From the NCBI GenBank assembly GCA_017303795.1, contig JAFLBR010000001.1:186001-250000 (forward strand): DNA of 64,000 nt, given 5' to 3'. The notes beneath the pieces were generated by a model. That model was not told the DNA's origin. It did no database searches and saw nothing but the letters and a program-made list of their open reading frames with translations. Numbering within the stretch: position 1 is the first letter of the stretch; each line of letters begins with the position of its first letter. This DNA comes from Cytophagales bacterium. GTDB taxonomy: Bacteria > Bacteroidota > Bacteroidia > Cytophagales > Cyclobacteriaceae. Below, piece by piece: positions 1 to 64,000 of the stretch. A program made the translations under genes and the position numbers.

Positions 1-1
1 G

Positions 2-67
2 CTGATCAGCAAGATTGTTAAGTTCAGGGTAACAGAAAACCTGCAAAAGACTAAAATCAAAAAGTAA
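2..67 (+). CDS. possible C-terminal end of an upstream gene (partial)
   Basis: The first 22 codons of frame 2 are open from the window edge to a TAA and end in a basic tail (QKTKIKK). This is consistent with the last residues of a gene that begins before the window. It is far too short to assign to a family and could be chance. It is listed only because no other coding explanation for the left edge is visible. Confidence 0.25.
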   Translation: MISKIVKFRVTENLQKTKIKK

Positions 68-136
68 TTTTATTTTTCACCTTTGTTAAAATAATCTAGA
101 ACGCCAGCCGTCTACAGTCCTATAAAATCGCTGGCA

Positions 137-703
137 ATGGACCTGGCAATGCAAGACTTAAAGCAAAACACATTTTTGCGCGAAAAAGATAAACTCCTGG
201 GGTTTATCCGAAGCCGGGTTGCTACGGTGGAAGAAGCCGAAGACATTCTGCAGGATGTGTTCTATCAATTTGTAGCGGGCTTTCAAACAATTGAATCGCT
301 GGATCGGGTAACTTCCTGGCTTTACAGTGTGGCGCGCAATAAAATTATTGATCGCTACAGGCGCGATGCTGTACGACCACAACGTACCGATTTTGAATTT
401 CAGGCGGGCCGCGATGACGATGCACCTTTATCGCTGCACGAAATTTTGCCCGACCTCGGTAACAGTCCGGAGGCCACGTTATTACGCGAAGCCATCTGGG
501 ACGAGATAAGTGAAGCACTTGCCGAATTGCCAAGCGAACAACGCGAAATCTTTATTCTGAACGAGATTGAAGAAAAAGGATTTCGGGAGATAGCCGAAGA
601 GACAGGCGTATCAATTAACACACTGCTTTCGCGAAAGCGGTATGCTATAATTGCCCTGCGCAAACGGCTGCAAAAGTTTTATGATGATTTAACGAACGAT
701 TGA
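137..703 (+). CDS. ECF-type RNA polymerase sigma factor
   Basis: This 188-residue protein has the two-domain layout of sigma-70 family ECF factors. Region 2 (about residues 15-85) contains the helix with EEAEDILQDVFYQF and the downstream WLYSVARNKIIDRYRR stretch. Region 4 (about 125-180) contains LPSEQREIFILNEIEEKGFREIAEETG followed by the recognition-helix segment TLLSRKRYAI. Such factors bind core RNA polymerase and direct it to a limited regulon. No anti-sigma factor of the FecR/RskA type follows. Instead a small two-helix membrane protein starts 19 bases downstream and is probably co-transcribed, so it could act as the membrane partner. An internal ATG five codons in (149) is an alternative start. 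Confidence 0.93.
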   Translation: MDLAMQDLKQNTFLREKDKLLGFIRSRVATVEEAEDILQDVFYQFVAGFQTIESLDRVTSWLYSVARNKIIDRYRRDAVRPQRTDFEFQAGRDDDAPLSLHEILPDLGNSPEATLLREAIWDEISEALAELPSEQREIFILNEIEEKGFREIAEETGVSINTLLSRKRYAIIALRKRLQKFYDDLTND

Positions 704-722
704 TTTTTAAAGAATTAACAAT

Positions 723-1088
723 ATGCATTCAGGTAAAAAAATAGCCAAAGTTGTTATCCTTAGTATAATGGGGGTAGCTTTTTTAATTGGCGTAATCTGG
801 GGTACCATGTACCTGTGGAACTGGTTAGTACCAACATTATTCAACGGCCCGGTAGTTAACATCTGGCAAACGCTGGGCTTACTCGCGCTTTCGCGGATTT
901 TGTTTGGTCGATGGGGTGGTGGATGTAAACACAAAAACTCTAACGGCCCGTGGAAGCATTACTGGAAGGAGCGTTGGGCAAACATGAATGCTGAAGACCG
1001 CGAAAAGTTTAAGCAAAAACTTAAAGACAAGTGGTGCTATAAAGAAGAAAGCACTCCGGCTGCCAATTCAGGCACTTCAAACGGTTGA
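723..1088 (+). CDS. small membrane protein, co-transcribed with sigma factor
   Basis: This 121-residue protein has two hydrophobic stretches (about residues 8-35 and 43-63) joined by a short loop. A charged, Trp/Lys-rich tail follows, containing NMNAEDREKFKQKLKDKW. I do not recognise a named family. The tail is reminiscent of the short amphipathic helices of Spy/heavy-metal-sensor proteins, but the match is weak. The gene starts 19 bases after the sigma-factor stop, so a shared transcript and a role in holding or sensing for that sigma factor are plausible inferences, not demonstrated. Confidence 0.7.
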   Translation: MHSGKKIAKVVILSIMGVAFLIGVIWGTMYLWNWLVPTLFNGPVVNIWQTLGLLALSRILFGRWGGGCKHKNSNGPWKHYWKERWANMNAEDREKFKQKLKDKWCYKEESTPAANSGTSNG

Positions 1089-1215
1089 GGAGCCAGTTCG
1101 CTAAAAATTCACATAAGTTTTTTCAAAAACCCTGAACAATTGCCAAAAAATGGCGTTGAAGGAAACTGTGGAAACTTTTGGTAATGCTTTAAGTTTCCAT
1201 ACTTTTGCCGGCCTT

Positions 1216-1863
1216 ATGGAAGAAATTCAGACATACGATAAAATTTTGGAAGGTGCCGAGGCGCTTTTTATGAAGTACGGAATCCGCAGTGTTACCATGG
1301 ATGACATTGCGCGACACCTGGCCGTTTCTAAAAAAACATTGTATCAGCACTTTGCCGATAAAGATGAGTTGGTGTACAAAATGTCTGAAAAGTTTCTGGA
1401 TCGGGCTTTCAATCAATACGATGAGATTTCCCGAAGTTCTAAAAATTCAATTGAAGAACTGAGCAAGATTTCAGTGTGCATGAAGCTCGATATGGAAAAT
1501 ATGAATCCCTCCATGTTGTTCGACTTGCAGAAGTATCACACCAAAGCCTGGAATTTGTGGAACGAACATAAAGGTAAAGTGATTAGCGAATCGGTAATGC
1601 GCAACATTACTAAGGGGATTGAGGATGGCTACTTCCGTGCGGAAGTAAATCCTGAAATAATGGCCCTTATACGAGTAGCCCTGATTGAAAATGCATTTAA
1701 TGGTGATGTGTTTCCGCGCGAACGATTTAGCCTGATAGATGTCCAATTGCAGCTCTTCGAATTGTTTGTACATGGGCTGTGTACCGAAAAAGGAAAAAAA
1801 TTATATCAGAAATACAAAGAGAATACCCAAATAACCAACCAACCCAATGAAGCAGTTTTATAA
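1216..1863 (+). CDS. TetR/AcrR family transcriptional regulator
   Basis: The N-terminal DNA-binding domain is clear: ILEGAEALFMKYGIRSVTMDDIARHLAVSKKTLYQHFADKDELV is the classic TetR helix-turn-helix, followed by an all-helical ligand-binding domain of about 150 residues. I prefer the ATG at 1216 because it puts the helix-turn-helix about 10 residues from the start, as usual. An in-frame ATG at 1150 would add 22 atypical residues. The stop overlaps the start of the TolC-type gene by 17 bases, so this regulator is the first gene of the efflux operon and probably represses it in response to an exported compound. Confidence 0.92.
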   Translation: MEEIQTYDKILEGAEALFMKYGIRSVTMDDIARHLAVSKKTLYQHFADKDELVYKMSEKFLDRAFNQYDEISRSSKNSIEELSKISVCMKLDMENMNPSMLFDLQKYHTKAWNLWNEHKGKVISESVMRNITKGIEDGYFRAEVNPEIMALIRVALIENAFNGDVFPRERFSLIDVQLQLFELFVHGLCTEKGKKLYQKYKENTQITNQPNEAVL

Positions 1864-3274
1864 ATTTTTTAGTTTACTACTCATGCTTGCGGCCGCACCG
1901 GCCTTGCAGGCACAAACAACGTTTACGTTACAGCAATGCATTGATTATGCGTTAGAGAATTCGGTGCAGGTACAAAATGCCATACTGGATCAGGAGATCG
2001 CGCAAGCCAAAGTGAAAGAAACTATTGGCATTGGCTTACCACAAATCAGTGGAAGTGCTTCGTTGATGCATAACAATAAACTACCCCGGTTTTTTAACAC
2101 CTATACCGGACCAGGCGGTTTTATTGATTTCGGGGGAATACCCGGCATACAACCTGGCGATGTAGTGGCTGCCGAAAACTTCTTCCAATTAAAAAGCAGT
2201 GGCGATGCAAGTGTTTCAGTTAACCAGTTGATTTTTAATGGCTCGTACATTGTTGGACTAAGAGCATCCAAAACCTATAAAGAACTTTCGTACAAAGCCA
2301 CTGCCCAATCAAAAGAGCAGATTATACAACAGGTAACAAAGGCATATTACACCGTACTTATTAATAAAGAACGGGTAACACTTTTTACCAGCAACATTGC
2401 ACGGGTAGATTCTTTGCATAGAAATACCAAAGCACTTTTCGAAAATGGTTTTGCAGAAAGCATTGATGCCGATCGCATTCAGGTAACGCTTAACAATCTG
2501 ATTGTTGAACGCGATAAGTTTCTTAACATGAACGAACTGGGTATTGCTTTGTTAAAATTTCAAATGAATTACCCCATGAATCAACAAATTGATGTGGCCG
2601 GTAACATTAAAGATATTAACATAGCCGATGCTGCGCTGCATGAAACTTTAGATTATGCTAACCGCCCCGACTACCAATTGCTGGAAGTTAACAAACGCCT
2701 TCAGGAATTGAACATTAAAAACAATTATGCGTCTGCTTTGCCTACGCTTTCGGCATTTGCCAAGTACGGGTATTCTACGCAATCGCCTACTGTTGGTGGA
2801 TTGTTTAAAACCAATTCGCAGTTTAATGAAGTACCCGGTGCGGGTCCTGACAAGTGGTATGATTATTCCAACATCGGGCTTAGTCTTAACATTCCACTTT
2901 TTTCAGGCATGCAAAACCGGTATAAAGTACAACAGGAAAAAATTGCGCTGGAAAAAATCAATAACAACTTCCGCAGCTTAAAAGCTGGCATTGATCTAGA
3001 AACACAACAAGCCGGTTTAAACTACGACAATGCGTTGAAGTCGCTAAAAGCGCAACAACAAAACATGGAGTTGGCGGCCAAGGTGGCTAATGTTACCAAA
3101 ATTAAATATGAGCAAGGTGTAGGCTCAAACATTGAAGTGATTGATGCCGAAGATTCGCTACGCCAGGCGCAAACCAACTATTACAATGCGTTGTTCGATG
3201 CTATTGTGGCTAAAGTAGATTTAGACAAAGCATACGGCAAACTCGTACCGGCAACCACCAATGAAAACAAGTAA
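1847..3274 (+). CDS. TolC-family outer-membrane efflux protein
   Basis: A 475-residue protein with a signal peptide (hydrophobic core ending in ALQAQ) followed by FTLQQCIDYALENSVQVQNA, the typical opening of outer-membrane efflux proteins. Two long helical hairpin repeats follow; the second ends in KIKYEQGVGSNIEVIDAE and QAQTNYYNALFDA. It should form the trimeric outer-membrane channel of a tripartite pump. It overlaps the TetR gene upstream by 17 bases and is followed at once by the adaptor and RND genes. Its length is normal for the family. Confidence 0.95.
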   Translation: MKQFYKFFSLLLMLAAAPALQAQTTFTLQQCIDYALENSVQVQNAILDQEIAQAKVKETIGIGLPQISGSASLMHNNKLPRFFNTYTGPGGFIDFGGIPGIQPGDVVAAENFFQLKSSGDASVSVNQLIFNGSYIVGLRASKTYKELSYKATAQSKEQIIQQVTKAYYTVLINKERVTLFTSNIARVDSLHRNTKALFENGFAESIDADRIQVTLNNLIVERDKFLNMNELGIALLKFQMNYPMNQQIDVAGNIKDINIADAALHETLDYANRPDYQLLEVNKRLQELNIKNNYASALPTLSAFAKYGYSTQSPTVGGLFKTNSQFNEVPGAGPDKWYDYSNIGLSLNIPLFSGMQNRYKVQQEKIALEKINNNFRSLKAGIDLETQQAGLNYDNALKSLKAQQQNMELAAKVANVTKIKYEQGVGSNIEVIDAEDSLRQAQTNYYNALFDAIVAKVDLDKAYGKLVPATTNENK

Positions 3275-3296
3275 CCAAAATCAATTTCCCTATACT

Positions 3297-4421
3297 ATGA
3301 AATCAAGATATACAAGTTTACTAATTGCTTCGGCCTTAACCAGTGTAGTGCTGATTGGCTGTGGCGAAGAAGATAAAGCGGCACAATTGGCTAAGCTAAA
3401 GACTCAGCAGACAGAGCTTGCTAAAAGCATTGCTGCACTTGAAACGGAAATAGCTGAGGCTAATCCAGATGCAGTTACAATTAGAATGAAAGATATTAAT
3501 GTAAGCGAACTGGCTACACGCAAGTTTGATTATTTTGTTCAAACCCAAGGAATGATTGAATCAGAAGACAACATTCTGGTTAGCGCTAAATCAATGGGGG
3601 TTATTACAGCTGTATTTGTGAAGGAAGGACAAAGCGTAACGAAAGGACAAATACTTGCTCAGATTGATAACTCCATTACAGAAAGTTCTATTGTTGAAGT
3701 AAAATCTTCCTTAAACTTAGCGAAGACTGTTTTCGAAAAGCAAGAAAAGTTGTGGCAGCAAAAAATAGGAACTGAGATTCAGTTTCTTCAAGCAAAAAAT
3801 AACAAAGAAAGCCTGGAGGCAAGATTGGCAACCTTGAACGAACAGTTAGACATGGCCAGAATTAAATCGCCCATTAATGGTACAATCGAAGCGGTGAACA
3901 TTAAGATTGGAGAGAATGCGGCACCGGGTGCTCCGGCATTTCGGGTTATAAATACCAATAACCTAAAGGTTACTGCAAAAGTATCGGAAGCGTATGTTAC
4001 CTCAATAGATAAGGGAAATAAAGTGCAGGTGATTTTGCCTGATCTGGATAAGAAGATGGATGCGAACGTAACCTTTGTAGGCCGTAATATTGATCCCCTT
4101 TCAAGATCATTTCCTATAGAAGTAAAACTGGCTTCGCAGGCATCGCTGCGCCCAAGTATGACAGCCATCTTACGCGTTGTTTTTAAAAGTGAACCCAATG
4201 CATTAACAGTTCCCATCAACCTGGTGCAAGACATTAATGGTAAAAAAATTGTTTACGTGGCCGAAATGGATGGTAAGCAACTGGTTGCCCGCAGGAAGGA
4301 AGTAAGTGTGGGAGGTGTGTATGATAATCTTGCCGAAATAACTTCAGGTTTGAAAGTGGGTGATAAAATCATCACGGTAGGATATCAGGGCTTAAACGAT
4401 GGAGAGTTTGTTAAGATATAG
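3297..4421 (+). CDS. RND efflux periplasmic adaptor lipoprotein (MFP/HlyD type)
   Basis: Starting at the ATG at 3297, the protein opens with a lipoprotein signal (core SLLIASALTSVVL, lipobox LIGC). An in-frame ATG at 3261 lies inside the TolC gene and would disrupt that signal. After a short Ala/Glu/Leu coiled coil comes the barrel-sandwich half-motif VSAKSMGVITAVFVKEGQ and a helical hairpin (about residues 120-190). The second half-motif RIKSPINGTIEAVNIKIGE and a beta-barrel domain complete it. This adaptor links the RND pump to the TolC channel. It is 374 residues, normal for the family, and lies mid-operon. Confidence 0.95.
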   Translation: MKSRYTSLLIASALTSVVLIGCGEEDKAAQLAKLKTQQTELAKSIAALETEIAEANPDAVTIRMKDINVSELATRKFDYFVQTQGMIESEDNILVSAKSMGVITAVFVKEGQSVTKGQILAQIDNSITESSIVEVKSSLNLAKTVFEKQEKLWQQKIGTEIQFLQAKNNKESLEARLATLNEQLDMARIKSPINGTIEAVNIKIGENAAPGAPAFRVINTNNLKVTAKVSEAYVTSIDKGNKVQVILPDLDKKMDANVTFVGRNIDPLSRSFPIEVKLASQASLRPSMTAILRVVFKSEPNALTVPINLVQDINGKKIVYVAEMDGKQLVARRKEVSVGGVYDNLAEITSGLKVGDKIITVGYQGLNDGEFVKI

Positions 4422-4482
4422 TCAATTAGTCCGACCAAGTCATGTAATGATTTTCAAAGACTAATTACTAAAACACAAAGTT

Positions 4483-7400
4483 ATGCAAGACATAGAAAAA
4501 GAATTTAAGCCCACCAGTTGGGCCATCGATAATAAGGTAAGCATTTACGTGGCAACAGTTATAATCTGTTTGGCTGGTATTATGACTTACATGGGGCTTC
4601 CGAAGGAAAACTTTCCGGAAGTTGTTTTCCCGCAAATATTTGTTGCCACCGTTTATCCGGGAGCAGCTCCTGCCGATATTGAAAACCTGATTACTAAAGA
4701 AATTGAGAAAGAAATCAAATCAATTTCTGGGGTGAAGAAAGTAAAGAGTAATTCGGTACAGAGTTTCTCAAACGTAATTGTTGAGTTTGAAACGGATATT
4801 GATGTTGATAAGGCAAAGCAGGATGTTAAAGATGCCGTAGATCGCGCCAAGCCAAACCTGCCAAGCGATTTACCCGATGATCCGTTTGTGCAAGAGATTG
4901 ATATCTCTGAGTTTCCCATTATGAACGTTAATTTATCGGGCGACTATGATTTACAGACGCTTAAGAAGTATGCGGAACAAATGCAGGATGCTATTGAAAG
5001 CATTCGCGAAATAAGGCGTGTAGATATTGTGGGTGCGTTAACGCGCGAGATTCAAATCAACATCGACATGTTTAAGCTGGCAGCTGCTGGTGTAAGCCTC
5101 GATGATGTTTCAATGGCGGTTTCATCAGAAAATGTAATTATTCCGGGCGGCCAAATTTCTGTAGGGGGTATGAAGCGTTCCCTTACGGTGAACGGTGAGT
5201 TTACCTCTGCCCAACAGATTGCAGATATTGTTATTGGATCAACCACAGGTGGTAAAATCTATTTAAAAGATATTGCCCAGGTAATAGACTCGCATGCTGA
5301 GCAGGAAAGTTTTGCCAGGTTAAATGGTAAAAACGTAATTACACTAAACGTAATTAAGCGAAGTGGCGAAAATTTGATTATTGCATCCGATGAGATTAAT
5401 GCCATTGTTGCTCACTATCAAAAGGAAATCTTACCGCCAGGCGTAGAGATAACCATTACAGCCGATCAATCCGACAATACAAGAATTACGTTGCACGATT
5501 TGATTAATACAATCATTATAGGATTTACATTGGTAACGCTTATCCTGATGTTTTTTATGGGTGCTACCAATGCCATCTTCGTGGGATTGTCAGTGCCTAT
5601 TTCAAGTTTCATTGCTTTCCTGTTATTCCCAACCATTGGGTTTACATTGAATTTAATGACACTCTTCTCGTTTCTGTTGGCATTGGGTATAGTTGTAGAT
5701 GATGCAATTGTAGTTATTGAAAATACGCATAGAGTATTTGACAATGGAAAAGTGCCGATTCGCAAAGCTGCCAAGATTGCAGCCGGTGAGGTATTTCTTC
5801 CTGTACTTTCAGGTACGTTAGTGGTGCTGGCTCCGTTTGTTCCGCTTGCCTTTTGGCCGGGCGTAATCGGGAAATTTATGTTCTTTTTACCGGTTACGTT
5901 AATCGTTACGTTGTTAGCCTCTTTGTTGGTTGCGTATATCATGAACCCGGTGTTTGCAGCCGATTTTATGGACACACACGATCACGACCATAAAGAATCT
6001 AAGTTTTCAAGAGGATTTAAGATTACCACGGTTGTATTTGGTTCGTTAGCATTGATGAGTTACATAGTAGGGGCTGTAGGTTTAGGTAATTTGGCCGTAT
6101 TCCTGTTCGCACTTTATGCTCTGCATCATTTTTACATATCAAAAGTGATTTCAAAATTTCAAACTGTTGGCTGGCCAAAAGTGCAAGAAGGCTACAAGAA
6201 AATGGTAAGCTGGTGTTTGGAAGGTGCGCGGCCCATTATAATTTTTGGTAGTGTAATTGTTCTTTTCTTTTTCTCAATCTGGTTTACGGGTGTTCGCAAA
6301 CCGCCTGTAGTATTTTTCCCGCAAGGCGATCCTAATTTTATTTTTGCTTATATCCGTATGCCTATTGGTACCGATCAATTGGTAACAGACTCAGTTACGC
6401 GGATAGTAGAAAAGCGTGTTACCGATGTAGTAGGGGCCGATAATAAAATTGTAAAATCAATTATTGCAAACGTAGCGGTGGGCGCATCGGAAGATCAGTT
6501 TGCCGGAACAAATGCACAGCCCCATTTAGGAAAGGTGAGCGTAGCGTTTGTAACGTTTGCTGAACGCGATGGGCAATCAACCAAAGAGTATCTCGGCAAA
6601 ATTAGAGATGCAGTGAAAGGAATAAAAGGTGCCGAGGTTTCTGTAAATCAGGAACAAGGCGGGCCACCTACAGGTAAGCCGGTAAATATTGAGGTAAGCT
6701 CAGAGAAGTTTGAAGATTTGGTAGCAACAGCCGACCGCGTAAAACGATATCTCGATTCCTTACAGGTGCCGGGTGTTGAAGAGTTGAAATCGGATTTTCA
6801 AAATGATAAACCCGAAATTGTGGTTACGATTGATCGTGAAAAAGCAAATCGTGAAGGCATTTCTACAGCACAAATTGGAATGGCTTTGAACACTGCCATT
6901 AATGGCCGTGATATTTCTAAATTCAGAGATGCTAATGATGATTATGATATTACGCTACGCATTCGCGAAGACTTGCGTAATGATATTAACACTTTAATGA
7001 ATTTGCCGCTTACCTATCGCGATATGGCCAGTGGCGGCATGGTAAGACAGGTTCCATTATCAGCCATCGCTAAAATAGAATACTCCAATAGTTTTGCGGG
7101 TATCAATCGAATAGATCAAAAACGAGTGATCACTATTTCATCAAACGTGTTGGGCGATGCCAATCCAAATGAAGTAGTAACGACTATTGAGGACAAGCTG
7201 AAGTCTTTTTCTGCACCCGATGGTGTTACTATAAAGATGACAGGCGAACAAGAAGATCAGGAAGAGACTTCTGCCTTTTTAGGAATTGCCGGAATGGTGG
7301 CGTTGGGATTAATATTTATGATTCTGGTAGTTCAGTTTAATTCAACAGGAAAACCCTTAATCATTTTAGCAGAAATTATCTTTAGTGTGATTGGTGTGCT

Positions 7401-7881
7401 GTTAGGCTTTTCAATTACAAGAATGGAAATTTCAATTGTAATGTCGGGCGTTGGTATTATGGCACTCGCAGGCATTGTGGTGCGCAATGGTATTCTCTTA
7501 GTTGAGTTTACCGACCTGTTGATCTCGCAAGGTGTTGAATTGAAAGAAGCAATCATTGAAGCAGCACGAACTCGTATGACTCCCGTATTATTAACGGCAA
7601 TGGCTGCAACTTTAGGTCTTATTCCGTTGGCGGTTGGTTTTAACATCGACTTTGTGGCGTTGTTCACAGAGTTTAAACCACATATTTTCTTTGGAGGAGA
7701 TAACGTAGCCTTCTGGGGACCACTTTCTTGGACCATGATTTTCGGATTGATCTTTGGAACCTTCCTTACTTTGTTTCTGGTGCCGGTTATGTATTTGATG
7801 ATGGCTCGTACAAAGGCTAGAATCTTCAAAAAGAAAATAGCAGAAGGTACTGCTGCGGAAAATGCTGTGGCCGTACATTAA
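4483..7881 (+). CDS. RND efflux transporter permease (AcrB/MexB-like)
   Basis: At 1132 residues this is a full-length resistance-nodulation-division pump. It has an N-terminal transmembrane helix after WAIDNKVSIYVATVIICLAG, a large porter domain, then helices 2-6. Helix 4 carries GIVVDDAIVVIENTHRV with the adjacent aspartates used for proton relay. The porter/TM arrangement then repeats, with VALGLIFMILVVQFNS and GIMALAGIVVRNGILLVEF in the second half. A His/Asp-rich stretch (DTHDHDHKES, near residue 500) lies in the cytoplasmic linker; it could bind metal but may be only a linker. The gene ends the TetR-TolC-adaptor-RND operon, with a strong terminator 20 bases downstream. The substrate cannot be inferred. 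Confidence 0.95.
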   Translation: MQDIEKEFKPTSWAIDNKVSIYVATVIICLAGIMTYMGLPKENFPEVVFPQIFVATVYPGAAPADIENLITKEIEKEIKSISGVKKVKSNSVQSFSNVIVEFETDIDVDKAKQDVKDAVDRAKPNLPSDLPDDPFVQEIDISEFPIMNVNLSGDYDLQTLKKYAEQMQDAIESIREIRRVDIVGALTREIQINIDMFKLAAAGVSLDDVSMAVSSENVIIPGGQISVGGMKRSLTVNGEFTSAQQIADIVIGSTTGGKIYLKDIAQVIDSHAEQESFARLNGKNVITLNVIKRSGENLIIASDEINAIVAHYQKEILPPGVEITITADQSDNTRITLHDLINTIIIGFTLVTLILMFFMGATNAIFVGLSVPISSFIAFLLFPTIGFTLNLMTLFSFLLALGIVVDDAIVVIENTHRVFDNGKVPIRKAAKIAAGEVFLPVLSGTLVVLAPFVPLAFWPGVIGKFMFFLPVTLIVTLLASLLVAYIMNPVFAADFMDTHDHDHKESKFSRGFKITTVVFGSLALMSYIVGAVGLGNLAVFLFALYALHHFYISKVISKFQTVGWPKVQEGYKKMVSWCLEGARPIIIFGSVIVLFFFSIWFTGVRKPPVVFFPQGDPNFIFAYIRMPIGTDQLVTDSVTRIVEKRVTDVVGADNKIVKSIIANVAVGASEDQFAGTNAQPHLGKVSVAFVTFAERDGQSTKEYLGKIRDAVKGIKGAEVSVNQEQGGPPTGKPVNIEVSSEKFEDLVATADRVKRYLDSLQVPGVEELKSDFQNDKPEIVVTIDREKANREGISTAQIGMALNTAINGRDISKFRDANDDYDITLRIREDLRNDINTLMNLPLTYRDMASGGMVRQVPLSAIAKIEYSNSFAGINRIDQKRVITISSNVLGDANPNEVVTTIEDKLKSFSAPDGVTIKMTGEQEDQEETSAFLGIAGMVALGLIFMILVVQFNSTGKPLIILAEIIFSVIGVLLGFSITRMEISIVMSGVGIMALAGIVVRNGILLVEFTDLLISQGVELKEAIIEAARTRMTPVLLTAMAATLGLIPLAVGFNIDFVALFTEFKPHIFFGGDNVAFWGPLSWTMIFGLIFGTFLTLFLVPVMYLMMARTKARIFKKKIAEGTAAENAVAVH

Positions 7882-7900
7882 TAGTTAATTAAAATAATCT

Positions 7901-7940
7901 AAATCATCCTGCGTCTGTATAGGTGCAGGATGATTTTTTT
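7901..7940 (+). terminator. Rho-independent terminator of the RND efflux operon
   Basis: A perfect 12-bp stem (AAATCATCCTGC at 7901-7912 pairing with GCAGGATGATTT at 7925-7936) has a 12-base loop and a run of T to 7940. It lies 20 bases after the pump stop codon. The GTG at 7923, a possible early start for the next gene, falls inside this stem and is therefore unlikely to be used. Confidence 0.88.
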
Positions 7941-7943
7941 AAT

Positions 7944-9188
7944 ATGAAACGTATTATGGCCTTATTAATCGCGTTTGCTTTGCTGCTGCTGATAGACATC
8001 TATTTCTATCAGGCGGTGCTGGCGGTAACCAAAAGCTGGTCGCCCCTGTGGCGGCAAGTAGGTCGTATTGGTTTCTGGATTCCGACTGTCTTAAGTTTTA
8101 GTGCATTAATCTGGTGGCAGGTGGCCGACCCGTATACCATAAACGCCAACGTGCGCAATTGGATTATTACCGGAGTGTTTGCCACTTACTTTTCAAAACT
8201 GATTGGCATTATCTTTTTGCTGATAGATGATTTACAACGCGTAGTGCGTTGGGCTGCAGGTTTGTTTCAGAAGAAAAATGAAGCCTTGCCGGGCGAGCCC
8301 ATTACCCGCTCACAATTTTTAACACAGGCTGCTGTAATTGCCAGTGCCGTGCCGCTGGGCGCGATGGTGTATGGTATTGTTTCCGGGGCACACGATTACC
8401 GCGTGCGCAAGGTAACGGTTAAGTTGCCCAACTTACCAAAGGCATTTGATGGCTTGCGCATCGCACAACTCTCCGACATTCACAGTGGAAGTTTTTTTAA
8501 CAAGACTGCTGTTAAAGGCGGAGTAGAAATGGTGCTGAACGAAAAAACCGACTTAATCTTTTTTACAGGCGACCTGGTGAATAACGAATCGGTGGAGGTG
8601 AAAGATTATATTAATGTGTTCGATAAACTAAAAGCACCGCTGGGTGTGTATTCCGTAACCGGCAATCACGATTATGGCGATTATAAAAGTTGGAACACAA
8701 AAGAAGCCAAGCAACAAAACTTTAAAGACCTGATAGAAGCACATCGCTTACTGGGTTTTGATTTGTTGATGAACGAACACCGGTTTATTGTACAAGGTGG
8801 GGAGAAACTGGCCATACTCGGAATTGAAAACTGGGGTGGTGGTGGTTTTGCCAAATACGGTAAACTCGATCAGGCGTATGCAGGCACAACCGATGCCGCT
8901 GTAAAATTATTATTGAGCCACGACCCCAGCCATTGGGATGCGCAAGTGCGACCGAATTATAAAGATATTGATCTTGCCTTTGCTGGCCACACGCACGGCT
9001 TCCAGTTTGGCGTAGAGTTGGGCGATTTTAAATGGAGTCCTTCGCAATATGCGTATAAACAATGGGCGGGTTTATATACCGAAGGCAACCAGCATTTATA
9101 TGTAAACCGTGGCTTTGGCTACCTCGGCTATCCGGGGCGCATCGGTATGCCACCGGAAATAACGATACTCGAATTAAAGCGTGCTTAA
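7944..9188 (+). CDS. membrane metallophosphoesterase (YkuE-like)
   Basis: Starting from the ATG at 7944, the protein has about four hydrophobic segments in the first 140 residues. A calcineurin-like phosphoesterase domain follows with all metal motifs in order: LSDIHSG, FTGDLVNNE, TGNHDYGD, LLSHDP and AGHTHGFQFG. These bind two metals and hydrolyse phosphoester bonds. Related YkuE/YaeI proteins are membrane-associated, and some act on lipid phosphates. The catalytic domain probably faces the periplasm because a hydrophobic segment (AAVIASAVPLGAMVYGIVSG) precedes it. The gene is monocistronic between two terminators. Confidence 0.9.
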   Translation: MKRIMALLIAFALLLLIDIYFYQAVLAVTKSWSPLWRQVGRIGFWIPTVLSFSALIWWQVADPYTINANVRNWIITGVFATYFSKLIGIIFLLIDDLQRVVRWAAGLFQKKNEALPGEPITRSQFLTQAAVIASAVPLGAMVYGIVSGAHDYRVRKVTVKLPNLPKAFDGLRIAQLSDIHSGSFFNKTAVKGGVEMVLNEKTDLIFFTGDLVNNESVEVKDYINVFDKLKAPLGVYSVTGNHDYGDYKSWNTKEAKQQNFKDLIEAHRLLGFDLLMNEHRFIVQGGEKLAILGIENWGGGGFAKYGKLDQAYAGTTDAAVKLLLSHDPSHWDAQVRPNYKDIDLAFAGHTHGFQFGVELGDFKWSPSQYAYKQWAGLYTEGNQHLYVNRGFGYLGYPGRIGMPPEITILELKRA

Positions 9189-9194
9189 ATCTTG

Positions 9195-9222
9195 AAGGCT
9201 GCTGGTAATGGCAGCCTTTTTT
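9195..9222 (+). terminator. Rho-independent terminator
   Basis: A perfect 8-bp stem, AAGGCTGC (9195-9202) with GCAGCCTT (9211-9218), has an 8-base loop and a T-rich run. It lies a few bases after the metallophosphoesterase stop. Confidence 0.85.
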
Positions 9223-9303
9223 GTTTTGAAGGGAGTGGGAATTGGATTATGTTAGGGGAGGGAATTACTCATTAAGCTTAATACCTAGTACTTATAAAAT
9301 TCA

Positions 9304-10323
9304 ATGAAAGGAAATTTTTTACTTATTACACTTATAATAATTATTGCAGTAATTGCATTTATAGTAAAAATTATTGTATCGGTGGTGAGTTTTCTTTTGC
9401 TTCCTATAGGTATTATAATATTAATCGCAGTGCTATCGGTGTTATCCTACAGTATTTATAGCCATATTTATTTTGCCAGTAGTAAATTTTTAAATCTTAA
9501 AAGTGACATTCAGAAATATATTCAGAATTGTAACGATCTTAATAGTCATATAAATGAATTAAAAAATTCTTTCGTTGATATCAGTTCATATGACTACGGT
9601 AAGGGAGAACTGAATGACAACAGTAAATTCAAGTTCAAGCGTAAGGAGTGGCAAAATAGTATCAAGAATCATCAAATTTATAACTGTTCCGCAGCTGTAT
9701 GTAAAAGTGCAAGCAATCAACCAATTAAATATCTGTGTAAGTATTTCAATATCGAGATGAATGAAAGTACTTTAACCAGTTTTGAAACTGTACTTAATGA
9801 CTTTGCTGCAGCAGAACAAGGAAAAGAATTACTAAGGAATGAAAGAGATTCGATTTTAAACAATATTAGCAATTCTATTCCAAAATTAATCATGTATTTC
9901 AAACGGGACGCGGTAATTCAAAAACTTGGCTTTGAGGCTTACGATTTTAGCGACTTATACTTTCCTGTTTATACTTTTCAGTATGTGTCTCCGGGTGGCA
10001 ACAGTTCGGCTAAATGCGACATAAAATTGAACATTGGCAACCTAGAAAAGTTAATTTTCTATTTAAATGATTTAATTAAATTTAGAAAGAGTGTTCAGGG
10101 ACAAAGAGCTTTAATGACATCCACCCTTAGAGAAAAAATAAAATCAAGAGATAATTTCTGCTGCAAAAAATGTAGCTTGTCAATCAGAGAGGAAAAAAAT
10201 CTCTTATTAGAAATTGACCATATTATTCCACTTTCAAAAGGAGGAATTACATCTGAAGACAATTTGCAGACTCTTTGTTGGAGATGCAATCGAACAAAAG
10301 GTGCAACCATTGAAAATACATAG
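9304..10323 (+). CDS. membrane-anchored HNH endonuclease
   Basis: A 339-residue protein. Residues 1-60 contain two long hydrophobic segments. A helical, Lys/Asn-rich middle region is followed by a short conserved-looking segment (YTFQYVSPGGNSS) near residue 230. The C-terminus is an HNH domain: DNFCCKKC, then LLEIDHIIPLSKGG (the catalytic His and metal ligands), then NLQTLCWRCNRTKG. The two Cys pairs form the structural zinc knuckle. The HNH residues appear intact, so nuclease activity is likely. The gene is visibly more AT-rich than its neighbours and sits alone, which suggests acquisition. A role in defence or DNA uptake is possible, but nothing beside it supports a specific system. Confidence 0.85.
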   Translation: MKGNFLLITLIIIIAVIAFIVKIIVSVVSFLLLPIGIIILIAVLSVLSYSIYSHIYFASSKFLNLKSDIQKYIQNCNDLNSHINELKNSFVDISSYDYGKGELNDNSKFKFKRKEWQNSIKNHQIYNCSAAVCKSASNQPIKYLCKYFNIEMNESTLTSFETVLNDFAAAEQGKELLRNERDSILNNISNSIPKLIMYFKRDAVIQKLGFEAYDFSDLYFPVYTFQYVSPGGNSSAKCDIKLNIGNLEKLIFYLNDLIKFRKSVQGQRALMTSTLREKIKSRDNFCCKKCSLSIREEKNLLLEIDHIIPLSKGGITSEDNLQTLCWRCNRTKGATIENT

Positions 10324-10441
10324 TTCCTTTACAGCCTTAGCCTTTGTTTTTCACGTTCAAAGAGCTACCCCTCTGCCAATACCAGTGTTCTTCACTGGCA
10401 TGAATCCTAAGAATGATATTTTAAATTAGTTAAAGATATTT

Positions 10442-10900
10442 ATGGGCACTTTTGAAACTCTAGCCACCACCCCTGATTGTGAAATTGTAACCATCCGGAA
10501 TTTTAACTTTTCGCGAAAGCAAGTCTTTGAAGCCTGGTCTAATCCAGACCTTTTGAAAGAATGGTGGGGCCCTAAAGGGTTTACCAATACCTTTCATATT
10601 TTTGATTTTAAAGTTGGGGGCCGTTGGAGTTTTGTAATGCATGGCCCGGATAAGGGCAACTATACCAACGAATGCACATTTATCGTAATTCAAGAGCCTG
10701 AATTAATTGTGTGGGACAGGCAATCAAAGCCACTCTTTCAGGTGGAAGTAGCTTTTGAAAAAGTGAGTGAAGATGAAACCAAAGTAACCTTCAAACAAAA
10801 GTTTGAGACGGTTGAAGAGTGCGAGAAGATCAGAAAATATACAGTCGGTAAGAACGATGAGAATTTTGACAAACTTGAAGTAGTGTTGGGTAACATGTAA
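10442..10900 (+). CDS. SRPBCC/AHSA1-domain protein
   Basis: A 152-residue protein that is one SRPBCC fold of the Aha1/AHSA1 type (formerly CalC-like). The signature residues are present: FNFSRKQVFEAWSNPDLLKEWWGP near the N-terminus, then FDFKVGGRWSFVMHGPDG-like sequence, then VTFKQKF on a later strand. Such proteins bind hydrophobic ligands or assist stress responses; the ligand here is unknown. The gene converges on DUF3999 with only three bases between the stops, and no partner is evident. Confidence 0.88.
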   Translation: MGTFETLATTPDCEIVTIRNFNFSRKQVFEAWSNPDLLKEWWGPKGFTNTFHIFDFKVGGRWSFVMHGPDKGNYTNECTFIVIQEPELIVWDRQSKPLFQVEVAFEKVSEDETKVTFKQKFETVEECEKIRKYTVGKNDENFDKLEVVLGNM

Positions 10901-10903
10901 TTA

Positions 10904-12103
10904 CTACTCGCGCAACATCCGCATGGTAAAAAACCCAAGTATGGCTACAATAACAGCCAATGCGCCCCACATCCAGAGTTTATTTTTAAACCACGGTGTG
11001 GGTTCGGGTTTTAGTATCTGCTCTGGTTTTAATTCAGTGCTTACCTGTAATTCAGGTAGCGAATCAGGAAGTTCCTTCACAAAATGTTCCAGGTCGTAAT
11101 TGGGTGCAAAAGCATTGGTGTTTCCGTATTTCAACTCGTATGCACCAGGTTGCAGGTGTGTAAGAACTTCCACTTGTGGCGACCACGCTAAAATTTTATT
11201 TACCTGTATCGGTGGATTATCCGCGTTGTAAATCGTAACCCTGATTTTACGCACCACCTGTGGCGTAAATGATACCGTATCTTGTTTAAATGAACTGATC
11301 ACCCCCGAATAGAGCGACTGGTATTGATAGTGCGTACCTGTTTCGGAGACAATACTATCGTACAACCAATCGATAGCCACATTGCGATAAAAAAGTTGAT
11401 TAGCGGCAGCGGCTATGCTTAACCGCGATAAGAGTATGGGCTGGTCAAACTGAACAAACAACTCACTTTGCTTATCTATTGTTTTGGTCGATAGGGTAGA
11501 ACCCACTTCTGAAAAGTTGCCTTTTGTAGTTCTGGTTTGATAAAAATTAACCTGACTTAACGTGAGTGCGGTATTATTTTTAATCGCGAATCGTAAGAAA
11601 GTATATGCTGATTCGGGAAAGTTAATCTGATTATACTTATAGCTAACCGGAGCTTTGTTGATGGAGATGATTCTTCCGGTTTGAATATTGAACCATTCTT
11701 TTTGATCGTTACTTCCTTCTACCGTTACATCAGCATCGTAATTATCTTGTTCAAAATGAAGTGTCGCCAGATTAACGGGCTCAACTTGATTTAGCTTAAC
11801 AGAAAAATAAAGCGTTGTTCCCTGTCGGGAGATATTAAACGGTTCGGTTTTAACCTGCTCCCGAATTATTTCATCGGCTGCAATACGAACTAAATATGGA
11901 ATTTCGGTTGAGTCATTCCCGGTTGTATAAATGCGTAGATCATCAAAGTTCGGCTTTACTTTGGTGAGCATGGCAGGAGGTATTGCAAAACGATACCAAC
12001 CCGTGTGTGTTACTTCGGAGAGCTTTCGCTGATAAGAATATTGGGCAGATGCGGTTACATTAATCAGTAAAAAAACAAAGAATATGTTAAGCTTGCGTTT
12101 CAT
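10904..12103 (-). CDS. DUF3999 family exported protein
   Basis: A 399-residue protein with a signal peptide (IFFVFLLINVTASAQ) and a mostly beta-rich periplasmic region containing WYRFAIPPAMLTKVKPNFDDLRIY near its start. A single C-terminal membrane helix (about 376-394, LWMWGALAVIVAILGFFTM) ends in a short cytoplasmic tail. This matches the layout of DUF3999 proteins, whose role is unknown. The start overlaps the end of the upstream DUF2339 gene by 17 bases, and these two families commonly occur side by side, so they probably act together in the envelope. Confidence 0.82.
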   Translation of the reverse strand: MKRKLNIFFVFLLINVTASAQYSYQRKLSEVTHTGWYRFAIPPAMLTKVKPNFDDLRIYTTGNDSTEIPYLVRIAADEIIREQVKTEPFNISRQGTTLYFSVKLNQVEPVNLATLHFEQDNYDADVTVEGSNDQKEWFNIQTGRIISINKAPVSYKYNQINFPESAYTFLRFAIKNNTALTLSQVNFYQTRTTKGNFSEVGSTLSTKTIDKQSELFVQFDQPILLSRLSIAAAANQLFYRNVAIDWLYDSIVSETGTHYQYQSLYSGVISSFKQDTVSFTPQVVRKIRVTIYNADNPPIQVNKILAWSPQVEVLTHLQPGAYELKYGNTNAFAPNYDLEHFVKELPDSLPELQVSTELKPEQILKPEPTPWFKNKLWMWGALAVIVAILGFFTMRMLRE

Positions 12104-14378
12104 CGGTTGGAGTCTGATTTTTCTTTCTCTTGTTATAAATAAAGGAAGCGATTAGCAGGAGGGCACCCAGTACCATCAACACAATCGTTTTTGCTATGGT
12201 ACTCATGTCTGTAAGGTCGTACAAAAATAGTTTCGCCAATGTAATTCCAAAGAGCACAATTCCGCCCATCCGGAGGAAAGCAAAATCTTTGGCAAGTCCC
12301 CAAACAATTAAGTAAAGCGCGTAGGCACCCCATAAAATACTTAACGCCAGACGCGAGCCATCTTCCACACCACTCAGCGCAAGCCAGGAAAGTAATTCCG
12401 AACTCAAAAGTGTGAGTATCGTAAAGTGAAAGAATAACCTTTCTGATTTGGCAATACTGGGGGCGAGTTGTCTTGCTACGGTATAAGCTTGATACAGAAG
12501 TCCACCTATAAAGATGTAGCAGATGTATCGTATGGCAACGTTCCAGAAGCCATGTACAAACCAGGCATCGGTTTGCAAATAGGCATCGCGAAGATCTTCT
12601 AATGCTTCTAATCCGCCAATCAGGTAAACGCAAATGAGTATAGCTGCACTACCGGCCAGAAATCTGTTTAATAGTTGGTTCTTGAAGAAGCGCATGTTTG
12701 TGAACCCGGTAATGAGCAGGAAGGCCGCGCTATAATTCATCAGCCAGATTGATTTGAATGAAAGCCAGTCGTAGTTGTATTGACTAACATCTTCTTGTTT
12801 GATCGCTGTGAGATAATACTGTTGATTAAAATACAAACTCACTTCTTTCAGGATGGTTGTGTACAAAATAAAAAGAAATCCGGCAGGAAGAAGGTAGTTC
12901 ATTACGGGCGCGATCAGGTTTAACCATTTGTTGGATTGATCGGGTGCTGTTTTAAGCGACAGTCTATAGATGGCACCAAACATAAAGGCAACCAGCAATC
13001 CCGTAAGGAAATAAACATTGATAAAAGGCCCGAATGTAACCTCGCTATCAGAATAGTAGTAATAATCGTTATAAATAAAAGTTAATTCGCTCCAATCATG
13101 CAGCAGGCTAAGTACAGCTAGTACAATTAGCGGGTAAGACAAAATTTCATACACTGGAAATTTTTTATGGCGACCTATCCAGAACAGAAGCACAGCTTCC
13201 AATGCCCATATAGCCGTTACCCAATTGCCTTCCAGTTGAACCGGCACCGCAAGTGTGAGAAACGTAAGCACCATTCCGGCTACGAAATAAAAGACATCGC
13301 GCACCTGGCGCAGTTTGTAGTAGAGCACCAGACATACTACAAAATGGGTAATGGCATTAAAGGCTGTAAATAATCCGAGAAAAAATTCGCCATTGGTATG
13401 ATCGCTGATAGAAGCATAACCCAGTCCATAAAAAATAAAACTATTACTTAAGATCAAGGCGATGTCACCGATTTTAAGTTTTTGCTGTGAACTTAATTTA
13501 GAGATCAGGAAGGCGAGGTAAAACTGAATGAAGAAAATCAATGCGAAGGTGAGGCTTATCCAAAGGTGCTTGTCCGGTCGGTAGTCGGTTATAAGCCAGG
13601 CAAACATTATCAGCCAGGTAAGCACAAAGGCAAGCCGGAATAGTCCACGCCAATCTTGTTTAAAGGAAATGAAAAGAATACCGCTGTTGATGATGGTAAC
13701 ATAGCTGAGCATAACCACCACGCGACCGGAGCCATCGCTTAGTAAAAAGGGTACGGCATAAGCGCCTACTAGGCCTATTATGGCAATTACCTGTTGTTTG
13801 TATTGCAGTGCTGCAAAGACTGTAAAAGCAGTAAATAAAACCATTAACACAAACGCAACTACCTGCGGAATGAATTGATAGAAGTCGTAAGCGGCATAGG
13901 TAATAAAATATAAACTCGCCATAGCACCACTTAGCAATACCGCACTAAAGGCTGCGTAATTCTTTTTGAGTTTTAATGCTAAACCCAGCAAAGTGCCTCC
14001 CGCCACATAGCCCAATATTATTCGTGTAAGCGGATTAAGCATTTGATGATCGATGGCATACTTTACACCAAAACTGATACCTATAACCAAAACGGCAATC
14101 CCGATTTTGTTAAGCAAGTTGGTGCCGATGAAATCTTCCCACGCTTTTTTTTCTTTTGGTTTGGCAGGTTTGGGTGTAGGAGTGGTGGGTGTTACCAAAG
14201 GCTCAGCAACAACAATTGGAACCGTTGGCTCAGCCGGTTTTACTTCTGGTTGTTCTTTGAATTGAAATGTCTGTAGTTGTTTCCGAAGTTCTTTGAGGTC
14301 AAACATCAGTTGTTGTTGCCGCATTTCGGCAGCCTGAAGTTTTTGGAGAAGTTCGTCAAGTTTTTGTGGGTCTGACAT
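12087..14378 (-). CDS. DUF2339 polytopic membrane protein
   Basis: A 763-residue protein. Residues 1-45 form a coiled coil (DELLQKLQAAEMRQQQLMFDLKEL is typical). A Pro/Thr/Val-rich linker follows, then KAWEDFIGTNLLNKIGIAVLVIGISFGVKYAID, the signature opening of DUF2339. The rest is an almost continuous series of about twenty hydrophobic helices. The function is unknown; family members often lie beside DUF3999 or envelope genes. It is the first gene of a two-gene unit reading leftwards. Gene length is normal. Confidence 0.85.
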   Translation of the reverse strand: MSDPQKLDELLQKLQAAEMRQQQLMFDLKELRKQLQTFQFKEQPEVKPAEPTVPIVVAEPLVTPTTPTPKPAKPKEKKAWEDFIGTNLLNKIGIAVLVIGISFGVKYAIDHQMLNPLTRIILGYVAGGTLLGLALKLKKNYAAFSAVLLSGAMASLYFITYAAYDFYQFIPQVVAFVLMVLFTAFTVFAALQYKQQVIAIIGLVGAYAVPFLLSDGSGRVVVMLSYVTIINSGILFISFKQDWRGLFRLAFVLTWLIMFAWLITDYRPDKHLWISLTFALIFFIQFYLAFLISKLSSQQKLKIGDIALILSNSFIFYGLGYASISDHTNGEFFLGLFTAFNAITHFVVCLVLYYKLRQVRDVFYFVAGMVLTFLTLAVPVQLEGNWVTAIWALEAVLLFWIGRHKKFPVYEILSYPLIVLAVLSLLHDWSELTFIYNDYYYYSDSEVTFGPFINVYFLTGLLVAFMFGAIYRLSLKTAPDQSNKWLNLIAPVMNYLLPAGFLFILYTTILKEVSLYFNQQYYLTAIKQEDVSQYNYDWLSFKSIWLMNYSAAFLLITGFTNMRFFKNQLLNRFLAGSAAILICVYLIGGLEALEDLRDAYLQTDAWFVHGFWNVAIRYICYIFIGGLLYQAYTVARQLAPSIAKSERLFFHFTILTLLSSELLSWLALSGVEDGSRLALSILWGAYALYLIVWGLAKDFAFLRMGGIVLFGITLAKLFLYDLTDMSTIAKTIVLMVLGALLLIASFIYNKRKKNQTPTDETQA

Positions 14379-14472
14379 GGGGGTAATTGTAATAATGGTG
14401 CCAAATTATTTTAAATCCAGCAATACCTTGTTTGACAAATGTCAAAAAACAAGGCGATCTTAACAATGGCTT

Positions 14473-15330
14473 CTACTTACCTTGCTGAAGGTATTTCGAA
14501 GGGGTCTTTCCGGTAACTTTCTTAAACTGTCGGTTAAAGTGCGATAAATTCTGAAAACCAACCTCATAGCAAACCGACTGAATGTTAGGTTCGCCTTCAA
14601 TCAATCTTTTACAGGCATGGCTGATGCGTACTTCATTTAAAAAATTTGTGTAAGTCTTTCGGGTTCGGATTTTAAAATAGCGACAGAAAGCTTCACTCGA
14701 AAGATTGGCCACTGATGCCACTTCGCTGATTTTTATTTTACGATTGCTTTGTTTAAATGTGAATTGTAACACATCATTCATCCGTTTGTCTTCTTCTTGT
14801 GCCAGATTTTGAACCGGAGCAACTGAAAGTCGTTTCAGATTTTTAGATTGGGCTAATACGTGCAGTAATTGCAAAAAGAGAATCAGCTTTATTACTTTTT
14901 GTGATTGCATAACTTGATGAATAAGCGAAGCAACTTCCTTTAAGGTTTTACCTTCCACACGAATAGTACCGACTTTGCCCAGAAATTGCCGGATGTCTTT
15001 CAATTCCTGTAGTTGCCAGAAATTTTCACCTGCATAATGCTCATCGAAATAGAGCGCAGTAGCTTGTGCATTTTTCTTGTTTCGAGAATGGTAATAGCTT
15101 TCATCGCTACGAAAAACGTGCGGCTGCCCGCTGCCAATAACATACACATCACCTGCATTAAACCGCCCAACGTAATCTCCGGCTATCAGAGTGCCTTCAC
15201 CTTTTTCAATTAACATAATCTGAATTTCGGAGTGCTGATGTAGCCGGTCATAAAAATATGGTAGCCTATCAACCTGCAAGCGAAATGCCTCTTGTCCGGT
15301 TTTTGGTACCTGAAAAGGAATTACCTTCAT
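14473..15330 (-). CDS. AraC-family transcriptional regulator
   Basis: This 285-residue protein has an N-terminal cupin effector domain (HQHSEIQIMLIEKGEGTLIAGDY, GDVYVIGSGQPHVF). The C-terminal double helix-turn-helix of the AraC family includes ISEVASVANLSSEAFCRYFK and ICYEVGF-like SVCYEVGFQNLSHFNRQFKKVTGKTPSKYL. It is divergent from the hydroxyproline operon, with a 136-bp shared intergenic region that contains a 10-bp inverted repeat. The inference is that it senses hydroxyproline or an intermediate and controls that operon. Confidence 0.92.
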   Translation of the reverse strand: MKVIPFQVPKTGQEAFRLQVDRLPYFYDRLHQHSEIQIMLIEKGEGTLIAGDYVGRFNAGDVYVIGSGQPHVFRSDESYYHSRNKKNAQATALYFDEHYAGENFWQLQELKDIRQFLGKVGTIRVEGKTLKEVASLIHQVMQSQKVIKLILFLQLLHVLAQSKNLKRLSVAPVQNLAQEEDKRMNDVLQFTFKQSNRKIKISEVASVANLSSEAFCRYFKIRTRKTYTNFLNEVRISHACKRLIEGEPNIQSVCYEVGFQNLSHFNRQFKKVTGKTPSKYLQQGK

Positions 15331-15338
15331 TAAGTCTG

Positions 15339-15384
15339 ATTTTGACTAGGTTTTCTGATTAATCCCATCAATATTAGTCAAAAT
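15339..15384. promoter_or_regulatory. inverted repeat, candidate AraC-type operator
   Basis: ATTTTGACTA at 15339-15348 is repeated as its exact reverse complement TAGTCAAAAT at 15375-15384. The half-site centres are 36 bp apart. It lies directly in front of the AraC-family gene and about 30 bp upstream of the candidate promoter of the hydroxyproline operon, a position suited to autoregulation plus activation. Confidence 0.5.
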
Positions 15385-15413
15385 AGTATTAGAATGAGTT
15401 ATTAGCGGTGAAA

Positions 15414-15441
15414 TTGTTGTGCACTACATCACTTACTTTTG
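15414..15441 (+). promoter_or_regulatory. candidate Bacteroidota-type promoter of hydroxyproline operon
   Basis: TACTTTTG at 15434-15441 matches the Bacteroidota -7 consensus TAnnTTTG exactly. A TTG lies at 15414-15416, 17 bases upstream, where the -33 TTTG/TTG element is expected. The first start codon is 26 bases downstream. Confidence 0.5.
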
Positions 15442-15466
15442 AAGTATTAAATTAAATCAGAATACT

Positions 15467-16363
15467 ATGACAGTTGCATGGCAAGGCATTTACCCGGCTC
15501 TCACCACCAAATTTACTTCTGACGATAAGTTAGATTTTCCATTGTTTGAAAAAAACCTAAAGGCTCAGCTTGATGCGGGTGTAGAAGGTGTGATTCTCGG
15601 TGGCACGTTAGGTGAAGCCAGCGTGTTAAGTAATGATGAGAAGTTTGAATTGGTGCGCTTTACGGTAGAGAAGGTGGCAGGTAAAGTACCTGTAGTAATG
15701 AACATAGCCGAAGGCAGTACCCGCGAAGCGTTGAAGCAGGCTGCTGAAGCAGAGAAGAATGGGGCCTCTGGTTTAATGATGTTGCCGCCCATGCGCTATA
15801 AGTCCGATCACCGCGAAACGGTTACGTATTTCAAAACCGTGGCTCAGTCAACCAGTTTGCCGATTATGATTTACAACAATCCGGTTGATTACAAAATAGA
15901 AGTAACACTGGATATGTTTGCCGAACTGGCCGAGGTAAAAAACATACAAGCTGTGAAGGAATCGACCCGCGATGTAAGCAACGTTACCCGTATGATCAAT
16001 CGCTTCGGTGATCGGTTTAAAATTCTTTGTGGTGTGGATACCATTACCATGGAAGAGTTGATGTTGGGAGCAAGTGGTGTTGTAGCCGGTTTGGTTTGTG
16101 CTTTCCCGAAAGAAACCGTTGCCATCTATAAACTTACAAAAGCTGGTAAAATTGAAGAAGCATTAAAGATCTATCGATGGTTTTTACCCTTGCTGGAATT
16201 AGATATTCATCCCAAGCTTGTTCAGTATATTAAACTGGCCGAACAAGAAGTTGGCCTCGGTTCTGAAATTGTGCGCGCACCCCGCTTAACATTAGAAGGC
16301 GAGGAGCGGGAACGAATTTTGAAAATTATTCGTCAGGGTATAGCGACCAGGCCTGTTTTATAG
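15467..16363 (+). CDS. DapA-family lyase, probable 1-pyrroline-4-hydroxy-2-carboxylate deaminase
   Basis: A 298-residue class I aldolase of the dihydrodipicolinate synthase family. It shows GGTLGEAS (phosphate-loop-like motif), MIYNNPVDY with the catalytic Tyr (near residue 135) and QAVKESTRD with the Schiff-base Lys (near 163). In hydroxyproline degradation a member of this family deaminates and dehydrates pyrroline-hydroxy-carboxylate to 2-oxoglutarate semialdehyde. The three following genes encode exactly the other steps, which makes this assignment more likely than lysine biosynthesis. It is the first gene of the operon. Confidence 0.88.
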   Translation: MTVAWQGIYPALTTKFTSDDKLDFPLFEKNLKAQLDAGVEGVILGGTLGEASVLSNDEKFELVRFTVEKVAGKVPVVMNIAEGSTREALKQAAEAEKNGASGLMMLPPMRYKSDHRETVTYFKTVAQSTSLPIMIYNNPVDYKIEVTLDMFAELAEVKNIQAVKESTRDVSNVTRMINRFGDRFKILCGVDTITMEELMLGASGVVAGLVCAFPKETVAIYKLTKAGKIEEALKIYRWFLPLLELDIHPKLVQYIKLAEQEVGLGSEIVRAPRLTLEGEERERILKIIRQGIATRPVL

Positions 16364-16451
16364 TTTCTGGTCGCTGGTTACTGGTCTCTGGTAAGTTACA
16401 CCAAGCAAACCAGTAGCCAGCAACCAGAAGCCAGTAACTAGCAACCAGCAA
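16364..16451. repeat. inverted heptamer array 1 (YNNCTGG / CCAGNNR units)
   Basis: Four head-to-tail 7-bp units ending in CTGG occupy 16364-16391 (TTTCTGG, TCGCTGG, TTACTGG, TCTCTGG). After an 18-base spacer, six units of the reverse-complement type follow at 16410-16451 (CCAGTAG, CCAGCAA, CCAGAAG, CCAGTAA, CTAGCAA, CCAGCAA). The arms can fold into a long imperfect hairpin. The array begins at the base after the stop codon of the deaminase and ends 13 bases before the next ATG. Confidence 0.9.
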
Positions 16452-16464
16452 CAAAAAATTGAAC

Positions 16465-17934
16465 ATGATAAATAATCCAACAGAAGAAGTTAACCGAGTC
16501 CTACAACAAGCTCACGTTGCCTTTCTATCGTATAAAAATTTTTCCGGCAAACAGAAAGCCGCATTTCTGCGAGCTATTGCTGATGAGATTGAAGCTTTGG
16601 GTGCTGAGTTAGTAAGCACGGCTATGCGCGAAACCAATTTGCCGGAAGCGCGCATCATCAATGAGCGCGGTCGCACTACCGGTCATTGTCGCATGTTTGC
16701 TGATTTGGTAGAAGAAGGTTCGTGGGTGGAGGCACGCGTGGATACCGCCTTACCTAACCGCATACCGGCACCTAAGCCCGATATGCGAAAAATGTTAGTA
16801 CCCATCGGGCCAGTGGTGGTATTTGGTGCGGCTAACTTTCCGTTGGCCTATTCAACTGCCGGTGGCGATACCGCTTCTGCTTTGGCAGCAGGTTGTCCGG
16901 TAATTGTAAAAGCTCATCCTGCTCATTTAGAAACTTCAAAGTTAGTAGCTGCTGCAATCGAAAAGGCGGCTGCTAAAACCGGCATGCCGCAAGGTGTATT
17001 TCAACATGTGCATGGCGAAGGTTTTGAGATTGGGCAGGCATTGGTAAAACATCCATTTACCAAAGCTGTTGGATTTACAGGTTCATTGGTCGGAGGCAAA
17101 GCGCTGTTCGATCTTGCCAATCAACGCCCCGAACCGATTCCTGTTTTTGCAGAAATGAGTAGCATCAATCCTGTCATCTTATTACCTGAAACGCTTTCGC
17201 GCGATGCAGCAAAAACAGCAAGCCAGTTGGCCGGATCAATTACCTTGGGTGTAGGTCAGTTTTGTACTAACCCCGGTTTGATAATCGCTATTGATGATGC
17301 AGCACTTGCTTCATTCATCGCCACACTCGTAACCGAAATAGAAAAATCATTACCCGGCACTATGTTGCATCAAGGTATTGCTGATAATTATGCCAAGCGA
17401 CTTACTCAAACGCTTGCGCAGAAAGGGGTGAAGGCGGAGGGCCAATCTGCAAATGGAAACGCGGCACAAGGAACTCCCTTGGTAGCTTCAGTAGCTGCAG
17501 AAACTTTTCTTCAGAATCCAACTTTGTCAGAAGAAGTGTTTGGTCCGTTTTCACTGATTGTAAAATGTAAAGACACTAACGAATTACACCAGGTGATTAC
17601 TAAAAGTCACGGCCAGTTAACGGCTACTATTATTGGCGATGAGGCTGAGATCAGCAAACACAAAGTCCTGATTAATATGTTAATCGAGAAAGCGGGTCGG
17701 TTAATTATAAATGGAGTGCCTACGGGTGTAGAAGTTTGTCCGGCCCAAATGCATGGTGGTCCCTATCCTGCTACAACCGATTCGCGTTTTACCGCAGTGG
17801 GCACCGATGCCATCAAACGATTTGTTCGCCCGGTGACGTTTCAGAATTTTCCCGAATCATTATTACCAACAGAATTGAAAACTGAAAACCCGTTGGGGAT
17901 TTGGAGACTATTTAACAATGAACAAAAAAAGTAA
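16465..17934 (+). CDS. aldehyde dehydrogenase, probable 2-oxoglutarate semialdehyde dehydrogenase
   Basis: This protein of about 489 residues is an NAD(P)-dependent aldehyde dehydrogenase. It shows GPVVVFGAANFPLAYSTAGG and the cofactor-binding segment GGDTASALAAGCPVIVKAHPAH. FTGSLVGGKALFDLA, the general-base Glu in FAEMSSINPV and the catalytic Cys in GVGQFCTNPGL are also present. It matches the subfamily that oxidises 2,5-dioxopentanoate to 2-oxoglutarate, the last step of hydroxyproline catabolism. I prefer the ATG at 16465 to the TTG two codons earlier. It is second in the operon, bounded on both sides by heptamer arrays, and its stop codon lies inside the first unit of the next array. Confidence 0.9.
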   Translation: MINNPTEEVNRVLQQAHVAFLSYKNFSGKQKAAFLRAIADEIEALGAELVSTAMRETNLPEARIINERGRTTGHCRMFADLVEEGSWVEARVDTALPNRIPAPKPDMRKMLVPIGPVVVFGAANFPLAYSTAGGDTASALAAGCPVIVKAHPAHLETSKLVAAAIEKAAAKTGMPQGVFQHVHGEGFEIGQALVKHPFTKAVGFTGSLVGGKALFDLANQRPEPIPVFAEMSSINPVILLPETLSRDAAKTASQLAGSITLGVGQFCTNPGLIIAIDDAALASFIATLVTEIEKSLPGTMLHQGIADNYAKRLTQTLAQKGVKAEGQSANGNAAQGTPLVASVAAETFLQNPTLSEEVFGPFSLIVKCKDTNELHQVITKSHGQLTATIIGDEAEISKHKVLINMLIEKAGRLIINGVPTGVEVCPAQMHGGPYPATTDSRFTAVGTDAIKRFVRPVTFQNFPESLLPTELKTENPLGIWRLFNNEQKK

Positions 17935-18006
17935 TCAGTAAGCAGTAATCAGTTGGCAGGTCTAAAAACTAACTGCTTACTGAATGCTGCTTACCGCTTA
18001 CTATTG
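17930..18006. repeat. inverted heptamer array 2 (AGTAATC / ACTGCTT units)
   Basis: Four 7-bp units run from 17930 to 17957 (AGTAATC, AGTAAGC, AGTAATC, AGTTGGC). Five units of the opposite type run from 17972 to 18006 (ACTGCTT, ACTGAAT, GCTGCTT, ACCGCTT, ACTATTG). The period is 7 in both arms, which can pair. The preceding stop codon is in the first unit and the epimerase ATG is 6 bases after the last. The core differs from array 1 (CAGTAA rather than CCAG), but the architecture is the same. Confidence 0.85.
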
Positions 18007-18012
18007 ATTACG

Positions 18013-19014
18013 ATGATACACACTTTCAAATGCATAGATGCACACACGTGCGGTAATCCGGTTCGGGTGGTGGCAGAAGGCGGCCCGCAACTGATTGGTA
18101 ACAACATGAGCGAGAAGCGGCAACATTTTCTACGCGAGTTCGATTGGATTCGTAAAGGGTTGATGTTTGAACCGCGTGGCCACGATATGATGAGTGGCAG
18201 CATTTTGTATCCACCATCCGATCCGGCTAACGATGTTGGCGTTTTGTTTATTGAAACCAGTGGTTGTTTACCCATGTGTGGTCACGGAACTATTGGTACC
18301 GTTACCATTGCCATTGAAGAAGGATTGGTGAAGCCTAAAACCCCAGGCGTACTAAACTTAGAAGTTCCGGCAGGATTAGTACGCATTGAATACAAACAAG
18401 AAGGCAACAAAGTAAAATCCGTAAAAATCCGGAATGTAAAAGCCTACCTCGCAGCCGAAAATCTTACAGTTGATTGTCCTGATCTGGGTGAACTCACATT
18501 GGATGTTTCGTATGGCGGAAATTTTTATGCGATTGTAGATGTGCAGAAAAATTTTCCAGGCTTAGAACATTACACTGCCGATCAGTTGATTAGTTGGAGT
18601 AGAGCGTTACGCAAAAATATTAATGCGAAATATACATTTGTACATCCGGATAACCCCACTATAAATGGGTGTAGTCATATTCTATGGACAGGTAAAGTAA
18701 TTGATCCAGCTTCTACTGCACGCAATGCGGTGTTCTATGGCGATAAAGCGATTGATCGCTCACCTTGCGGAACAGGAACATCTGCACGTCTAGCACAATG
18801 GTATGCCAAAGGCAAGCTGCGCAAGGGTGAAGACTTTATTCACGAAAGTATAATTGGTTCAAAGTTTATCGGGCGCATAGAAGAAGAAACGGATTTGCAC
18901 GGTAAGCCTGCTATTATTCCGAGCGTAGAAGGGTGGGCAAAAATCTACGGCCATAATAACATTACAATCGATGCTGATGATGATCCGTATGCGTATGGGT
19001 TTCAGGTTATATAG
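18013..19014 (+). CDS. 4-hydroxyproline epimerase (proline racemase family)
   Basis: Starting from the ATG at 18013, the 333-residue protein opens with HTFKCIDAHTCGNPVRVV, characteristic of proline racemase-family enzymes. Both catalytic cysteines are present, in LPMCGHGTIG and in RSPCGTGTSARLA. Together they interconvert trans-4-hydroxy-L-proline and cis-4-hydroxy-D-proline. The open frame extends 20 codons upstream, but that extension is translated heptamer repeat and is not credible. The pairing with a D-amino-acid dehydrogenase, a DapA-type deaminase and a semialdehyde dehydrogenase supports hydroxyproline rather than proline as substrate. Confidence 0.93.
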   Translation: MIHTFKCIDAHTCGNPVRVVAEGGPQLIGNNMSEKRQHFLREFDWIRKGLMFEPRGHDMMSGSILYPPSDPANDVGVLFIETSGCLPMCGHGTIGTVTIAIEEGLVKPKTPGVLNLEVPAGLVRIEYKQEGNKVKSVKIRNVKAYLAAENLTVDCPDLGELTLDVSYGGNFYAIVDVQKNFPGLEHYTADQLISWSRALRKNINAKYTFVHPDNPTINGCSHILWTGKVIDPASTARNAVFYGDKAIDRSPCGTGTSARLAQWYAKGKLRKGEDFIHESIIGSKFIGRIEEETDLHGKPAIIPSVEGWAKIYGHNNITIDADDDPYAYGFQVI

Positions 19015-19018
19015 TTAG

Positions 19019-19229
19019 TTGCTGGTCGCTGGCTACTCGTTACTGGTTCCTAGTCCCTGGCTACTGGTTTGATTAGACTAAATGATTGGACATGAGTTAT
19101 AAAAATATTGAGATTTGGCAGGAAGCTAGAGAACGACTTGGTAAAAAGTTAAACTTCAATAAAGCAATCGAAAAAGAATAATTAAAATTAATCTAACAAG
19201 CGACCAGAAGCCAGAGACCAGTAACCAGC
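19019..19229. repeat. inverted heptamer array 3 enclosing a gene remnant
   Basis: Seven CTGG-type 7-bp units at 19019-19067 (TTGCTGG, TCGCTGG, CTACTCG, TTACTGG, TTCCTAG, TCCCTGG, CTACTGG) face the opposite-type units CCAGAAG, CCAGAGA, CCAGTAA and CCAGC at 19204-19229. About 130 bp lies between the arms, including a 30-codon reading frame described separately. The left arm starts four bases after the epimerase stop, and the right arm runs directly into the next ATG. Confidence 0.88.
19092..19181 (+). pseudogene. probable internally deleted four-helix-bundle (S23/IVP-like) gene
   Basis: A 29-residue frame. Its first half (SYKNIEIWQEAR) resembles the conserved start of Bacteroidota four-helix-bundle proteins related to the 23S rRNA intervening-sequence protein. 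Its second half (RLGKKLNFNKAIEKE) resembles their C-terminal helix. The intact family is about 120 residues, so this looks like a copy that lost its middle and kept both ends. It sits between the two arms of heptamer array 3. Recognition is from memory of the family and rests on short segments. Confidence 0.45.
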
Positions 19230-20474
19230 ATGAAAGTAGCAATAATAGGAGGCGGTATTATCGGGTTAAGTTCTGCGTATTACCTGAACAAAGCCGGACA
19301 TGAAGTAACGGTTATCGATAAAGGCGATTTATCGGATGGTTGTTCGCATGGCAATGCCGGTATGATTGTGCCGAGTCATATCATTCCATTAGCGGCACCG
19401 GGCATGATTGCCAAAGGCATTCGCTGGATGTTTAACTCAACCAGTCCGTTTTATGTAAAGCCAAGATTAACCCTCGACTTACTGCGATGGGGATTTCAGT
19501 TTTATAAACATGCCAACGAACGGCATGTACAAGCAGCAATACCGGCTTTGAAAGAGTTGAGTTTATACAGTAAGACTCAATATCAACAACTCGCTACTGA
19601 ATTGCCTTTTGATTTTGGTTATGCCGAGCGCGGACTATTAATGTTGTATCAAACTGCAGAGACAGAACACGAAGAAGCAGAGACTGCCGCTATTGCCAAT
19701 GCACATGGTGTAAAGGCACAGATACTTTCCGCAGCAGAAGTGCAGCAACTGGAACCGAATGTAAAAGTCACCGCGCGCGGTGCAGTTTATTTTCCTGGCG
19801 ATGCACACCTCATACCACAAAATCTAATGAGTCAACTTATTCCGTATCTGAAAAAGAAAGGCGTAAGTTTTATAACCAATACACCGGTAGATGATTTTTC
19901 AGTAATTAATGGAGAAATTAATTCTGTAAGAACAGCAGCAGGTGAACATCATTTTGATGAAGTAGTACTGGCGAGTGGCTCGTGGTCGGGTACGGTTGCA
20001 AAACGTTTGGGCATTACATTACCCATGCAAGGCGGCAAGGGTTATAGTTTTTTACTGAAAGGAGTAGAAAAAAATATTCGCATACCTTCCATTTTTTTAG
20101 AAGCACGCGTGGCGGTAACTCCTATGGGGAACGATCTTCGCTTTGGTGGAACGATGGAGATTGCCGGAACCGATCAGCGCATTAGTATGAATCGGGTGAA
20201 AGGAATTGTGGATGCGATACCACGTTATTATCCGGAAATGAAAGTAGCGTTACCAAAAGTAGAACAGGTGTGGCATGGGTTGCGACCTTGCTCACCCGAT
20301 GGGTTACCTTATATTGGTCGCTCTCAAAAAATCAGCAACTTGATTTTTGCTACCGGTCATGCTATGATGGGTTTGAGTCTTGGACCAGGAACCGGTAAAA
20401 TTGTTGCGGATGTGTTTTCAGGGAAGCAAACTGAAGTACAATTGAAAGCTTTTAATCCGGAGCGATTTGCTTAA
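19230..20474 (+). CDS. FAD-dependent D-amino-acid dehydrogenase, probable D-hydroxyproline dehydrogenase
   Basis: A 414-residue DadA-type flavoprotein with the FAD-binding Rossmann motif IIGGGIIGLSSAYYL at the extreme N-terminus, then SDGCSHGNAGMIVPSHIIPL. The C-terminal flavin-contact region is HGLRPCSPDGLPYIGR with ATGHAMMGLSLGPGTGK. Context makes it the oxidase for cis-4-hydroxy-D-proline, giving pyrroline-4-hydroxy-2-carboxylate for the DapA-type enzyme. Electrons presumably go to the respiratory chain. It is the last gene of the operon and overlaps the convergent transporter gene by four bases. Confidence 0.9.
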   Translation: MKVAIIGGGIIGLSSAYYLNKAGHEVTVIDKGDLSDGCSHGNAGMIVPSHIIPLAAPGMIAKGIRWMFNSTSPFYVKPRLTLDLLRWGFQFYKHANERHVQAAIPALKELSLYSKTQYQQLATELPFDFGYAERGLLMLYQTAETEHEEAETAAIANAHGVKAQILSAAEVQQLEPNVKVTARGAVYFPGDAHLIPQNLMSQLIPYLKKKGVSFITNTPVDDFSVINGEINSVRTAAGEHHFDEVVLASGSWSGTVAKRLGITLPMQGGKGYSFLLKGVEKNIRIPSIFLEARVAVTPMGNDLRFGGTMEIAGTDQRISMNRVKGIVDAIPRYYPEMKVALPKVEQVWHGLRPCSPDGLPYIGRSQKISNLIFATGHAMMGLSLGPGTGKIVADVFSGKQTEVQLKAFNPERFA

Positions 20475-21421
20475 CGCTTTGCCAGCTTTGCTGCGATGAT
20501 GCTCACAATCAAAATCTGAATGGCATGAAAAACCATGATCGGTAAAAGAACAATGCCGATGGCCGCGGAGTTTTCTAAAAGGATTTTGGAGAAAACCGTT
20601 CCGTGTACCAACGATTTTTTAGTGCCACAAAATTGTAACGTAATTTGATCTTCCGTGTTAAACTTTAAAATTTTGGCGAAGTAACCGGTTAGGTTATACA
20701 CTAAAAAGAAAAGCACGGTGGTTGCGCCTCCAATCAACAGCAGATCAACGATGCTTACCGTGCTAAACACATTTCCTTCAAACGATTCAGCAAAACTTTT
20801 ATAGATAATGAGCAGGATTATTGACTTATCAAAAAAAGAAAGCTGCTTAGAATACTTAATTGCATAGTGCCCTAAAAAACGTTGCAGCAAAATCCCTAGC
20901 ACAACGGGCAGTAGTATTTGTGTTACCAGATTTAAATACACACTCGATAAATCGACAACATGCGTTGTGGCCGGGATAAAACTACTCATCCACAGCGGTG
21001 TAATGGCAACACCAATTAATCCGGAAATGCTTGCATTAAAAATGGCAGCCGGTACATTGCCTTTTGCCATCGACACCATAACTACCGATGATGATACAGT
21101 AGAAGGAAGAGCAGCCAGAAATAGAAAGCCAAGCCATAGATTTTTTTGCTCTGCTGTTTGCAGCAACGGATAAAATACCATTACCAACAACGGGAAAACG
21201 AGAAACGTAGTAGTTTGTACCAATAGGTGCAGTCTCCAGTTTTTTAGTCCAGCCTTTAATTTTTCAGCACTGAGTTTTAATCCATAGAAAAAGAAAATAA
21301 AAAATACGCCAATCTGGCCTATGGCAGATAGGGGCAGTGTCTGATCAATTTGCGGATAGAAATAAGCAACAACTATCGTTACCAATATGGCAAGTACAAA
21401 CCTATCGACTTTAAGCTTCAT
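20471..21421 (-). CDS. bile acid:sodium symporter (SBF-like, YfeH-type) family transporter
   Basis: From the ATG at 21421 the protein is about 316 residues with nine or ten hydrophobic helices. Segments typical of the SBF-like/YfeH branch include FLAALPSTVSSSVVMVSMAKGN and LQFCGTKKSLVHGTVFSKILL. An upstream in-frame ATG at 21478 would add 19 basic residues and is less likely. The substrate is unknown; this branch is not proven to carry bile acids. It converges on the hydroxyproline operon with a four-base overlap and has its own promoter side, so functional linkage is only possible. Confidence 0.87.
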   Translation of the reverse strand: MKLKVDRFVLAILVTIVVAYFYPQIDQTLPLSAIGQIGVFFIFFFYGLKLSAEKLKAGLKNWRLHLLVQTTTFLVFPLLVMVFYPLLQTAEQKNLWLGFLFLAALPSTVSSSVVMVSMAKGNVPAAIFNASISGLIGVAITPLWMSSFIPATTHVVDLSSVYLNLVTQILLPVVLGILLQRFLGHYAIKYSKQLSFFDKSIILLIIYKSFAESFEGNVFSTVSIVDLLLIGGATTVLFFLVYNLTGYFAKILKFNTEDQITLQFCGTKKSLVHGTVFSKILLENSAAIGIVLLPIMVFHAIQILIVSIIAAKLAKR

Positions 21422-21562
21422 TAAAGTTCTATTTCTTAAGAACCGTAAATTACCTTTTTTAACTGATGCCCACGCCATACCAGCCGGTCAAATAAAACTT
21501 TGCTACGCTGGTAACCATCTCACGTAAAGTAAGTATTTTCAAGTACCCAATTACAGCGCCCC

Positions 21563-24004
21563 ATGTTTACCAATAATTTAAAAGTAGCTCTGCGCAATCT
21601 GCTCAGGCAAAAAGTCTATTCTATTATTAACATTGCTGGCCTGGCGGTAGGTATTGCCAGTTGCCTGATTATTGTTTTATATGTTCAGCATGAATTTTCC
21701 TACGATCGGTTCTTTCAGGATCACGATCGAATCTATCGCATGGTGTTGGAACGCAAGTATCCGAATCACTCCACTTTTTATTCTATCATCCCGCAATCCT
21801 TCGAAGGTGTAATCAAACGCGAATTTCCCGAGGTAGAACAATCCACCAATCTTTTTGGATTCAGCAATTTTACACTCTCTTATAAAAACGAGCGCGATGA
21901 AGTAAGTCAATTCGATGAAGAATTTGTGCTGGCAGGCGATACCAGTTTTTTGAAGGTATTCAGTTTTGAATTATTGAAAGGAAACCGCGCCACTGCACTC
22001 GCGCAAGCCAACGAAATTTTGATTACCGAAGAAGCAGCGACACGTTTTTTTGGAGCAACCGATCCGTTAGGAAAAATTATAACTGCGGGCCAGCAGGAAT
22101 TAAAAGTGGTGGGCGTGTTGCAAAATATTCCGCAGAATTCACATTATAAATTCAGTGCTGTAATTGCTGCGGCTACTTATCCGCTCACCAAGGTTGAGAA
22201 TTTTACAAGCTTCGCGGTGTTTACGTTTTTGAAGTTGCGCCCCGGTACCAACCCGGCCAATGTAGAATCAAAAATGCCAGCAGTAGTAAACACGTATGCC
22301 GCTGCGCAAATTGAACGCAACCTCGGTAAATCGTGGGCCGATTATACCAAAGAGGGAAATGGCTATCGCTACTTTTTACAATCTCTTGCATCTATTCATC
22401 TCGACCCCACTAATCTGGAAGCGCAGATGAAACCACCGGGTAATCGTACTTCGGTTTATATTATGATAGCCGTAGCTGCACTTATATTAGTAATCGCGTG
22501 TATCAATTTTATGAATCTGGCCACTGCGCGTTCGGCTGAGCGTGCACGCGAAGTGGGTGTGCGTAAAGTAATGGGTTCGTTCAGACAACAGTTAGTGTGG
22601 CAGTTCTTAACCGAATCGTTTGTGTTGAGTTTTGGCGGTGTGTTGCTGGCCGTGGCTATCATTTATTTTTCGTTGCCCGTGTTTAATTCCCTTACGGATA
22701 AACAACTTGTGCTACCAATCACCGGTACAGCGGCAGGTACATTAATTTCATTGGCGCTTGTAGTTGGTTTGTTAGCGGGTAGTTATCCGTCATTCGTGTT
22801 GTCATCGTTCAACCCGGTAGTGGTGTTGAAGGGAAAATTTACGGGCAGTCAGAAAGGAAAATGGATTCGCAATGGCTTGGTGATTTTTCAATTCTGGATT
22901 TCGATTATTCTGATGATCGGAACTTTAGTCATTCAGCAACAGATGGAATTTATGTCGGCTAAGTCGCTTGGGTTTGATCGCGATCAGGTGTTGGTGGTAG
23001 AACGCGCCTTTGGACTTGGGCCGGTATCGCGCACGATGATTGAAGAGTTTAAGCGCTTGCCCGAAGTTGCCGGAGCGGCAGGTTCGTTTGCCATGCCTGG
23101 CGATGAAGGAAATTTCTTTGGGATTCAGTTTCAACCGGAAGGTTCATCTGAAATTTTAACTACCAAAACAATGGTGGTGGCCGATGGGTTGCCAGAAGTA
23201 ATGAGCATGCAATTGTTAGACGGTCGTTGGTTTGAGCAAGATACAAACGATTCGCTTCATTTAATTTTAAACGAAGCCGCTGTTAAAGTATTGGGCATAG
23301 AAAATCCGATTGGTCGTACGCTGATGGAAGTTCGGCAAACACCTGAAGGCAATATTTCTTTACCGATGAAAATTATTGGCGTGGTGCGCGACTTTAACTT
23401 TATGTCGTTGCGCGATAATGTTACGCCACTGGTGTTGCAAAGCAACGAATCGTATGGTGGGGCAAGTCAGTTTATTGCCGTGCGTGTAAAGTCAGGACAA
23501 GTGCCACAGGCTATTCAGTCGATAGAAGTTAAATGGAAAGAGCTTGCACCAGAACAAGGGTTTAAGTTTTCTTTCCTCGATCAAAACCTGAATGCGCAGT
23601 ATAGAAGCGAGCAGCAGTCGGGAAATTTGTTTGCCATATTTTCGGGCTTAGCCATTTTTGTTTCGTGTATCGGGTTGTTTGCCCTCTCGGCTTACATTAC
23701 CAGTTTGCGTACCAAAGAAATTGGCGTGCGCAAAGTGCTGGGTTCATCGGTAGGCGGTGTGGTGTTTTTGTTGTCGAAAGATTTTACGCGCATGATTCTG
23801 ATTGCGTTTGTGCTGGCCGTGCCGATGGCATGGTATGTAATGGAGACGTGGTGGTTGCAAAACTTCGCCTACCGAATTACGATTAGTGCGTGGATTTTTT
23901 TAACCGCTGGCGGTGCGGCCTTGTTGATCGCCTGGATTACGGTAAGTTATCAATCTATTAGAGCTGCCGTTCAAAATCCGATTGGGGCATTGCGGAGTGA
24001 GTAA
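21563..24004 (+). CDS. FtsX/MacB-type ABC transporter permease
   Basis: An 813-residue permease of the two-module type common in Cytophagales. The first helix is in VYSIINIAGLAVGIASCLIIVLYV, followed by a MacB periplasmic core domain. Three helices start at VYIMIAVAALILVIACINFMN and are followed by ARSAERAREVGVRKVMGS. A second periplasmic domain and another FtsX module (LFALSAYITSLRTKEIGVRKVLGSS) complete it. Such proteins transmit ATP-driven movement to the periplasm for export or signalling. No ATPase gene is adjacent, so it must use one encoded elsewhere. It appears monocistronic. Confidence 0.92.
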   Translation: MFTNNLKVALRNLLRQKVYSIINIAGLAVGIASCLIIVLYVQHEFSYDRFFQDHDRIYRMVLERKYPNHSTFYSIIPQSFEGVIKREFPEVEQSTNLFGFSNFTLSYKNERDEVSQFDEEFVLAGDTSFLKVFSFELLKGNRATALAQANEILITEEAATRFFGATDPLGKIITAGQQELKVVGVLQNIPQNSHYKFSAVIAAATYPLTKVENFTSFAVFTFLKLRPGTNPANVESKMPAVVNTYAAAQIERNLGKSWADYTKEGNGYRYFLQSLASIHLDPTNLEAQMKPPGNRTSVYIMIAVAALILVIACINFMNLATARSAERAREVGVRKVMGSFRQQLVWQFLTESFVLSFGGVLLAVAIIYFSLPVFNSLTDKQLVLPITGTAAGTLISLALVVGLLAGSYPSFVLSSFNPVVVLKGKFTGSQKGKWIRNGLVIFQFWISIILMIGTLVIQQQMEFMSAKSLGFDRDQVLVVERAFGLGPVSRTMIEEFKRLPEVAGAAGSFAMPGDEGNFFGIQFQPEGSSEILTTKTMVVADGLPEVMSMQLLDGRWFEQDTNDSLHLILNEAAVKVLGIENPIGRTLMEVRQTPEGNISLPMKIIGVVRDFNFMSLRDNVTPLVLQSNESYGGASQFIAVRVKSGQVPQAIQSIEVKWKELAPEQGFKFSFLDQNLNAQYRSEQQSGNLFAIFSGLAIFVSCIGLFALSAYITSLRTKEIGVRKVLGSSVGGVVFLLSKDFTRMILIAFVLAVPMAWYVMETWWLQNFAYRITISAWIFLTAGGAALLIAWITVSYQSIRAAVQNPIGALRSE

Positions 24005-24039
24005 TGATTGAATTGATGATGGTTGTTTTTATTCCACAT

Positions 24040-24618
24040 CTATTCCTGACTAATATCCTTCATCGACCAACGATATTTACCAGCTTTCAACAAGGAGTCG
24101 TAAATATGCTGGTTTCCTCCTAGTATTGAGAAATGTTTGTCGCGCCTTCTTTGCCAATCGAAGACCACAGCCCACTTCAGAGAATCAGAATTTTCCGCTG
24201 TATACTCATGATCGAATTGGCCCTTTTCATTTTTTGGAAATTTAACCCAATATGTAGTCTCTTCTTTTGCCCAGTTGGGGTTAATTGTTAACCAAAGTGT
24301 ATCACGTTCGAGTTTAGAAATTTTATACATAGGGATGAATTTCGTATCCTTTAATGTCCTGACTCTTATAAAGATTGAATCTCCTTTTATGAAATATTTC
24401 TGAGGTTGATGTTGTCCGAACGTTTCTTCTTGCACTTCTCTTATTGAGTCGTTAATGTAAAACTCGGCATAACTCAAAGTTGAATCATAAAGTCCACCAC
24501 CCATGCTCTTAGAGAACGTGTACCAATTACCCCGAATATCCCACTTGTATGATTTAACACAGGAGCCCAATATAACGGAAGTTATAAATGCCAGAACAAA
24601 AAAGCGTTTTATGGACAT
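24040..24618 (-). CDS. hypothetical lipoprotein
   Basis: A 192-residue protein with a lipoprotein signal (core FFVLAFITSVILGSC, lipobox LGSC at about residue 20) and a short soluble domain containing WDIRGNWYTFSK. This resembles the start of lipocalin-like 'copper-resistance/META'-style beta-barrels, but I do not recognise a family. It is a single gene, convergent with the FtsX permease and divergent from the glycosidase. Confidence 0.65.
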   Translation of the reverse strand: MSIKRFFVLAFITSVILGSCVKSYKWDIRGNWYTFSKSMGGGLYDSTLSYAEFYINDSIREVQEETFGQHQPQKYFIKGDSIFIRVRTLKDTKFIPMYKISKLERDTLWLTINPNWAKEETTYWVKFPKNEKGQFDHEYTAENSDSLKWAVVFDWQRRRDKHFSILGGNQHIYDSLLKAGKYRWSMKDISQE

Positions 24619-24676
24619 AGTATCTAATGTCTGATTTTAATTCCAATATCCCAACAATATATTATCTTGAGACCGT

Positions 24677-27055
24677 ATGAAGCCAATCTCTACCTCGTTT
24701 ATCTTTTTGTTGTTGCTCTCTTGCTCCACACCAGAACCACAACAATATTATTTATTTACAACTTCACAACCATCCATTGCTGGAAAACCGCAATACCTCC
24801 AATCGCCTTTTGTTACTGCGGGAGATCGCATGTATATGGTCGGCCATCAGGATGGCTCCTTTCCGGATCTGGGTTGGCATGTAACGGGTGAGATGGGCGG
24901 CATCTGGAATCATCCGATTAAATTAATGGATGGATTTACGGCATCGCTTACGGCTAAGCTTTCTGGTAATGTTTATTGTCTGAATAATGCGGATGGTTTT
25001 ATAAATTATCCAATTGGCAACCAACATCATTTTACATGGGAAGAAGAAGGTATTGAAATGCAGCGCTTTCAGTTTGTGCCCGATGGTTGGGAAGGAATGG
25101 TTGTAGAATATACTCTTGCCAATAATAGTACTGTTACCAAACAATTTGATTTCTCTTTTACAGGCATGGTTGACTTGCGACCTACCTGGCTTGGCGAACG
25201 CACCAACATGATCGATGCTGAAGATGAAATTTCATTTGATAAAAAACTTTCGGCTGTGGTGGCGAAGGATAAAAGTAATCCGTGGTATGTGGTGTTTGGG
25301 TCCACATTAAAGGCCAACGATTTTTCATCAAACGCAGTTTGTGAAACCGAGCGAAAGGGGTTGGGCGCAAACGGAACCTTAACGTATGAACTTTTTCTTC
25401 AGCCGGGTTCCATGAAAGTAATTCAGGTTTTTATTGCTGGTTCGTATAAATCGGAAAGTGCTGCGCTCGAAACGTTTTCATTTTTGAAAAATATGGGCAC
25501 GATAGAACTCGATCAGAAAATAGATCACTATAAAAAGCTTAAAGCCACGGCTAATCTCATTATTCCAGATAAGGAGTTAGCACAAATGTATGAATGGCTC
25601 AAGTACAACACCGAGTGGTTGGTGCGTACCGTACCCGAACAAGGCAGCGCAGTGTCGGCTGGCTTGCCCGATTACCCATGGTGGTTTGGAGCGGATATGA
25701 CTTATACCATGCAGGGAATTCTGGCCACCGGTAATCATACATTAGCTAAAAATTCTATTGAGTTGTTGAGTATGATTTCAAAACAAACCAATGGTAATGG
25801 CCGCATTATACACGAAGTTTCTACCAATGGTGCCGTGTTTAATCCCGGTAACGTAAACGAAACAGCACAATACATTACCATGCTGAAACTTTATGCCGAT
25901 TGGACAGGCGATAAAGAATTAATCACGCAACTTTTTCCGGAAGTGCAAAAGGGTATTACGTGGTTAACCGAAACGATGGATGAAGACCAAAACGGTTATC
26001 CAAATGGAAACGGGATGATGGAGATTCATGGATTGGATACCGAGATGATTGATGTAGTAGCTTACACCCAACAAGCATTGGCCAGTGCAGCACAGATTGC
26101 AACATGGGTAGGCGAGAAAGAACTTGCATTAACCTATCAGCGCAAAGCTGATGTGTTGAAAACTAAAATCAATGCAGAGTGGTGGAATGAGCAAGAACAG
26201 TCGTTTGGAGATTTCAGAAGTACGGTGGCTGAAGCAAAACCTATTGTTGCTGCCGCGCTGGTGCGGGCCGATACGTTAGGCAAACCGTGGGCCATAAAAG
26301 AATTAAAAGCAACCGAACAAAAAATGAAAACGTATGCCGCGGGCAAACACTTTCCGTTTGTGGTTTATCACAACTGGGTAGTGAACACGCCCATGGAAAC
26401 GGGTGTAGCGGATAGAGCCAAAGCCTTAGCTGCATTAAAGACTGCAACGAATTACGAAAATCCGTTTGGCGTTTATGTTACGGGCATTGATCGCAGCGAT
26501 GAACCCGATAGTGTGGTGTTGAAATCGAGGAAGAAAACATTTTCTTATACCGGTGCGGTAATGACCTTGCCAACTGGTGTGCAAGCGGTGGCCGCTGCCA
26601 ACTATGGTAAAGTCAATGAAGCTTTAGGTTACATTAAAAAGTTACAGCAATCGTTTAGTTATGCGTTGCCGGGTTCGATGTATGAAGTGTCACCCGATTT
26701 TGGGATGGTAGTGCAGGCGTGGAATATTTATGGCGTAGCGGTTCCGGTAATCCAATCTTTCTTTGGAATTGAACCACATGCCATAGAACAACGGATTGTA
26801 ATTTCTCCGCAGTTGCCCGATGCCTGGAATGAAGCTGCGCTTGAAAATGTAAAGGTGGGTAGTAATTCCTTCAGCATGAAGATTAACCGTACTACCGACT
26901 ATGATGAATATAATCTGAAACAAACAGACCCGGCCTGGACGCTGGTGATCAATACGAAAGGCGCGAAGCAGGTTTTGGTTAATCAAAAGGAGACTGTTGT
27001 TGCCGATCAGCTTTCACTTCAAGGGGCGGAGCATGTGGTGAGGATTTACAGGTAG
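24677..27055 (+). CDS. six-hairpin glycosidase-type lipoprotein (putative glycoside hydrolase)
   Basis: A 792-residue protein with a short lipoprotein signal (FIFLLLLSC). An N-terminal beta-rich domain (to about residue 290) is followed by an alpha/alpha barrel. The barrel shows KYNTEWLVRTVPEQG, GLPDYPWWFGADMTYTMQG, WLTETMDEDQNGYPNGNGMMEIHG, and a C-terminal beta domain. The DYPWWFGAD and GNGMMEIHGLDTEMIDV segments contain acidic residues of the kind used for catalysis in GH-type six-hairpin enzymes such as glycogen-debranching or trehalase-like families. The exact family and substrate are not recognised. It would be anchored in the periplasm or on the cell surface. Confidence 0.75.
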   Translation: MKPISTSFIFLLLLSCSTPEPQQYYLFTTSQPSIAGKPQYLQSPFVTAGDRMYMVGHQDGSFPDLGWHVTGEMGGIWNHPIKLMDGFTASLTAKLSGNVYCLNNADGFINYPIGNQHHFTWEEEGIEMQRFQFVPDGWEGMVVEYTLANNSTVTKQFDFSFTGMVDLRPTWLGERTNMIDAEDEISFDKKLSAVVAKDKSNPWYVVFGSTLKANDFSSNAVCETERKGLGANGTLTYELFLQPGSMKVIQVFIAGSYKSESAALETFSFLKNMGTIELDQKIDHYKKLKATANLIIPDKELAQMYEWLKYNTEWLVRTVPEQGSAVSAGLPDYPWWFGADMTYTMQGILATGNHTLAKNSIELLSMISKQTNGNGRIIHEVSTNGAVFNPGNVNETAQYITMLKLYADWTGDKELITQLFPEVQKGITWLTETMDEDQNGYPNGNGMMEIHGLDTEMIDVVAYTQQALASAAQIATWVGEKELALTYQRKADVLKTKINAEWWNEQEQSFGDFRSTVAEAKPIVAAALVRADTLGKPWAIKELKATEQKMKTYAAGKHFPFVVYHNWVVNTPMETGVADRAKALAALKTATNYENPFGVYVTGIDRSDEPDSVVLKSRKKTFSYTGAVMTLPTGVQAVAAANYGKVNEALGYIKKLQQSFSYALPGSMYEVSPDFGMVVQAWNIYGVAVPVIQSFFGIEPHAIEQRIVISPQLPDAWNEAALENVKVGSNSFSMKINRTTDYDEYNLKQTDPAWTLVINTKGAKQVLVNQKETVVADQLSLQGAEHVVRIYR

Positions 27056-27118
27056 GGTTGGTTCACTGTCCCACAATACCACGATGTGTGTTTTTGTTGG
27101 TGATAGTTGTTTTACACT

Positions 27119-27463
27119 CTACTCTTGAAATCTAAAATTTATCTCATTGTCACGAAAGAAAACTGGAACCAAAATTTTTATCACAATTCCTTCTTTCGAT
27201 ATCAACCTCCAATCTAAACTGTCAATGATTGATTGATATTTGAATTCTTCTTTGTCAATAAATTCTTCATATGCTTCATTATTGCCTAACACTTTTTCTG
27301 AAGATTCGAATGAAAAGTCAATGAAGTCCTTTAATACTTTATTATTTTTAATTGTTTCGCTATTCAATTCTATCTGTCCAGATGTACTTAGGAATTCAGA
27401 GCCCATTATGACAACTGTACCTATTAAATTGTCCTCATATAGAAGTTTGAATTCTTGTCCCAT
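27119..27463 (-). CDS. hypothetical protein
   Basis: A 114-residue, acidic, soluble-looking protein without signal or membrane segment (for example NNKVLKDFIDFSFESSEKVLG and WRLISKEGIVIKILVPVFF). I do not recognise it. The short acidic sequence and AT-rich codon use resemble orphan immunity-type or accessory genes, but no toxin is nearby. A 112-codon frame on the opposite strand overlaps it and is less protein-like. Confidence 0.5.
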   Translation of the reverse strand: MGQEFKLLYEDNLIGTVVIMGSEFLSTSGQIELNSETIKNNKVLKDFIDFSFESSEKVLGNNEAYEEFIDKEEFKYQSIIDSLDWRLISKEGIVIKILVPVFFRDNEINFRFQE

Positions 27464-27616
27464 AAAAACAATTTACCACCGGCAATCTCTTATAGAGACT
27501 CTATGGCTTAGATACTCGTTATCTAACAAATATCCAAAATACATTACCCTCCCACAACATGCTTTCCCATGTAATTGAACTGTGGTTTTTCCCCTAAGGA
27601 ATTTGTTCTAAAACAA

Positions 27617-27640
27617 AAAAGCCCCATTACAGGGGCTTTT
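27617..27640 (-). terminator. Rho-independent terminator of pgk
   Basis: Read on the minus strand, AAAAGCCCC (27632-27640) pairs with GGGGCTTTT (27617-27625) around a TGTAAT loop and continues into a T run. It lies about 20 bases beyond the pgk stop codon. Confidence 0.88.
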
Positions 27641-27661
27641 CACAAATCAGGATCAGAGCTT

Positions 27662-28846
27662 TTACTCCAGCGCTTTTACACCCGGCAAAACTTTTCCTTC
27701 AAAATATTCCAATAATGCCCCACCACCGGTGGAGACGTAGCTCACTTTATCTTCAAAACCAAACTGCGCAACAGCTGCGGCTGAGTCGCCACCGCCAATA
27801 AGCGAGAAGGCACCTTTGCCCGTAGCGCGCACAACGGCTTCGGCTACTGCCTTAGTACCGGCTTCAAACTTTTGCATTTCAAACACACCCATCGGGCCAT
27901 TCCATAAAATGGTTTTCGAGTCTTCAATTACTTTTCTAAACACCTGCACCGCCTGCGGCCCAATGTCCAATCCCATCCAGCCATCGGGTATTGTATTGTT
28001 GTTAGCGGTTTGTACGTTGGCATTCGCATCAAACTTATCAGCAGCAATCGAGTCGAGAGGCAAATGCAGTTCTACACCTTTGGCTTTTGCTTTTTGAATC
28101 AGTTCTTTGGCCAGGTCTAACTTATCGGCTTCTACAAGCGAGTTGCCAATGTTACCACCTAATGCTTTGAAAAATGTATAAGCCATACCACCGCCAATAA
28201 TCAGATGGTTTACTTTGTCCAACAGTTTTTCAATGATGAGAATCTTATCAGAAATTTTTGCACCACCCATAATAGCCGTAAACGGTTTGGCGGCATTTTC
28301 CAAAACTTTCTTAGCGTTGTCTAACTCGGCTGTCATTACAAAGCCAGCACATTTGGTTTGAAAGAATTGCGCTACAATAGTAGTAGATGCGTGGGCGCGG
28401 TGGGCCGTACCAAAAGCATCGTTTACATAGATGTCGCCATGTTTGGAAAGTTTTTCAGCAAAGGCTACATCGCCTTTTTCTTCCTGCTTGTAGAAGCGCA
28501 GGTTTTCGAGTAGTAGTACTTCGCCTGGTTTTAATTCCGCAGAAAGTTTATAGGCATCATCGCCAATGCAGTCGGCCGCAAACTTTACGGGTACACCCAG
28601 CAATGCTTCGGTAGCTTTAAGCGTATGCTTCAACGAATATTTTTCTTCCGGGCCTTCTTTTGGTCGCCCGAGGTGACTCATCAAAACCAGACTGCCACCA
28701 TCGGCCAGAATTTTTTTGAGGGTAGGGATGGTAGCACGAATGCGGTTATCGTCTGTTACTTCAAACGACTTATCTAATGGTACGTTAAAATCCACACGAA
28801 TAAGTGCGCGTTTTCCTTTGAAGTTAATGTCGGTAACAGTTTTCAT
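27662..28846 (-). CDS. pgk: phosphoglycerate kinase
   Basis: A full-length 394-residue enzyme of glycolysis transferring phosphate between 1,3-bisphosphoglycerate and ADP. It opens with [17 protein letters not shown] and shows [66 protein letters not shown] and the nucleotide-site WNGPMGVFE and GGGDSAAAV. All substrate-binding segments are intact. It has its own terminator and is separated from pfkA by the palindromic repeat array and an SRPBCC gene pair. Confidence 0.98.
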
Positions 28847-28937
28847 AACAAGTAATTTGAATTGAATTTTTTTTGTGGGTACAAGGTAAGAAAAAGACTG
28901 TACGTGGCAGCGTTATTTTAGATTGCAAAGTTTTTTG

Positions 28938-29480
28938 CCTCACCCATCAACGTGTGTGCGTTATCAAAGTTTGTAGGGCCCTCTCCACAGGAGAGGGCGG
29001 CAGACTTGTGCGGTAAGAAAATGTTTGCTTTACGAAACAACAATATTCTTATCTATTGTAAGCACGCACTCTATGTTACCCTCTCCTGCGGAGAGGGTTG
29101 CAGAAGTTGTGTCGGTTGAGATGAGTTTGGCTGGGTGAGGTTTGATTAGCCTCACCCATCTGCGTGTGCACGTTATCAAAGTTTGTAGGGCCCTCTCCAG
29201 AGGAGAGGGCGGCATAGCTTGTGCGATACTTTTATCTTTGTTTATACACCTTAAGTTACCCTCTCCTGTGGAGAGGGTTGCAGAAGTTGTGTCAGTTGAG
29301 ATGAGTTTGGCTGGGTGAGGTTTGATTAGCCTCACCCATCAACGCTCGTGCGTTATCAAAGTTTTGCAAGGCCCTCTCCACAGGAGAGGGCAACAAGATT
29401 GTGCGATATTTTTTATTCTTGAAATTGCACATCGAGTCACCCTCTCCTGTGGATAGGGTTGCAGAATTTGTGTCAGTTCA
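28938..29480. repeat. three-unit palindromic repeat array (REP/MITE-like)
   Basis: Three related units begin with CCTCACCCATC at 28938, 29150 and 29330 (periods 212 and 180 bp). The first two end in TGGGTGAGG, the reverse complement of the start. Each unit holds two hairpins: GCCCTCTCC-loop-GGAGAGGGC (28978-28998, 29190-29210, 29371-29391) and ACCCTCTCC-loop-GGAGAGGGT (29078-29098, 29258-29278, 29439-29459; the last has one mismatch). The conserved stretch CGTTATCAAAGTTT precedes the first hairpin and GCAGAAGTTGTGTC follows the second. The stretch between pgk and the pseudogene contains nothing else recognisable. Confidence 0.9.
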
Positions 29481-29527
29481 AGATGCACGGTGCCAGATGA
29501 GACTTGCGCAGTTTAGTCTGGCGAGGT

Positions 29528-30022
29528 TTAAAGCCTCGATGTATGCACCGCCTTCGGCAACACGTGTTGCCAACCATCGCCTTCGGCATAGTGTTTAATA
29601 ATCGAGTTGCGTTGTGTAAGCAATCGCGTAAGGTAGTTTTTCAAAACCAACGAATCGGCTACTTCGCCCAGCAAGCCCAAAGGCGATTGAAAATAAAATG
29701 ATCCACCATTGTGGTACTGCTTTCTTCCCAATAGAAAAAATGATCGTGTATCATTAATTTGAACGGGCCGCGTACCATTTCATCAGTAAAAAAGAATGGT
29801 CGCGTAAATTTGGTAATTGCCGATTGCAACGTAAACCGGATGCCGAAGTGGGTGGCACGCCATGTAACGGTATCGCGCAGGTTCATTAAGCCAGACGCAA
29901 CACCACCGGCTCTCTTCACGCGAGTGCTGCATGGAAACTTTATGCAGATCTACGCTACGTGCCAAATCAAAGCACCGTTCGATGGGTGCTTTAATGGCGG
30001 TGGTAAGTTCAATCTTGGTCAT
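29528..30022 (-). pseudogene. decayed SRPBCC-domain paralogue
   Basis: Reading leftwards, three frames together match the adjacent intact protein. TKIELTTAIKAPIERCFDLAR corresponds to TKIEISTHILAPIDRCFDLAR. After a shift near 29910, THFGIRFTLQSAITK and GPFKLMIHDHFFYWEE match YFGIHFEIESVITR and GPFHTFVHDHFFYSFP. After another shift near 29695, LGLLGEVADSLVLKNYLTRLL matches WGVLGETADTLLVKRNVFRFL. Two frameshifts therefore inactivate a tandem duplicate. Homology runs almost to the end, so the loss appears recent relative to the duplication. Confidence 0.85.
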
Positions 30023-30044
30023 GACTGGTAGTATTATACCAACA

Positions 30045-30566
30045 TCAAGCCTGAAAACTCAATATTTGATGAGACTCAAGAGCTACAACAGGCATGGGTA
30101 TTAGGTATTGCCACTGATCACTTTCTGCATATTTTTTGATAAGCTGATTCTTTTTTTTTAAAAATCGAAAAACATTTCGTTTTACCAGCAAAGTATCGGC
30201 TGTTTCTCCTAATACTCCCCAACGAGATCGAAAATAAACATTATCAATCATTACAGTTTCGCCCGGAAAACTGTAAAAAAAATGATCGTGAACAAATGTA
30301 TGAAAAGGGCCTACTTTCATTTCATCACTAAAAAAATATGGCTTAATACATCTTGTAATAACCGATTCAATCTCGAAATGAATTCCAAAATATCGGATAT
30401 TATGGTTAATTCGCTGCCCCACGTCCAGTAAGTTGGTATTTAATTTTTTATTCGAATCTTCATGAACAAGATGTGTTTGAATGGGAAATATTTCTCCACA
30501 GCGTGCGAGATCAAAGCATCGATCAATAGGTGCAAGAATGTGTGTTGAAATTTCTATTTTAGTCAT
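30045..30566 (-). CDS. SRPBCC-family protein
   Basis: From the ATG at 30566 this is a protein of about 173 residues with the helix-grip SRPBCC pattern seen in small cytoplasmic ligand-binding proteins (TKIEISTHILAPIDRCFDLAR at the start; GPFHTFVHDHFFYSFPGETVM in the middle; WGVLGETADTLLVKRNV late). An in-frame ATG at 30590 would lie within pfkA. The stop of pfkA is 13 bases upstream of the start, so the two are probably co-transcribed. The ligand is unknown. A frameshifted copy follows directly downstream. Confidence 0.82.
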   Translation of the reverse strand: MTKIEISTHILAPIDRCFDLARCGEIFPIQTHLVHEDSNKKLNTNLLDVGQRINHNIRYFGIHFEIESVITRCIKPYFFSDEMKVGPFHTFVHDHFFYSFPGETVMIDNVYFRSRWGVLGETADTLLVKRNVFRFLKKKNQLIKKYAESDQWQYLIPMPVVALESHQILSFQA

Positions 30567-30579
30567 AACACTATGAGGA

Positions 30580-31686
30580 CTAATCGCCAAAACTTATTCC
30601 CAAACCTTTAGCAGATTTAACGAGATAAGAATCTTTGCTTAAAAAATTATATTCGGCAGTAGCTTCTTCCAGACTTACTGATGTAATTGTATTGTTTTTG
30701 AAGGCCACCATTCGACCAAACTCTTTGTTGAGGGCAAGTTCAAATGCCTTTACACCAAACAAAGAGGCCAGCACCCGATCGAACGCAGTAGGTGTGCCAC
30801 CGCGTTGCACATGCCCCAACACCGTTTCGCGAATCTCAGCTTTGCAACCAGCATCTTTCAATTGTTGGGAGAGTTGATAGGCTACACCGCCTAACCGTAC
30901 GTGTTCCGATCCTTTATCACCAGCCGATGAAGTAATAGTACCGGCTTTGGGTTTTGCACCTTCGGCAATTACAATGTTTACAAACCCACGACCGTTTTTG
31001 TAACGCGCGTCAATTTTTTTTACGAGCTTATTAATGTCGTACGGAATTTCGGGAATCAAACAGATTTCCGCGCCACCGGCAATTGCCGTGTGCAGCGCAA
31101 TCCAACCGGCATCGCGCCCCATCACTTCCATAATCATTACCCGGTGGTGGCTCTCCGCAGTGGTAACTAATTTATCAAAACTATCGGTCGCAATCTGCAC
31201 TGCGGTTTGAAATCCAAACGTAATATCGGTTGCCGATAAATCATTGTCGATAGTTTTAGGCACGCCAATCATAGGCAGGCCTTTATCGAAAAGTGTTTTT
31301 GAAATTTTCTGCGAACCATCGCCACCAATGTTAACGATGGCATCAAAGTTTAGCACCTTTAGTTTTTGCACAAGTTCATCCGAGCGATCGAAAAATTTGG
31401 TAGTACCATCGGGTTGCACTACCGGAAATTTTATGGGATTGGCTTTGTTGGTAGTTTTTAAAATAGTACCACCCTTTACGTGAATGCCTGCAGTTTTTTT
31501 ACTGGTAAGTTTGATTATTTCCTGTGGCGTATTGATTACGCCATTGAATGCCTCAATGCTTCCATACACTTCCCAGGGTTCGCCATGCAAACTTTCTTTA
31601 CGGGCGCGTTTGCAAACTCCGCGAATAACAGCATTTAGGCCGGGGGCATCACCGCCTCCCGTAAGGACAAGAATTTTTTTGGTCAT
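30580..31686 (-). CDS. pfkA: 6-phosphofructokinase
   Basis: This 368-residue enzyme phosphorylates fructose 6-phosphate in glycolysis. It opens with LTGGGDAPGLNAVIRG and shows the phosphate-donor motif NIGGDGSQ, then GVPKTIDNDL with the catalytic Asp. MEVMGRDAGWIALH, IPEIPYDI and LGHVQRGGTPTAFDR complete the active site. The donor-site pattern is mixed: Gly in GGDGS favours ATP, whereas Lys in PKTIDND is the residue usual in pyrophosphate-dependent and some ATP-dependent long forms. ATP is therefore more likely than certain. It is followed closely by an SRPBCC gene. Confidence 0.95.
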   Translation of the reverse strand: MTKKILVLTGGGDAPGLNAVIRGVCKRARKESLHGEPWEVYGSIEAFNGVINTPQEIIKLTSKKTAGIHVKGGTILKTTNKANPIKFPVVQPDGTTKFFDRSDELVQKLKVLNFDAIVNIGGDGSQKISKTLFDKGLPMIGVPKTIDNDLSATDITFGFQTAVQIATDSFDKLVTTAESHHRVMIMEVMGRDAGWIALHTAIAGGAEICLIPEIPYDINKLVKKIDARYKNGRGFVNIVIAEGAKPKAGTITSSAGDKGSEHVRLGGVAYQLSQQLKDAGCKAEIRETVLGHVQRGGTPTAFDRVLASLFGVKAFELALNKEFGRMVAFKNNTITSVSLEEATAEYNFLSKDSYLVKSAKGLGISFGD

Positions 31687-31783
31687 AGGTTGAAAAGTTT
31701 TGATATTATCGCATCATGTATGCTTTGTAATAATATCAGTTCTATACAAGTAATGGAAATATTTCTGCTGATACAAATTTATT

Positions 31784-32734
31784 TTAATGGGCAGCAGCTC
31801 TGCGCAGCCTGTCGTTAATGGCGCGACCAAGGCCGGATTCAGGAACGAGTTCTGCCAGAATCAGATTTATATCGGTTTTATCGAGTTCGCGCAAAGCGGA
31901 AAACAAGTGTTGGGCCGCTTCTTCCAGATTGCCAGATGGTGAAAGAATTATTTGATTGGTAGCCGGTATATTGGCCAATATATTTTGAAAGACGATTGCC
32001 CCGTCATTTGAAGTGGTATGTGCAAGCAGTTGCTCACGGGTACCTAACACTATTTTTTTGAGAGGCGCATAATGGCTTTGCAACTGCCCGGGTGCATGTG
32101 GGTTAGATGAAGAGTGAAGTTGAACGTGTAGCGGGCCGGTAATGGGTTCCAGAATTTCCAACTCTAATCCCCCCAACCGATATACCGTGGGCGTATTTTC
32201 AAAACCTATAATAGTAGATTCAATGCCCACGCGACATTCGCCACCATCTAAAATGTACGCTACTTTATCGCCTAGTTGTTCATTTACATGTTGCGGTGTA
32301 GTAGGGCTTACATACCCAAATGGATTTGCGCTGGGTGCTGCCAATGGAAAGGGTAAACTCTTTAATAGCTCAAGTGTTAACGTATGATCAGGGCATCGTA
32401 GGCCTACTGTATTAAGGCCGGATGTTACAAGATCAGGGACAATTTCTTTTTTGGGAAGCAATAAGGTTAACGGCCCCGGCCAGAATTTTTTGGCGAGTGC
32501 TTTTGCTTTGTCAGGGAAGGATGTGGCAAGTGTTTCGGCTTGTGCGATACCGGCTACGTGTACAATCAACGGATCGAAGTGCGGCCGGTTTTTGGCTTTG
32601 AAAATTTCAAGCACCGCTTTTTCGTTTTGAGCATTTGCAGCAAGTCCGTAAACTGTTTCGGTAGGAATAGCCACCAGTTTACCTTCCAGTAGAAGTTGCT
32701 TTACGCGGATTATGTCTTTACCGATGTCAGCCAT
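31784..32734 (-). CDS. L-threonylcarbamoyladenylate synthase (Sua5/TsaC type)
   Basis: A 316-residue YrdC/Sua5 protein that makes threonylcarbamoyl-AMP for the t6A modification of tRNAs decoding ANN codons. The YrdC domain shows GKLVAIPTETVYGLAANAQ, IFKAKNRPHFDPLIVHV, FWPGPLTLLL, VGLRCPDHTL, FPLAAPSANPFGYVSPTT and GIESTIIGF. A C-terminal Sua5 domain follows after the linker APGQLQSHYAP, so it is the long Sua5 form rather than short TsaC. It is a single gene upstream of pfkA with about 100 bases between them. Confidence 0.95.
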   Translation of the reverse strand: MADIGKDIIRVKQLLLEGKLVAIPTETVYGLAANAQNEKAVLEIFKAKNRPHFDPLIVHVAGIAQAETLATSFPDKAKALAKKFWPGPLTLLLPKKEIVPDLVTSGLNTVGLRCPDHTLTLELLKSLPFPLAAPSANPFGYVSPTTPQHVNEQLGDKVAYILDGGECRVGIESTIIGFENTPTVYRLGGLELEILEPITGPLHVQLHSSSNPHAPGQLQSHYAPLKKIVLGTREQLLAHTTSNDGAIVFQNILANIPATNQIILSPSGNLEEAAQHLFSALRELDKTDINLILAELVPESGLGRAINDRLRRAAAH

Positions 32735-32745
32735 TTAATATAGGT

Positions 32746-32819
32746 TTGCCACGAAGACACTTGCACGAGGAAATTGAAAAATATAAATAATCCTTAGTGT
32801 CTTTGTGTCTTCGTAGCAT
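32746..32819. repeat. imperfect palindrome of the CACGAAGACAC type
   Basis: TGCCACGAAGACAC at 32747-32760 faces GTGTCTTTGTGTCTTCGTAG at 32797-32816, and the two arms pair imperfectly. The arm carries an 8-bp period (CACGAAGA, CACAAAGA, CACTAAGG on the reverse strand). This element type is often seen dispersed between genes in Bacteroidota. Only one copy is present here, between the Sua5 gene and a small membrane-protein gene. Confidence 0.6.
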
Positions 32820-32910
32820 TTGAAGTTTAATTGTGGTTTACGAATACAAAGCTAAAATTTATTTGCCACGATACCGTAAAGGCTGTAAGTTGCAGTAAAA
32901 CCATTTTGCC

Positions 32911-33072
32911 ATGAGTAACAAAACCCGTTCGATATTAAAGGCAATTGCTGTACTGTTGGTATTGCTGGCCGTATTGATGGAATTACAAATTATCATCATT
33001 CCGGCTATAGCCGTATATAAATTCTGGATTGTAGTGATTGCATTTGCGGTTATGCTAATCAGCACGAAGTAG
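32911..33072 (+). CDS. small single-helix or hairpin membrane protein (53 aa)
   Basis: A 53-residue frame encoding a short basic start (SNKTRSILK) followed by two closely spaced hydrophobic stretches (AIAVLLVLLAVLMELQIIII and FWIVVIAFAVMLIS) split by PAIAVYK. Such composition over the whole frame, with a good ATG, supports a real membrane peptide. Its last six codons overlap the end of the convergent Nudix gene. No family is recognised. Confidence 0.55.
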   Translation: MSNKTRSILKAIAVLLVLLAVLMELQIIIIPAIAVYKFWIVVIAFAVMLISTK

Positions 33073-33600
33073 CTTGGCTTTCATCCGGAGCACCGATTGT
33101 TCGGTGGTATAGTTTTCAAGTTCATCCAGAACAATCCATTTCACATCGTGCGATTCTTCGCTCACGATAATTTTCTCATCGCGTGATGCTTCCATTAAAA
33201 ACCGAACATCATAATGATAGTGATCCGGAAAATCTTTTCTTTCTGGTATCAAGTGAATATCCACATCGAATGGACGTTGATCTACTATTTTGAAATTCTT
33301 CAAACCGGTTTCTTCTTCGGCTTCGCGTAGCGCTACCCGTAACACATTTTCATCGCCATCGGCATGGCCACCCGGTTGCAGCCAGCGATTTAACTTGGCG
33401 TGATGTACCAACAAAACATGGTCACGTTCAGGAGTTACTATCCAGGCTGAGCCGGTAATGTGGCCCGGTAAATGGGTGCGTTCATAACAGGTGGACGCAT
33501 TCAAAAGACTTAAAAAGTCTGCGATAAAAATGGATTCTTCTGTGTAGGTGCTTTTGTATTCTGATAAAAATCGGATCAAATCGGCACGGGTTTGCGCCAT
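33055..33600 (-). CDS. Nudix hydrolase
   Basis: A 181-residue protein whose Nudix box is complete: GHADGDE, seven residues, then REAEEETGL, matching G-x5-E-x7-REUXEEXGU. The sequence HAKLNRWLQPGGH in front places the box in the usual fold. Such enzymes cleave nucleoside diphosphates linked to another moiety; the substrate cannot be told from sequence. It starts one base after the stop of the small secreted-protein gene on the same strand, so both probably share a transcript. Confidence 0.92.
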   Translation of the reverse strand: MAQTRADLIRFLSEYKSTYTEESIFIADFLSLLNASTCYERTHLPGHITGSAWIVTPERDHVLLVHHAKLNRWLQPGGHADGDENVLRVALREAEEETGLKNFKIVDQRPFDVDIHLIPERKDFPDHYHYDVRFLMEASRDEKIIVSEESHDVKWIVLDELENYTTEQSVLRMKAKLLRAD

Positions 33601-33601
33601 A

Positions 33602-33955
33602 CTATTGGATCACAATCGTAACCTTGTTGAATTTACCTTCTTCTAGTTTACCGATTATCTCACCGCCACCGGAATTGTCTCTATCGTCTTTGCGGACAAT
33701 CACGTAATAGGAGAGAGCCTCCATCTTTTTTAGTTTCACTAAACCTTTCGCATCGGATGTTCCTTCCATTACTACGTTTTGTTCTTTCAGGTAATCCTGT
33801 TCCGATTTAAAAAGTTTTACTTCGGCCCCTTCCACTACATTACCGGTTTCATCGCGCACGGTTATGGTTAATGAGGTATTAAATAATTGGGCGGGAGCAT
33901 CATTTGCTAAAATGACAAAAAACACAACTATACCGGATAAGAATACTTTCTTCAT
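33602..33955 (-). CDS. small secreted protein with carboxypeptidase-regulatory-like domain
   Basis: A 117-residue protein with a signal peptide (VFLSGIVVFFVILANDAPAQ) followed by one beta-sandwich domain of the CarboxypepD_reg/Cna-B kind (TITVRDETGNVVEGAEVKLFKSE, TSDAKGLVKLKKMEALSYYVIVRK). These domains act as structural or binding modules at the cell surface. It is upstream of and adjacent to the Nudix gene, with a one-base gap. Confidence 0.75.
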   Translation of the reverse strand: MKKVFLSGIVVFFVILANDAPAQLFNTSLTITVRDETGNVVEGAEVKLFKSEQDYLKEQNVVMEGTSDAKGLVKLKKMEALSYYVIVRKDDRDNSGGGEIIGKLEEGKFNKVTIVIQ

Positions 33956-34111
33956 GGTGAATAAATTACGATTTACTATTTACAAGGTACGATTCCTGTT
34001 TTATGATACATAGTTACACAAACAAGTTTAAAAAGGAAAGTAACACCACCCAGGTCTTAAAACATTGACATTAAAGTCCTGGAAGGTCTTAATAAAAAGG
34101 AACCGATTTAT

Positions 34112-37100
34112 TTACCGAATCAATACCACACCACCACGCTGTTCTTGTAATCCGCGTTCAGGACGGAAGGAACTTTCGTATTTAAACACGTAGGCATAGG
34201 TACCAGCCGGTAAAGGCTGGCCGGCATTGTTATTATACCCGCCATTCCATTTAAAGTTTTTGTCCTTCGACTCAAACACCAGTTCGCCCCAACGGTTGTA
34301 AATCAACACCTGAAAGTTGTCTGTAATAAAGAACGTGTAGGCAAAGAAATTTTTATTATCGTTAACGCCACTGGTAGGGCGGAATGCATTTGGTGCTACC
34401 AGTTTCGGTATACAATCGTTAATCACTTCCGTTTTGTCGCGCGAGGTACATCCAAACGAATTGGTGATGTCCACATCGTAAAATCCTTCGCTGTCGGCTG
34501 TTAATACTCTATCGGTATAACTTAGGCCAAGTTCATTCTTAAACCAATCGTATGTCTGAAATGCGCCTGGATCAAGATCAACAGTTGATGTAGTTGGATC
34601 AGTATTGTCCGGATCATTACAAATAATCACACGGTCGGGCAGATTGCCTTGTGGTACGGGTAATTTAATCACCTGTATTTGTGCCGGAGTTACACAACCG
34701 CTCTTGCTAACTTCTACGCGGTAAATACCAGCAGCAGTTTGATTGATGGTGGCAGTATTTGCACCGGCTATCTGCGTGTTATTTAAGAACCACGTATATG
34801 TTTCACCTGTGGTGTTGGTGGTAGCCGTAAGGGTGAAAGGCTGATTATCATCGCAGGCTGGCGTTCCGGTTAGTCCGGCTGTAATTAAGCCAACCACCGA
34901 AACAGTTTGAGGTGCAGAGCGAATAATACAACCATTAACGGTATTCAAAACCTCTACTACATAAGAATCACCATCATCGGCAAACGAAAGACTGATTGAC
35001 TGCCCCAGCGCAGTTGGAGTGGCACTTCCATTGGCATACCAACGGTACGTAAAGCTACCCGAAGGCTGCGCAGTTAAAATCACCTGATCGGCACAGGCAT
35101 CGCTTTGTGCGAATGTAGGAGTTATAGTGCCTGGAACATCAATGGTAATGTTTTGCGTAAACGGACATCCGGCAGGGCCCGATCCGGTAACGGTATACGT
35201 GACTACGCCAGCACCTGGCTGAAGTTGTATAGTTGCTCCATTGGTGAGGCCTACAATAGTGCCAGGCACATTGGTTGACCAAGCATAAGCTGTTGCCGTG
35301 CCCGATGCAGTAAGTGAAGGTGTGGCATCGCACAAGTCACTTGCATCTATTGTAAAGGTTACGGGTGGGTTAGGGTTTACGGCAATGTTTCGAGAATCGA
35401 TACAACCACTCGCATCTTCAATCTGAAGAATGTAATTGCCCGCAGGTAATGTTGGTGCGATGGCCGTGGTTAAAAATGGTGAGGTTGAAGGCAATGATGG
35501 TCCAAAGACCTGACCAGTTCCTGAGTCGGTAAGTGTAAATTGATACGGCCCGGTTCCACCGGCTACGGTTACGGAGTAAGCAACAATGCAAGGATCGGTT
35601 ACAACCGGAGTAATAGTGAGCGTTACATCGTTTAATGATGTCGATGTTGAGAGTTGGCAACCTGAAATCTGATCTCTTACCAGTACTGAATATGTTCCTG
35701 CTTCTCTTCCGGTAAAAGGAATAGTTGCCGGTGCATTCTGATCAATGTCGTTCTGGAAAAAACTATTTGGCCCGCTTAAGAAATAAGAGTATGGGCCGCC
35801 TGTTGGAACAGATGGATTAATTTGTAACGTGATAGTACCATCAGGTGTTCCACACGATGTTGGGTCATTTTCGGTAAGCGTAAACGCAGGTGAAACATTT
35901 ATGGTAAAGACTTTATCTTCTACGGTGAAACAAGTGGTGAAGGGATCGGTAACTGTAACTTCGTAGGTAAATAAACCGGGCGTGGTAACATCTACACCCT
36001 GCGTTTGAGAGGTACTGGTATTTACTCCATTAATCGTCCATTGATAAGTTGCACCAGGATTCAAAGCATCAAGTGTGGCAGTCGCATTGTCTTCGCAAAT
36101 TGTGAGATCAGGCCCGAGATCAACTGGAGGCCGGTTATCAACTAGAATTGTTTGAGCAGTTGAAGTACATCCATTAGCGGTATTTACTACTGTAATGAGC
36201 GCTGGATTGTTAACCGTTATTGTCTTCGTGGTTGCGCCATTTGACCAGAGGTATGTAATACCGGGAGTGTTGGGCGTATTGGCATCTAACGTTACGGGTG
36301 CATTGCACAATGCGGCAGCACCTGGAATGGATGGAATAGCGGGCGGAGCAAAAATTTCAATTTGTCGTACGATGGTGGTATCCAATCCGCAGCGATTTGT
36401 AAGTCGCATAGATACAGTATATACACCTGCTGCTGCATACACGTGAGAAGTAGAATCTTCTGTACTTGTGCCACCATCACCAAAGGACCATAAAAAATTA
36501 TCGATAGCATCAGTTGCTACTCCTTCAAATATTGTTGTATCACCAAGGCATGATCCTGCAACTGTAAAACCCGGTCCGCCAAATGCGTTTGAATTTTCAT
36601 CAATAAAATTAGGTAGCCCTAACCGGCTGTTGGTTCCGCCAAGCAACGCAAAACCCGATGGATTGAATGTGGAAAACTGTGTGGTATCTTCTACTGCTTC
36701 AATTATGCCTAATGTATTACTGCCATTAATGGCAACATAAATTTGTCTATCCGGACCAATTTGAATTGCACCTAACTCCAGATTTTGATTGATACGTTGC
36801 TTAAAAACCGGTCGTTGCAACGAATCGAGATAGTATTCAAAAATCTGAGAAGGCGTAGGTGAACCTTTAACAGTTGCAAAAACTTTATTGCCATCGGGTG
36901 AAAACTCCACGCCATATACCTGCCCGTTGGGTTCGTTTAAATTCATTTGGCGGAAGTTTTCCACCTGGCCAGTGCTGTCGTTAAGAGAAAATAGTTCAAC
37001 AACATTACTTGTGCCCGGTGTTGAAAGCGCAACTGCAAGTCGGTTGCCGGGCCCTAAATTCATATAACCTTCCGCGTTTCCTGCTGATTGGAAAGAATGA

Positions 37101-39304
37101 TCTGAACCTATTTCAGAATAAACCGGTTGGCCAATGCCCTCGTCAGTTATGGGATAGGATCTGAAAATATTGTTACCATACTCATGAACAATTAACCACT
37201 CCTCTGAGGCCACCAGGCGTTCAGTACTTCTTGAAAAGAGTAGCACATTTTTTTGTTGCAAGGCTCCATTGCCGGAGTTGAGTTTTAAATCGAAGAGCGA
37301 GTAGCGAACTTCAAAAAGTGCCGTGCCATTTAGTGCTTGCGTGGTGAAAATGTAATACAAGGTTTCATCGCCCGGTACCGGAACAATGATAGCTGATTGT
37401 GATGAGGCAGGATCACCTCCAATACCACTATCTATTTCGGTATCGGTTTTGTCAAAGACTTTGTCGCCATCGGTATAAAAAATTACTTCTCCGTTTCTAT
37501 CGCAAATAATGGCACAACCTTCTGGTGCATCCATTGCGCTATTATCAAGTGCTACCGGAGGGGTTTCATTAAAGTCAATCCCGGCCTGATTACCAAAGTG
37601 CCAGACGTTTCTTCGTTGGTCTTCTAAACCATATTCTTTAACATTCACACCTGCATAAGCAGAACAACCTGAAGCATCAGTAACAACTACATAGTAATAC
37701 CCAGCAGAATCAGGTCTGAGTGTTGCCCCAATATCACCATTCGACCAAACAATAGACGTAGGTGTGCCGCCTTGAACCTGAACGGTAACATTAAACTGCG
37801 TAGCAGGTGTAGCACTACCGCGCGATGGTGGAAACTCATCGCGGCAAGCAGTGGTATCTTGTACTAATTGTAATGTAAGTGCAAATGGATTGATAGTAAC
37901 AGGTTGCGTAGTAGCTTGAGTCTGGCCGCGATAGAAAGCGTTAAGCGTTACATTAAAAGTTCCGGCATTGGCGTAGGTATATACCGGTGACCAGTTGCCT
38001 GATCCTGATCCATCACCAAAATCCCAACGCAAACTATCGGCATTGGGCAATACTGTGGGGAAGAAGCTGGTGGGTGAATTCTGACAGGTGCCTTGCGCGA
38101 TAAAAGATACCTGCAGTTCTACGCTATCGCGTGGTTTGAAAGATGGAAATTGGGTGCTTGTAAAATTCGCACCTCCGAACAACGCTTGTGTGTTGATAAC
38201 TTCAGTGGCAACTGTATCGGTGTTGGTTAATCTACCTACTAAGAATGGCCCTGCAGCCACAGCCTGATACAAATGATAGATGGCACTATCGGGGGCAATC
38301 TGCAACCCATAACTTCTAAACAAAGGTGGTGCAACTACTGGGGCCAAGGTGATAGCAATATTCTGATAATCGTACTGAAGTACATTGGCTGGAATGCCTG
38401 TATCGCCATGTGTGGATAGATACAAATACCGACCATGGCTATCCCATTCAATATCATAAATAGCCTGACCATTTGTAGTAGAAACTGCTGAATTGAAAAT
38501 TGTACGATCGAAGGTTAGCGCCCCGGTGGCATTATTAAAATTTAAAATGTATGCATTGATGTCCGGACTTTGTGGCGATACGGCCAGTTTACCGGTTGCT
38601 GCGTGATAGGCAAAATTAGCCGCGCTGTGTGGAAACACACTTGTAGTAGCAGGTGGTGGCGCGTTTGGAGTAGAGTTAACGGTAAGAAATGTTGCTGTGG
38701 CATCTATTCTTGTAGCTGAAAAATTAGCAGTACCGTTTTGGTGCGTGATTAACCAGAAGTCGATGTTATTGGCATGCGGCACTACAATCATAGCCTCGGA
38801 TCTATTAGGTAGTGGCAGCGTTGGAATGGCCACATTCTTTGCAGCCCCAACCGCACCTAAAGCTGGTGCCGGAAACACTGCGTTACCAAATTGATTCATG
38901 TCTACTTCTGAGCGACTGATACTTCCCCCGGTTGTAAAGTTTGCTGTGTTGGTAAATATGTACCACCGGTTGGTTTGCCCCGGCATTGGCGAGATGGCTA
39001 CAGGTTGATTCGTATTGGGTTGTGCATTTAACCCGCCTCCATTAGACATTAATTGATGTGTGGCATCGTACACACGAATACCATCGGTATAAAATAATAA
39101 ATTGGCTGTGGCCGGATCGGTTGCTACCGCTGCACCACCCCTTGCGAAAGGAGTAGCCTGATTGGTAACAGGTTGGGCCACATTGGTACCGCGGTTAAAC
39201 CGGATGCCATTAGCCGAATTTCCAAAGTACCAGTTATGCTTGGATAAATCCTGCGCCAGCAAAGAAATAGGCAGGAGCAAAATCAACAAAAGGAGCCCCC
39301 GCAT
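34112..39304 (-). CDS. giant T9SS cargo protein with PKD and gliding-motility C-terminal domain
   Basis: From the ATG at 39304 the protein is 1730 residues with a signal peptide (core LLLLILLLPISLLAQ). Two modules are arranged in tandem. Each has a beta-propeller-like domain opening with a WYFGN/WHFGN motif (about residues 15 and 565) and ending in a PKD domain with WDFGDGSG or WSFGDGG (about 430 and 945). A series of Ig/SprB-like repeats follows. It ends in the type B sorting domain, VLIYNRWGELVFESKD and WNGGYNNNAGQPLPAGTYAYVFKYE. Family knowledge predicts export through the type IX system and attachment to or release from the surface. The divergent PorP/SprF gene is probably its secretion partner. 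An upstream ATG at 39394 adds 30 non-signal residues. Confidence 0.92.
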   Translation of the reverse strand: MRGLLLLILLLPISLLAQDLSKHNWYFGNSANGIRFNRGTNVAQPVTNQATPFARGGAAVATDPATANLLFYTDGIRVYDATHQLMSNGGGLNAQPNTNQPVAISPMPGQTNRWYIFTNTANFTTGGSISRSEVDMNQFGNAVFPAPALGAVGAAKNVAIPTLPLPNRSEAMIVVPHANNIDFWLITHQNGTANFSATRIDATATFLTVNSTPNAPPPATTSVFPHSAANFAYHAATGKLAVSPQSPDINAYILNFNNATGALTFDRTIFNSAVSTTNGQAIYDIEWDSHGRYLYLSTHGDTGIPANVLQYDYQNIAITLAPVVAPPLFRSYGLQIAPDSAIYHLYQAVAAGPFLVGRLTNTDTVATEVINTQALFGGANFTSTQFPSFKPRDSVELQVSFIAQGTCQNSPTSFFPTVLPNADSLRWDFGDGSGSGNWSPVYTYANAGTFNVTLNAFYRGQTQATTQPVTINPFALTLQLVQDTTACRDEFPPSRGSATPATQFNVTVQVQGGTPTSIVWSNGDIGATLRPDSAGYYYVVVTDASGCSAYAGVNVKEYGLEDQRRNVWHFGNQAGIDFNETPPVALDNSAMDAPEGCAIICDRNGEVIFYTDGDKVFDKTDTEIDSGIGGDPASSQSAIIVPVPGDETLYYIFTTQALNGTALFEVRYSLFDLKLNSGNGALQQKNVLLFSRSTERLVASEEWLIVHEYGNNIFRSYPITDEGIGQPVYSEIGSDHSFQSAGNAEGYMNLGPGNRLAVALSTPGTSNVVELFSLNDSTGQVENFRQMNLNEPNGQVYGVEFSPDGNKVFATVKGSPTPSQIFEYYLDSLQRPVFKQRINQNLELGAIQIGPDRQIYVAINGSNTLGIIEAVEDTTQFSTFNPSGFALLGGTNSRLGLPNFIDENSNAFGGPGFTVAGSCLGDTTIFEGVATDAIDNFLWSFGDGGTSTEDSTSHVYAAAGVYTVSMRLTNRCGLDTTIVRQIEIFAPPAIPSIPGAAALCNAPVTLDANTPNTPGITYLWSNGATTKTITVNNPALITVVNTANGCTSTAQTILVDNRPPVDLGPDLTICEDNATATLDALNPGATYQWTINGVNTSTSQTQGVDVTTPGLFTYEVTVTDPFTTCFTVEDKVFTINVSPAFTLTENDPTSCGTPDGTITLQINPSVPTGGPYSYFLSGPNSFFQNDIDQNAPATIPFTGREAGTYSVLVRDQISGCQLSTSTSLNDVTLTITPVVTDPCIVAYSVTVAGGTGPYQFTLTDSGTGQVFGPSLPSTSPFLTTAIAPTLPAGNYILQIEDASGCIDSRNIAVNPNPPVTFTIDASDLCDATPSLTASGTATAYAWSTNVPGTIVGLTNGATIQLQPGAGVVTYTVTGSGPAGCPFTQNITIDVPGTITPTFAQSDACADQVILTAQPSGSFTYRWYANGSATPTALGQSISLSFADDGDSYVVEVLNTVNGCIIRSAPQTVSVVGLITAGLTGTPACDDNQPFTLTATTNTTGETYTWFLNNTQIAGANTATINQTAAGIYRVEVSKSGCVTPAQIQVIKLPVPQGNLPDRVIICNDPDNTDPTTSTVDLDPGAFQTYDWFKNELGLSYTDRVLTADSEGFYDVDITNSFGCTSRDKTEVINDCIPKLVAPNAFRPTSGVNDNKNFFAYTFFITDNFQVLIYNRWGELVFESKDKNFKWNGGYNNNAGQPLPAGTYAYVFKYESSFRPERGLQEQRGGVVLIR

Positions 39305-39522
39305 GTGTGGCTGCTTGCCACCGTTTTCGTTCACCCTCTTAACACACACCATGTTCAATTTATTGAGATCGAAATTTAAAACGTCAAACTCCACTAAAGT
39401 AATACAATTTGCTCTAAAATTTCGTTTATCAGTCCAAACCGCCCTATTTGTCGGTAAATGTTTTTTTTAGTGTTCCGAAAGAATTTAATTTGCCTTGATT
39501 GCGCTTACTTAAAACTGAGTTG

Positions 39523-40695
39523 ATGATTCGTGTTTCATTAAAGTCCATCTCAAAAATATTCCGAAAATTTGCTTGTCATGCCGGACTTGTTCCGGCATCC
39601 AGACTGGCAGCTCTGATTTCGGGATCGCGGAACACTGTCCGCGATGACAAAATATTTTTGAGATGGACGTTATACAGTTTCTGTATGCTGTTGGCAGTGG
39701 GGTCGGTAACTGCACAAGATCCACAGTACTCGCAGTTTTATGCCGCACCGCTTTACCTTAACCCGGCATTTGCAGGTTCAACCGGCCAAAAGCGCGTAGG
39801 TATCAATTACCGTAATCAATGGCCGGCTATCGATGCCAACTTCAATACCATCTCAGCTTTTTACGATACCTACATCGAAGATAAAAACAGCGGCATAGGC
39901 GTTTTGTTAACCCGCGACCGCGAAGGAATTTTCGGACTGCAATCCATGAGTCTGGCTTTTCAATATTCTTACGATCTTAGAATTGTGGAGGGCTTATCGT
40001 TTCGGCCTGGGGTGCAGGTTGGAGTTTATAATCGTTCCATAAATTTTAGCAGATTAGTTTTTGGCGACCAGATTAATCCGGTTACAGGAGCACTTGAGCC
40101 TGGAGCTTCCGGAGAATTATTAAACACAGGAGAGACAAAATTTTTTCCCGACTTATCGTTTGGAGGATTGTTGTATAGCAAACGCGCATGGTTGGGTTTT
40201 GCAGCCCATCATTTAACGGAGCCCAATCAATCGTTGATAGGCGAGGAGAGTCGGTTGCCACGTAAGCTATCGGCACATGCTGGTTTTAAATTTTTCTTTG
40301 AACCTGGTGAAATGGGTGCTGGATTTTATACCCGGCCGCGTGAACGCAGCATTGCACCCGCACTGCAATACCGCCATCAGGGTGAGTTCGATCAGATGGA
40401 TGTAGGTTTCTATTTTACATTCGAGCCGTTGATTATCGGAACGTGGTATCGCGGGGTGCCGTTTAAAAAAGTAAACGGGTTTACCAATAACGAATCGGTT
40501 GTGCTATCGCTTGGCTTTACCAAACGCGGGGCAAAAGATGTTATGAACATTGGTTATAGTTACGACTATACAATTTCGCAACTCGGCCCGGCCAGTGGTG
40601 GCGCGCATGAATTTAGTTTAGTGTACTCCTGGTCAACCCGCAACCCGCGCAAACCACCGAAGGATAAGTTGATGATTCCGTGTCCGGATTTTTAG
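39523..40695 (+). CDS. PorP/SprF-family type IX secretion membrane protein
   Basis: The mature part is a normal PorP/SprF outer-membrane beta-barrel: DPQYSQFYAAPLYLNPAFAGS at the start, QWPAIDANFNTISAFYDTY, GFAAHHLTEPNQS, and the usual terminal HEFSLVYSW and MIPCPDF. The N-terminus is odd. The reading frame runs through a 126-bp palindromic element (39543-39668). Removing it in frame joins IRVSLK to LYSFCMLLAVGSVTAQ, giving a standard signal peptide. A shorter protein starting at the ATG at 39685 is possible but lacks the basic n-region. SprF-like proteins are required for export of type B CTD cargo such as the divergent neighbour. Confidence 0.88.
   Translation: MIRVSLKSISKIFRKFACHAGLVPASRLAALISGSRNTVRDDKIFLRWTLYSFCMLLAVGSVTAQDPQYSQFYAAPLYLNPAFAGSTGQKRVGINYRNQWPAIDANFNTISAFYDTYIEDKNSGIGVLLTRDREGIFGLQSMSLAFQYSYDLRIVEGLSFRPGVQVGVYNRSINFSRLVFGDQINPVTGALEPGASGELLNTGETKFFPDLSFGGLLYSKRAWLGFAAHHLTEPNQSLIGEESRLPRKLSAHAGFKFFFEPGEMGAGFYTRPRERSIAPALQYRHQGEFDQMDVGFYFTFEPLIIGTWYRGVPFKKVNGFTNNESVVLSLGFTKRGAKDVMNIGYSYDYTISQLGPASGGAHEFSLVYSWSTRNPRKPPKDKLMIPCPDF
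39543..39668. mobile_element. 126-bp MITE-like palindromic element inside the PorP/SprF signal-peptide region
   Basis: The ends are perfect 18-bp inverted repeats, GTCCATCTCAAAAATATT at 39543-39560 and AATATTTTTGAGATGGAC at 39651-39668. Inside are two perfect hairpins, ATGCCGGA-loop-TCCGGCAT (around 39578-39598) and ATCGCGGA-loop-TCCGCGAT (around 39624-39645). The length is a multiple of three, so the host frame stays open. No transposase and no clear target duplication are seen. Confidence 0.8.
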
Positions 40696-40700
40696 AAGCC

Positions 40701-40735
40701 GTTACCAGTTACCTGTTTCTGGTTTCCAGTTGGTA
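40701..40735. repeat. single-arm heptamer array 4 (GTTNCCA units)
   Basis: Five 7-bp units follow the PorP/SprF stop: GTTACCA, GTTACCT, GTTTCTG, GTTTCCA, GTTGGTA. The period and the TTACCAG/TTTCTGG cores match the arrays in the hydroxyproline operon, but no opposing arm is present. Confidence 0.7.
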
Positions 40736-40769
40736 GTTTAAAGAATTTATTAGGCAAAACATTTTATGT

Positions 40770-41006
40770 ATGAAAAATCAACCAGAACTGTGGTACACTA
40801 ACCCATCGTTAAAAATTGTATTGATTTTCTCAGCAGTATGGTTTATTGGTAACGGACTTTTAGTTCTTTCAACCACTGACTTTTTCAAAGTACCTTTTTT
40901 CTCAAATGTATCGATGCTGATTTTATTAATGATGGTGATGTCTACTTTTCAAACAGGAAAACTGATACGGAATTATATTAGAGCACAAGAAATGAGGAAC
41001 CAATAA
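40770..41006 (+). CDS. small two-helix membrane protein
   Basis: A 78-residue protein with two hydrophobic helices (IVLIFSAVWFIGNGLLVL and VSMLILLMMVMSTF) and a polar C-terminal tail (GKLIRNYIRAQEMRNQ). I recognise no family. It starts a run of short, AT-rich genes on the plus strand that ends at 42365 and whose members lack recognisable functions. Confidence 0.55.
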   Translation: MKNQPELWYTNPSLKIVLIFSAVWFIGNGLLVLSTTDFFKVPFFSNVSMLILLMMVMSTFQTGKLIRNYIRAQEMRNQ

Positions 41007-41017
41007 TCCAAATTCAA

Positions 41018-41263
41018 TTGAAAGCTTCAAAAATAAGTTTAGTTGTTAGCACGTGCTTATTTGTCCTTTGGACTGGTTACTGGCTTTATTCTCAAACTTC
41101 TGGATTTACACACTCACTAACCGAAAGGAATTTAGGTATCGTTGCTATGTTGATAGCGATTCCGTTGATTTTTTTGATCAGACAACTAAGAAACCTAATC
41201 CTAAATCAAAAAAAATCACAAAAGTTAATCTATAGAACTGGCCAACAAGGAATGAGTTGTTAG
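41018..41263 (+). CDS. small two-helix membrane protein
   Basis: An 81-residue frame with a TTG start 12 bases after the preceding stop. It has two hydrophobic helices (LVVSTCLFVLWTGYWLY and NLGIVAMLIAIPLIFLI) and a basic tail (RQLRNLILNQKKSQK). Its topology mirrors the gene before it, and the spacing suggests the two are translated together. No family is recognised. Confidence 0.45.
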   Translation: MKASKISLVVSTCLFVLWTGYWLYSQTSGFTHSLTERNLGIVAMLIAIPLIFLIRQLRNLILNQKKSQKLIYRTGQQGMSC

Positions 41264-41347
41264 TTCAGTTTACGTTTTTTGAGAAACTTATTGTTGGTTG
41301 TTAGTTGTTTTTTTCTCGTAACTTTCTTTTCAGAAAATAACTCCTTA

Positions 41348-41690
41348 ATGCGAAAATTCCTGATAGTCTTGGCTGCTTTAGCTTTAGTGATTGGCTGCAG
41401 AAGCGCTAAAGTTAGGATGAATAATTGTTTGGAGAAGGTCTATTTAGGTATGTCAGTTGAAGATTTTAAGAAAATAGCGTCCAAGTCAACTCTGGTACAA
41501 GCCATAGATGGATTTTCTTGTTATAAATTAGAAGAGCAGAGTGCAAAATTTGGAGAACCAGGCGGCTATGTATACGAAAGAAGATTTTTTTTATTTTAAG
41601 AATGACAAATTGTATAGAATTGATGAGGGAACGCGGGCGACTGATTTAAGAATCGAAATATCAAAGGATATTAATATCATAAATAATTGA
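41348..41690 (+). pseudogene. small lipoprotein gene with a frameshift in a T8 run
   Basis: From the ATG at 41348 a lipoprotein signal (FLIVLAALALVIGC) precedes a soluble region (EKVYLGMSVEDFKKIASKS). The frame stops at 41599, immediately after a run of eight T (41585-41592). With one T fewer the frame continues as RRFFYFKNDKLYRIDEG and then TRATDLRIEISKDINIINN to a TGA at 41688-41690, which reads like real protein. The gene is therefore frameshifted, or a base is miscalled, or slippage restores the frame. The function is unknown. Confidence 0.65.
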
Positions 41691-41723
41691 ATTTTTTATT
41701 ATTCGGTTTAACTCAAAAGATGG

Positions 41724-42365
41724 ATGTGTAGATACTTTTTTTTCATAGTATTTTTTCTTTTAGCTGTTCGAGGAGAAGCTCAAACAGCCAAAGATTTGTT
41801 TAATCAGAGTGATGTTAAAATCAGGTGGTTAGGTGTAGATTTTTCTCATGTTAAATTGATTGGCGATTTTGCTCAATTTTTCAGTGCCGGTGAAAAGAGT
41901 AGCTTGCAAATAAGAGATAACTATTTCTCGGGATGGAATAAACTAATTCTTTCAGAGCCTAAGAAATATGACCTGCATGGAATGCTAAGAAAGGAGACTA
42001 TAGTCTATGATATTGATATGGTAACGGAACTAAATTCAAACGCTCCGGTAGAAGACATTGAATCACTCAACACACCTAACTACACTAAAAAAGATATTGA
42101 AGACTTTATTGCTGCATACAATATTGTTAATAAAGATGGGATAGGGATTCTTTTGATTGCTGAAAGTTTGAATAAGAATTTTGAGGAGGCGTATTTTCAT
42201 TTTGTCGCCATGAATTTGAAAACAAAAGAGTTGTTGATTCATCAACGGTTACGCGGAGAACCATTCGGATTTGGTTTACGCAATTATTGGGCAGGTTCAA
42301 TTCATGATGTTATCAAAGAAATTAAAAATAACCGCTACAGAATATGGAGGAATAAGTTTAAATAA
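41724..42365 (+). CDS. hypothetical exported protein
   Basis: A 213-residue protein with a signal peptide (FFFIVFFLLAVRGEAQ) followed by a soluble domain (KIRWLGVDFSHVKLIGDFAQF near the start; IHQRLRGEPFGFGLRNYWAGSIHDVI near the end). I do not recognise a named family. The gene is AT-rich and follows the frameshifted lipoprotein gene by about 30 bases. The conserved-looking WAGSIHDVIKE tail suggests a real folded domain. Confidence 0.65.
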   Translation: MCRYFFFIVFFLLAVRGEAQTAKDLFNQSDVKIRWLGVDFSHVKLIGDFAQFFSAGEKSSLQIRDNYFSGWNKLILSEPKKYDLHGMLRKETIVYDIDMVTELNSNAPVEDIESLNTPNYTKKDIEDFIAAYNIVNKDGIGILLIAESLNKNFEEAYFHFVAMNLKTKELLIHQRLRGEPFGFGLRNYWAGSIHDVIKEIKNNRYRIWRNKFK

Positions 42366-42442
42366 ACTATCTAAATTTATTTAGGTGAGCTTTGAATAAA
42401 ATTATTTTTTTTATTGAGTTAGAATTTTTTTAATATATCATC

Positions 42443-43492
42443 TTAAATAAAATCAATATCCACGTTAAGTGGATAGCGCATTAAAAATTCAAGCGCCTCC
42501 TCAACCGTCATTCCTTCAAACAATACTTTGTATAACCTGTCGGTGATGAGTGCACGTACTTTATAATGGTCGGCACACTTTTTAGCAATGCGCACCGTGT
42601 TTACACCTTCTGCTACTTCAGTCATGTCGGCCAAGATATCAGGAAGTTTTTCGCCTTTGGCTAACCGATAGCCCACTGTAAAGTTACGGCTCATCGGGCT
42701 GTTACAGGTTGTAACCAGATCGCCAATGCCAGCCACACCTAAAAAAGCTTTTAAATCGCCACCCAACGCGCGACCGAGGTAAACCATTTCTACTGCTCCG
42801 CGACTGATCAGCAAACCTTTTGCATTTTCGCCATAACCTAAACCGCTTAATGCACCCGATGCAATTGCGATAATGTTTTTTAAAACTCCGGCAATCTCAA
42901 CACCAACAATGTCATTGTTTTCATAAACCTGAAACCGATCGTTACGCAACAAGCGTTTACCTAATTGAATTACTTCGTTGAAATGACTGGCTACCACGGT
43001 TGCTCCAGGTTGGCGTTGTGCTAACTCTTTTGCGAGATTAGGCCCGGCCAGACAGCCCACACGCACCACCACACTCTCTTCTTGAATTACCTCGCTCATG
43101 GTTTTAACCTGCTGTCGCGTAAGCCTGGTAATATTCTCTAGCGATTGGCCATCGGGTAGGGTGATATCAAAACCTTTTGTGCCGTGAATCAAAATATGAT
43201 AGGGCTGCAAGTAAGGAGAAAGCTGGCGCATCATCTCACGAAAGTGTGAAGAAGGCACCATGGGAAACAATACATCGCACTGCGTGGCTACTTGTTGTAA
43301 ATCGTGTGTAGGCTCTACATTTGGATGAAGCGCATAACCCTTGTTTTGATTTTCAGATTTTATGCGGGCAGCCGTTTGCTCATCGCGTGTGTAGAGAAAT
43401 ACTTTGCGATTGATGGCAAGTATGTTGGCAATTACAGTTCCGAAATTGCCTGCACCAATAACGCCAACTGGTTTTTCAGATGTACTGCTCAA
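42443..43492 (-). CDS. gpsA: NAD(P)H-dependent glycerol-3-phosphate dehydrogenase
   Basis: A 349-residue enzyme that reduces dihydroxyacetone phosphate to sn-glycerol 3-phosphate for lipid synthesis. The Rossmann motif GVIGAGNFGTVIANILA is at the N-terminus, followed by MVPSSHFREMM, GTKGFD, and AGPNLAKELAQRQP. GVEIAGVLKNIIAIASG contains the catalytic Lys, and GDLVTTCNSPMSRNFTVG is also present. The start overlaps the upstream acyltransferase gene by 17 bases. The product is the acyl acceptor for that enzyme class, so the pair forms the entry to phospholipid synthesis. Confidence 0.96.
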   Translation of the reverse strand: MSSTSEKPVGVIGAGNFGTVIANILAINRKVFLYTRDEQTAARIKSENQNKGYALHPNVEPTHDLQQVATQCDVLFPMVPSSHFREMMRQLSPYLQPYHILIHGTKGFDITLPDGQSLENITRLTRQQVKTMSEVIQEESVVVRVGCLAGPNLAKELAQRQPGATVVASHFNEVIQLGKRLLRNDRFQVYENNDIVGVEIAGVLKNIIAIASGALSGLGYGENAKGLLISRGAVEMVYLGRALGGDLKAFLGVAGIGDLVTTCNSPMSRNFTVGYRLAKGEKLPDILADMTEVAEGVNTVRIAKKCADHYKVRALITDRLYKVLFEGMTVEEALEFLMRYPLNVDIDFI

Positions 43493-45170
43493 GTTCGTAG
43501 CCCACCAGGCGGTTATGGTAATAGTATAAAACGGTAAGATCTTTGGTAATGATATTACCCTTTTTGTTTTTGAGTAGTGGTCGTTTTAAATGGAAGATAC
43601 CCACGTTTTCAATACCCAGCTTTATCACTTGATCTACTTTTCCTTTCAGGTGTGTAGCATGATTTACTTTGCCGGCATCTTTCAATTCGTAGAGCTTTTT
43701 GCGAACGCGTTTAAAGGTGTCGCGGTACTCGGTATAATCTAATTCCAGTTCTTCTTCTGGTAAGCGCAATAAGCTGAACAAATCCAGTTTAGGATGTTTC
43801 TTTTGCCACATCTCGAATGCTACAAAAGCAGCAAGATGGCTGGCAAATACGCGGTTGATACGATGATACTCCGAAACAATGCGCTGGCTAAGCATGCGGG
43901 TGTATTCATCTTCGCGCTGCTTATCATCTGTTATACTGCCGTTTGAAATAAAATAACCACGGGTATCAATAACACGACCTTGCGGATCGAGGCTGTTACC
44001 TTCATCATCCACATAATTGCCCATAACATCTAAACCTGGCCCAATTGAAACTGAAATGTTAGAGCCTTTCGTAAAGAACTTGAACATAAAGCGGATCAAC
44101 TCCATACTTCCATACTTGTCTTCTTCGGGCAGGTATCTGTCCTTTCCTTTTACCTGCAGATAATCTTCTATCAGATCGGGTGCCTCTAACACAAAGTTGT
44201 AGTTGAGTGTAACAGGCACCACAAAGATTTTGCGCACTTCGCCTTCAGTCGTTTGCTGATAAAGATTGCGTTGGGCTTCAATGGCCGTGCTAAGCAATCC
44301 AAGCTTTAATTGCTTTTCGATTAAGCCCGACCGCGAACGAGTTCCACCCGGAAAGAACAAACTATGCGCTCCTTTTTGTATAGCCTGGTTGGAATACATC
44401 TTTAAAGTTTCCAGGTAGGGTAGATTCTTTTTTCTGCGATCTACTTTATAAGCCCCGAGGCTATTCATAAAGTAGGCGAAAATCTTTATGTTGAACAGGT
44501 TGAGTCCTGCTCCGTAAATAAAGGCAGGCAACCCAACCGAATGAATAACCCAACCAATTAAAATTGAATCGAGGTTGCTGAAATGGGTAGGTACCATTAC
44601 TACGGTTCCTTTTTTAGCGAGGGCCCGCAACATCTTTACTTTACCCACTACATGAATCTTATCGCGCAGGGTATATTGATTCCGGAAAAAGGCCCCGAAT
44701 TTTTTTACCCGCGCGCCATTTAATAAGCGTTGAAACCAAAACTTCACTACTTCGCGTGTAAAGCGATACGAGTTTGGTTTAAAGTTGCCGGCAATTTCGT
44801 TGGCATAGCGACTTACAATTTTTTCGAGCAGCGCATCTTCAACGGCACTTGTGGTTTCCGGGTCTTTGGCACTCAGGCCAACCAACTCGTTTTTTATATT
44901 AGACCAAAAACGGCTATCATCTTTAGGGTCTACGCGCCAGCGATTTCGTTTAATGCGGTTTTGTTCGCGATAAGCGGTGGCTTCCAGTTCGTCAATCAAT
45001 TGTTTGCGTGTAGGACGCAGCATTTTAATGCGCTCAATGGCATTGCGTGTTACTAGTTCTACAAACTCTTTACGGTTTTTGCTAAGCTGATACACCGGCC
45101 AATCGGGTATGCCATGCAGAATGGGTTCGTATTTTCGATTCTTATTTTTCTTTTCTTCCAGTAATTCCAT
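43476..45170 (-). CDS. glycerolipid acyltransferase (PlsB/PlsC superfamily)
   Basis: A 564-residue protein with the acyltransferase core: THFSNLD (the HX4D catalytic motif), then LFFPGGTRSRSG for phosphate binding and VPVTLNYNFVLEAPDL. Long N- and C-terminal helical extensions exceed the 250-residue PlsC type and resemble PlsB-like glycerol-3-phosphate acyltransferases. No clear transmembrane helix is needed. The 17-base overlap with gpsA strongly suggests that it acylates glycerol 3-phosphate made by GpsA. A 1-acyl-glycerophosphate acceptor cannot be excluded. Confidence 0.88.
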   Translation of the reverse strand: MELLEEKKNKNRKYEPILHGIPDWPVYQLSKNRKEFVELVTRNAIERIKMLRPTRKQLIDELEATAYREQNRIKRNRWRVDPKDDSRFWSNIKNELVGLSAKDPETTSAVEDALLEKIVSRYANEIAGNFKPNSYRFTREVVKFWFQRLLNGARVKKFGAFFRNQYTLRDKIHVVGKVKMLRALAKKGTVVMVPTHFSNLDSILIGWVIHSVGLPAFIYGAGLNLFNIKIFAYFMNSLGAYKVDRRKKNLPYLETLKMYSNQAIQKGAHSLFFPGGTRSRSGLIEKQLKLGLLSTAIEAQRNLYQQTTEGEVRKIFVVPVTLNYNFVLEAPDLIEDYLQVKGKDRYLPEEDKYGSMELIRFMFKFFTKGSNISVSIGPGLDVMGNYVDDEGNSLDPQGRVIDTRGYFISNGSITDDKQREDEYTRMLSQRIVSEYHRINRVFASHLAAFVAFEMWQKKHPKLDLFSLLRLPEEELELDYTEYRDTFKRVRKKLYELKDAGKVNHATHLKGKVDQVIKLGIENVGIFHLKRPLLKNKKGNIITKDLTVLYYYHNRLVGYELEQYI

Positions 45171-45227
45171 GCCGGTAAACTAAAGCGGGGAGTCAAAGTT
45201 AATGGCTAACGGGTCAATACCAAATGG

Positions 45228-45506
45228 CTAAGCCAGCCGCTGCATGGCCTGCCCCAACGAGGTGGCCATCTCGCGAAAGCGATTAGTGGCTTCGTTTAGA
45301 AAATCCGGGTTGAGAATTTCATCCAGGTCGGCTTCGCTGGTTAAGTCCCATTCGGGTACTTTAAAAGTTTGCTCAAATAATTGCCATTCCAGCTTAATCA
45401 GGTACCGGTTGTTCCAATGGTAAAGGGTGATTTTGATTTCATCCTTCAGAAATTCTTTTATGACACGCATGGCTTGATTAGTGATTCGGATTTTGTATTG
45501 GCTCAA
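45228..45506 (-). CDS. hypothetical protein
   Basis: A 92-residue soluble protein. Its segment YHWNNRYLIKLEWQLFEQTFKVPEWDLTSEADLDEIL is well formed, and the C-terminus is helical (NRFREMATSLGQAMQRLA). I do not recognise the family. It lies upstream of the acyltransferase on the same strand with 57 bases between, and could be first in that operon. Confidence 0.6.
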   Translation of the reverse strand: MSQYKIRITNQAMRVIKEFLKDEIKITLYHWNNRYLIKLEWQLFEQTFKVPEWDLTSEADLDEILNPDFLNEATNRFREMATSLGQAMQRLA

Positions 45507-45735
45507 TTCTCAGACCACCTGACAATTGAACCTAATTGTAAGATAAATTGAGGAATAATTAAGTTGCATGCAGATTATCAGATTATTTGCTGATTAGCAA
45601 ATATTTGTGCGGTTGCAGCGTTTGTAAAATTGAGTTTGGTAAGGCTGAGTATTTATTGTTACTTGTAGCTTCGGTACCTGTAACTTAGTGTGCAGAATGT
45701 TTGTTAAGCAAAAGGTGAAAAAACTAGGCATCAAC

Positions 45736-48570
45736 ATGATTAGCAAGGTGATCAGGATTTTAGGGTTGGGGCTATTTTTAGCGAGTTTACCGGTTTCAGT
45801 TTGGGCTACTCATATCCGCGCAGGAGAAATTACCTTGCGTAGAACGGATTGTACCTCTCTAACTTATATCGTAACCATTAACATGTACACCGATACCGGT
45901 ACACCTATCCGGTTTGGTGATGGTGAATTACGGTATGGTGATGGCTCCCCGGTTCACATTACACCTACGATTCAAAACTCAAATTTACCTGGATTGCCTA
46001 ACGAAGTAGGTTTCGTGACTTATTCAAGTGAGCACACGTTTCCAGGCCCCGGCCGATATATAATAACGTACATTGAGGCCAACCGAAATGAAGGTGTATT
46101 GAATATTGCTAATTCAGTAAACACAACATTTTTTATTCAGACAGAAATAATTATAGATCCGTTTTTGGGATGCAGTAATACACCGGTATTGCTGGTGCCG
46201 CCAATTGATAAAGCTTGTACAGGAGTAGCGTTCTTTCATAATCCTGGAGCGTTTGATCCCGATGGCGATAGTTTATCTTACGAGTTCGTGGTTCCTAAAA
46301 TGAATAGGAACTCGGATGTGATTGCATACTTAGATCCTAATACCAAAACCTTTTACGATCGCATTGGATTAAACTATGGAACGGCTAACGAGGCTGGTAA
46401 TGGTCAACCCATTTTTGAAATTGATCCGGTAACGGGAACCATTACATGGGATGCTCCGGGCGCACCCGGTGAATACAACATTGCCTTTAAAATTATTGAA
46501 TGGCGTAAAATAGCCGGAACATGGGTTCAGCAAGGTTATGTAATTCGCGATATGCAGATTATTGTAGATGATTGCGATAACCAACGGCCTGAATTAGAAG
46601 TGCCACCCGATTTGTGCGTAGTTGCCGGTGAAACTATTGAGTTCGATGTATTCGGTACAGATCCTGACTTTGATAGTGTAAAAATAGAAGCGTTCTCACA
46701 GATATTTTCTATTAATCCCTCGCCAGCCAGTTTTACGCCAACACCAATTCGTTTCCAGTTTCTTGCCGCAGGCATTAAAGCCCGCCAAACTTTAACATGG
46801 CAGACAGAATGCAATCATATAAAAGATCAACCCTATCAGGTAACGTTTAAGATTACAGACAAAGGACGACCATCGTTAGTACAGTTTAAAACGGTGAATA
46901 TACGTGTGGTTGGCCCTGAGCCGGAATGGAATCCACCTGCCTTAAATCTGGCCACAAGGTCAGCGCAATTAAGCTGGCAAAATTACGAGTGCGCGTCTAA
47001 TGCGGTAACCATGCAAATCTGGCGCAGAGTAGATTCAACTACGTTTGTTCCAGATTGCGTAACAGGCATGCCCGAATTTCTTGGGTTTACTTTGATTGGA
47101 ACAGTTCCTATCGGCACCACAACTTTTAATGATAACAATGGTGGCCAAGGCTTGGATGCTGGCGCAAAGTTTTGCTATCGGTTGGTGGCTGTTTTCCCGC
47201 AGCCGGCTGGGGGCGAAAGTCTGGTATCGCAGGAAGTTTGCTTGCCACCTATTATGGCCGGATTGCCGGTGATAACGAACGTTTCAGTTGATGTTACAAG
47301 TCGCACCGATGGTGAGATTTTTATAAAATGGACAAGTCCATTCGAAGCTGATCCGATTCAGTTTCCTCCGCCTTATAAGTATGAGTTACACCGTGCCGAA
47401 GGTTTTTCCGGTGATGTAAATTTGGTGCAAGTATTCGCAGACAAGCTTGATACATTATATAACGATACATTCCTCAATACCCGCGATTTAATTTATAACT
47501 ATCGGGTTACGGCTTATGCCAATAACGGTGCGAAAGTTGGCGAGTCTGCTACCGCTTCGACAGTGCGATTGGAAGCAGCATCGAAGTTTCAACGCATTGA
47601 CTTAATCTGGAATGCTGATGTACCGTGGACCATTAATTCACAGAGTTTTCCATTACACGATGTGTTTCGTGGCCCTGAAAGTGCTACCGAAGCGCAAATG
47701 GTATTTCTTGAGGCGGTGAATGTAACGCAGGCAGGTTTCAATTACATTGATGAGCCACTACAGGAAGATCAGGAATATTGTTATCGGGTGCGCACACTTG
47801 GTACGTATGGCAATCCTTTAATTGATGCACCCCTTGAAAATTTTTCTCAGATTATTTGTTCTACCCCAAACGATTCTATTCCTCCTTGTAAGCCGCTATT
47901 TACCATGGCTGGCCGCGATTGCGCAGAATTTATTGAAACGGAATCGTGTCTGGAAAACTCTTATAGTAATACGCTATCGTGGCAACGCCCTACCGATTTG
48001 GCTTGTCGCGATGATATTCGCAATTACAGAATTCTGATGGCCAATCGCCTTTCAGCAGAGTTTACGGAGATAGCCATTGTTTCAGATACGTTCTTTGTAC
48101 ATTCCAATCTGCCTTCGTTTGCAGCTTGTTATAAAATTATTGCAGTAGATCGTGCCGGCAATGAAAGTGAAGCCAGTGATGTATTCTGTTTCGATAATTG
48201 TCCGTATTACGAATTGCCCAATGTATTTACACCCAATGGCGATCAATGTAATGATTTCTTCAGCGCGTTTAGCGATAGAGAGACAGGAGAGAATGCTCCT
48301 TGCGGCCGAGTGAAATTAGAGTTACAAAAACGCTGTGCGCGGTTTGTACTAAAAGTAGATTTAAGGGTTTACAACCGATGGGGCAAAGAAGTGTATCGTT
48401 ATACTTCGGGTGGCGAACGCTCCATTTTTATTGATTGGGATGGACGTGATAATAATGGGAATGAACTAACAACCGGATTTTATTACTACAGTGCCCATGT
48501 GACCTTCGACATGGTTGATCCGGCAAGACAAAATAAAACCATAAAAGGATGGGTGCACCTGGTGCGGTAG
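45736..48570 (+). CDS. T9SS cargo protein with gliding-motility C-terminal domain
   Basis: From the ATG at 45736 the protein is 944 residues. It has a signal peptide (VIRILGLGLFLASLPVSVWA), followed by THIRAGEITLRRTDCTSLTYIV, then several fibronectin-like beta domains (for example LSWQNYECASNAVTMQIWRRV). The C-terminal type B sorting domain shows YELPNVFTPNGDQCNDFF, LRVYNRWGKEVYRY and IDWDGRDNNGNELTTGFYYY. It should be exported by the type IX system. Unlike the 34-39 kb cargo it has no PorP/SprF gene beside it. An upstream in-frame ATG at 45688 adds 16 residues before the signal and is not preferred. The end overlaps the next gene by 22 bases. Confidence 0.92.
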   Translation: MISKVIRILGLGLFLASLPVSVWATHIRAGEITLRRTDCTSLTYIVTINMYTDTGTPIRFGDGELRYGDGSPVHITPTIQNSNLPGLPNEVGFVTYSSEHTFPGPGRYIITYIEANRNEGVLNIANSVNTTFFIQTEIIIDPFLGCSNTPVLLVPPIDKACTGVAFFHNPGAFDPDGDSLSYEFVVPKMNRNSDVIAYLDPNTKTFYDRIGLNYGTANEAGNGQPIFEIDPVTGTITWDAPGAPGEYNIAFKIIEWRKIAGTWVQQGYVIRDMQIIVDDCDNQRPELEVPPDLCVVAGETIEFDVFGTDPDFDSVKIEAFSQIFSINPSPASFTPTPIRFQFLAAGIKARQTLTWQTECNHIKDQPYQVTFKITDKGRPSLVQFKTVNIRVVGPEPEWNPPALNLATRSAQLSWQNYECASNAVTMQIWRRVDSTTFVPDCVTGMPEFLGFTLIGTVPIGTTTFNDNNGGQGLDAGAKFCYRLVAVFPQPAGGESLVSQEVCLPPIMAGLPVITNVSVDVTSRTDGEIFIKWTSPFEADPIQFPPPYKYELHRAEGFSGDVNLVQVFADKLDTLYNDTFLNTRDLIYNYRVTAYANNGAKVGESATASTVRLEAASKFQRIDLIWNADVPWTINSQSFPLHDVFRGPESATEAQMVFLEAVNVTQAGFNYIDEPLQEDQEYCYRVRTLGTYGNPLIDAPLENFSQIICSTPNDSIPPCKPLFTMAGRDCAEFIETESCLENSYSNTLSWQRPTDLACRDDIRNYRILMANRLSAEFTEIAIVSDTFFVHSNLPSFAACYKIIAVDRAGNESEASDVFCFDNCPYYELPNVFTPNGDQCNDFFSAFSDRETGENAPCGRVKLELQKRCARFVLKVDLRVYNRWGKEVYRYTSGGERSIFIDWDGRDNNGNELTTGFYYYSAHVTFDMVDPARQNKTIKGWVHLVR

Positions 48571-48962
48571 AACCGGTAATTTTGTTTGATGGGGTTTGTA
48601 ACCTCTGCAATAGTTCAGTTTTATTTATTATTCAACGCGACCCAAAGGCAAAATTCAGATTTGCATCTTTGCAATCTGATTTTGGTAAAGCTCAGATGCT
48701 TCGATTTGGTTTAAATTATTCGGAGTTGAATAGCGTACTTTTGATTAAACAGGAAACCCTCTATCAGAAAAGCAATGCCGCACTTGAAATAGCCCGAAAC
48801 CTGACAGGTGGCTGGCCATTGTTATATGTGTTTAAAATGGTTCCTGCTTTTTTGCGCGATTGGATTTATAACTGGATTGCCCAAAACCGTTATGGGTGGT
48901 TTGGAAAAAAAGATGCATGTATGATACCCACTCCCCAATTGAAGTCGAGATTTGTGGGCTAG
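48549..48962 (+). CDS. DCC-family thiol-disulfide oxidoreductase-like protein
   Basis: A 137-residue member of the DCC (DUF393) family, with the naming motif in VILFDGVCNLCNSSVLFII near the N-terminus. KFRFASLQS, GWPLLYVFKMVPAFLRDWIYNWIAQNRYGWFG and a late KDACMIPTP segment follow. Family members have a thioredoxin-like fold and are thought to be redox-active through the paired cysteines. It starts inside the last codons of the T9SS cargo gene, so translation may be coupled, but a functional link is unclear. Confidence 0.9.
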   Translation: MGAPGAVEPVILFDGVCNLCNSSVLFIIQRDPKAKFRFASLQSDFGKAQMLRFGLNYSELNSVLLIKQETLYQKSNAALEIARNLTGGWPLLYVFKMVPAFLRDWIYNWIAQNRYGWFGKKDACMIPTPQLKSRFVG

Positions 48963-49016
48963 CTTCATTTTGATCTTAGCGTTGCATCCACTAAACTGCA
49001 TTCAAATTTCACACAC

Positions 49017-49892
49017 ATGATTGCTTTTGTTTTTCCTGGGCAAGGCGCCCAGTTTACCGGAATGGGGAAAGAACTTTACGACTCTAACCCGCTTGCCAAA
49101 TCACTTTTTGAAAAAGCAAATGATACTCTGGGCTTCAACATTACTGAAATTATGTTCTCGGGTTCAGCCGAAGAGCTTAAACAAACCCGAGTTACCCAAC
49201 CGGCAGTGTTTATTCATTCGGTAGTTACGGCTTTGGCTCAGAATGCTTTACAACCACAAATGGTGGCCGGCCATTCGCTGGGCGAATTTTCGGCATTGGT
49301 TGCCAATAAAACACTTTCGTTTGAAGACGCATTGAGCTTGGTTTATAAACGCGCCATTGCCATGCAACGGGCTTGTGAAATCAATCCATCAACTATGGCT
49401 GCCATTCTGGGCTTGGACGATGCTAAGGTGGAAGAAATCTGCGCATCAATAACAGAAGAGATTGTAGTAGCCGCTAATTATAATTGTCCCGGCCAATTGG
49501 TAATCTCAGGTTCAATAAAAGGTATTGACATTGCCTGCGAAAAAATGAAAGCAGCAGGTGCAAAGCGTGCTTTACCATTACAAGTGGGTGGTGCATTTCA
49601 TTCGCCTTTAATGGAGCCTGCTCGCGAAGAGTTGGCAGCCGCTATTCAGGCTACAAAATTCAATACTCCGGTTTGTCCGGTTTATCAAAATGTAAATGCT
49701 TTGCCTTCAACCGATGTGGCGGTAATCAAAAAAAATCTGGTAGATCAACTCACTGCGCCTGTTCGGTGGACGCAGTTGGTTCAAAACATGGTAAAAGATG
49801 GCGGCCAGAAGTTTGCTGAATGTGGACCGGGCAAAGTATTGCAGGGCCTGGTTAAGAAAATCGCTCCACAGGCGGAAGTGTCGAGTTTATAA
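49017..49892 (+). CDS. fabD: malonyl-CoA:ACP transacylase
   Basis: A 291-residue enzyme that loads malonate onto acyl carrier protein at the start of fatty-acid elongation. It opens with FVFPGQGAQFTGMGKELY and shows TQPAVFIHS, the nucleophile in AGHSLGEFSALVA, the Arg segment VYKRAIAMQRAC, AANYNCPGQLVISG, the catalytic His in GGAFHSPLM, and ECGPGKVLQGLVKKI. All active-site residues are intact. It is monocistronic and does not sit in a fab cluster here. Confidence 0.97.
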   Translation: MIAFVFPGQGAQFTGMGKELYDSNPLAKSLFEKANDTLGFNITEIMFSGSAEELKQTRVTQPAVFIHSVVTALAQNALQPQMVAGHSLGEFSALVANKTLSFEDALSLVYKRAIAMQRACEINPSTMAAILGLDDAKVEEICASITEEIVVAANYNCPGQLVISGSIKGIDIACEKMKAAGAKRALPLQVGGAFHSPLMEPAREELAAAIQATKFNTPVCPVYQNVNALPSTDVAVIKKNLVDQLTAPVRWTQLVQNMVKDGGQKFAECGPGKVLQGLVKKIAPQAEVSSL

Positions 49893-49902
49893 TCCAGGAG
49901 GC

Positions 49903-50391
49903 TCAAACTAATTTGAGCACATCTAATTGATCCGCGCACGCATCAAGTAATTGTTTCTGCGTTTTGCTGAATACCGGATGAACAAAGTCCGGAAGAATCT
50001 CAACTAACGGCACCAGAGTAAATCGCCTGAGGTGTAAGGCAGCATGAGGCAGTGTAAGAGTTGTGGTGTGATGAATCTTATCGCCAAAGTAAAGCAAATC
50101 AATATCAATAATCCGGACGCCCCATTTTTTAGAACGTACCCGTCCCATTTCATGTTCAATGTTTAATACGATTTCAAGTGCCTGAATGGCAGTTCCGGTA
50201 TAAGGTATAACCACCACTTGATTTAAAAAGTCGGGCTGATCAGTTTCGCCCCAGGCTTTTGTGCTGTAAACAGAAGATGCAGTCTCAATTTTTCCTATCC
50301 GAAACTGCAGTAAATCAATAGCTTTTCTTAACAACGCGCGGCTGTTTCCCTGGTTGCTGCCTAATAACAATATCAGCGGGCTTGCGTTCAT
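49903..50391 (-). CDS. folK: 2-amino-4-hydroxy-6-hydroxymethyldihydropteridine pyrophosphokinase
   Basis: A 162-residue HPPK enzyme of folate synthesis that transfers pyrophosphate from ATP to hydroxymethyl-dihydropterin. It shows LLLGSNQGNSRALLRKAI at the start, SSVYSTKAWGETDQPDFLNQVV, and the ATP/Mg motif GRVRSKKWGVRIIDIDLLYFGD. TLPHAALHLRRFTLVPLVEI, which binds pterin, follows. It converges on fabD with only ten bases between stops and diverges from sppA. Confidence 0.96.
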   Translation of the reverse strand: MNASPLILLLGSNQGNSRALLRKAIDLLQFRIGKIETASSVYSTKAWGETDQPDFLNQVVVIPYTGTAIQALEIVLNIEHEMGRVRSKKWGVRIIDIDLLYFGDKIHHTTTLTLPHAALHLRRFTLVPLVEILPDFVHPVFSKTQKQLLDACADQLDVLKLV

Positions 50392-50467
50392 TCTTATGCC
50401 GAAAGATAGCGGCCTGTTTTAATTCCCGTTCTTCTTTCTGTAATTTTCGCGTCTTAAAATTCAATCC

Positions 50468-52231
50468 ATGAACTTCTTCAAAACTTTTCTGGCCTCTTGC
50501 CTTGGCTCTTTACTTGCATTTTTAGTGCTGTGTGGCCTTGGTTTTTTTCTGTTGATTGGCATGGTAGCCAGTTTTTCAGATAGCAAAGATCAGGTAATCG
50601 TAAAAAACCAATCGGTTTTACATCTTAAACTAAATGGGCCTATTACTGAAAATGAGGTTGAAGATACATTCGAAGATTTACCCATACCGGGCGCTGTCTC
50701 CACCACGGGTTTGCTCCCGCTGAAGCGCGCCATTACAAATGCCAAGGACGACCCGAAGATTGAAGGAATCTACCTCGACATCAATACACTCATGGCTGGT
50801 TATGGTGTTGCCCGTGAGTTGCGTCAGGCACTGGTTGATTTTAAAGAATCGGGTAAATGGATTATTGCCTATAGTGAATATTATACCGAGTCAGCGTATT
50901 ATGTAGCATCGGCTGCTGATAAAGTATATCTCAACCCGGAAGGCGAACTGGAGTTTAACGGTCTTTCGGTGGAGGTTTCATTCTTTAAAAAGTTGTTCGA
51001 TAAGCTTGACATTAAACCTCAGATTTTCAGAGTAGGCGATTTTAAAAGTGCAGTTGAACCGTTTATGCTCGATCGCATGAGCGAAGAAAACAAACTTCAA
51101 CTCAATGAAATGATAACCGATATTCACGGTACCTTACTTGAAGATGTGGCTGCCTCACGCAGCATTGAAGCTACCCGCTTACGCGAAATAGCCGACAAAA
51201 TGTTGGTGGTTAACACAAAGACAGCTGCCGAATATGGTCTTGTGGATTCGTTGATCTATTTCGATCAGGTACAAGCTGAACTTCGTGCGCGGCTGGGTTT
51301 AGCAGAGAATACAAAAATCAATCTGGTAAAATATGGTAAGTACAAGCGTAGCTTCTCAACTTCCAGTACTTCTAAAAATGAGATAGCTGTAATTGTGGCC
51401 GATGGTGATATACTTTCAGGCAGGGCGCAAGAAGGTGTTATTGGTTCTGATACGTTTGCGGAAGAATTGCGTAAGGCTCGTACCAACGATCGCGTTAAAG
51501 CAATTGTAGTGCGAATCAATTCTCCGGGTGGTAGTGCGCTGGCATCGGATGTAATGTGGCGCGAGATTAAACTGGCAACCGAAGTAAAACCGGTAATCGC
51601 GTCTATGTCCGACTATGCAGCTTCTGGCGGCTATTATTTAGCAATGGCCTGCGATACGATTGTGGCGCAACCTACAACTATTACCGGTTCAATAGGTGTG
51701 TTTAGTGTGTTGTTTGATATGAGTAGTTTTCTCGACAACAAAATCGGGATTACGTTTGAAGAGGTGAAGACAGGTGAGATAGGTGAGTTGATAACGGTTA
51801 CACGTCCGCTTAATGCAGTTGAAAAAAACATCTGGCAAAAGAAGACGGAAGAAATTTATGAAGGGTTTACTTCTAAGGCAGCTGAAGGTAGAGCTATGCC
51901 CGTGGCTGAACTTCGCAAGATTGCATCGGGCCGGGTTTGGACCGGAGCCCAGGCTAAAGAACGTGGACTGGTGGATATACTCGGTAACTTTGAAGAAGCA
52001 GTAACCATTGCTGCCAAAGCCGCGGATTTAGGCGAAGATTATAAGCTCAGATACTACCCGGTTCAAAAGACTTTTCTGGAAGAGTGGCTGGGTGGACTGG
52101 AGGAAAACGCGGAAACTAGGATGTTGAAAAAGGAATTGGGTACTAACTACGATACCTATCAATACCTCAAAAAACTGAAGAATTATCAGGGTAGCCAGGC
52201 CAGAATGCCGTATGAATTGGTAATAGAGTAA
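50468..52231 (+). CDS. sppA: signal peptide peptidase SppA, 67-kDa type
   Basis: A 587-residue membrane-anchored protease with an N-terminal helix (CLGSLLAFLVLCGLGFFLLIGMVASF) and two tandem ClpP-like domains. The catalytic Lys is in RVGDFKSAVEPFMLDRMS of the first domain, and the nucleophile Ser in SDYAASGGYYLAMACD of the second. VRINSPGGSALASDVMWREI and TGSIGVFSVLFD also match. It degrades released signal peptides in the cytoplasmic membrane. Length and catalytic dyad are typical. A series of RNA-like hairpins lies 70 bases downstream. Confidence 0.95.
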   Translation: MNFFKTFLASCLGSLLAFLVLCGLGFFLLIGMVASFSDSKDQVIVKNQSVLHLKLNGPITENEVEDTFEDLPIPGAVSTTGLLPLKRAITNAKDDPKIEGIYLDINTLMAGYGVARELRQALVDFKESGKWIIAYSEYYTESAYYVASAADKVYLNPEGELEFNGLSVEVSFFKKLFDKLDIKPQIFRVGDFKSAVEPFMLDRMSEENKLQLNEMITDIHGTLLEDVAASRSIEATRLREIADKMLVVNTKTAAEYGLVDSLIYFDQVQAELRARLGLAENTKINLVKYGKYKRSFSTSSTSKNEIAVIVADGDILSGRAQEGVIGSDTFAEELRKARTNDRVKAIVVRINSPGGSALASDVMWREIKLATEVKPVIASMSDYAASGGYYLAMACDTIVAQPTTITGSIGVFSVLFDMSSFLDNKIGITFEEVKTGEIGELITVTRPLNAVEKNIWQKKTEEIYEGFTSKAAEGRAMPVAELRKIASGRVWTGAQAKERGLVDILGNFEEAVTIAAKAADLGEDYKLRYYPVQKTFLEEWLGGLEENAETRMLKKELGTNYDTYQYLKKLKNYQGSQARMPYELVIE

Positions 52232-52304
52232 CCAAATTATAATGTAAGGTTACACCCCTGAAATGCTAAAAGAAGGGTATTTTCTTTAAATAATGGACAA
52301 CTTC

Positions 52305-52428
52305 CCACGCATGGATTTAGGAGGCTCCAAGCGTGGATATGGAATACACATAGAGATGAAACTCTATTTTGTTGCTAATAATTGGAGGTATTTGCTTTCG
52401 CAAAACCTACTTCCCTCACATGAGGGAA
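52305..52428. ncRNA. candidate structured RNA: four consecutive hairpins
   Basis: Within 124 bases four stem-loops follow each other. Hairpin 1 is CCACGC-A-TGGA pairing with TCCA-A-GCGTGG (52305-52336). Hairpin 2 is ATAGAG with CTCTAT (52350-52367). Hairpin 3 is AGGT-A-TTTGC with GCAAA-ACCT (52386-52408). Hairpin 4 is TTCCCTCA with TGAGGGAA (52411-52428). No reading frame or T-tract terminator explains them, and I recognise no known RNA family. The strand of transcription is not determined. Confidence 0.4.
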
Positions 52429-52498
52429 AGATTATATAAAATGATAGCCGAAAACGGGTTACCTTAGTAACTGATTTTACTAGCGTTCTTTGAATTAA

Positions 52499-52642
52499 TT
52501 AGTCCTTTAAAGCAAAGCCACCGCTGTTAGGGCTAAACTCTTTTTGAGCTACGGGCTTCGAAGTGTTAACAGATTTGAAAGCTACCAGGCTGGATACAGT
52601 GATCACAGCAGCTACTACTACGATAATTGATTTGGTTTTCAT
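52499..52642 (-). CDS. small exported peptide (47 aa)
   Basis: A 47-residue peptide: a basic start, a hydrophobic core (SIIVVVAAVITVSSLVAF) and a polar tail ending in FSPNSGGFALKD. It has a signal/anchor but no lipobox cysteine. Its layout and Ser/Asn/Gly-containing tail resemble the two tandem peptides just upstream on the same strand, suggesting a distant third member of the set. The function is unknown. Confidence 0.55.
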   Translation of the reverse strand: MKTKSIIVVVAAVITVSSLVAFKSVNTSKPVAQKEFSPNSGGFALKD

Positions 52643-52681
52643 ATTAATTAATTGTTGAGTGTTTCTTGATTTTGATTGTAA

Positions 52682-52813
52682 TTAACCTTCTTTCACTCCA
52701 CTTCCGCCACCGTTATTAGACTCGGCTTGTGGTTTTACTTCTTCATCAGTGCATGAAGTAAAAGCGATTGCAGAGAAAGAAGCGAAAAGGATAATTGCGA
52801 ATAGTTTTTTCAT
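52682..52813 (-). CDS. small lipoprotein-like peptide, copy A (43 aa)
   Basis: A 43-residue peptide with a signal sequence (KKLFAIILFASFSAIAF) and a cysteine in FTSC that could be lipidated. The tail of about 22 residues is acidic then glycine-rich (TDEEVKPQAE, SNNGGGSGVKEG). It is identical in protein sequence to copy B, which lies 180 bp upstream on the same strand. The two coding sequences differ at one synonymous base, while the DNA between and around them is different. Confidence 0.72.
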   Translation of the reverse strand: MKKLFAIILFASFSAIAFTSCTDEEVKPQAESNNGGGSGVKEG

Positions 52814-52861
52814 ATTTAGAGGGCTTAAATAGTTAGTAATTGTGTGTTTAACTTCTAGGAA

Positions 52862-52993
52862 TTAACCTTCTTTCACTCCACTTCCGCCACCGTTATTAGA
52901 CTCGGCTTGTGGTTTTACTTCTTCATCAGTGCATGAAGTAAAAGCGATTGCAGAAAAAGAAGCGAAAAGGATAATTGCGAATAGTTTTTTCAT
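52862..52993 (-). CDS. small lipoprotein-like peptide, copy B (43 aa)
   Basis: The protein is identical to copy A: signal peptide, FTSC cysteine and the SNNGGGSGVKEG tail. I choose the ATG at 52993, because the frame upstream to 53083 encodes a His/Asn-rich extension that would displace the signal sequence, and copy A starts at the equivalent ATG. It is divergent from the TPR histidine kinase gene, separated by about 140 bp. Confidence 0.72.
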   Translation of the reverse strand: MKKLFAIILFASFSAIAFTSCTDEEVKPQAESNNGGGSGVKEG

Positions 52994-53136
52994 GATTATA
53001 AAATGGTTTAAGTGTGGGTTACTAATAAGTAGAGGATTTAGATTATTATTTGTTTTAAAATTTTTTTTTGTTTGATGATGCAAAGGTGGTGGTTGTTTAG
53101 AACCTAATTTTTTTATTTTGATACGTCAACTTACAT

Positions 53137-55395
53137 ATGTGCCGTAACATTTTTAAATATTTTAAATTACTGCTCCTTACCTGGGCTTTGGTATCGATTG
53201 ACTCCTTTGATCTCCTGTCTCAAAACAAGCAGAGAACAGATTCCTTGGAGCGTCTCCTTCCGAGTGCTAAGGATACAACCCGGTATAGTGTTTTAGTAAA
53301 GTTGCATTTTGAGTACCGCCCTGAATTTCAAAAAGCTTTAGACTATGCACGGCTTGCTTACAATCAAGCTGAAGCCTTGGGTGATAGTGTTAAGATTGTG
53401 GAGAGCGGAAGGTTAGTTGCGTATTCTTTAGATGATCTTGGTAGAAATGATGAGGTAATTGAGATACTTAACCAGGTATTGCCAATCGCGAGAAGGAATG
53501 TAGTTCGATATCCTGAGCTAAAAAAAGAAATTAAATTTATACTAAATAATGCAGGGATCGCATATACATACAAGGGTAATTACGACTCAGCACTTAGTTA
53601 CCACTTTAAGTCTTTAGTTTTACGCGAAGAAGAAGGCGAGAAAAGGCCAATTGGAAATTCTCATAACAATATAGGCTTGGTATATTTTAAATTAAGGAAT
53701 TATCAACGCGCATTAGATCATTACTTGCAGGCACTATCAATTAAAGATGAATTAAATGATAGTGTTGACATTGAACGATTCCTTACAAATATAGGATTGT
53801 GTTATATACAACTAAAAAGACCTAATGATGCTATTAGTTCAGTTGAACGAGCGCTAAATTCTTGCGGTGAGAATTGCTCACAAAGTATATTGAAAGAGGC
53901 TAATTACGTTTTTGGAATTAGTTATCTGGAAAATACAGAGCTGGAAAACGCGACCAAATACTTAAACATGTCATTAAAAATTGCCAAAGAGCAGAATGAC
54001 ATTAGATACTGGATTGAAAACCTCATCGGTCTTTCAAAGGTTGAAAATAGAATGAGTAATTATGATGCTAGCCTTGCTTATCTTAAAGAGGCAAATTCTT
54101 TAGCAGATGGTTCTGGCTTCGCTGAGTTACTCTTGGCTATTTATAAAGAGTCATTTAAAAACTTTAAGCTTATCAATGATTTTAAGAATGAAGCAGTCTT
54201 CCAAACTCTATACATTGAATTAAAGGATAGTATTTATAGTGAGAATCTCCTTAAAAACCTCGCTACCATTCAAACCAACTATGAACAAAGAGAAAATCTA
54301 AAAACAATTCAACTGATTAACGAAAACATTAAGCTGAAGGATGAGCAGATTAAAAAACAGCGAACCCAATACATTTTTATTGTAGTTGTTACAGTACTCA
54401 TTGCTTCATTAGCCGGAGTATTGGTTTGGGCGAATAGACGGCAACAAAAACATAACAATGCACTAAGTGAAGCAAAACGTATTATCGAACGGCAAAATAA
54501 AGAACTGATTAAAACCAATGAAGAATTGGATAATCGGGTACGCGAAAAAACTATAGACCTTGTAGACTCCAACACTATGCTACAAGATGTAAATGAAGAA
54601 CTCGATAATTACATCTACCGCACAGCACATGATATCCGCGGACCGCTTGTAACCCTTAAAGGTGTTTGTAATGTAGCGCAGATGGATGTAAAAGATCCGC
54701 TGGCACTGGATTATCTAAAGCGATTAGACCTTACAGCAGAAAAGTTGAATTCTATTCTTACGCGGTTGCTGATGGTAAGTCAGATAAACCACGCTGTACT
54801 GGTTACCCGCCCCGTAAATTTTAACTTGATTATGCAAGAGGTACTGCGCAAGATCCAGCATTTACCGGCCCGCATGAAAATTGAATACTCAGAGGTTGAC
54901 AATGTAGTCTTGAATTCGGATCCTGACCTGGTAGCCATTGTGTTGGAAAATCTGGTGAATAATGCTATCAAGTTTTATAATACATCCGACCGTATTGATC
55001 CCTTTATAAAAATTGAAGTGGGCAAGTACGATACCGATCATGTTATGATGTCAGTGGAAGACAATGGAATTGGGATTGAGGCCAAAGATAGGGAACGGGT
55101 TTTTCACCTTTTTGTGCGAGCCTCTGAGCGATCAGAGACTGGTGGCATAGGCCTTTATCTAACTAAACTATCGGCACATAAACTGGGTGGTGAGATATTT
55201 TTGATGCACACCACCGAAAAGGGTAGTAAATTTCTGGTACTCTTCCCCAATAATCTACAACCTATTTTGGCTAAACGCGATGAGGATGAGCGCGATCGTC
55301 TTAAAGTAAAGGAGATGCGCGATAAAGCCGCAACAGAGACGGGCGGAAAAGATGCGTTAGAACGCTACTATTCCTCCAGGCGTAGAAGTAAATAG
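53137..55395 (+). CDS. TPR-containing sensor histidine kinase
   Basis: A 752-residue protein with an N-terminal export signal and about six tetratricopeptide repeats that should lie in the periplasm (SHNNIGLVYFKLRNYQRALDHYLQAL is a clear repeat). A membrane helix is near residues 411-430 (YIFIVVVTVLIASLAGVLVWA), then a coiled coil. The kinase core has the phospho-accepting His in RTAHDIRGPLVTLKG (about 495), NLVNNAIKFYN, DNGIGIEAKD and GGIGLYLTKLSAHKLGG. No response regulator gene is adjacent, so it is an orphan kinase. The divergent tiny exported peptides are possible ligands or partners. Confidence 0.9.
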   Translation: MCRNIFKYFKLLLLTWALVSIDSFDLLSQNKQRTDSLERLLPSAKDTTRYSVLVKLHFEYRPEFQKALDYARLAYNQAEALGDSVKIVESGRLVAYSLDDLGRNDEVIEILNQVLPIARRNVVRYPELKKEIKFILNNAGIAYTYKGNYDSALSYHFKSLVLREEEGEKRPIGNSHNNIGLVYFKLRNYQRALDHYLQALSIKDELNDSVDIERFLTNIGLCYIQLKRPNDAISSVERALNSCGENCSQSILKEANYVFGISYLENTELENATKYLNMSLKIAKEQNDIRYWIENLIGLSKVENRMSNYDASLAYLKEANSLADGSGFAELLLAIYKESFKNFKLINDFKNEAVFQTLYIELKDSIYSENLLKNLATIQTNYEQRENLKTIQLINENIKLKDEQIKKQRTQYIFIVVVTVLIASLAGVLVWANRRQQKHNNALSEAKRIIERQNKELIKTNEELDNRVREKTIDLVDSNTMLQDVNEELDNYIYRTAHDIRGPLVTLKGVCNVAQMDVKDPLALDYLKRLDLTAEKLNSILTRLLMVSQINHAVLVTRPVNFNLIMQEVLRKIQHLPARMKIEYSEVDNVVLNSDPDLVAIVLENLVNNAIKFYNTSDRIDPFIKIEVGKYDTDHVMMSVEDNGIGIEAKDRERVFHLFVRASERSETGGIGLYLTKLSAHKLGGEIFLMHTTEKGSKFLVLFPNNLQPILAKRDEDERDRLKVKEMRDKAATETGGKDALERYYSSRRRSK

Positions 55396-55450
55396 CCACG
55401 TTTTTTCGGTATCATTTTGCATCTTTGTGGCCTGTTTTTAAACAGCCTCA

Positions 55451-57556
55451 ATGAGCACAAATTACAATCGTTATACCGTTACCGCAGCTTTGCCTTATGC
55501 CAATGGACCTAAACATATTGGCCACCTGGCTGGCGCTTACATTCCAGCCGATGTTTATGTTCGCTACTTGCGCCTTACTGGAAAGGATGTAATTTTTGTT
55601 TGTGGCAGCGATGAACATGGTACCGCTATCCCTAACCAGGCGCTGAAGGAGAATACCACACCTAAAGCCATCATCGATAAATACGATGCGTTAATTCGCG
55701 ATTGTTTCGGTAAGCTTGGTATGTCGTTCGATATCTATCATCGCACCAGTGAGCCTATTCATCACCAGACTTCGCAAGAAATTTTTCTTACCCTTTACAA
55801 CAAAGGTTTACTTACGGAAGAAGTATCTGAACAATATTTTGATGCCGAGGCAAAAGTATTTCTGGCCGATCGGTATATAGTAGGAACCTGCCCCAAGTGC
55901 GGCCATACCAATGCCTATGGCGATCAATGCGAGAAATGTGGCTCTACCTTGAGTCCGCGCGAATTGATAAACCCGCGCTCCACACTCAGTGGAAAAACTC
56001 CGGAGTTAAAAGAAACTAAACATTGGTATTTGCCATTAGAAAAATATGAACCCTGGCTACGCGATTGGATTTTGAAATCGCATCAGCAGGATTGGAAGCC
56101 AAATGTTTATGGGCAATGTAAATCGTGGATAGAAGCCGGGCTTCAACCGCGGGCTATGACGCGCGATCTTGAGTGGGGTATAAAAGTACCCTTGCCAGAT
56201 GCGGAGGGTAAAGTGTTATATGTATGGTTCGATGCACCCATCGGTTACATCTCGGCTACTCGTGCACTTTTTGATGAAACTGCATCAGGTAAACTGAAAT
56301 TTGCTACACCCCGAAGAGATTTTTCGAACGTGAAGAAAGACGATTGGAAAAAATACTGGCAGGCAGATGATACCCGTTTAATACATTTTATTGGTAAGGA
56401 TAACATTGTTTTCCATTGTATTATTTTTCCGGTTATGCTGCATGCATCGGGTGAGTTTATTGTACCCGATAATGTACCGGCAAATGAATTCATGAATCTT
56501 GAAGGAGATAAGATGTCAACGAGCAGAGGTTGGTCAATTGAAATGCATGAATACCTCGCGGATTTTCCAGATAAGCCTGATGTGTTGCGGTATGCGTTGC
56601 TTACCAATTTGCCTGAAGCCAAAGACAGTGAATTTACGTGGAAAGATTTTCAGGCCAAGAATAACAATGAACTGGTAGCTATACTGGGCAACTTTGTGAA
56701 CAGAGCGGTGGTGCTTACGCAGAAGTATTTTGATAATAATGTACCCGAGCGAAACGCATTAACAGCAGTCGATCAAAAAGCATTAGATGAACTGAAATCC
56801 TATCCGGCAATCATAGCCACCTCTATTGAAGCATTCCGATTCAGAGAAGCTACTGCTAACCTGATGGATCTGGCCCGCGTAGGAAATAAATACCTGGCCG
56901 AAACAGAACCCTGGAAGTTGGCCAAGACGGACATGAGTAGGGTAGGCACTATTTTGAATGTGGCTTTACAGATTGCAGCTTCGCTGGCAATAGTTACCGA
57001 ACCATTCCTGCCTTTTACTTCGCGCAAGCTAAAAGAAATGTTGAGTGTAGCTGATCTTTCGTGGTCTGATGCTGGTAATGCAGATTTATTGAAAGCAGGA
57101 AGCAAGTTGAATGATGCTCCGTTATTATTCGAGAAAATTGAAGATGCTGTAATTGAATCTCAAATCAAAAAATTAATGGAAACCAAACAGGCCGTGGAGA
57201 TTGCACAACAACCCGTAGTTCCGGCTAAGGCAGAAATTTCATTCGATGATTTTTCTAAAATGGATATTCGGATTGGAAAAATTCTGAAAGCTGAGCGTGT
57301 AGAAAAATCCAAGAAGCTATTGAAGCTACAGGTAGATACCGGAATTGATGTGCGCACGGTAATGAGTGGTATTGCCGAACATTTTGCGCCAGAAGATGTG
57401 GTTGGTAAACAAGTTACTATTCTGGTTAATCTTGCGCCCCGAAAAATAATGGGTGTTGAATCGCAGGGAATGATTCTGATGGCTTCTGATAAAGATGGTT
57501 CATTGAAGTTGCTATCACCATCAGTTGAAGTAGGTCCGGGTTCGCAGGTGAGTTGA
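55451..57556 (+). CDS. metG: methionyl-tRNA synthetase
   Basis: A 701-residue class I aminoacyl-tRNA synthetase. The HIGH motif is in [12 protein letters not shown], and the zinc knuckle with two CxxC pairs is [31 protein letters not shown] is present, and the KMSKS loop appears as [10 protein letters not shown]. An anticodon-binding helical domain follows. After a linker there is a C-terminal EMAP/Trbp111 tRNA-binding domain ([20 protein letters not shown]). It is complete and of normal length for the Bacteroidota type. Its stop abuts the stop of the convergent small gene. Confidence 0.98.
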
Positions 57557-57862
57557 TTAGAGCGTACTTACAATTTTCTCCCACTTCCGTTTTTGGCGGG
57601 CGTGGAAAGTATCCAAAATTAATTCTTGCCGCTCTTGCAGGTACGTTTGTAACTGGGTAAGCGAAGGCCTGCTTTTTAGTTGTTCGTAGAACTCGGCATT
57701 GATTACCTCTATTTTAGAACGTTGTTCGGCATCCAGTTTTAATTCCTGTGCCCAAAAAGAAGGGTCGTATGATACATTTTCCTGCAACTCTGCTTCCTGA
57801 CCAAAGAGTTGACCAGAAAAAGCCCCAAATAGGAATGTAGAAAAAATCAGGCGTTTAATCAT
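57557..57862 (-). CDS. small exported helical protein
   Basis: A 101-residue protein with a signal peptide (IFSTFLFGAFSGQLFGQ) followed by a helical region (LKLDAEQRSKIEVINAEFYEQLKSRPS, RQELILDTFHARQKRKWEKIVS). The LDAEQ-start helix followed by a helix ending near the C-terminus resembles the Spy/LTxxQ-type periplasmic helical proteins common in this phylum. The resemblance is by pattern only. The gene is convergent with metG with no spacer. Confidence 0.6.
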   Translation of the reverse strand: MIKRLIFSTFLFGAFSGQLFGQEAELQENVSYDPSFWAQELKLDAEQRSKIEVINAEFYEQLKSRPSLTQLQTYLQERQELILDTFHARQKRKWEKIVSTL

Positions 57863-58257
57863 GCTGCAAATTTAAGGAAGCGGGTTTAAAGAGTTTCATT
57901 CTTCTCTTACTTTTAGATCAATCCATTAATTGTATCGATAAAACGATTATAAGACATAGAAAGTGTTGCAAACTATGCCTCGAGCCAACTTTAAATTTCC
58001 GGTTTAATGCCGCTTAAGGGAATGAAAAACCATTTTCATCAAGGCCGCAGTTTAGAGGGATTGTTAGCGTTTGCCTGAAAATACAATTGGCAATAGGGAA
58101 TTCAGATTGCATAATTTGAGGTAACGATTATGCCAACTGGCAAGCAGGCTGTTCTGTTGGCTGCACGATTGCGGTGCTTACCTAACCATTTGTCAAAAAT
58201 CAATAGGACTTGTGATTGGTTTTAGTTCTCTTTTGCCTACCTAACTACCTCAGGTAA
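57863..58257. other. 395-bp intergenic region, no recognisable feature
   Basis: This stretch separates the small exported protein gene from the hybrid sensor gene, which read in opposite directions. I find no protein-like frame, tRNA, strong palindrome or repeat. It presumably holds the two promoters, but no clear -33/-7 pair was identified. Confidence 0.5.
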
Positions 58258-61038
58258 ATGAAATCGACACGCTCATTTTTTTCTTATTGGCTATTGTTAT
58301 TGATAGTTTTTACAATGGCTTGCCATCAACCACAAAACACGAAAAAGTTTACAATTGGTTTTTCGCAATGCACGGGTGGTGATGCCTGGCGCAGGCAAAT
58401 GAAGGTTGCTATGGAAGGTGAACTTGCCTTTTATCCTGACATGAAACTTGTGTACCGCGATGCTGAAAATGATAGTGAGAAGCAAGTGGCAGATATTGAA
58501 GCATTCATTCATGATAAGGTTGATCTTTTAATTGTATCACCCAATGAAGCAACTCCCATTACGCCCATTGTAGAGAAAGCCTTTAATGCAGGTATTCCTG
58601 TTATTGTTGTAGACCGGAAGACGAGTTCAAGTATGTATAACGCATACATCGGTGCCGATAATTTCGAGATAGGAAAGCTTGCAGGCAGTTACATTGCAGA
58701 CTTGCTCAATGAAAAAGGAAAAGTACTGGAGATATGGGGGCTTCCCGGTTCAACACCTGCTATGGATCGCCACCGCGGCCTTTGGGAAACATTGAAAGAA
58801 TTTCCACAGATTGAATCCGTGGGCAACATCTATGGTAAATGGGAACAAGATTCTGCGCGCTTACAGTTAACAAAGGCGATGACAACACTGCCTGACTTTG
58901 ATGTACTGTTTGCGCACAACGATGTGATGGCCTATGGAGCATTTCAGGTTTTGCAGGAATTTCGGCCCAACAATAATATCCGATTCATCGGGATTGATGC
59001 TCTTCCCGGACCAGGTGCGGGAATTCAATTTGTAGATGATAAAATTCTAACCGCCACTTTTCTTTATCCAACTGGCGGAGAAGAATCTATTCGCACTGCA
59101 TACCAGATATTGAGTAAACAACCATACGAAAAAGAAAACGTGTTACACAGTACAGTTGTTGATGCCCGTAACGTGCGTGTTATGAAGTTACAATCCGATA
59201 AGCTATTAAACCAACAAAAGGATATTGTACGGCAACAACAACTACTAAATGAGCAGATACAAACTTATTATAACCAACGCATACTGATCTATATTCTGCT
59301 TATAAGCCTCATTGCTCTGGTAATTTTTGGATCTATAGCGGCAATGTCATGGCGCGAAAAGAATGAGATCAACAAGCGGCTTGAGATTAAAAATCAGGAA
59401 ATCCTATGGCAGAAAGATACTATAGCCTCTATGGCTGAACATGCTGAGCACGCCACACAAGAGAAACTTCGATTCTTCACCAACATTTCGCATGAATTTA
59501 AAACGCCACTTACGCTCATTATGGGGCCGGTGGAAGAGCTGCTTGACGAACAAAACAAGGGGCGGGCTTCCATCCGTGAAAACCTGCTATTGATAAAAAA
59601 GAATTCACTCCGTTTGTTGCGCCTCATCAATCAACTTATGGATTTTCGAAAAATTGAAGACCGCAAAATGATTGTTAAGCCATCTGAACATGACCTTGTT
59701 CAGTTTATTGCCGATATAATGGCTGCATTTGAAAAGCTTGCTAAAAAAAGAAAAATTCAATTTCAATTTCAAACAGATGCGGATGTACTGTACGCGTGGT
59801 TTGATCCGGATATGTTGGACAAAGTTATTTTTAATTTGTTGTCAAACGCATTTAAGTTTACTAATGAAAGAGGGATGATCTGGTTGCGCCTCTCGGTAGA
59901 TACAGATCATAAAAATGCTTTGTTGTGGGTAGAGGATAATGGTCTTGGTATGTCACCCCAGCAGGTAGAACATGCATTTGATCGGTTTTATACCGGAGAA
60001 GGTGCTGGCGGAACAGGTATCGGACTTTCGCTTTCGCGTGAATTCATGGAACTGCACAAAGGCAACCTGACGCTTAATAGTGAGCGTGGTAAAGGAACCA
60101 GGTTTTGTATTGTGCTGCCATTGGGCAATATGCACTTTGAAGAACAATTGCTGGTTACCTCCAAAGTTGATTGGAAACACAATACCACATTTGATTTCAT
60201 TAATGAAGCTGTACCGTTGTCAGAAAATCTGACGGTAGAGACACGCTTGCAGAAAGAACATACCCTCTTGCTGGTGGATGACAATACAGAGCTTAGAAAA
60301 TTTCTGGTAAACCGATTGACGCATTCCTATAATATGGTGGAAGCAGCAGATGGCACCACAGGACTCCATCTTGCGTTTGAAAAAGTTCCTGACGTAATCA
60401 TTTGCGATGTAATGCTTCCCGGTATTGATGGCTTTCAGATCACCAAGCAGTTGAAGGAAGATTTACGTACATCTCATATTCCAATCATTCTGCTTACAGC
60501 CAAGGGTTCTATTGAACAACGCATTACCGGGGTTAGGACAGGAGCAGATGAATATATTTCCAAACCTTTTGTGTTTGAATACCTGGATGCTCGTATCAAG
60601 GCCTTAATACATAATCGCGAAGCCCTTAAATCACATTATAGTCATGACTTTCAGGTTCCGGCTTTGGCTAACCCGGGGCAATCGCTCGATCGAAAATTTA
60701 TTAATGACTTTACCTCTCTGATAGAAAAAAACCTTGGAAACGCAGACTTTCATGTGAATGAACTGGCTCGTGACCTTGGTATGTCCAGAGTGCAGGTATA
60801 TCGTAAAGTAAAGGCTTTGATTGGCTATAGCATTAACGACTATATTGTTTCCATCCGCCTGAAGAAAGCGAAGTTCTTGCTGCTGAGTACTGAGAAAACC
60901 ATTTCAGAAATTGCCTTCGAAGTTGGCTTTTCATCTGCAACCTACTTTTCAACAGCCTTTAAGGCCCGGTTCCACCAATCGCCAAAGGAATATAAGCTCC
61001 TTCAAAAGGCTGATTCAGAAACAGAATTTAAACCCTGA
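58258..61038 (+). CDS. hybrid two-component system with periplasmic sugar-binding-protein sensor
   Basis: A 926-residue HTCS protein. A lipoprotein-like signal (FTMAC) precedes a type I periplasmic-binding-protein domain of the ribose/LacI kind (KFTIGFSQCTGGDAWRRQM to about residue 310). A membrane helix (ILIYILLISLIALVIFGSI, near 345) and the kinase core follow, with HisKA His in TNISHEFKTPLTLIMGP, NLLSNAFKFT and GGTGIGLSLS. A receiver domain (LLVDDNTELRKF; phospho-acceptor Asp in IICDVMLPGIDGF) and a C-terminal AraC helix-turn-helix complete it. It should sense a sugar in the periplasm and activate the downstream transporter/Sus genes. The same sensor class is the fructose-sensing HTCS of Bacteroides. 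Confidence 0.95.
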   Translation: MKSTRSFFSYWLLLLIVFTMACHQPQNTKKFTIGFSQCTGGDAWRRQMKVAMEGELAFYPDMKLVYRDAENDSEKQVADIEAFIHDKVDLLIVSPNEATPITPIVEKAFNAGIPVIVVDRKTSSSMYNAYIGADNFEIGKLAGSYIADLLNEKGKVLEIWGLPGSTPAMDRHRGLWETLKEFPQIESVGNIYGKWEQDSARLQLTKAMTTLPDFDVLFAHNDVMAYGAFQVLQEFRPNNNIRFIGIDALPGPGAGIQFVDDKILTATFLYPTGGEESIRTAYQILSKQPYEKENVLHSTVVDARNVRVMKLQSDKLLNQQKDIVRQQQLLNEQIQTYYNQRILIYILLISLIALVIFGSIAAMSWREKNEINKRLEIKNQEILWQKDTIASMAEHAEHATQEKLRFFTNISHEFKTPLTLIMGPVEELLDEQNKGRASIRENLLLIKKNSLRLLRLINQLMDFRKIEDRKMIVKPSEHDLVQFIADIMAAFEKLAKKRKIQFQFQTDADVLYAWFDPDMLDKVIFNLLSNAFKFTNERGMIWLRLSVDTDHKNALLWVEDNGLGMSPQQVEHAFDRFYTGEGAGGTGIGLSLSREFMELHKGNLTLNSERGKGTRFCIVLPLGNMHFEEQLLVTSKVDWKHNTTFDFINEAVPLSENLTVETRLQKEHTLLLVDDNTELRKFLVNRLTHSYNMVEAADGTTGLHLAFEKVPDVIICDVMLPGIDGFQITKQLKEDLRTSHIPIILLTAKGSIEQRITGVRTGADEYISKPFVFEYLDARIKALIHNREALKSHYSHDFQVPALANPGQSLDRKFINDFTSLIEKNLGNADFHVNELARDLGMSRVQVYRKVKALIGYSINDYIVSIRLKKAKFLLLSTEKTISEIAFEVGFSSATYFSTAFKARFHQSPKEYKLLQKADSETEFKP

Positions 61039-61072
61039 TACAAAATTTAAGGTCTAAACACCTCCAAATTCT

Positions 61073-61155
61073 ATCAATTTTGAACCGCAAACCATTGCGG
61101 AAACCACTTTACGCAATCGTTTTCGGGTTTTTTGCTGATACAGTTCAAAATTGAT
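61073..61155. promoter_or_regulatory. 13-bp perfect inverted repeat with nested hairpin, candidate HTCS operator
   Basis: ATCAATTTTGAAC at 61073-61085 is repeated exactly as GTTCAAAATTGAT at 61143-61155. Starting in the left arm is a second perfect palindrome, CCGCAA-ACCA-TTGCGG (61085-61100). The block lies 34 bases after the sensor gene stop and about 90 bases before the sugar-porter gene, where an operator for the AraC-type output domain would be expected. Confidence 0.5.
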
Positions 61156-61209
61156 TCAATTTTTAAAAACGTTGGTACCTATCCAATTATCAGCACCTGC
61201 GCATCAGGG

Positions 61210-61217
61210 TAGTTTTG
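61210..61217 (+). promoter_or_regulatory. candidate -7 element of the sugar-transport operon
   Basis: TAGTTTTG matches TAnnTTTG and lies 25 bases before the start codon of the porter gene. No good -33 element is seen at the usual distance, consistent with a promoter that needs an activator. Confidence 0.35.
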
Positions 61218-61242
61218 GGCATTGATTTTTACCAAAACTACA

Positions 61243-62616
61243 ATGCGCAAGGTTTTCACATGGTCTATTATTATCGCCCTCGGTGGTTTTTTGTTTGGGT
61301 TGGATACTGCTGTAATCTCTGGTGCGGAGCAAAAAATTCAGACACTTTGGAATTTGTCATCCATGCAGCATGGCCTTACCGTAGCAATTGCTTTGATTGG
61401 AACAGTATTCGGGGCAATGTTTGGGGGGCTACCTTCCGATAAACTCGGTCGTAGAAAAACTTTGTTTTGGGTAGCTGTGCTGTTTTTTCTTTCGGCAATG
61501 GGTTCTGCTCTTGCAGTTGACTGGTACACATTTTTATTCTTTAGATTTTTAGGTGGGCTTGCGGTGGGATGTTCATCAGTAACCGCTCCACTGTATATCA
61601 GCGAACTGGCTCCAGCATCTCATCGTGGTAGACTGGTGGCCACTTTCCAGTTTAATGTTGTATTCGGTATCCTCATCGCATTCTTATCCAACTATGCATT
61701 GCAGGATATTGGAGAAAATGCATGGCGTTGGATGCTTGGAGTACAAGTAGTGCCCGCAGCCGTTTTTCTTGGGTTAATTCTCACACTACCAGAAAGCCCC
61801 CGTTGGCTTGTAATAAAACGCAAGGCAATGGAAGAAGCACATGATATTTTGGTGAAGATAGATCCGCAGACTGCGGACCAGGAACTGAAGTCCATTCAAC
61901 AATCCTCGGCACAAACCGAAACGCAACAAGTTACTTTCTTCTCTCGCAAATACATGGGTCCAATCATGCTGGCCATTCTATTTGCTGTGTTTAATCAGGT
62001 TTCCGGAATTAATGCCATACTGTATTATGCTCCTCGCATTTTTGAAATGACGGGTATTCAAACCGATGGCGCTTTACTATCATCCGCAGGACTAGGCTTT
62101 GTCAACTTCGTGTTTACACTTCTTGCAATGTTGTTCATCGACCGCTATGGCAGAAGAACATTAATGCTTGTAGGATCGGTGGGACTCATCATTACACTCG
62201 GTCTGGTGGCAAATGCATTCTACACTCAGAGCTTTGATGGATACCTGGTACCCATTTATCTCTTTATCTACATTGCGTTTTTCGCTTTCTCGCAAGGTGC
62301 TGTTATCTGGGTATTCATCTCAGAGATATTCCCCAACGAAGTTCGGGCAAAAGGTCAGGCCCTCGGCAGTTTTACACACTGGTTGATGGCATCTGTAATA
62401 GCTTTCACCTTTCCCTGGTTTAATGATAAACTCGGTGGTGGCAACACCTTTCTCATCTTCACTGTGATGATGGTTTTTCAACTTCTATTCGTATGGAAAT
62501 ACATGCCTGAAACAAAAGGTAAATCGCTTGAAGAAGTGACAGATGCAACTCCAGTCAATACCGCTCAACCGTACTCATCTACCACATACACTAATACATC
62601 TAAGACCACACACTAA
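61243..62616 (+). CDS. MFS sugar porter family transporter
   Basis: From the ATG at 61243 the protein is 457 residues with twelve helices and the sugar-porter signatures. These are GGFLFGLDTAVISGA in helix 1, GGLPSDKLGRRK, FLGGLAVGCSSVTAPLYISELAP, PESPRWLVIKRKA, FNQVSGINAILYYAPRIFE, DRYGRRTLMLVG and PETKGKSLEEV. It should import a monosaccharide across the inner membrane by proton symport. A TTG seven codons upstream is less likely as start. It follows the HTCS gene and precedes a SusC gene by 19 bases, the order seen in fructan-type utilisation loci. Confidence 0.95.
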   Translation: MRKVFTWSIIIALGGFLFGLDTAVISGAEQKIQTLWNLSSMQHGLTVAIALIGTVFGAMFGGLPSDKLGRRKTLFWVAVLFFLSAMGSALAVDWYTFLFFRFLGGLAVGCSSVTAPLYISELAPASHRGRLVATFQFNVVFGILIAFLSNYALQDIGENAWRWMLGVQVVPAAVFLGLILTLPESPRWLVIKRKAMEEAHDILVKIDPQTADQELKSIQQSSAQTETQQVTFFSRKYMGPIMLAILFAVFNQVSGINAILYYAPRIFEMTGIQTDGALLSSAGLGFVNFVFTLLAMLFIDRYGRRTLMLVGSVGLIITLGLVANAFYTQSFDGYLVPIYLFIYIAFFAFSQGAVIWVFISEIFPNEVRAKGQALGSFTHWLMASVIAFTFPWFNDKLGGGNTFLIFTVMMVFQLLFVWKYMPETKGKSLEEVTDATPVNTAQPYSSTTYTNTSKTTH

Positions 62617-62635
62617 TTAAAACAAACTATTACCT

Positions 62636-64000
62636 ATGAAAAAAATGCTACCCTTTATTCGGCACTTCCTCAGTGGAATACTGATGATCTGCTTGCTGGC
62701 CGGGACCCACATGGCGTTTGGCCAGGCCCGAAAAATTTCAGGAACTGTTAAAGACGATCAAGGCCAGTCATTACCAGGCGTTAACGTGGTGCTAAAAGGT
62801 ACCTCGATTGGTACCACCACCGATGTGAACGGAGGTTTTGAGCTACAGGTATCTTCTTCAACCGATGTGCTGGTATTTTCCTTTGTCGGGATGACCTCGC
62901 AGGAAGTTACTGTGGGAAGTCAAACCACATTCACTATCACCTTGCTTGCAGAATCTCAACAATTGTCTGAGATCATTGTAACTGGATATTCCGGAGAGCG
63001 AAAATCGGATTTGACCGGAAGCGTTTCAGTAGTAAACATGTCTGATACAAAAGACATTCCTTCGGGTAGTACCCTTCAAAATGTACAAGGTCGTGTACCA
63101 GGCCTTTACATCCAGACAGATGGTTCGCCCAGTGGTGCTGCCCGTGCAGTAAACATCAGGGGTGTAAATACATTAGGAAATACCAATCCACTCTATGTGA
63201 TTGATGGTGTACCCACTACCGATCCAAACATCTTTCAGTTTATGGATCCAAATTCTATTGAAAGTATGCAGATATTAAAGGATGCATCGGCTGCTTCTAT
63301 CTACGGATCAAGGGCTTCGAATGGTGTTATTATTGTCACTACAAAAACCGGAGGAAAAGAAAAGGTAAATATTACCGTAAACTCCAGCATGACATTCGCG
63401 CAAAACACCCGCAGAATTCCCATGATGAATACGGATCAGATGGGTCGTGTACTTTGGCAAGCTTCTGTTAATGATGGTACGCCAACTTCAGCACATGCAG
63501 CCCGCTATACATTTGAAGAGCATACAGATGCAAATGGTGTGCGAATTCTGGATCGCGTTATCCCCACACAGTTTATTAATAATGACCCCAACATTCCTTC
63601 AGGGGATACCGATTGGCAGGATGAAGTATACAAGACCGCAGCAATTTCTCAGAATAACATTACCATTACTGCCGGAGGCCCTCGAAGCACTTCATTAATA
63701 AGCCTTGGATATTTTTCAAACTCAGGCCTTGTTGTTCGCAATACCTATGAACGGTATACTGCGCGTATCAACAACAGTGTAAACTTTTTTGATGGCAAAC
63801 TTAAGGTTGGCCAGAATCTGCAATTGCTAAAGGCAAAAGAAAGCCCCATGGGCAATGATCAGGGTGCAGTTGCAGGATGGAACGCAGATGGTACTGCCCG
63901 GGCAGGAGCAGTTGGTACAGCCACACCTTTGGTATTGGCAACTACCATTCAACCGTTGTTGCCGGTACGTAAAGCAGATGGCACTTATGCTGGTCCACTT
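62636..64000 (+). CDS. SusC/RagA TonB-dependent outer-membrane porin (partial, runs off the window)
   Basis: The frame is open for 455 codons to the window edge, and the full protein is probably about 1000 residues. It has a signal peptide (FLSGILMICLLAGTHMAFGQ), then a carboxypeptidase-like domain (KISGTVKDDQGQSLPGVNVV, GTTTDVNGGFEL). The TonB box region (LSEIIVTGYSGERKSDLTGS) and plug domain (VRGVNTLG-like INIRGVNTLGNTNPLYVIDG; IYGSRASNGVIIVTTKTG) follow. It takes up oligosaccharides with a SusD partner, presumably encoded just beyond the window. The start is 19 bases after the porter stop, so it is in the same operon. Confidence 0.95.
   Translation, partial: MKKMLPFIRHFLSGILMICLLAGTHMAFGQARKISGTVKDDQGQSLPGVNVVLKGTSIGTTTDVNGGFELQVSSSTDVLVFSFVGMTSQEVTVGSQTTFTITLLAESQQLSEIIVTGYSGERKSDLTGSVSVVNMSDTKDIPSGSTLQNVQGRVPGLYIQTDGSPSGAARAVNIRGVNTLGNTNPLYVIDGVPTTDPNIFQFMDPNSIESMQILKDASAASIYGSRASNGVIIVTTKTGGKEKVNITVNSSMTFAQNTRRIPMMNTDQMGRVLWQASVNDGTPTSAHAARYTFEEHTDANGVRILDRVIPTQFINNDPNIPSGDTDWQDEVYKTAAISQNNITITAGGPRSTSLISLGYFSNSGLVVRNTYERYTARINNSVNFFDGKLKVGQNLQLLKAKESPMGNDQGAVAGWNADGTARAGAVGTATPLVLATTIQPLLPVRKADGTYAGPL

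Follow-up and report, generated by a model that had tools for sequence, protein, structure and literature searches.

Gap fills in a hydroxyproline operon

Why should three successive gaps of one catabolic operon each be filled with tandem 7-bp repeats in two opposed arms? The question arises in a 64,000-nucleotide stretch of the genome of a Cyclobacteriaceae bacterium (Bacteroidota), hereafter the window. The genes around the gaps belong to families (DHDPS, aldehyde dehydrogenase, proline racemase and DAO; Pfam) that are compatible with the hydroxyproline operon enzymes named in the first-pass annotation of this DNA. The gaps measure 101 (positions 16364-16464), 78 (17935-18012) and 215 bases (19015-19229), and the features are listed in Table 1. 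Two opposed heptamer arms are present in all three, and every left arm begins at most 10 bases from the stop codon, as had been stated. The description of the gaps as almost wholly heptameric fails for gap 3, in which the arms make up ~80 of 215 bases and a 29-codon ORF lies mid-gap. Gap 2 is built of CAGTNNN units and gaps 1 and 3 of CTGGNNN units; the latter two have a spacer motif in common, CTGGTTTGATTGGAGTA, with 2 mismatches in each and in opposite orientations. No Rfam family matched at its gathering score in window positions 14000-42000.

Table 1. Operon genes, repeat arms, spacers and the candidate remnant (window coordinates)
Feature	Position	Strand	Evidence or remark
DHDPS family gene (hydroxyproline pathway deaminase-like), upstream of gap 1	15467..16363	+	PF00701 E 2e-62
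Gap 1 left arm, CTGGNNN heptamers, 4 cores	16364..16391	+	
Gap 1 spacer motif CTGGTTTGCTTGGTGTA, CTGG family, antisense to operon	16397..16413	-	2 mismatches to family motif
Gap 1 right arm, CCAGNNN heptamers, 6 cores; ends 13 bases short of ATG 16465	16410..16451	+	
Aldehyde dehydrogenase (ALDH) gene	16465..17934	+	PF00171
Gap 2 left arm, CAGTNNN heptamers, 5; overlaps ALDH stop codon	17929..17960	+	
Gap 2 right arm, ACTGNNN heptamers, 5	17972..18003	+	
Proline racemase/hydroxyproline epimerase gene	18013..19014	+	PF05544 E 2e-129
Gap 3 left arm, CTGGNNN heptamers, 7 cores	19016..19067	+	
Gap 3 spacer motif CTGGTTTGATTAGACTA, sense	19064..19080	+	2 mismatches to family motif
Gap 3 candidate remnant ORF, 29 codons, S23p/four-helix-bundle N-terminus-like	19092..19181	+	S23p HMM built here
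Gap 3 right arm, CCAGNNN heptamers, 5; end adjoins ATG	19197..19228	+	
DAO-family oxidoreductase gene	19230..20474	+	PF01266 E 1e-74
One-armed heptamer run directly 3' of PorP/SprF gene stop; possibly decayed copy	40696..40740	+	

The gap fills are far above chance and the arrays are real. The contig that holds the window (680,028 bases, 14% of the genome) has 12 inverted period-7 arrays of at least 7 copies, whereas the counts for periods 5, 6, 8, 9, 10 and 11 are 0, 2, 1, 1, 0 and 0. An array list for the same contig, made with simple ORF calls, holds 14 arrays of at least 6 copies, 11 of them with at least 7. Ten of these 11 are intergenic, all 10 start within ~10 bases of the upstream stop (list read by eye), and nine of the 10 have neighboring genes that run in one direction. 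The operon's own gaps account for three of the 10. Flush placement behind a stop codon is not special to the hydroxyproline operon; random placement between genes, which the first-pass annotation had named as evidence against itself, is not what this contig displays.

S23p genes between inverted heptamer arrays

The ORF in gap 3 scored 8.5 bits (best stretch 8.7) against positions 2-15 of an S23p HMM, a value reached by 2 of 20,000 shuffles, in an alignment of 14 residues only; Pfam alone gave no PF05635 match in gap 3 up to E 1. It reads as an internally deleted S23p gene of which the first codons are left. This S23p-like ORF was the lead to S23p genes that lie between inverted 7-bp arrays. 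PF05635 is S23p, the protein encoded in intervening sequences (IVSs) of 23S rRNA, a four-helix bundle whose fold has been solved (2gsc, 2rld). Profile scans identified the gene between the arms as PF05635/TIGR02436, and profile library scans of the protein found no enzymatic domain.

Heptamer runs flank all four PF05635 genes of this genome, those at one locus being weak (L010). Within the family, 52 of 60 genomes have 1-12 S23p copies and 8 have none. In the flanks of 62 loci from the family and phylum, autocorrelation peaked at lag-7 and lag-14 only, and an identical tandem 4-mer core was present in both flanks at 36 of the 62, against 7.7 expected from mispaired loci. The pattern was replicated, with phylum labels taken from record titles, in Bacteroidota (42/62 loci, 10.9 expected) and under other record titles (12/16, 1.7 expected). 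It also recurred in viral contigs (15/23, 2.5 expected; IMG/VR contigs, which may include host DNA, the 23 loci representing 19 distinct proteins and the 15 positive ones 14) and in plasmid loci (10 of 29 matches, 8 of these 10 cyanobacterial; 6/10, 2.8 expected). Heptamers shared between loci raise the mispaired-locus expectations. The loci are the best-scoring match per genome in the genome surveys or the best 80 of 588 in the record search, so that the samples lean to intact genes; gene calls are the longest ORF only. The nearest S23p proteins among named records are from Bacteroidota, and phage records searched with one S23p protein gave zero matches. Two proteins under other titles, from Limnohabitans (L288, among the 12 positives) and Bifidobacterium (L234, not among them), group with those of Bacteroidota, and these records may be contaminant bins.

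The flanks are complementary to each other at 106 of 143 S23p loci, as against 2 of 143 control pairs from stretches 500-700 bp away. No arm alignment reached the threshold in 39 of 151 non-duplicate loci, and at one locus (L327) the arms are direct, not inverted. Arm likeness tracks protein likeness (rho 0.24, permutation maximum 0.12): the heptamers are lineage-specific, and gene and arms are inherited together. S23p has the sense of the host operon in 101 of 116 co-directional cases, and 6 of 165 S23p genes are nested within a host gene that keeps its own reading frame open through the insert (both sets include 6 loci with duplicate proteins). The joint inheritance and the shared sense would suit a cellular regulator, with the arrays as operator or autoregulatory RNA sites copied along with its gene. 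We consider this very improbable, however, in view of the patchy distribution among family genomes, the solo arrays that lack the gene and the nested copies in unrelated host genes.

The three gaps differ in how they connect to S23p. No S23p-like ORF lies in gaps 1 and 2; the one candidate remnant is that of gap 3. With an S23p element of the same genome (L009), gaps 1, 2 and 3 have 0, 2 and 0 7-mers in common, and three TAGT solo arrays of this genome have 27/106, 40/85 and 47/102. Among 12 CTGG-motif loci of the genus, inspected by eye, four have a CTGG array and eight have none, and none of the 12 proved to be a CTGG-type element carrying an S23p gene; the dispersed CTGG copies do have a spacer in common. 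The tie of gaps 1 and 2 to S23p would be one of architecture and placement alone.

Presence and absence at orthologous junctions

In a species of the same genus (G209), the counterparts of gaps 1 and 3 are 8 and 4 bases long, versus 101 and 215, and a second same-genus genome (G017) has a related CAGT array at the ALDH-epimerase junction, as in gap 2. The fadB-thiolase junction was compared at 30 loci: 12 have a full element, 2 a solo array by test and 10 are short without an array, and the rest are longer without an array by test (3) or ambiguous (3). Depending on the genus, this junction is empty, holds a solo array or holds a full element. Elsewhere, the sequences around solo CTGG sites can be aligned from one species to another, heptamer copy number varies between orthologous sites, and at one site the orientation of the spacer is flipped between two species.

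Descent explains part of this distribution. Five of six S23p proteins from the lpd site fall in one clade (support 96), with arms that have a GTAC core (by eye), and these observations, together with the alignable flanks of solo CTGG sites, indicate that some sites are vertical. The fad-site proteins are scattered over the tree, with 8 changes (a quick tree of 119 columns, its careful search unfinished), and repeated insertion fits this scatter better than covariation in place. Concerted turnover of the arms in one inherited fad-junction element was dropped, since these proteins occupy several places in the tree.

RNA hairpins and local palindromes as alternatives

The first-pass annotation suggested that mRNA hairpins might tune translation or stability. 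Intercistronic hairpins that govern how stable the mRNA is or how well the next gene is translated, with selection keeping the arms complementary, would be consistent with the strong predicted folds of the gaps (raw energies of -41, -29 and -56 kcal/mol) and with the mostly codirectional, stop-to-start placement. The same guess at function has been published for 7-bp STRR hairpins between cyanobacterial genes, for example hupS and hupL (available text of PMC2670836). However, selection on an RNA hairpin gained no support, as G-U pairs were not in excess among transition-type mismatches of paired arms on the sense strand: G-U versus A-C was 43 versus 59 in 50 loci and then 115 versus 149 in 112 loci (n = 264), a G-U share of 0.44 (interval 0.37-0.50), with p 0.04 in the direction opposite to RNA selection. 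Moreover, arrays are present at a junction in some relatives and absent in others of the same genus and family, the spacers of gaps 1 and 3 are opposed, and one spacer is inverted between two species. Such regulatory hairpins are thus unlikely and the earlier suggestion is left unsupported; the arrays may have an incidental effect on expression.

The missing wobble bias does fit a DNA-level process. It might be proposed that the arrays are immobile palindromes, formed locally by replication slippage and template switching at stop/start junctions, in which S23p was captured or preserved. Variation in copy number at orthologous sites and the existence of long arrays (20 copies of CYCAATA at locus L104) agree with this. 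However, it leaves unexplained the prominence of period 7, the frequent position of one protein family mid-array across phyla and the non-repeat spacer common to dispersed copies, and we view it as quite unlikely, a shade more so than regulatory hairpins. An all-frame stop cassette was also considered; left arms abound in TAG, TGA and TAA, which does not hold for CTGG arms (by eye), and this candidate was rejected.

A candidate mobile element

We favor, with a probability of roughly 0.74, the reading that the gaps were filled by a selfish S23p mobile element, whose copies there lack the ORF or have decayed, and that their hairpins are mostly passengers. The element would consist of a left 7-bp tandem arm, a short spacer, one small S23p/23S_rRNA_IVP gene and a right arm reverse-complementary to the left one; gap lengths at the fadB-thiolase junction give a full size of ~400-700 bp. 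Gap 3 would be an internally deleted copy and gaps 1 and 2 solo arrays. From the observed association of gene and array, their common inheritance, presence or absence at junctions and flush placement after stops, we infer movement of S23p elements. What an S23p oligomer might recognize in the folded arms is their period and complementarity rather than a fixed sequence, and it might then enlist copying activity, from the host or from another element, for new insertions. Copies would survive only where translation is unbroken, that is, in stop-start gaps, structured RNA genes (as IVSs) and host genes with an open frame, and slippage and template switching along the hairpin may keep the arms alike. 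The other possibility raised in the first-pass annotation, that one element family inserted repeatedly at stop/start junctions, is supported by the short gaps in the same-genus relative, the three-state junction, the dispersed spacer-sharing copies and the S23p link.

A wider generalization is tentative, and we hold it at slightly less than an even chance. S23p elements may form one mobile class across bacteria, and probably archaea and viruses, with lineage-specific heptamer ends recognized by period and self-complementarity rather than by sequence, and moved with the help of a non-enzymatic S23p oligomer; STRRs and 23S rRNA IVSs would be what is left of it. Certain members, confined to a single 22-protein group in the tree, would be dual-coding inside host genes, with S23p in one frame and the host enzyme (DNA methylases, histidine kinase or DNA polymerase III alpha) read through in the +2 frame.

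Comparison with known systems

The proposed S23p element would be akin to rRNA IVSs and probably to cyanobacterial STRRs. The 23S rRNA IVSs of Coxiella, Leptospira and others encode the same protein family, are similar in size and have inverted repeats. However, known IVSs lie inside rRNA and are excised by RNase III, whereas the operon arrays lie between protein genes; the window gaps, flanked by protein genes, are likewise outside 23S rRNA. The Coxiella IVS has 428 nt, inverted repeats, an S23p ORF that decays and 2-3 tandem heptamers, which the available text of its description mentions only upstream of the ORF (PMC4990558), whereas S23p elements have arrays at both ends. The literature searched yielded no general two-armed heptamer architecture.

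The window gaps resemble STRRs in being intergenic, hairpin-capable tandem 7-bp units. STRRs are cyanobacterial, with no known explanation since about 1990, and the window is from Bacteroidota. The texts found draw no link between STRRs and S23p; however, on cyanobacterial plasmids 7-bp arrays do enclose S23p genes. An STRR reportedly lies inside an RNase P RNA gene (Vioque 1997, by its title). The first-pass claim that gene-by-gene placement had no description was too strong, as the available text of PMC2670836 describes STRR hairpins between genes.

REPIN/RAYT systems and MITEs are also short, non-autonomous intergenic palindromes with a rarer gene-bearing partner, a combination that the proposed S23p element would share. 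Their ends are defined by sequence and their transposase (in REPIN/RAYT a single-strand HUH, or Y1, enzyme) has known chemistry, whereas S23p elements have no set end sequence and encode a four-helix bundle. The TAACTGA repeats of Beggiatoaceae are intergenic, near start codons, and occur in five Bacteroidetes as well; they are one fixed heptamer in direct orientation, whereas S23p arms are inverted and varied, and the available text of that report makes no mention of "four helix" (PMC4679880). Avd of diversity-generating retroelements belongs to a related four-helix-bundle family, with homology to S23p given in the available text of PMC10053308; against Avd NF033474, three of five S23p proteins scored 24.8, 43.9 and 16.5 bits, below the cut-off of 80, and two gave no score.

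Two cyanobacterial S23p genes lie between cas6 and cas4, and 18 S23p genes in cas loci have been reported as having a CRISPR-associated function (available text of PMC3936711). If the mobile-element reading is true, gene context would be no guide to S23p function and the arrays would be insertion markers. S23p would also acquire a directly testable substrate, its own arms, and nature would offer, in the nested copies, an example of dual coding by a mobile gene and its host gene. The reading would join the cyanobacterial STRRs, the S23p of rRNA intervening sequences and the S23p genes found in operons.

Heptamer arms in the gaps of the hydroxyproline operon

The three gaps of the hydroxyproline operon, which follow the genes for the DHDPS-family enzyme, aldehyde dehydrogenase (ALDH) and epimerase, are 101, 78 and 215 bases long. 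The first-pass annotation described them as almost wholly heptamers in two opposed arms. Such arms are indeed present in all three, but "almost wholly" does not hold for gap 3, given the stretch between its arms (Table); the observation as a whole is real, but needs corrections.

Table. Operon, gaps and one-armed run in the window
Feature	Position	Content
Hydroxyproline operon	15467-20474	DHDPS-family enzyme, aldehyde dehydrogenase, proline racemase/hydroxyproline epimerase, DAO oxidoreductase
Gap 1		4 CTGGNNN cores opposed to 6 CCAGNNN cores
Gap 2		5 CAGTNNN opposed to 5 ACTGNNN
Gap 3		7 CTGGNNN opposed to 5 CCAGNNN; ~130 non-heptamer bases between arms
Heptamer run with one arm	40696-40740	immediately 3' of a PorP/SprF stop codon

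Between the arms of gap 3 lies a 29-codon ORF in operon sense, starting MSYKNIEIWQEARE. Against an HMM of gathered S23p proteins it aligned at N-terminal positions 2-15 with 8.5 bits (best stretch 8.7), a score equaled or exceeded by 2 of 20,000 shuffles, and the remaining listed frames of the gap scored below 0. Pfam gave no PF05635 match to this very short piece. Taken alone, the alignment is only suggestive of a remnant of the S23p N-terminus.

Arrays across the contig

Across the contig as a whole, a search for inverted arrays with at least 7 copies gave 12 at period 7, versus 0-2 at each of six other periods. With the threshold lowered to 5 copies, period 7 (34 arrays) no longer stood out from periods 6 (53) and 9 (34). 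A contig listing limited to arrays of 6 copies or more, whose arms lie no farther than 700 bases from each other, gave 14, including 11 with at least 7 copies. As read from this listing, 10 of these 11 are intergenic (three being the operon's own gaps), and each of the 10 starts within ~10 bases of the preceding gene's stop. Nine lie between co-directional genes and one between convergent genes; this is a weak signal by itself, because 415 of the 574 adjacent gene pairs on the contig are co-directional anyway. The flush fit to the upstream stop, unlike gene direction, is a strong placement signal.

Two other repeat types were also seen. The heptamer CYCAATA occurs 20 times in succession at L104:4471-4610 (G000:C8, window's genome), adjoining a CTGG array. 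Upstream of the epimerase, loci L125 and L126 (more weakly L128, L134 and L136) carry arrays of an 11-bp unit of the TATTTCAACCG type facing GAAATA runs, a different period at a similar site.

S23p genes between heptamer arms

S23p is the protein known from intervening sequences (IVS) of rRNA. The window's genome has four PF05635 genes, all with heptamer runs on both sides and a different heptamer each time (the runs at L010 are weak). Across 62 S23p loci of the family and phylum, flank self-similarity peaked at lags 7 and 14 only (lags 2-15), and these peaks were absent from a control stretch 800 bp upstream. A tandem 4-mer core upstream that was reverse-complemented downstream occurred in 36 of the 62, versus 7.7 expected from mispaired loci; other periods gave 0-4 loci. 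In an independent named set (best 80 of 588, 78 usable), the same test was positive in 42 of 62 Bacteroidota loci (10.9 expected) and in 12 of 16 under other record titles (1.7 expected), among them Thiobacillus, Planctomycetes, Anaerolineaceae, Sulfurovum and Syntrophus. It was also positive in 15 of 23 additional viral contigs (2.5 expected) and in 6 of 10 plasmid loci fetched from 29 hits (2.8 expected); eight of these ten were cyanobacterial, as were all six positives.

The two arms were complementary (score of at least 14) in 106 of 143 non-duplicate loci with enough flank, versus 2 of 143 control pairs of stretches 500-700 bp away; among all 151 non-duplicate loci, 112 passed and 39 failed. 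Left arms of the 112 were rich in G and poor in C (G>C in 100, C>G in 8). Arm similarity followed protein identity in these 112 loci (rho 0.24, permutation maximum 0.12), with 0.85 of arm 5-mers in common in pairs above 85% protein identity versus 0.06 in pairs at 40-45%. Therefore, the heptamer is not set by one common recognition sequence; the recurring features of the elements are period, opposed arms and polarity.

An ANME-1 archaeal locus (L257), outside the 12 test-positive loci under other record titles, has facing heptamers by eye. In a Pseudanabaena plasmid (L327), an S23p gene between cas6 and cas4 is flanked on both sides by long AAAAGCT/AAAAGCC arrays in direct, not inverted, orientation. 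A Nostoc edaphicum plasmid (L325) has an antisense S23p element with GGGAGTA arrays between both ribonucleotide reductase subunit genes. The left flank of the S23p gene at L069 contains an 8-bp unit, AACTGGTC, 16 times in succession; the period is therefore not always 7.

Original papers on STRRs (cyanobacterial heptanucleotide repeats) and IVS include Mazel 1990 and Ralph and McClelland 1993. According to later reports, the Coxiella IVS has 2-3 tandem GACAGAT heptamers, strain-dependent in number, 5' of the S23p ORF and is excised by RNase III (PMC4990558), and STRRs are hairpin repeats between genes with a unit of usually 7 bp (PMC2670836). One paper reports IVP genes inside CPR bacterial rRNA insertions (PMC11270868) and another reports them in cas loci (PMC3936711); the available parts of both papers do not mention heptamer arms. 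A search of titles and abstract starts, largely outside subscription journals, found no literature that treats S23p genes together with two-armed heptamer arrays and operon junctions.

Presence, absence and solo copies

In the same-genus relative G209, the junctions matching gaps 1 and 3 measure 8 and 4 bases; gap 2 is not comparable, as an extra gene sits between ALDH and epimerase. In another such relative, G017, the ALDH-epimerase junction holds an array of the CAGT class, related to that of gap 2, and the two other junctions hold further coding sequence. At the fadB-thiolase junction (30 loci, out of 40 matches in 41 genomes), we found a full element in 12, a solo array by test in 2, a short array-less gap (2-52 bases) in 10 and a longer gap without an array by test in 3, with 3 lacking a class call. 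One of the three longer gaps, at L142 of G017, resembles a decayed array by eye. In quick trees, the fadB-thiolase S23p proteins did not form one clade (8 changes over 18 rows; mean of shuffles 12.6), and five of six lpd-site proteins did; both repeated insertion and descent are therefore indicated.

The non-repeat spacer motif CTGGTTTGATTGGAGTA gave 43 matches in the window's genome versus 7 for the reversed control. Among 14 inspected, seven lie in CTGG arrays with 0-3 mismatches (L191-L194, L199, L200, L216) and seven have no array around them (L195-L198, L201, L207, L208); L110 holds two further copies. At an orthologous intergenic site in two species of the genus (L191, G000:C10:13512; L346, G220:C12:624276), the flanks align and the CTGG array spacer is in opposite orientation. 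Three TAGT solo arrays had 27/106, 40/85 and 47/102 7-mers in common with the arms of S23p element L009, against a background of ~1 per 100-base window. The overlap was only 0-5 in six other arrays, among them all three operon gaps.

Gene direction and the RNA-or-DNA question

Neighbors of 165 S23p loci both ran in the S23p direction in 101 and were both opposed in 15 (host pair still co-directional); the rest comprised 17 convergent pairs, 3 divergent, 6 nested, 8 with a neighbor at over 400 bp distance and 15 at contig edges. In the 101, the median spacing between the upstream stop and the S23p start was 51 bases, and that between the S23p stop and the following start was 41. This sense bias may reflect only a need for expression: among the short CTGG copies, the one in gap 1 is antisense.

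Selection on a transcribed hairpin would leave more G-U than A-C mismatches on the sense strand. No such excess was seen in 112 loci (115 versus 149, share 0.44, interval 0.37-0.50) or in the first locus set (43 versus 59), which lends no support to the earlier proposal of an mRNA hairpin with a function. It is therefore more likely that a DNA-level process keeps the arms alike, or that they are recognized as DNA; RNA processing may still occur as a side effect.

S23p genes nested in host genes

Six of the 165 loci (L045, L060, L068, L255, L310, L317) lie inside a long host ORF that is open through the entire element, always in the +2 frame. This frame has no stops in all six, versus a median of 10 and never 0 in the 159 others; the +1 frame of the six has 4-18. 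Codon-order shuffles (2000 trials) left the frame open 8, 17, 328, 1, 18 and 0 times, respectively, and L068 is weak when taken alone because of its 328 open shuffles (GC-rich). The hosts are four DNA methylases, a HisKA/HATPase protein and DNA polymerase III alpha. In the polymerase, the insert is bracketed by residues 579 and 582 of the solved chain 5fku_A, which correspond to 590 and 787 of the query. Tandem-7 cores were common to both flanks in three of the six. In a quick tree, the six proteins fell within one group of 22 (support 84), beside 16 non-nested ones. Judged from the reading frames, these genes are apparently dual coding with the host gene, and the open host frame suggests that the inserts are translated rather than spliced out.

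An inserted element family, the other half of the first-pass interpretation, is supported by the short gaps in G209, the empty, solo and full states at the fadB-thiolase junction, the shared spacers and the association with S23p genes. These comparisons support reading the arrays as putative mobile elements, and that reading applies far beyond the hydroxyproline operon.
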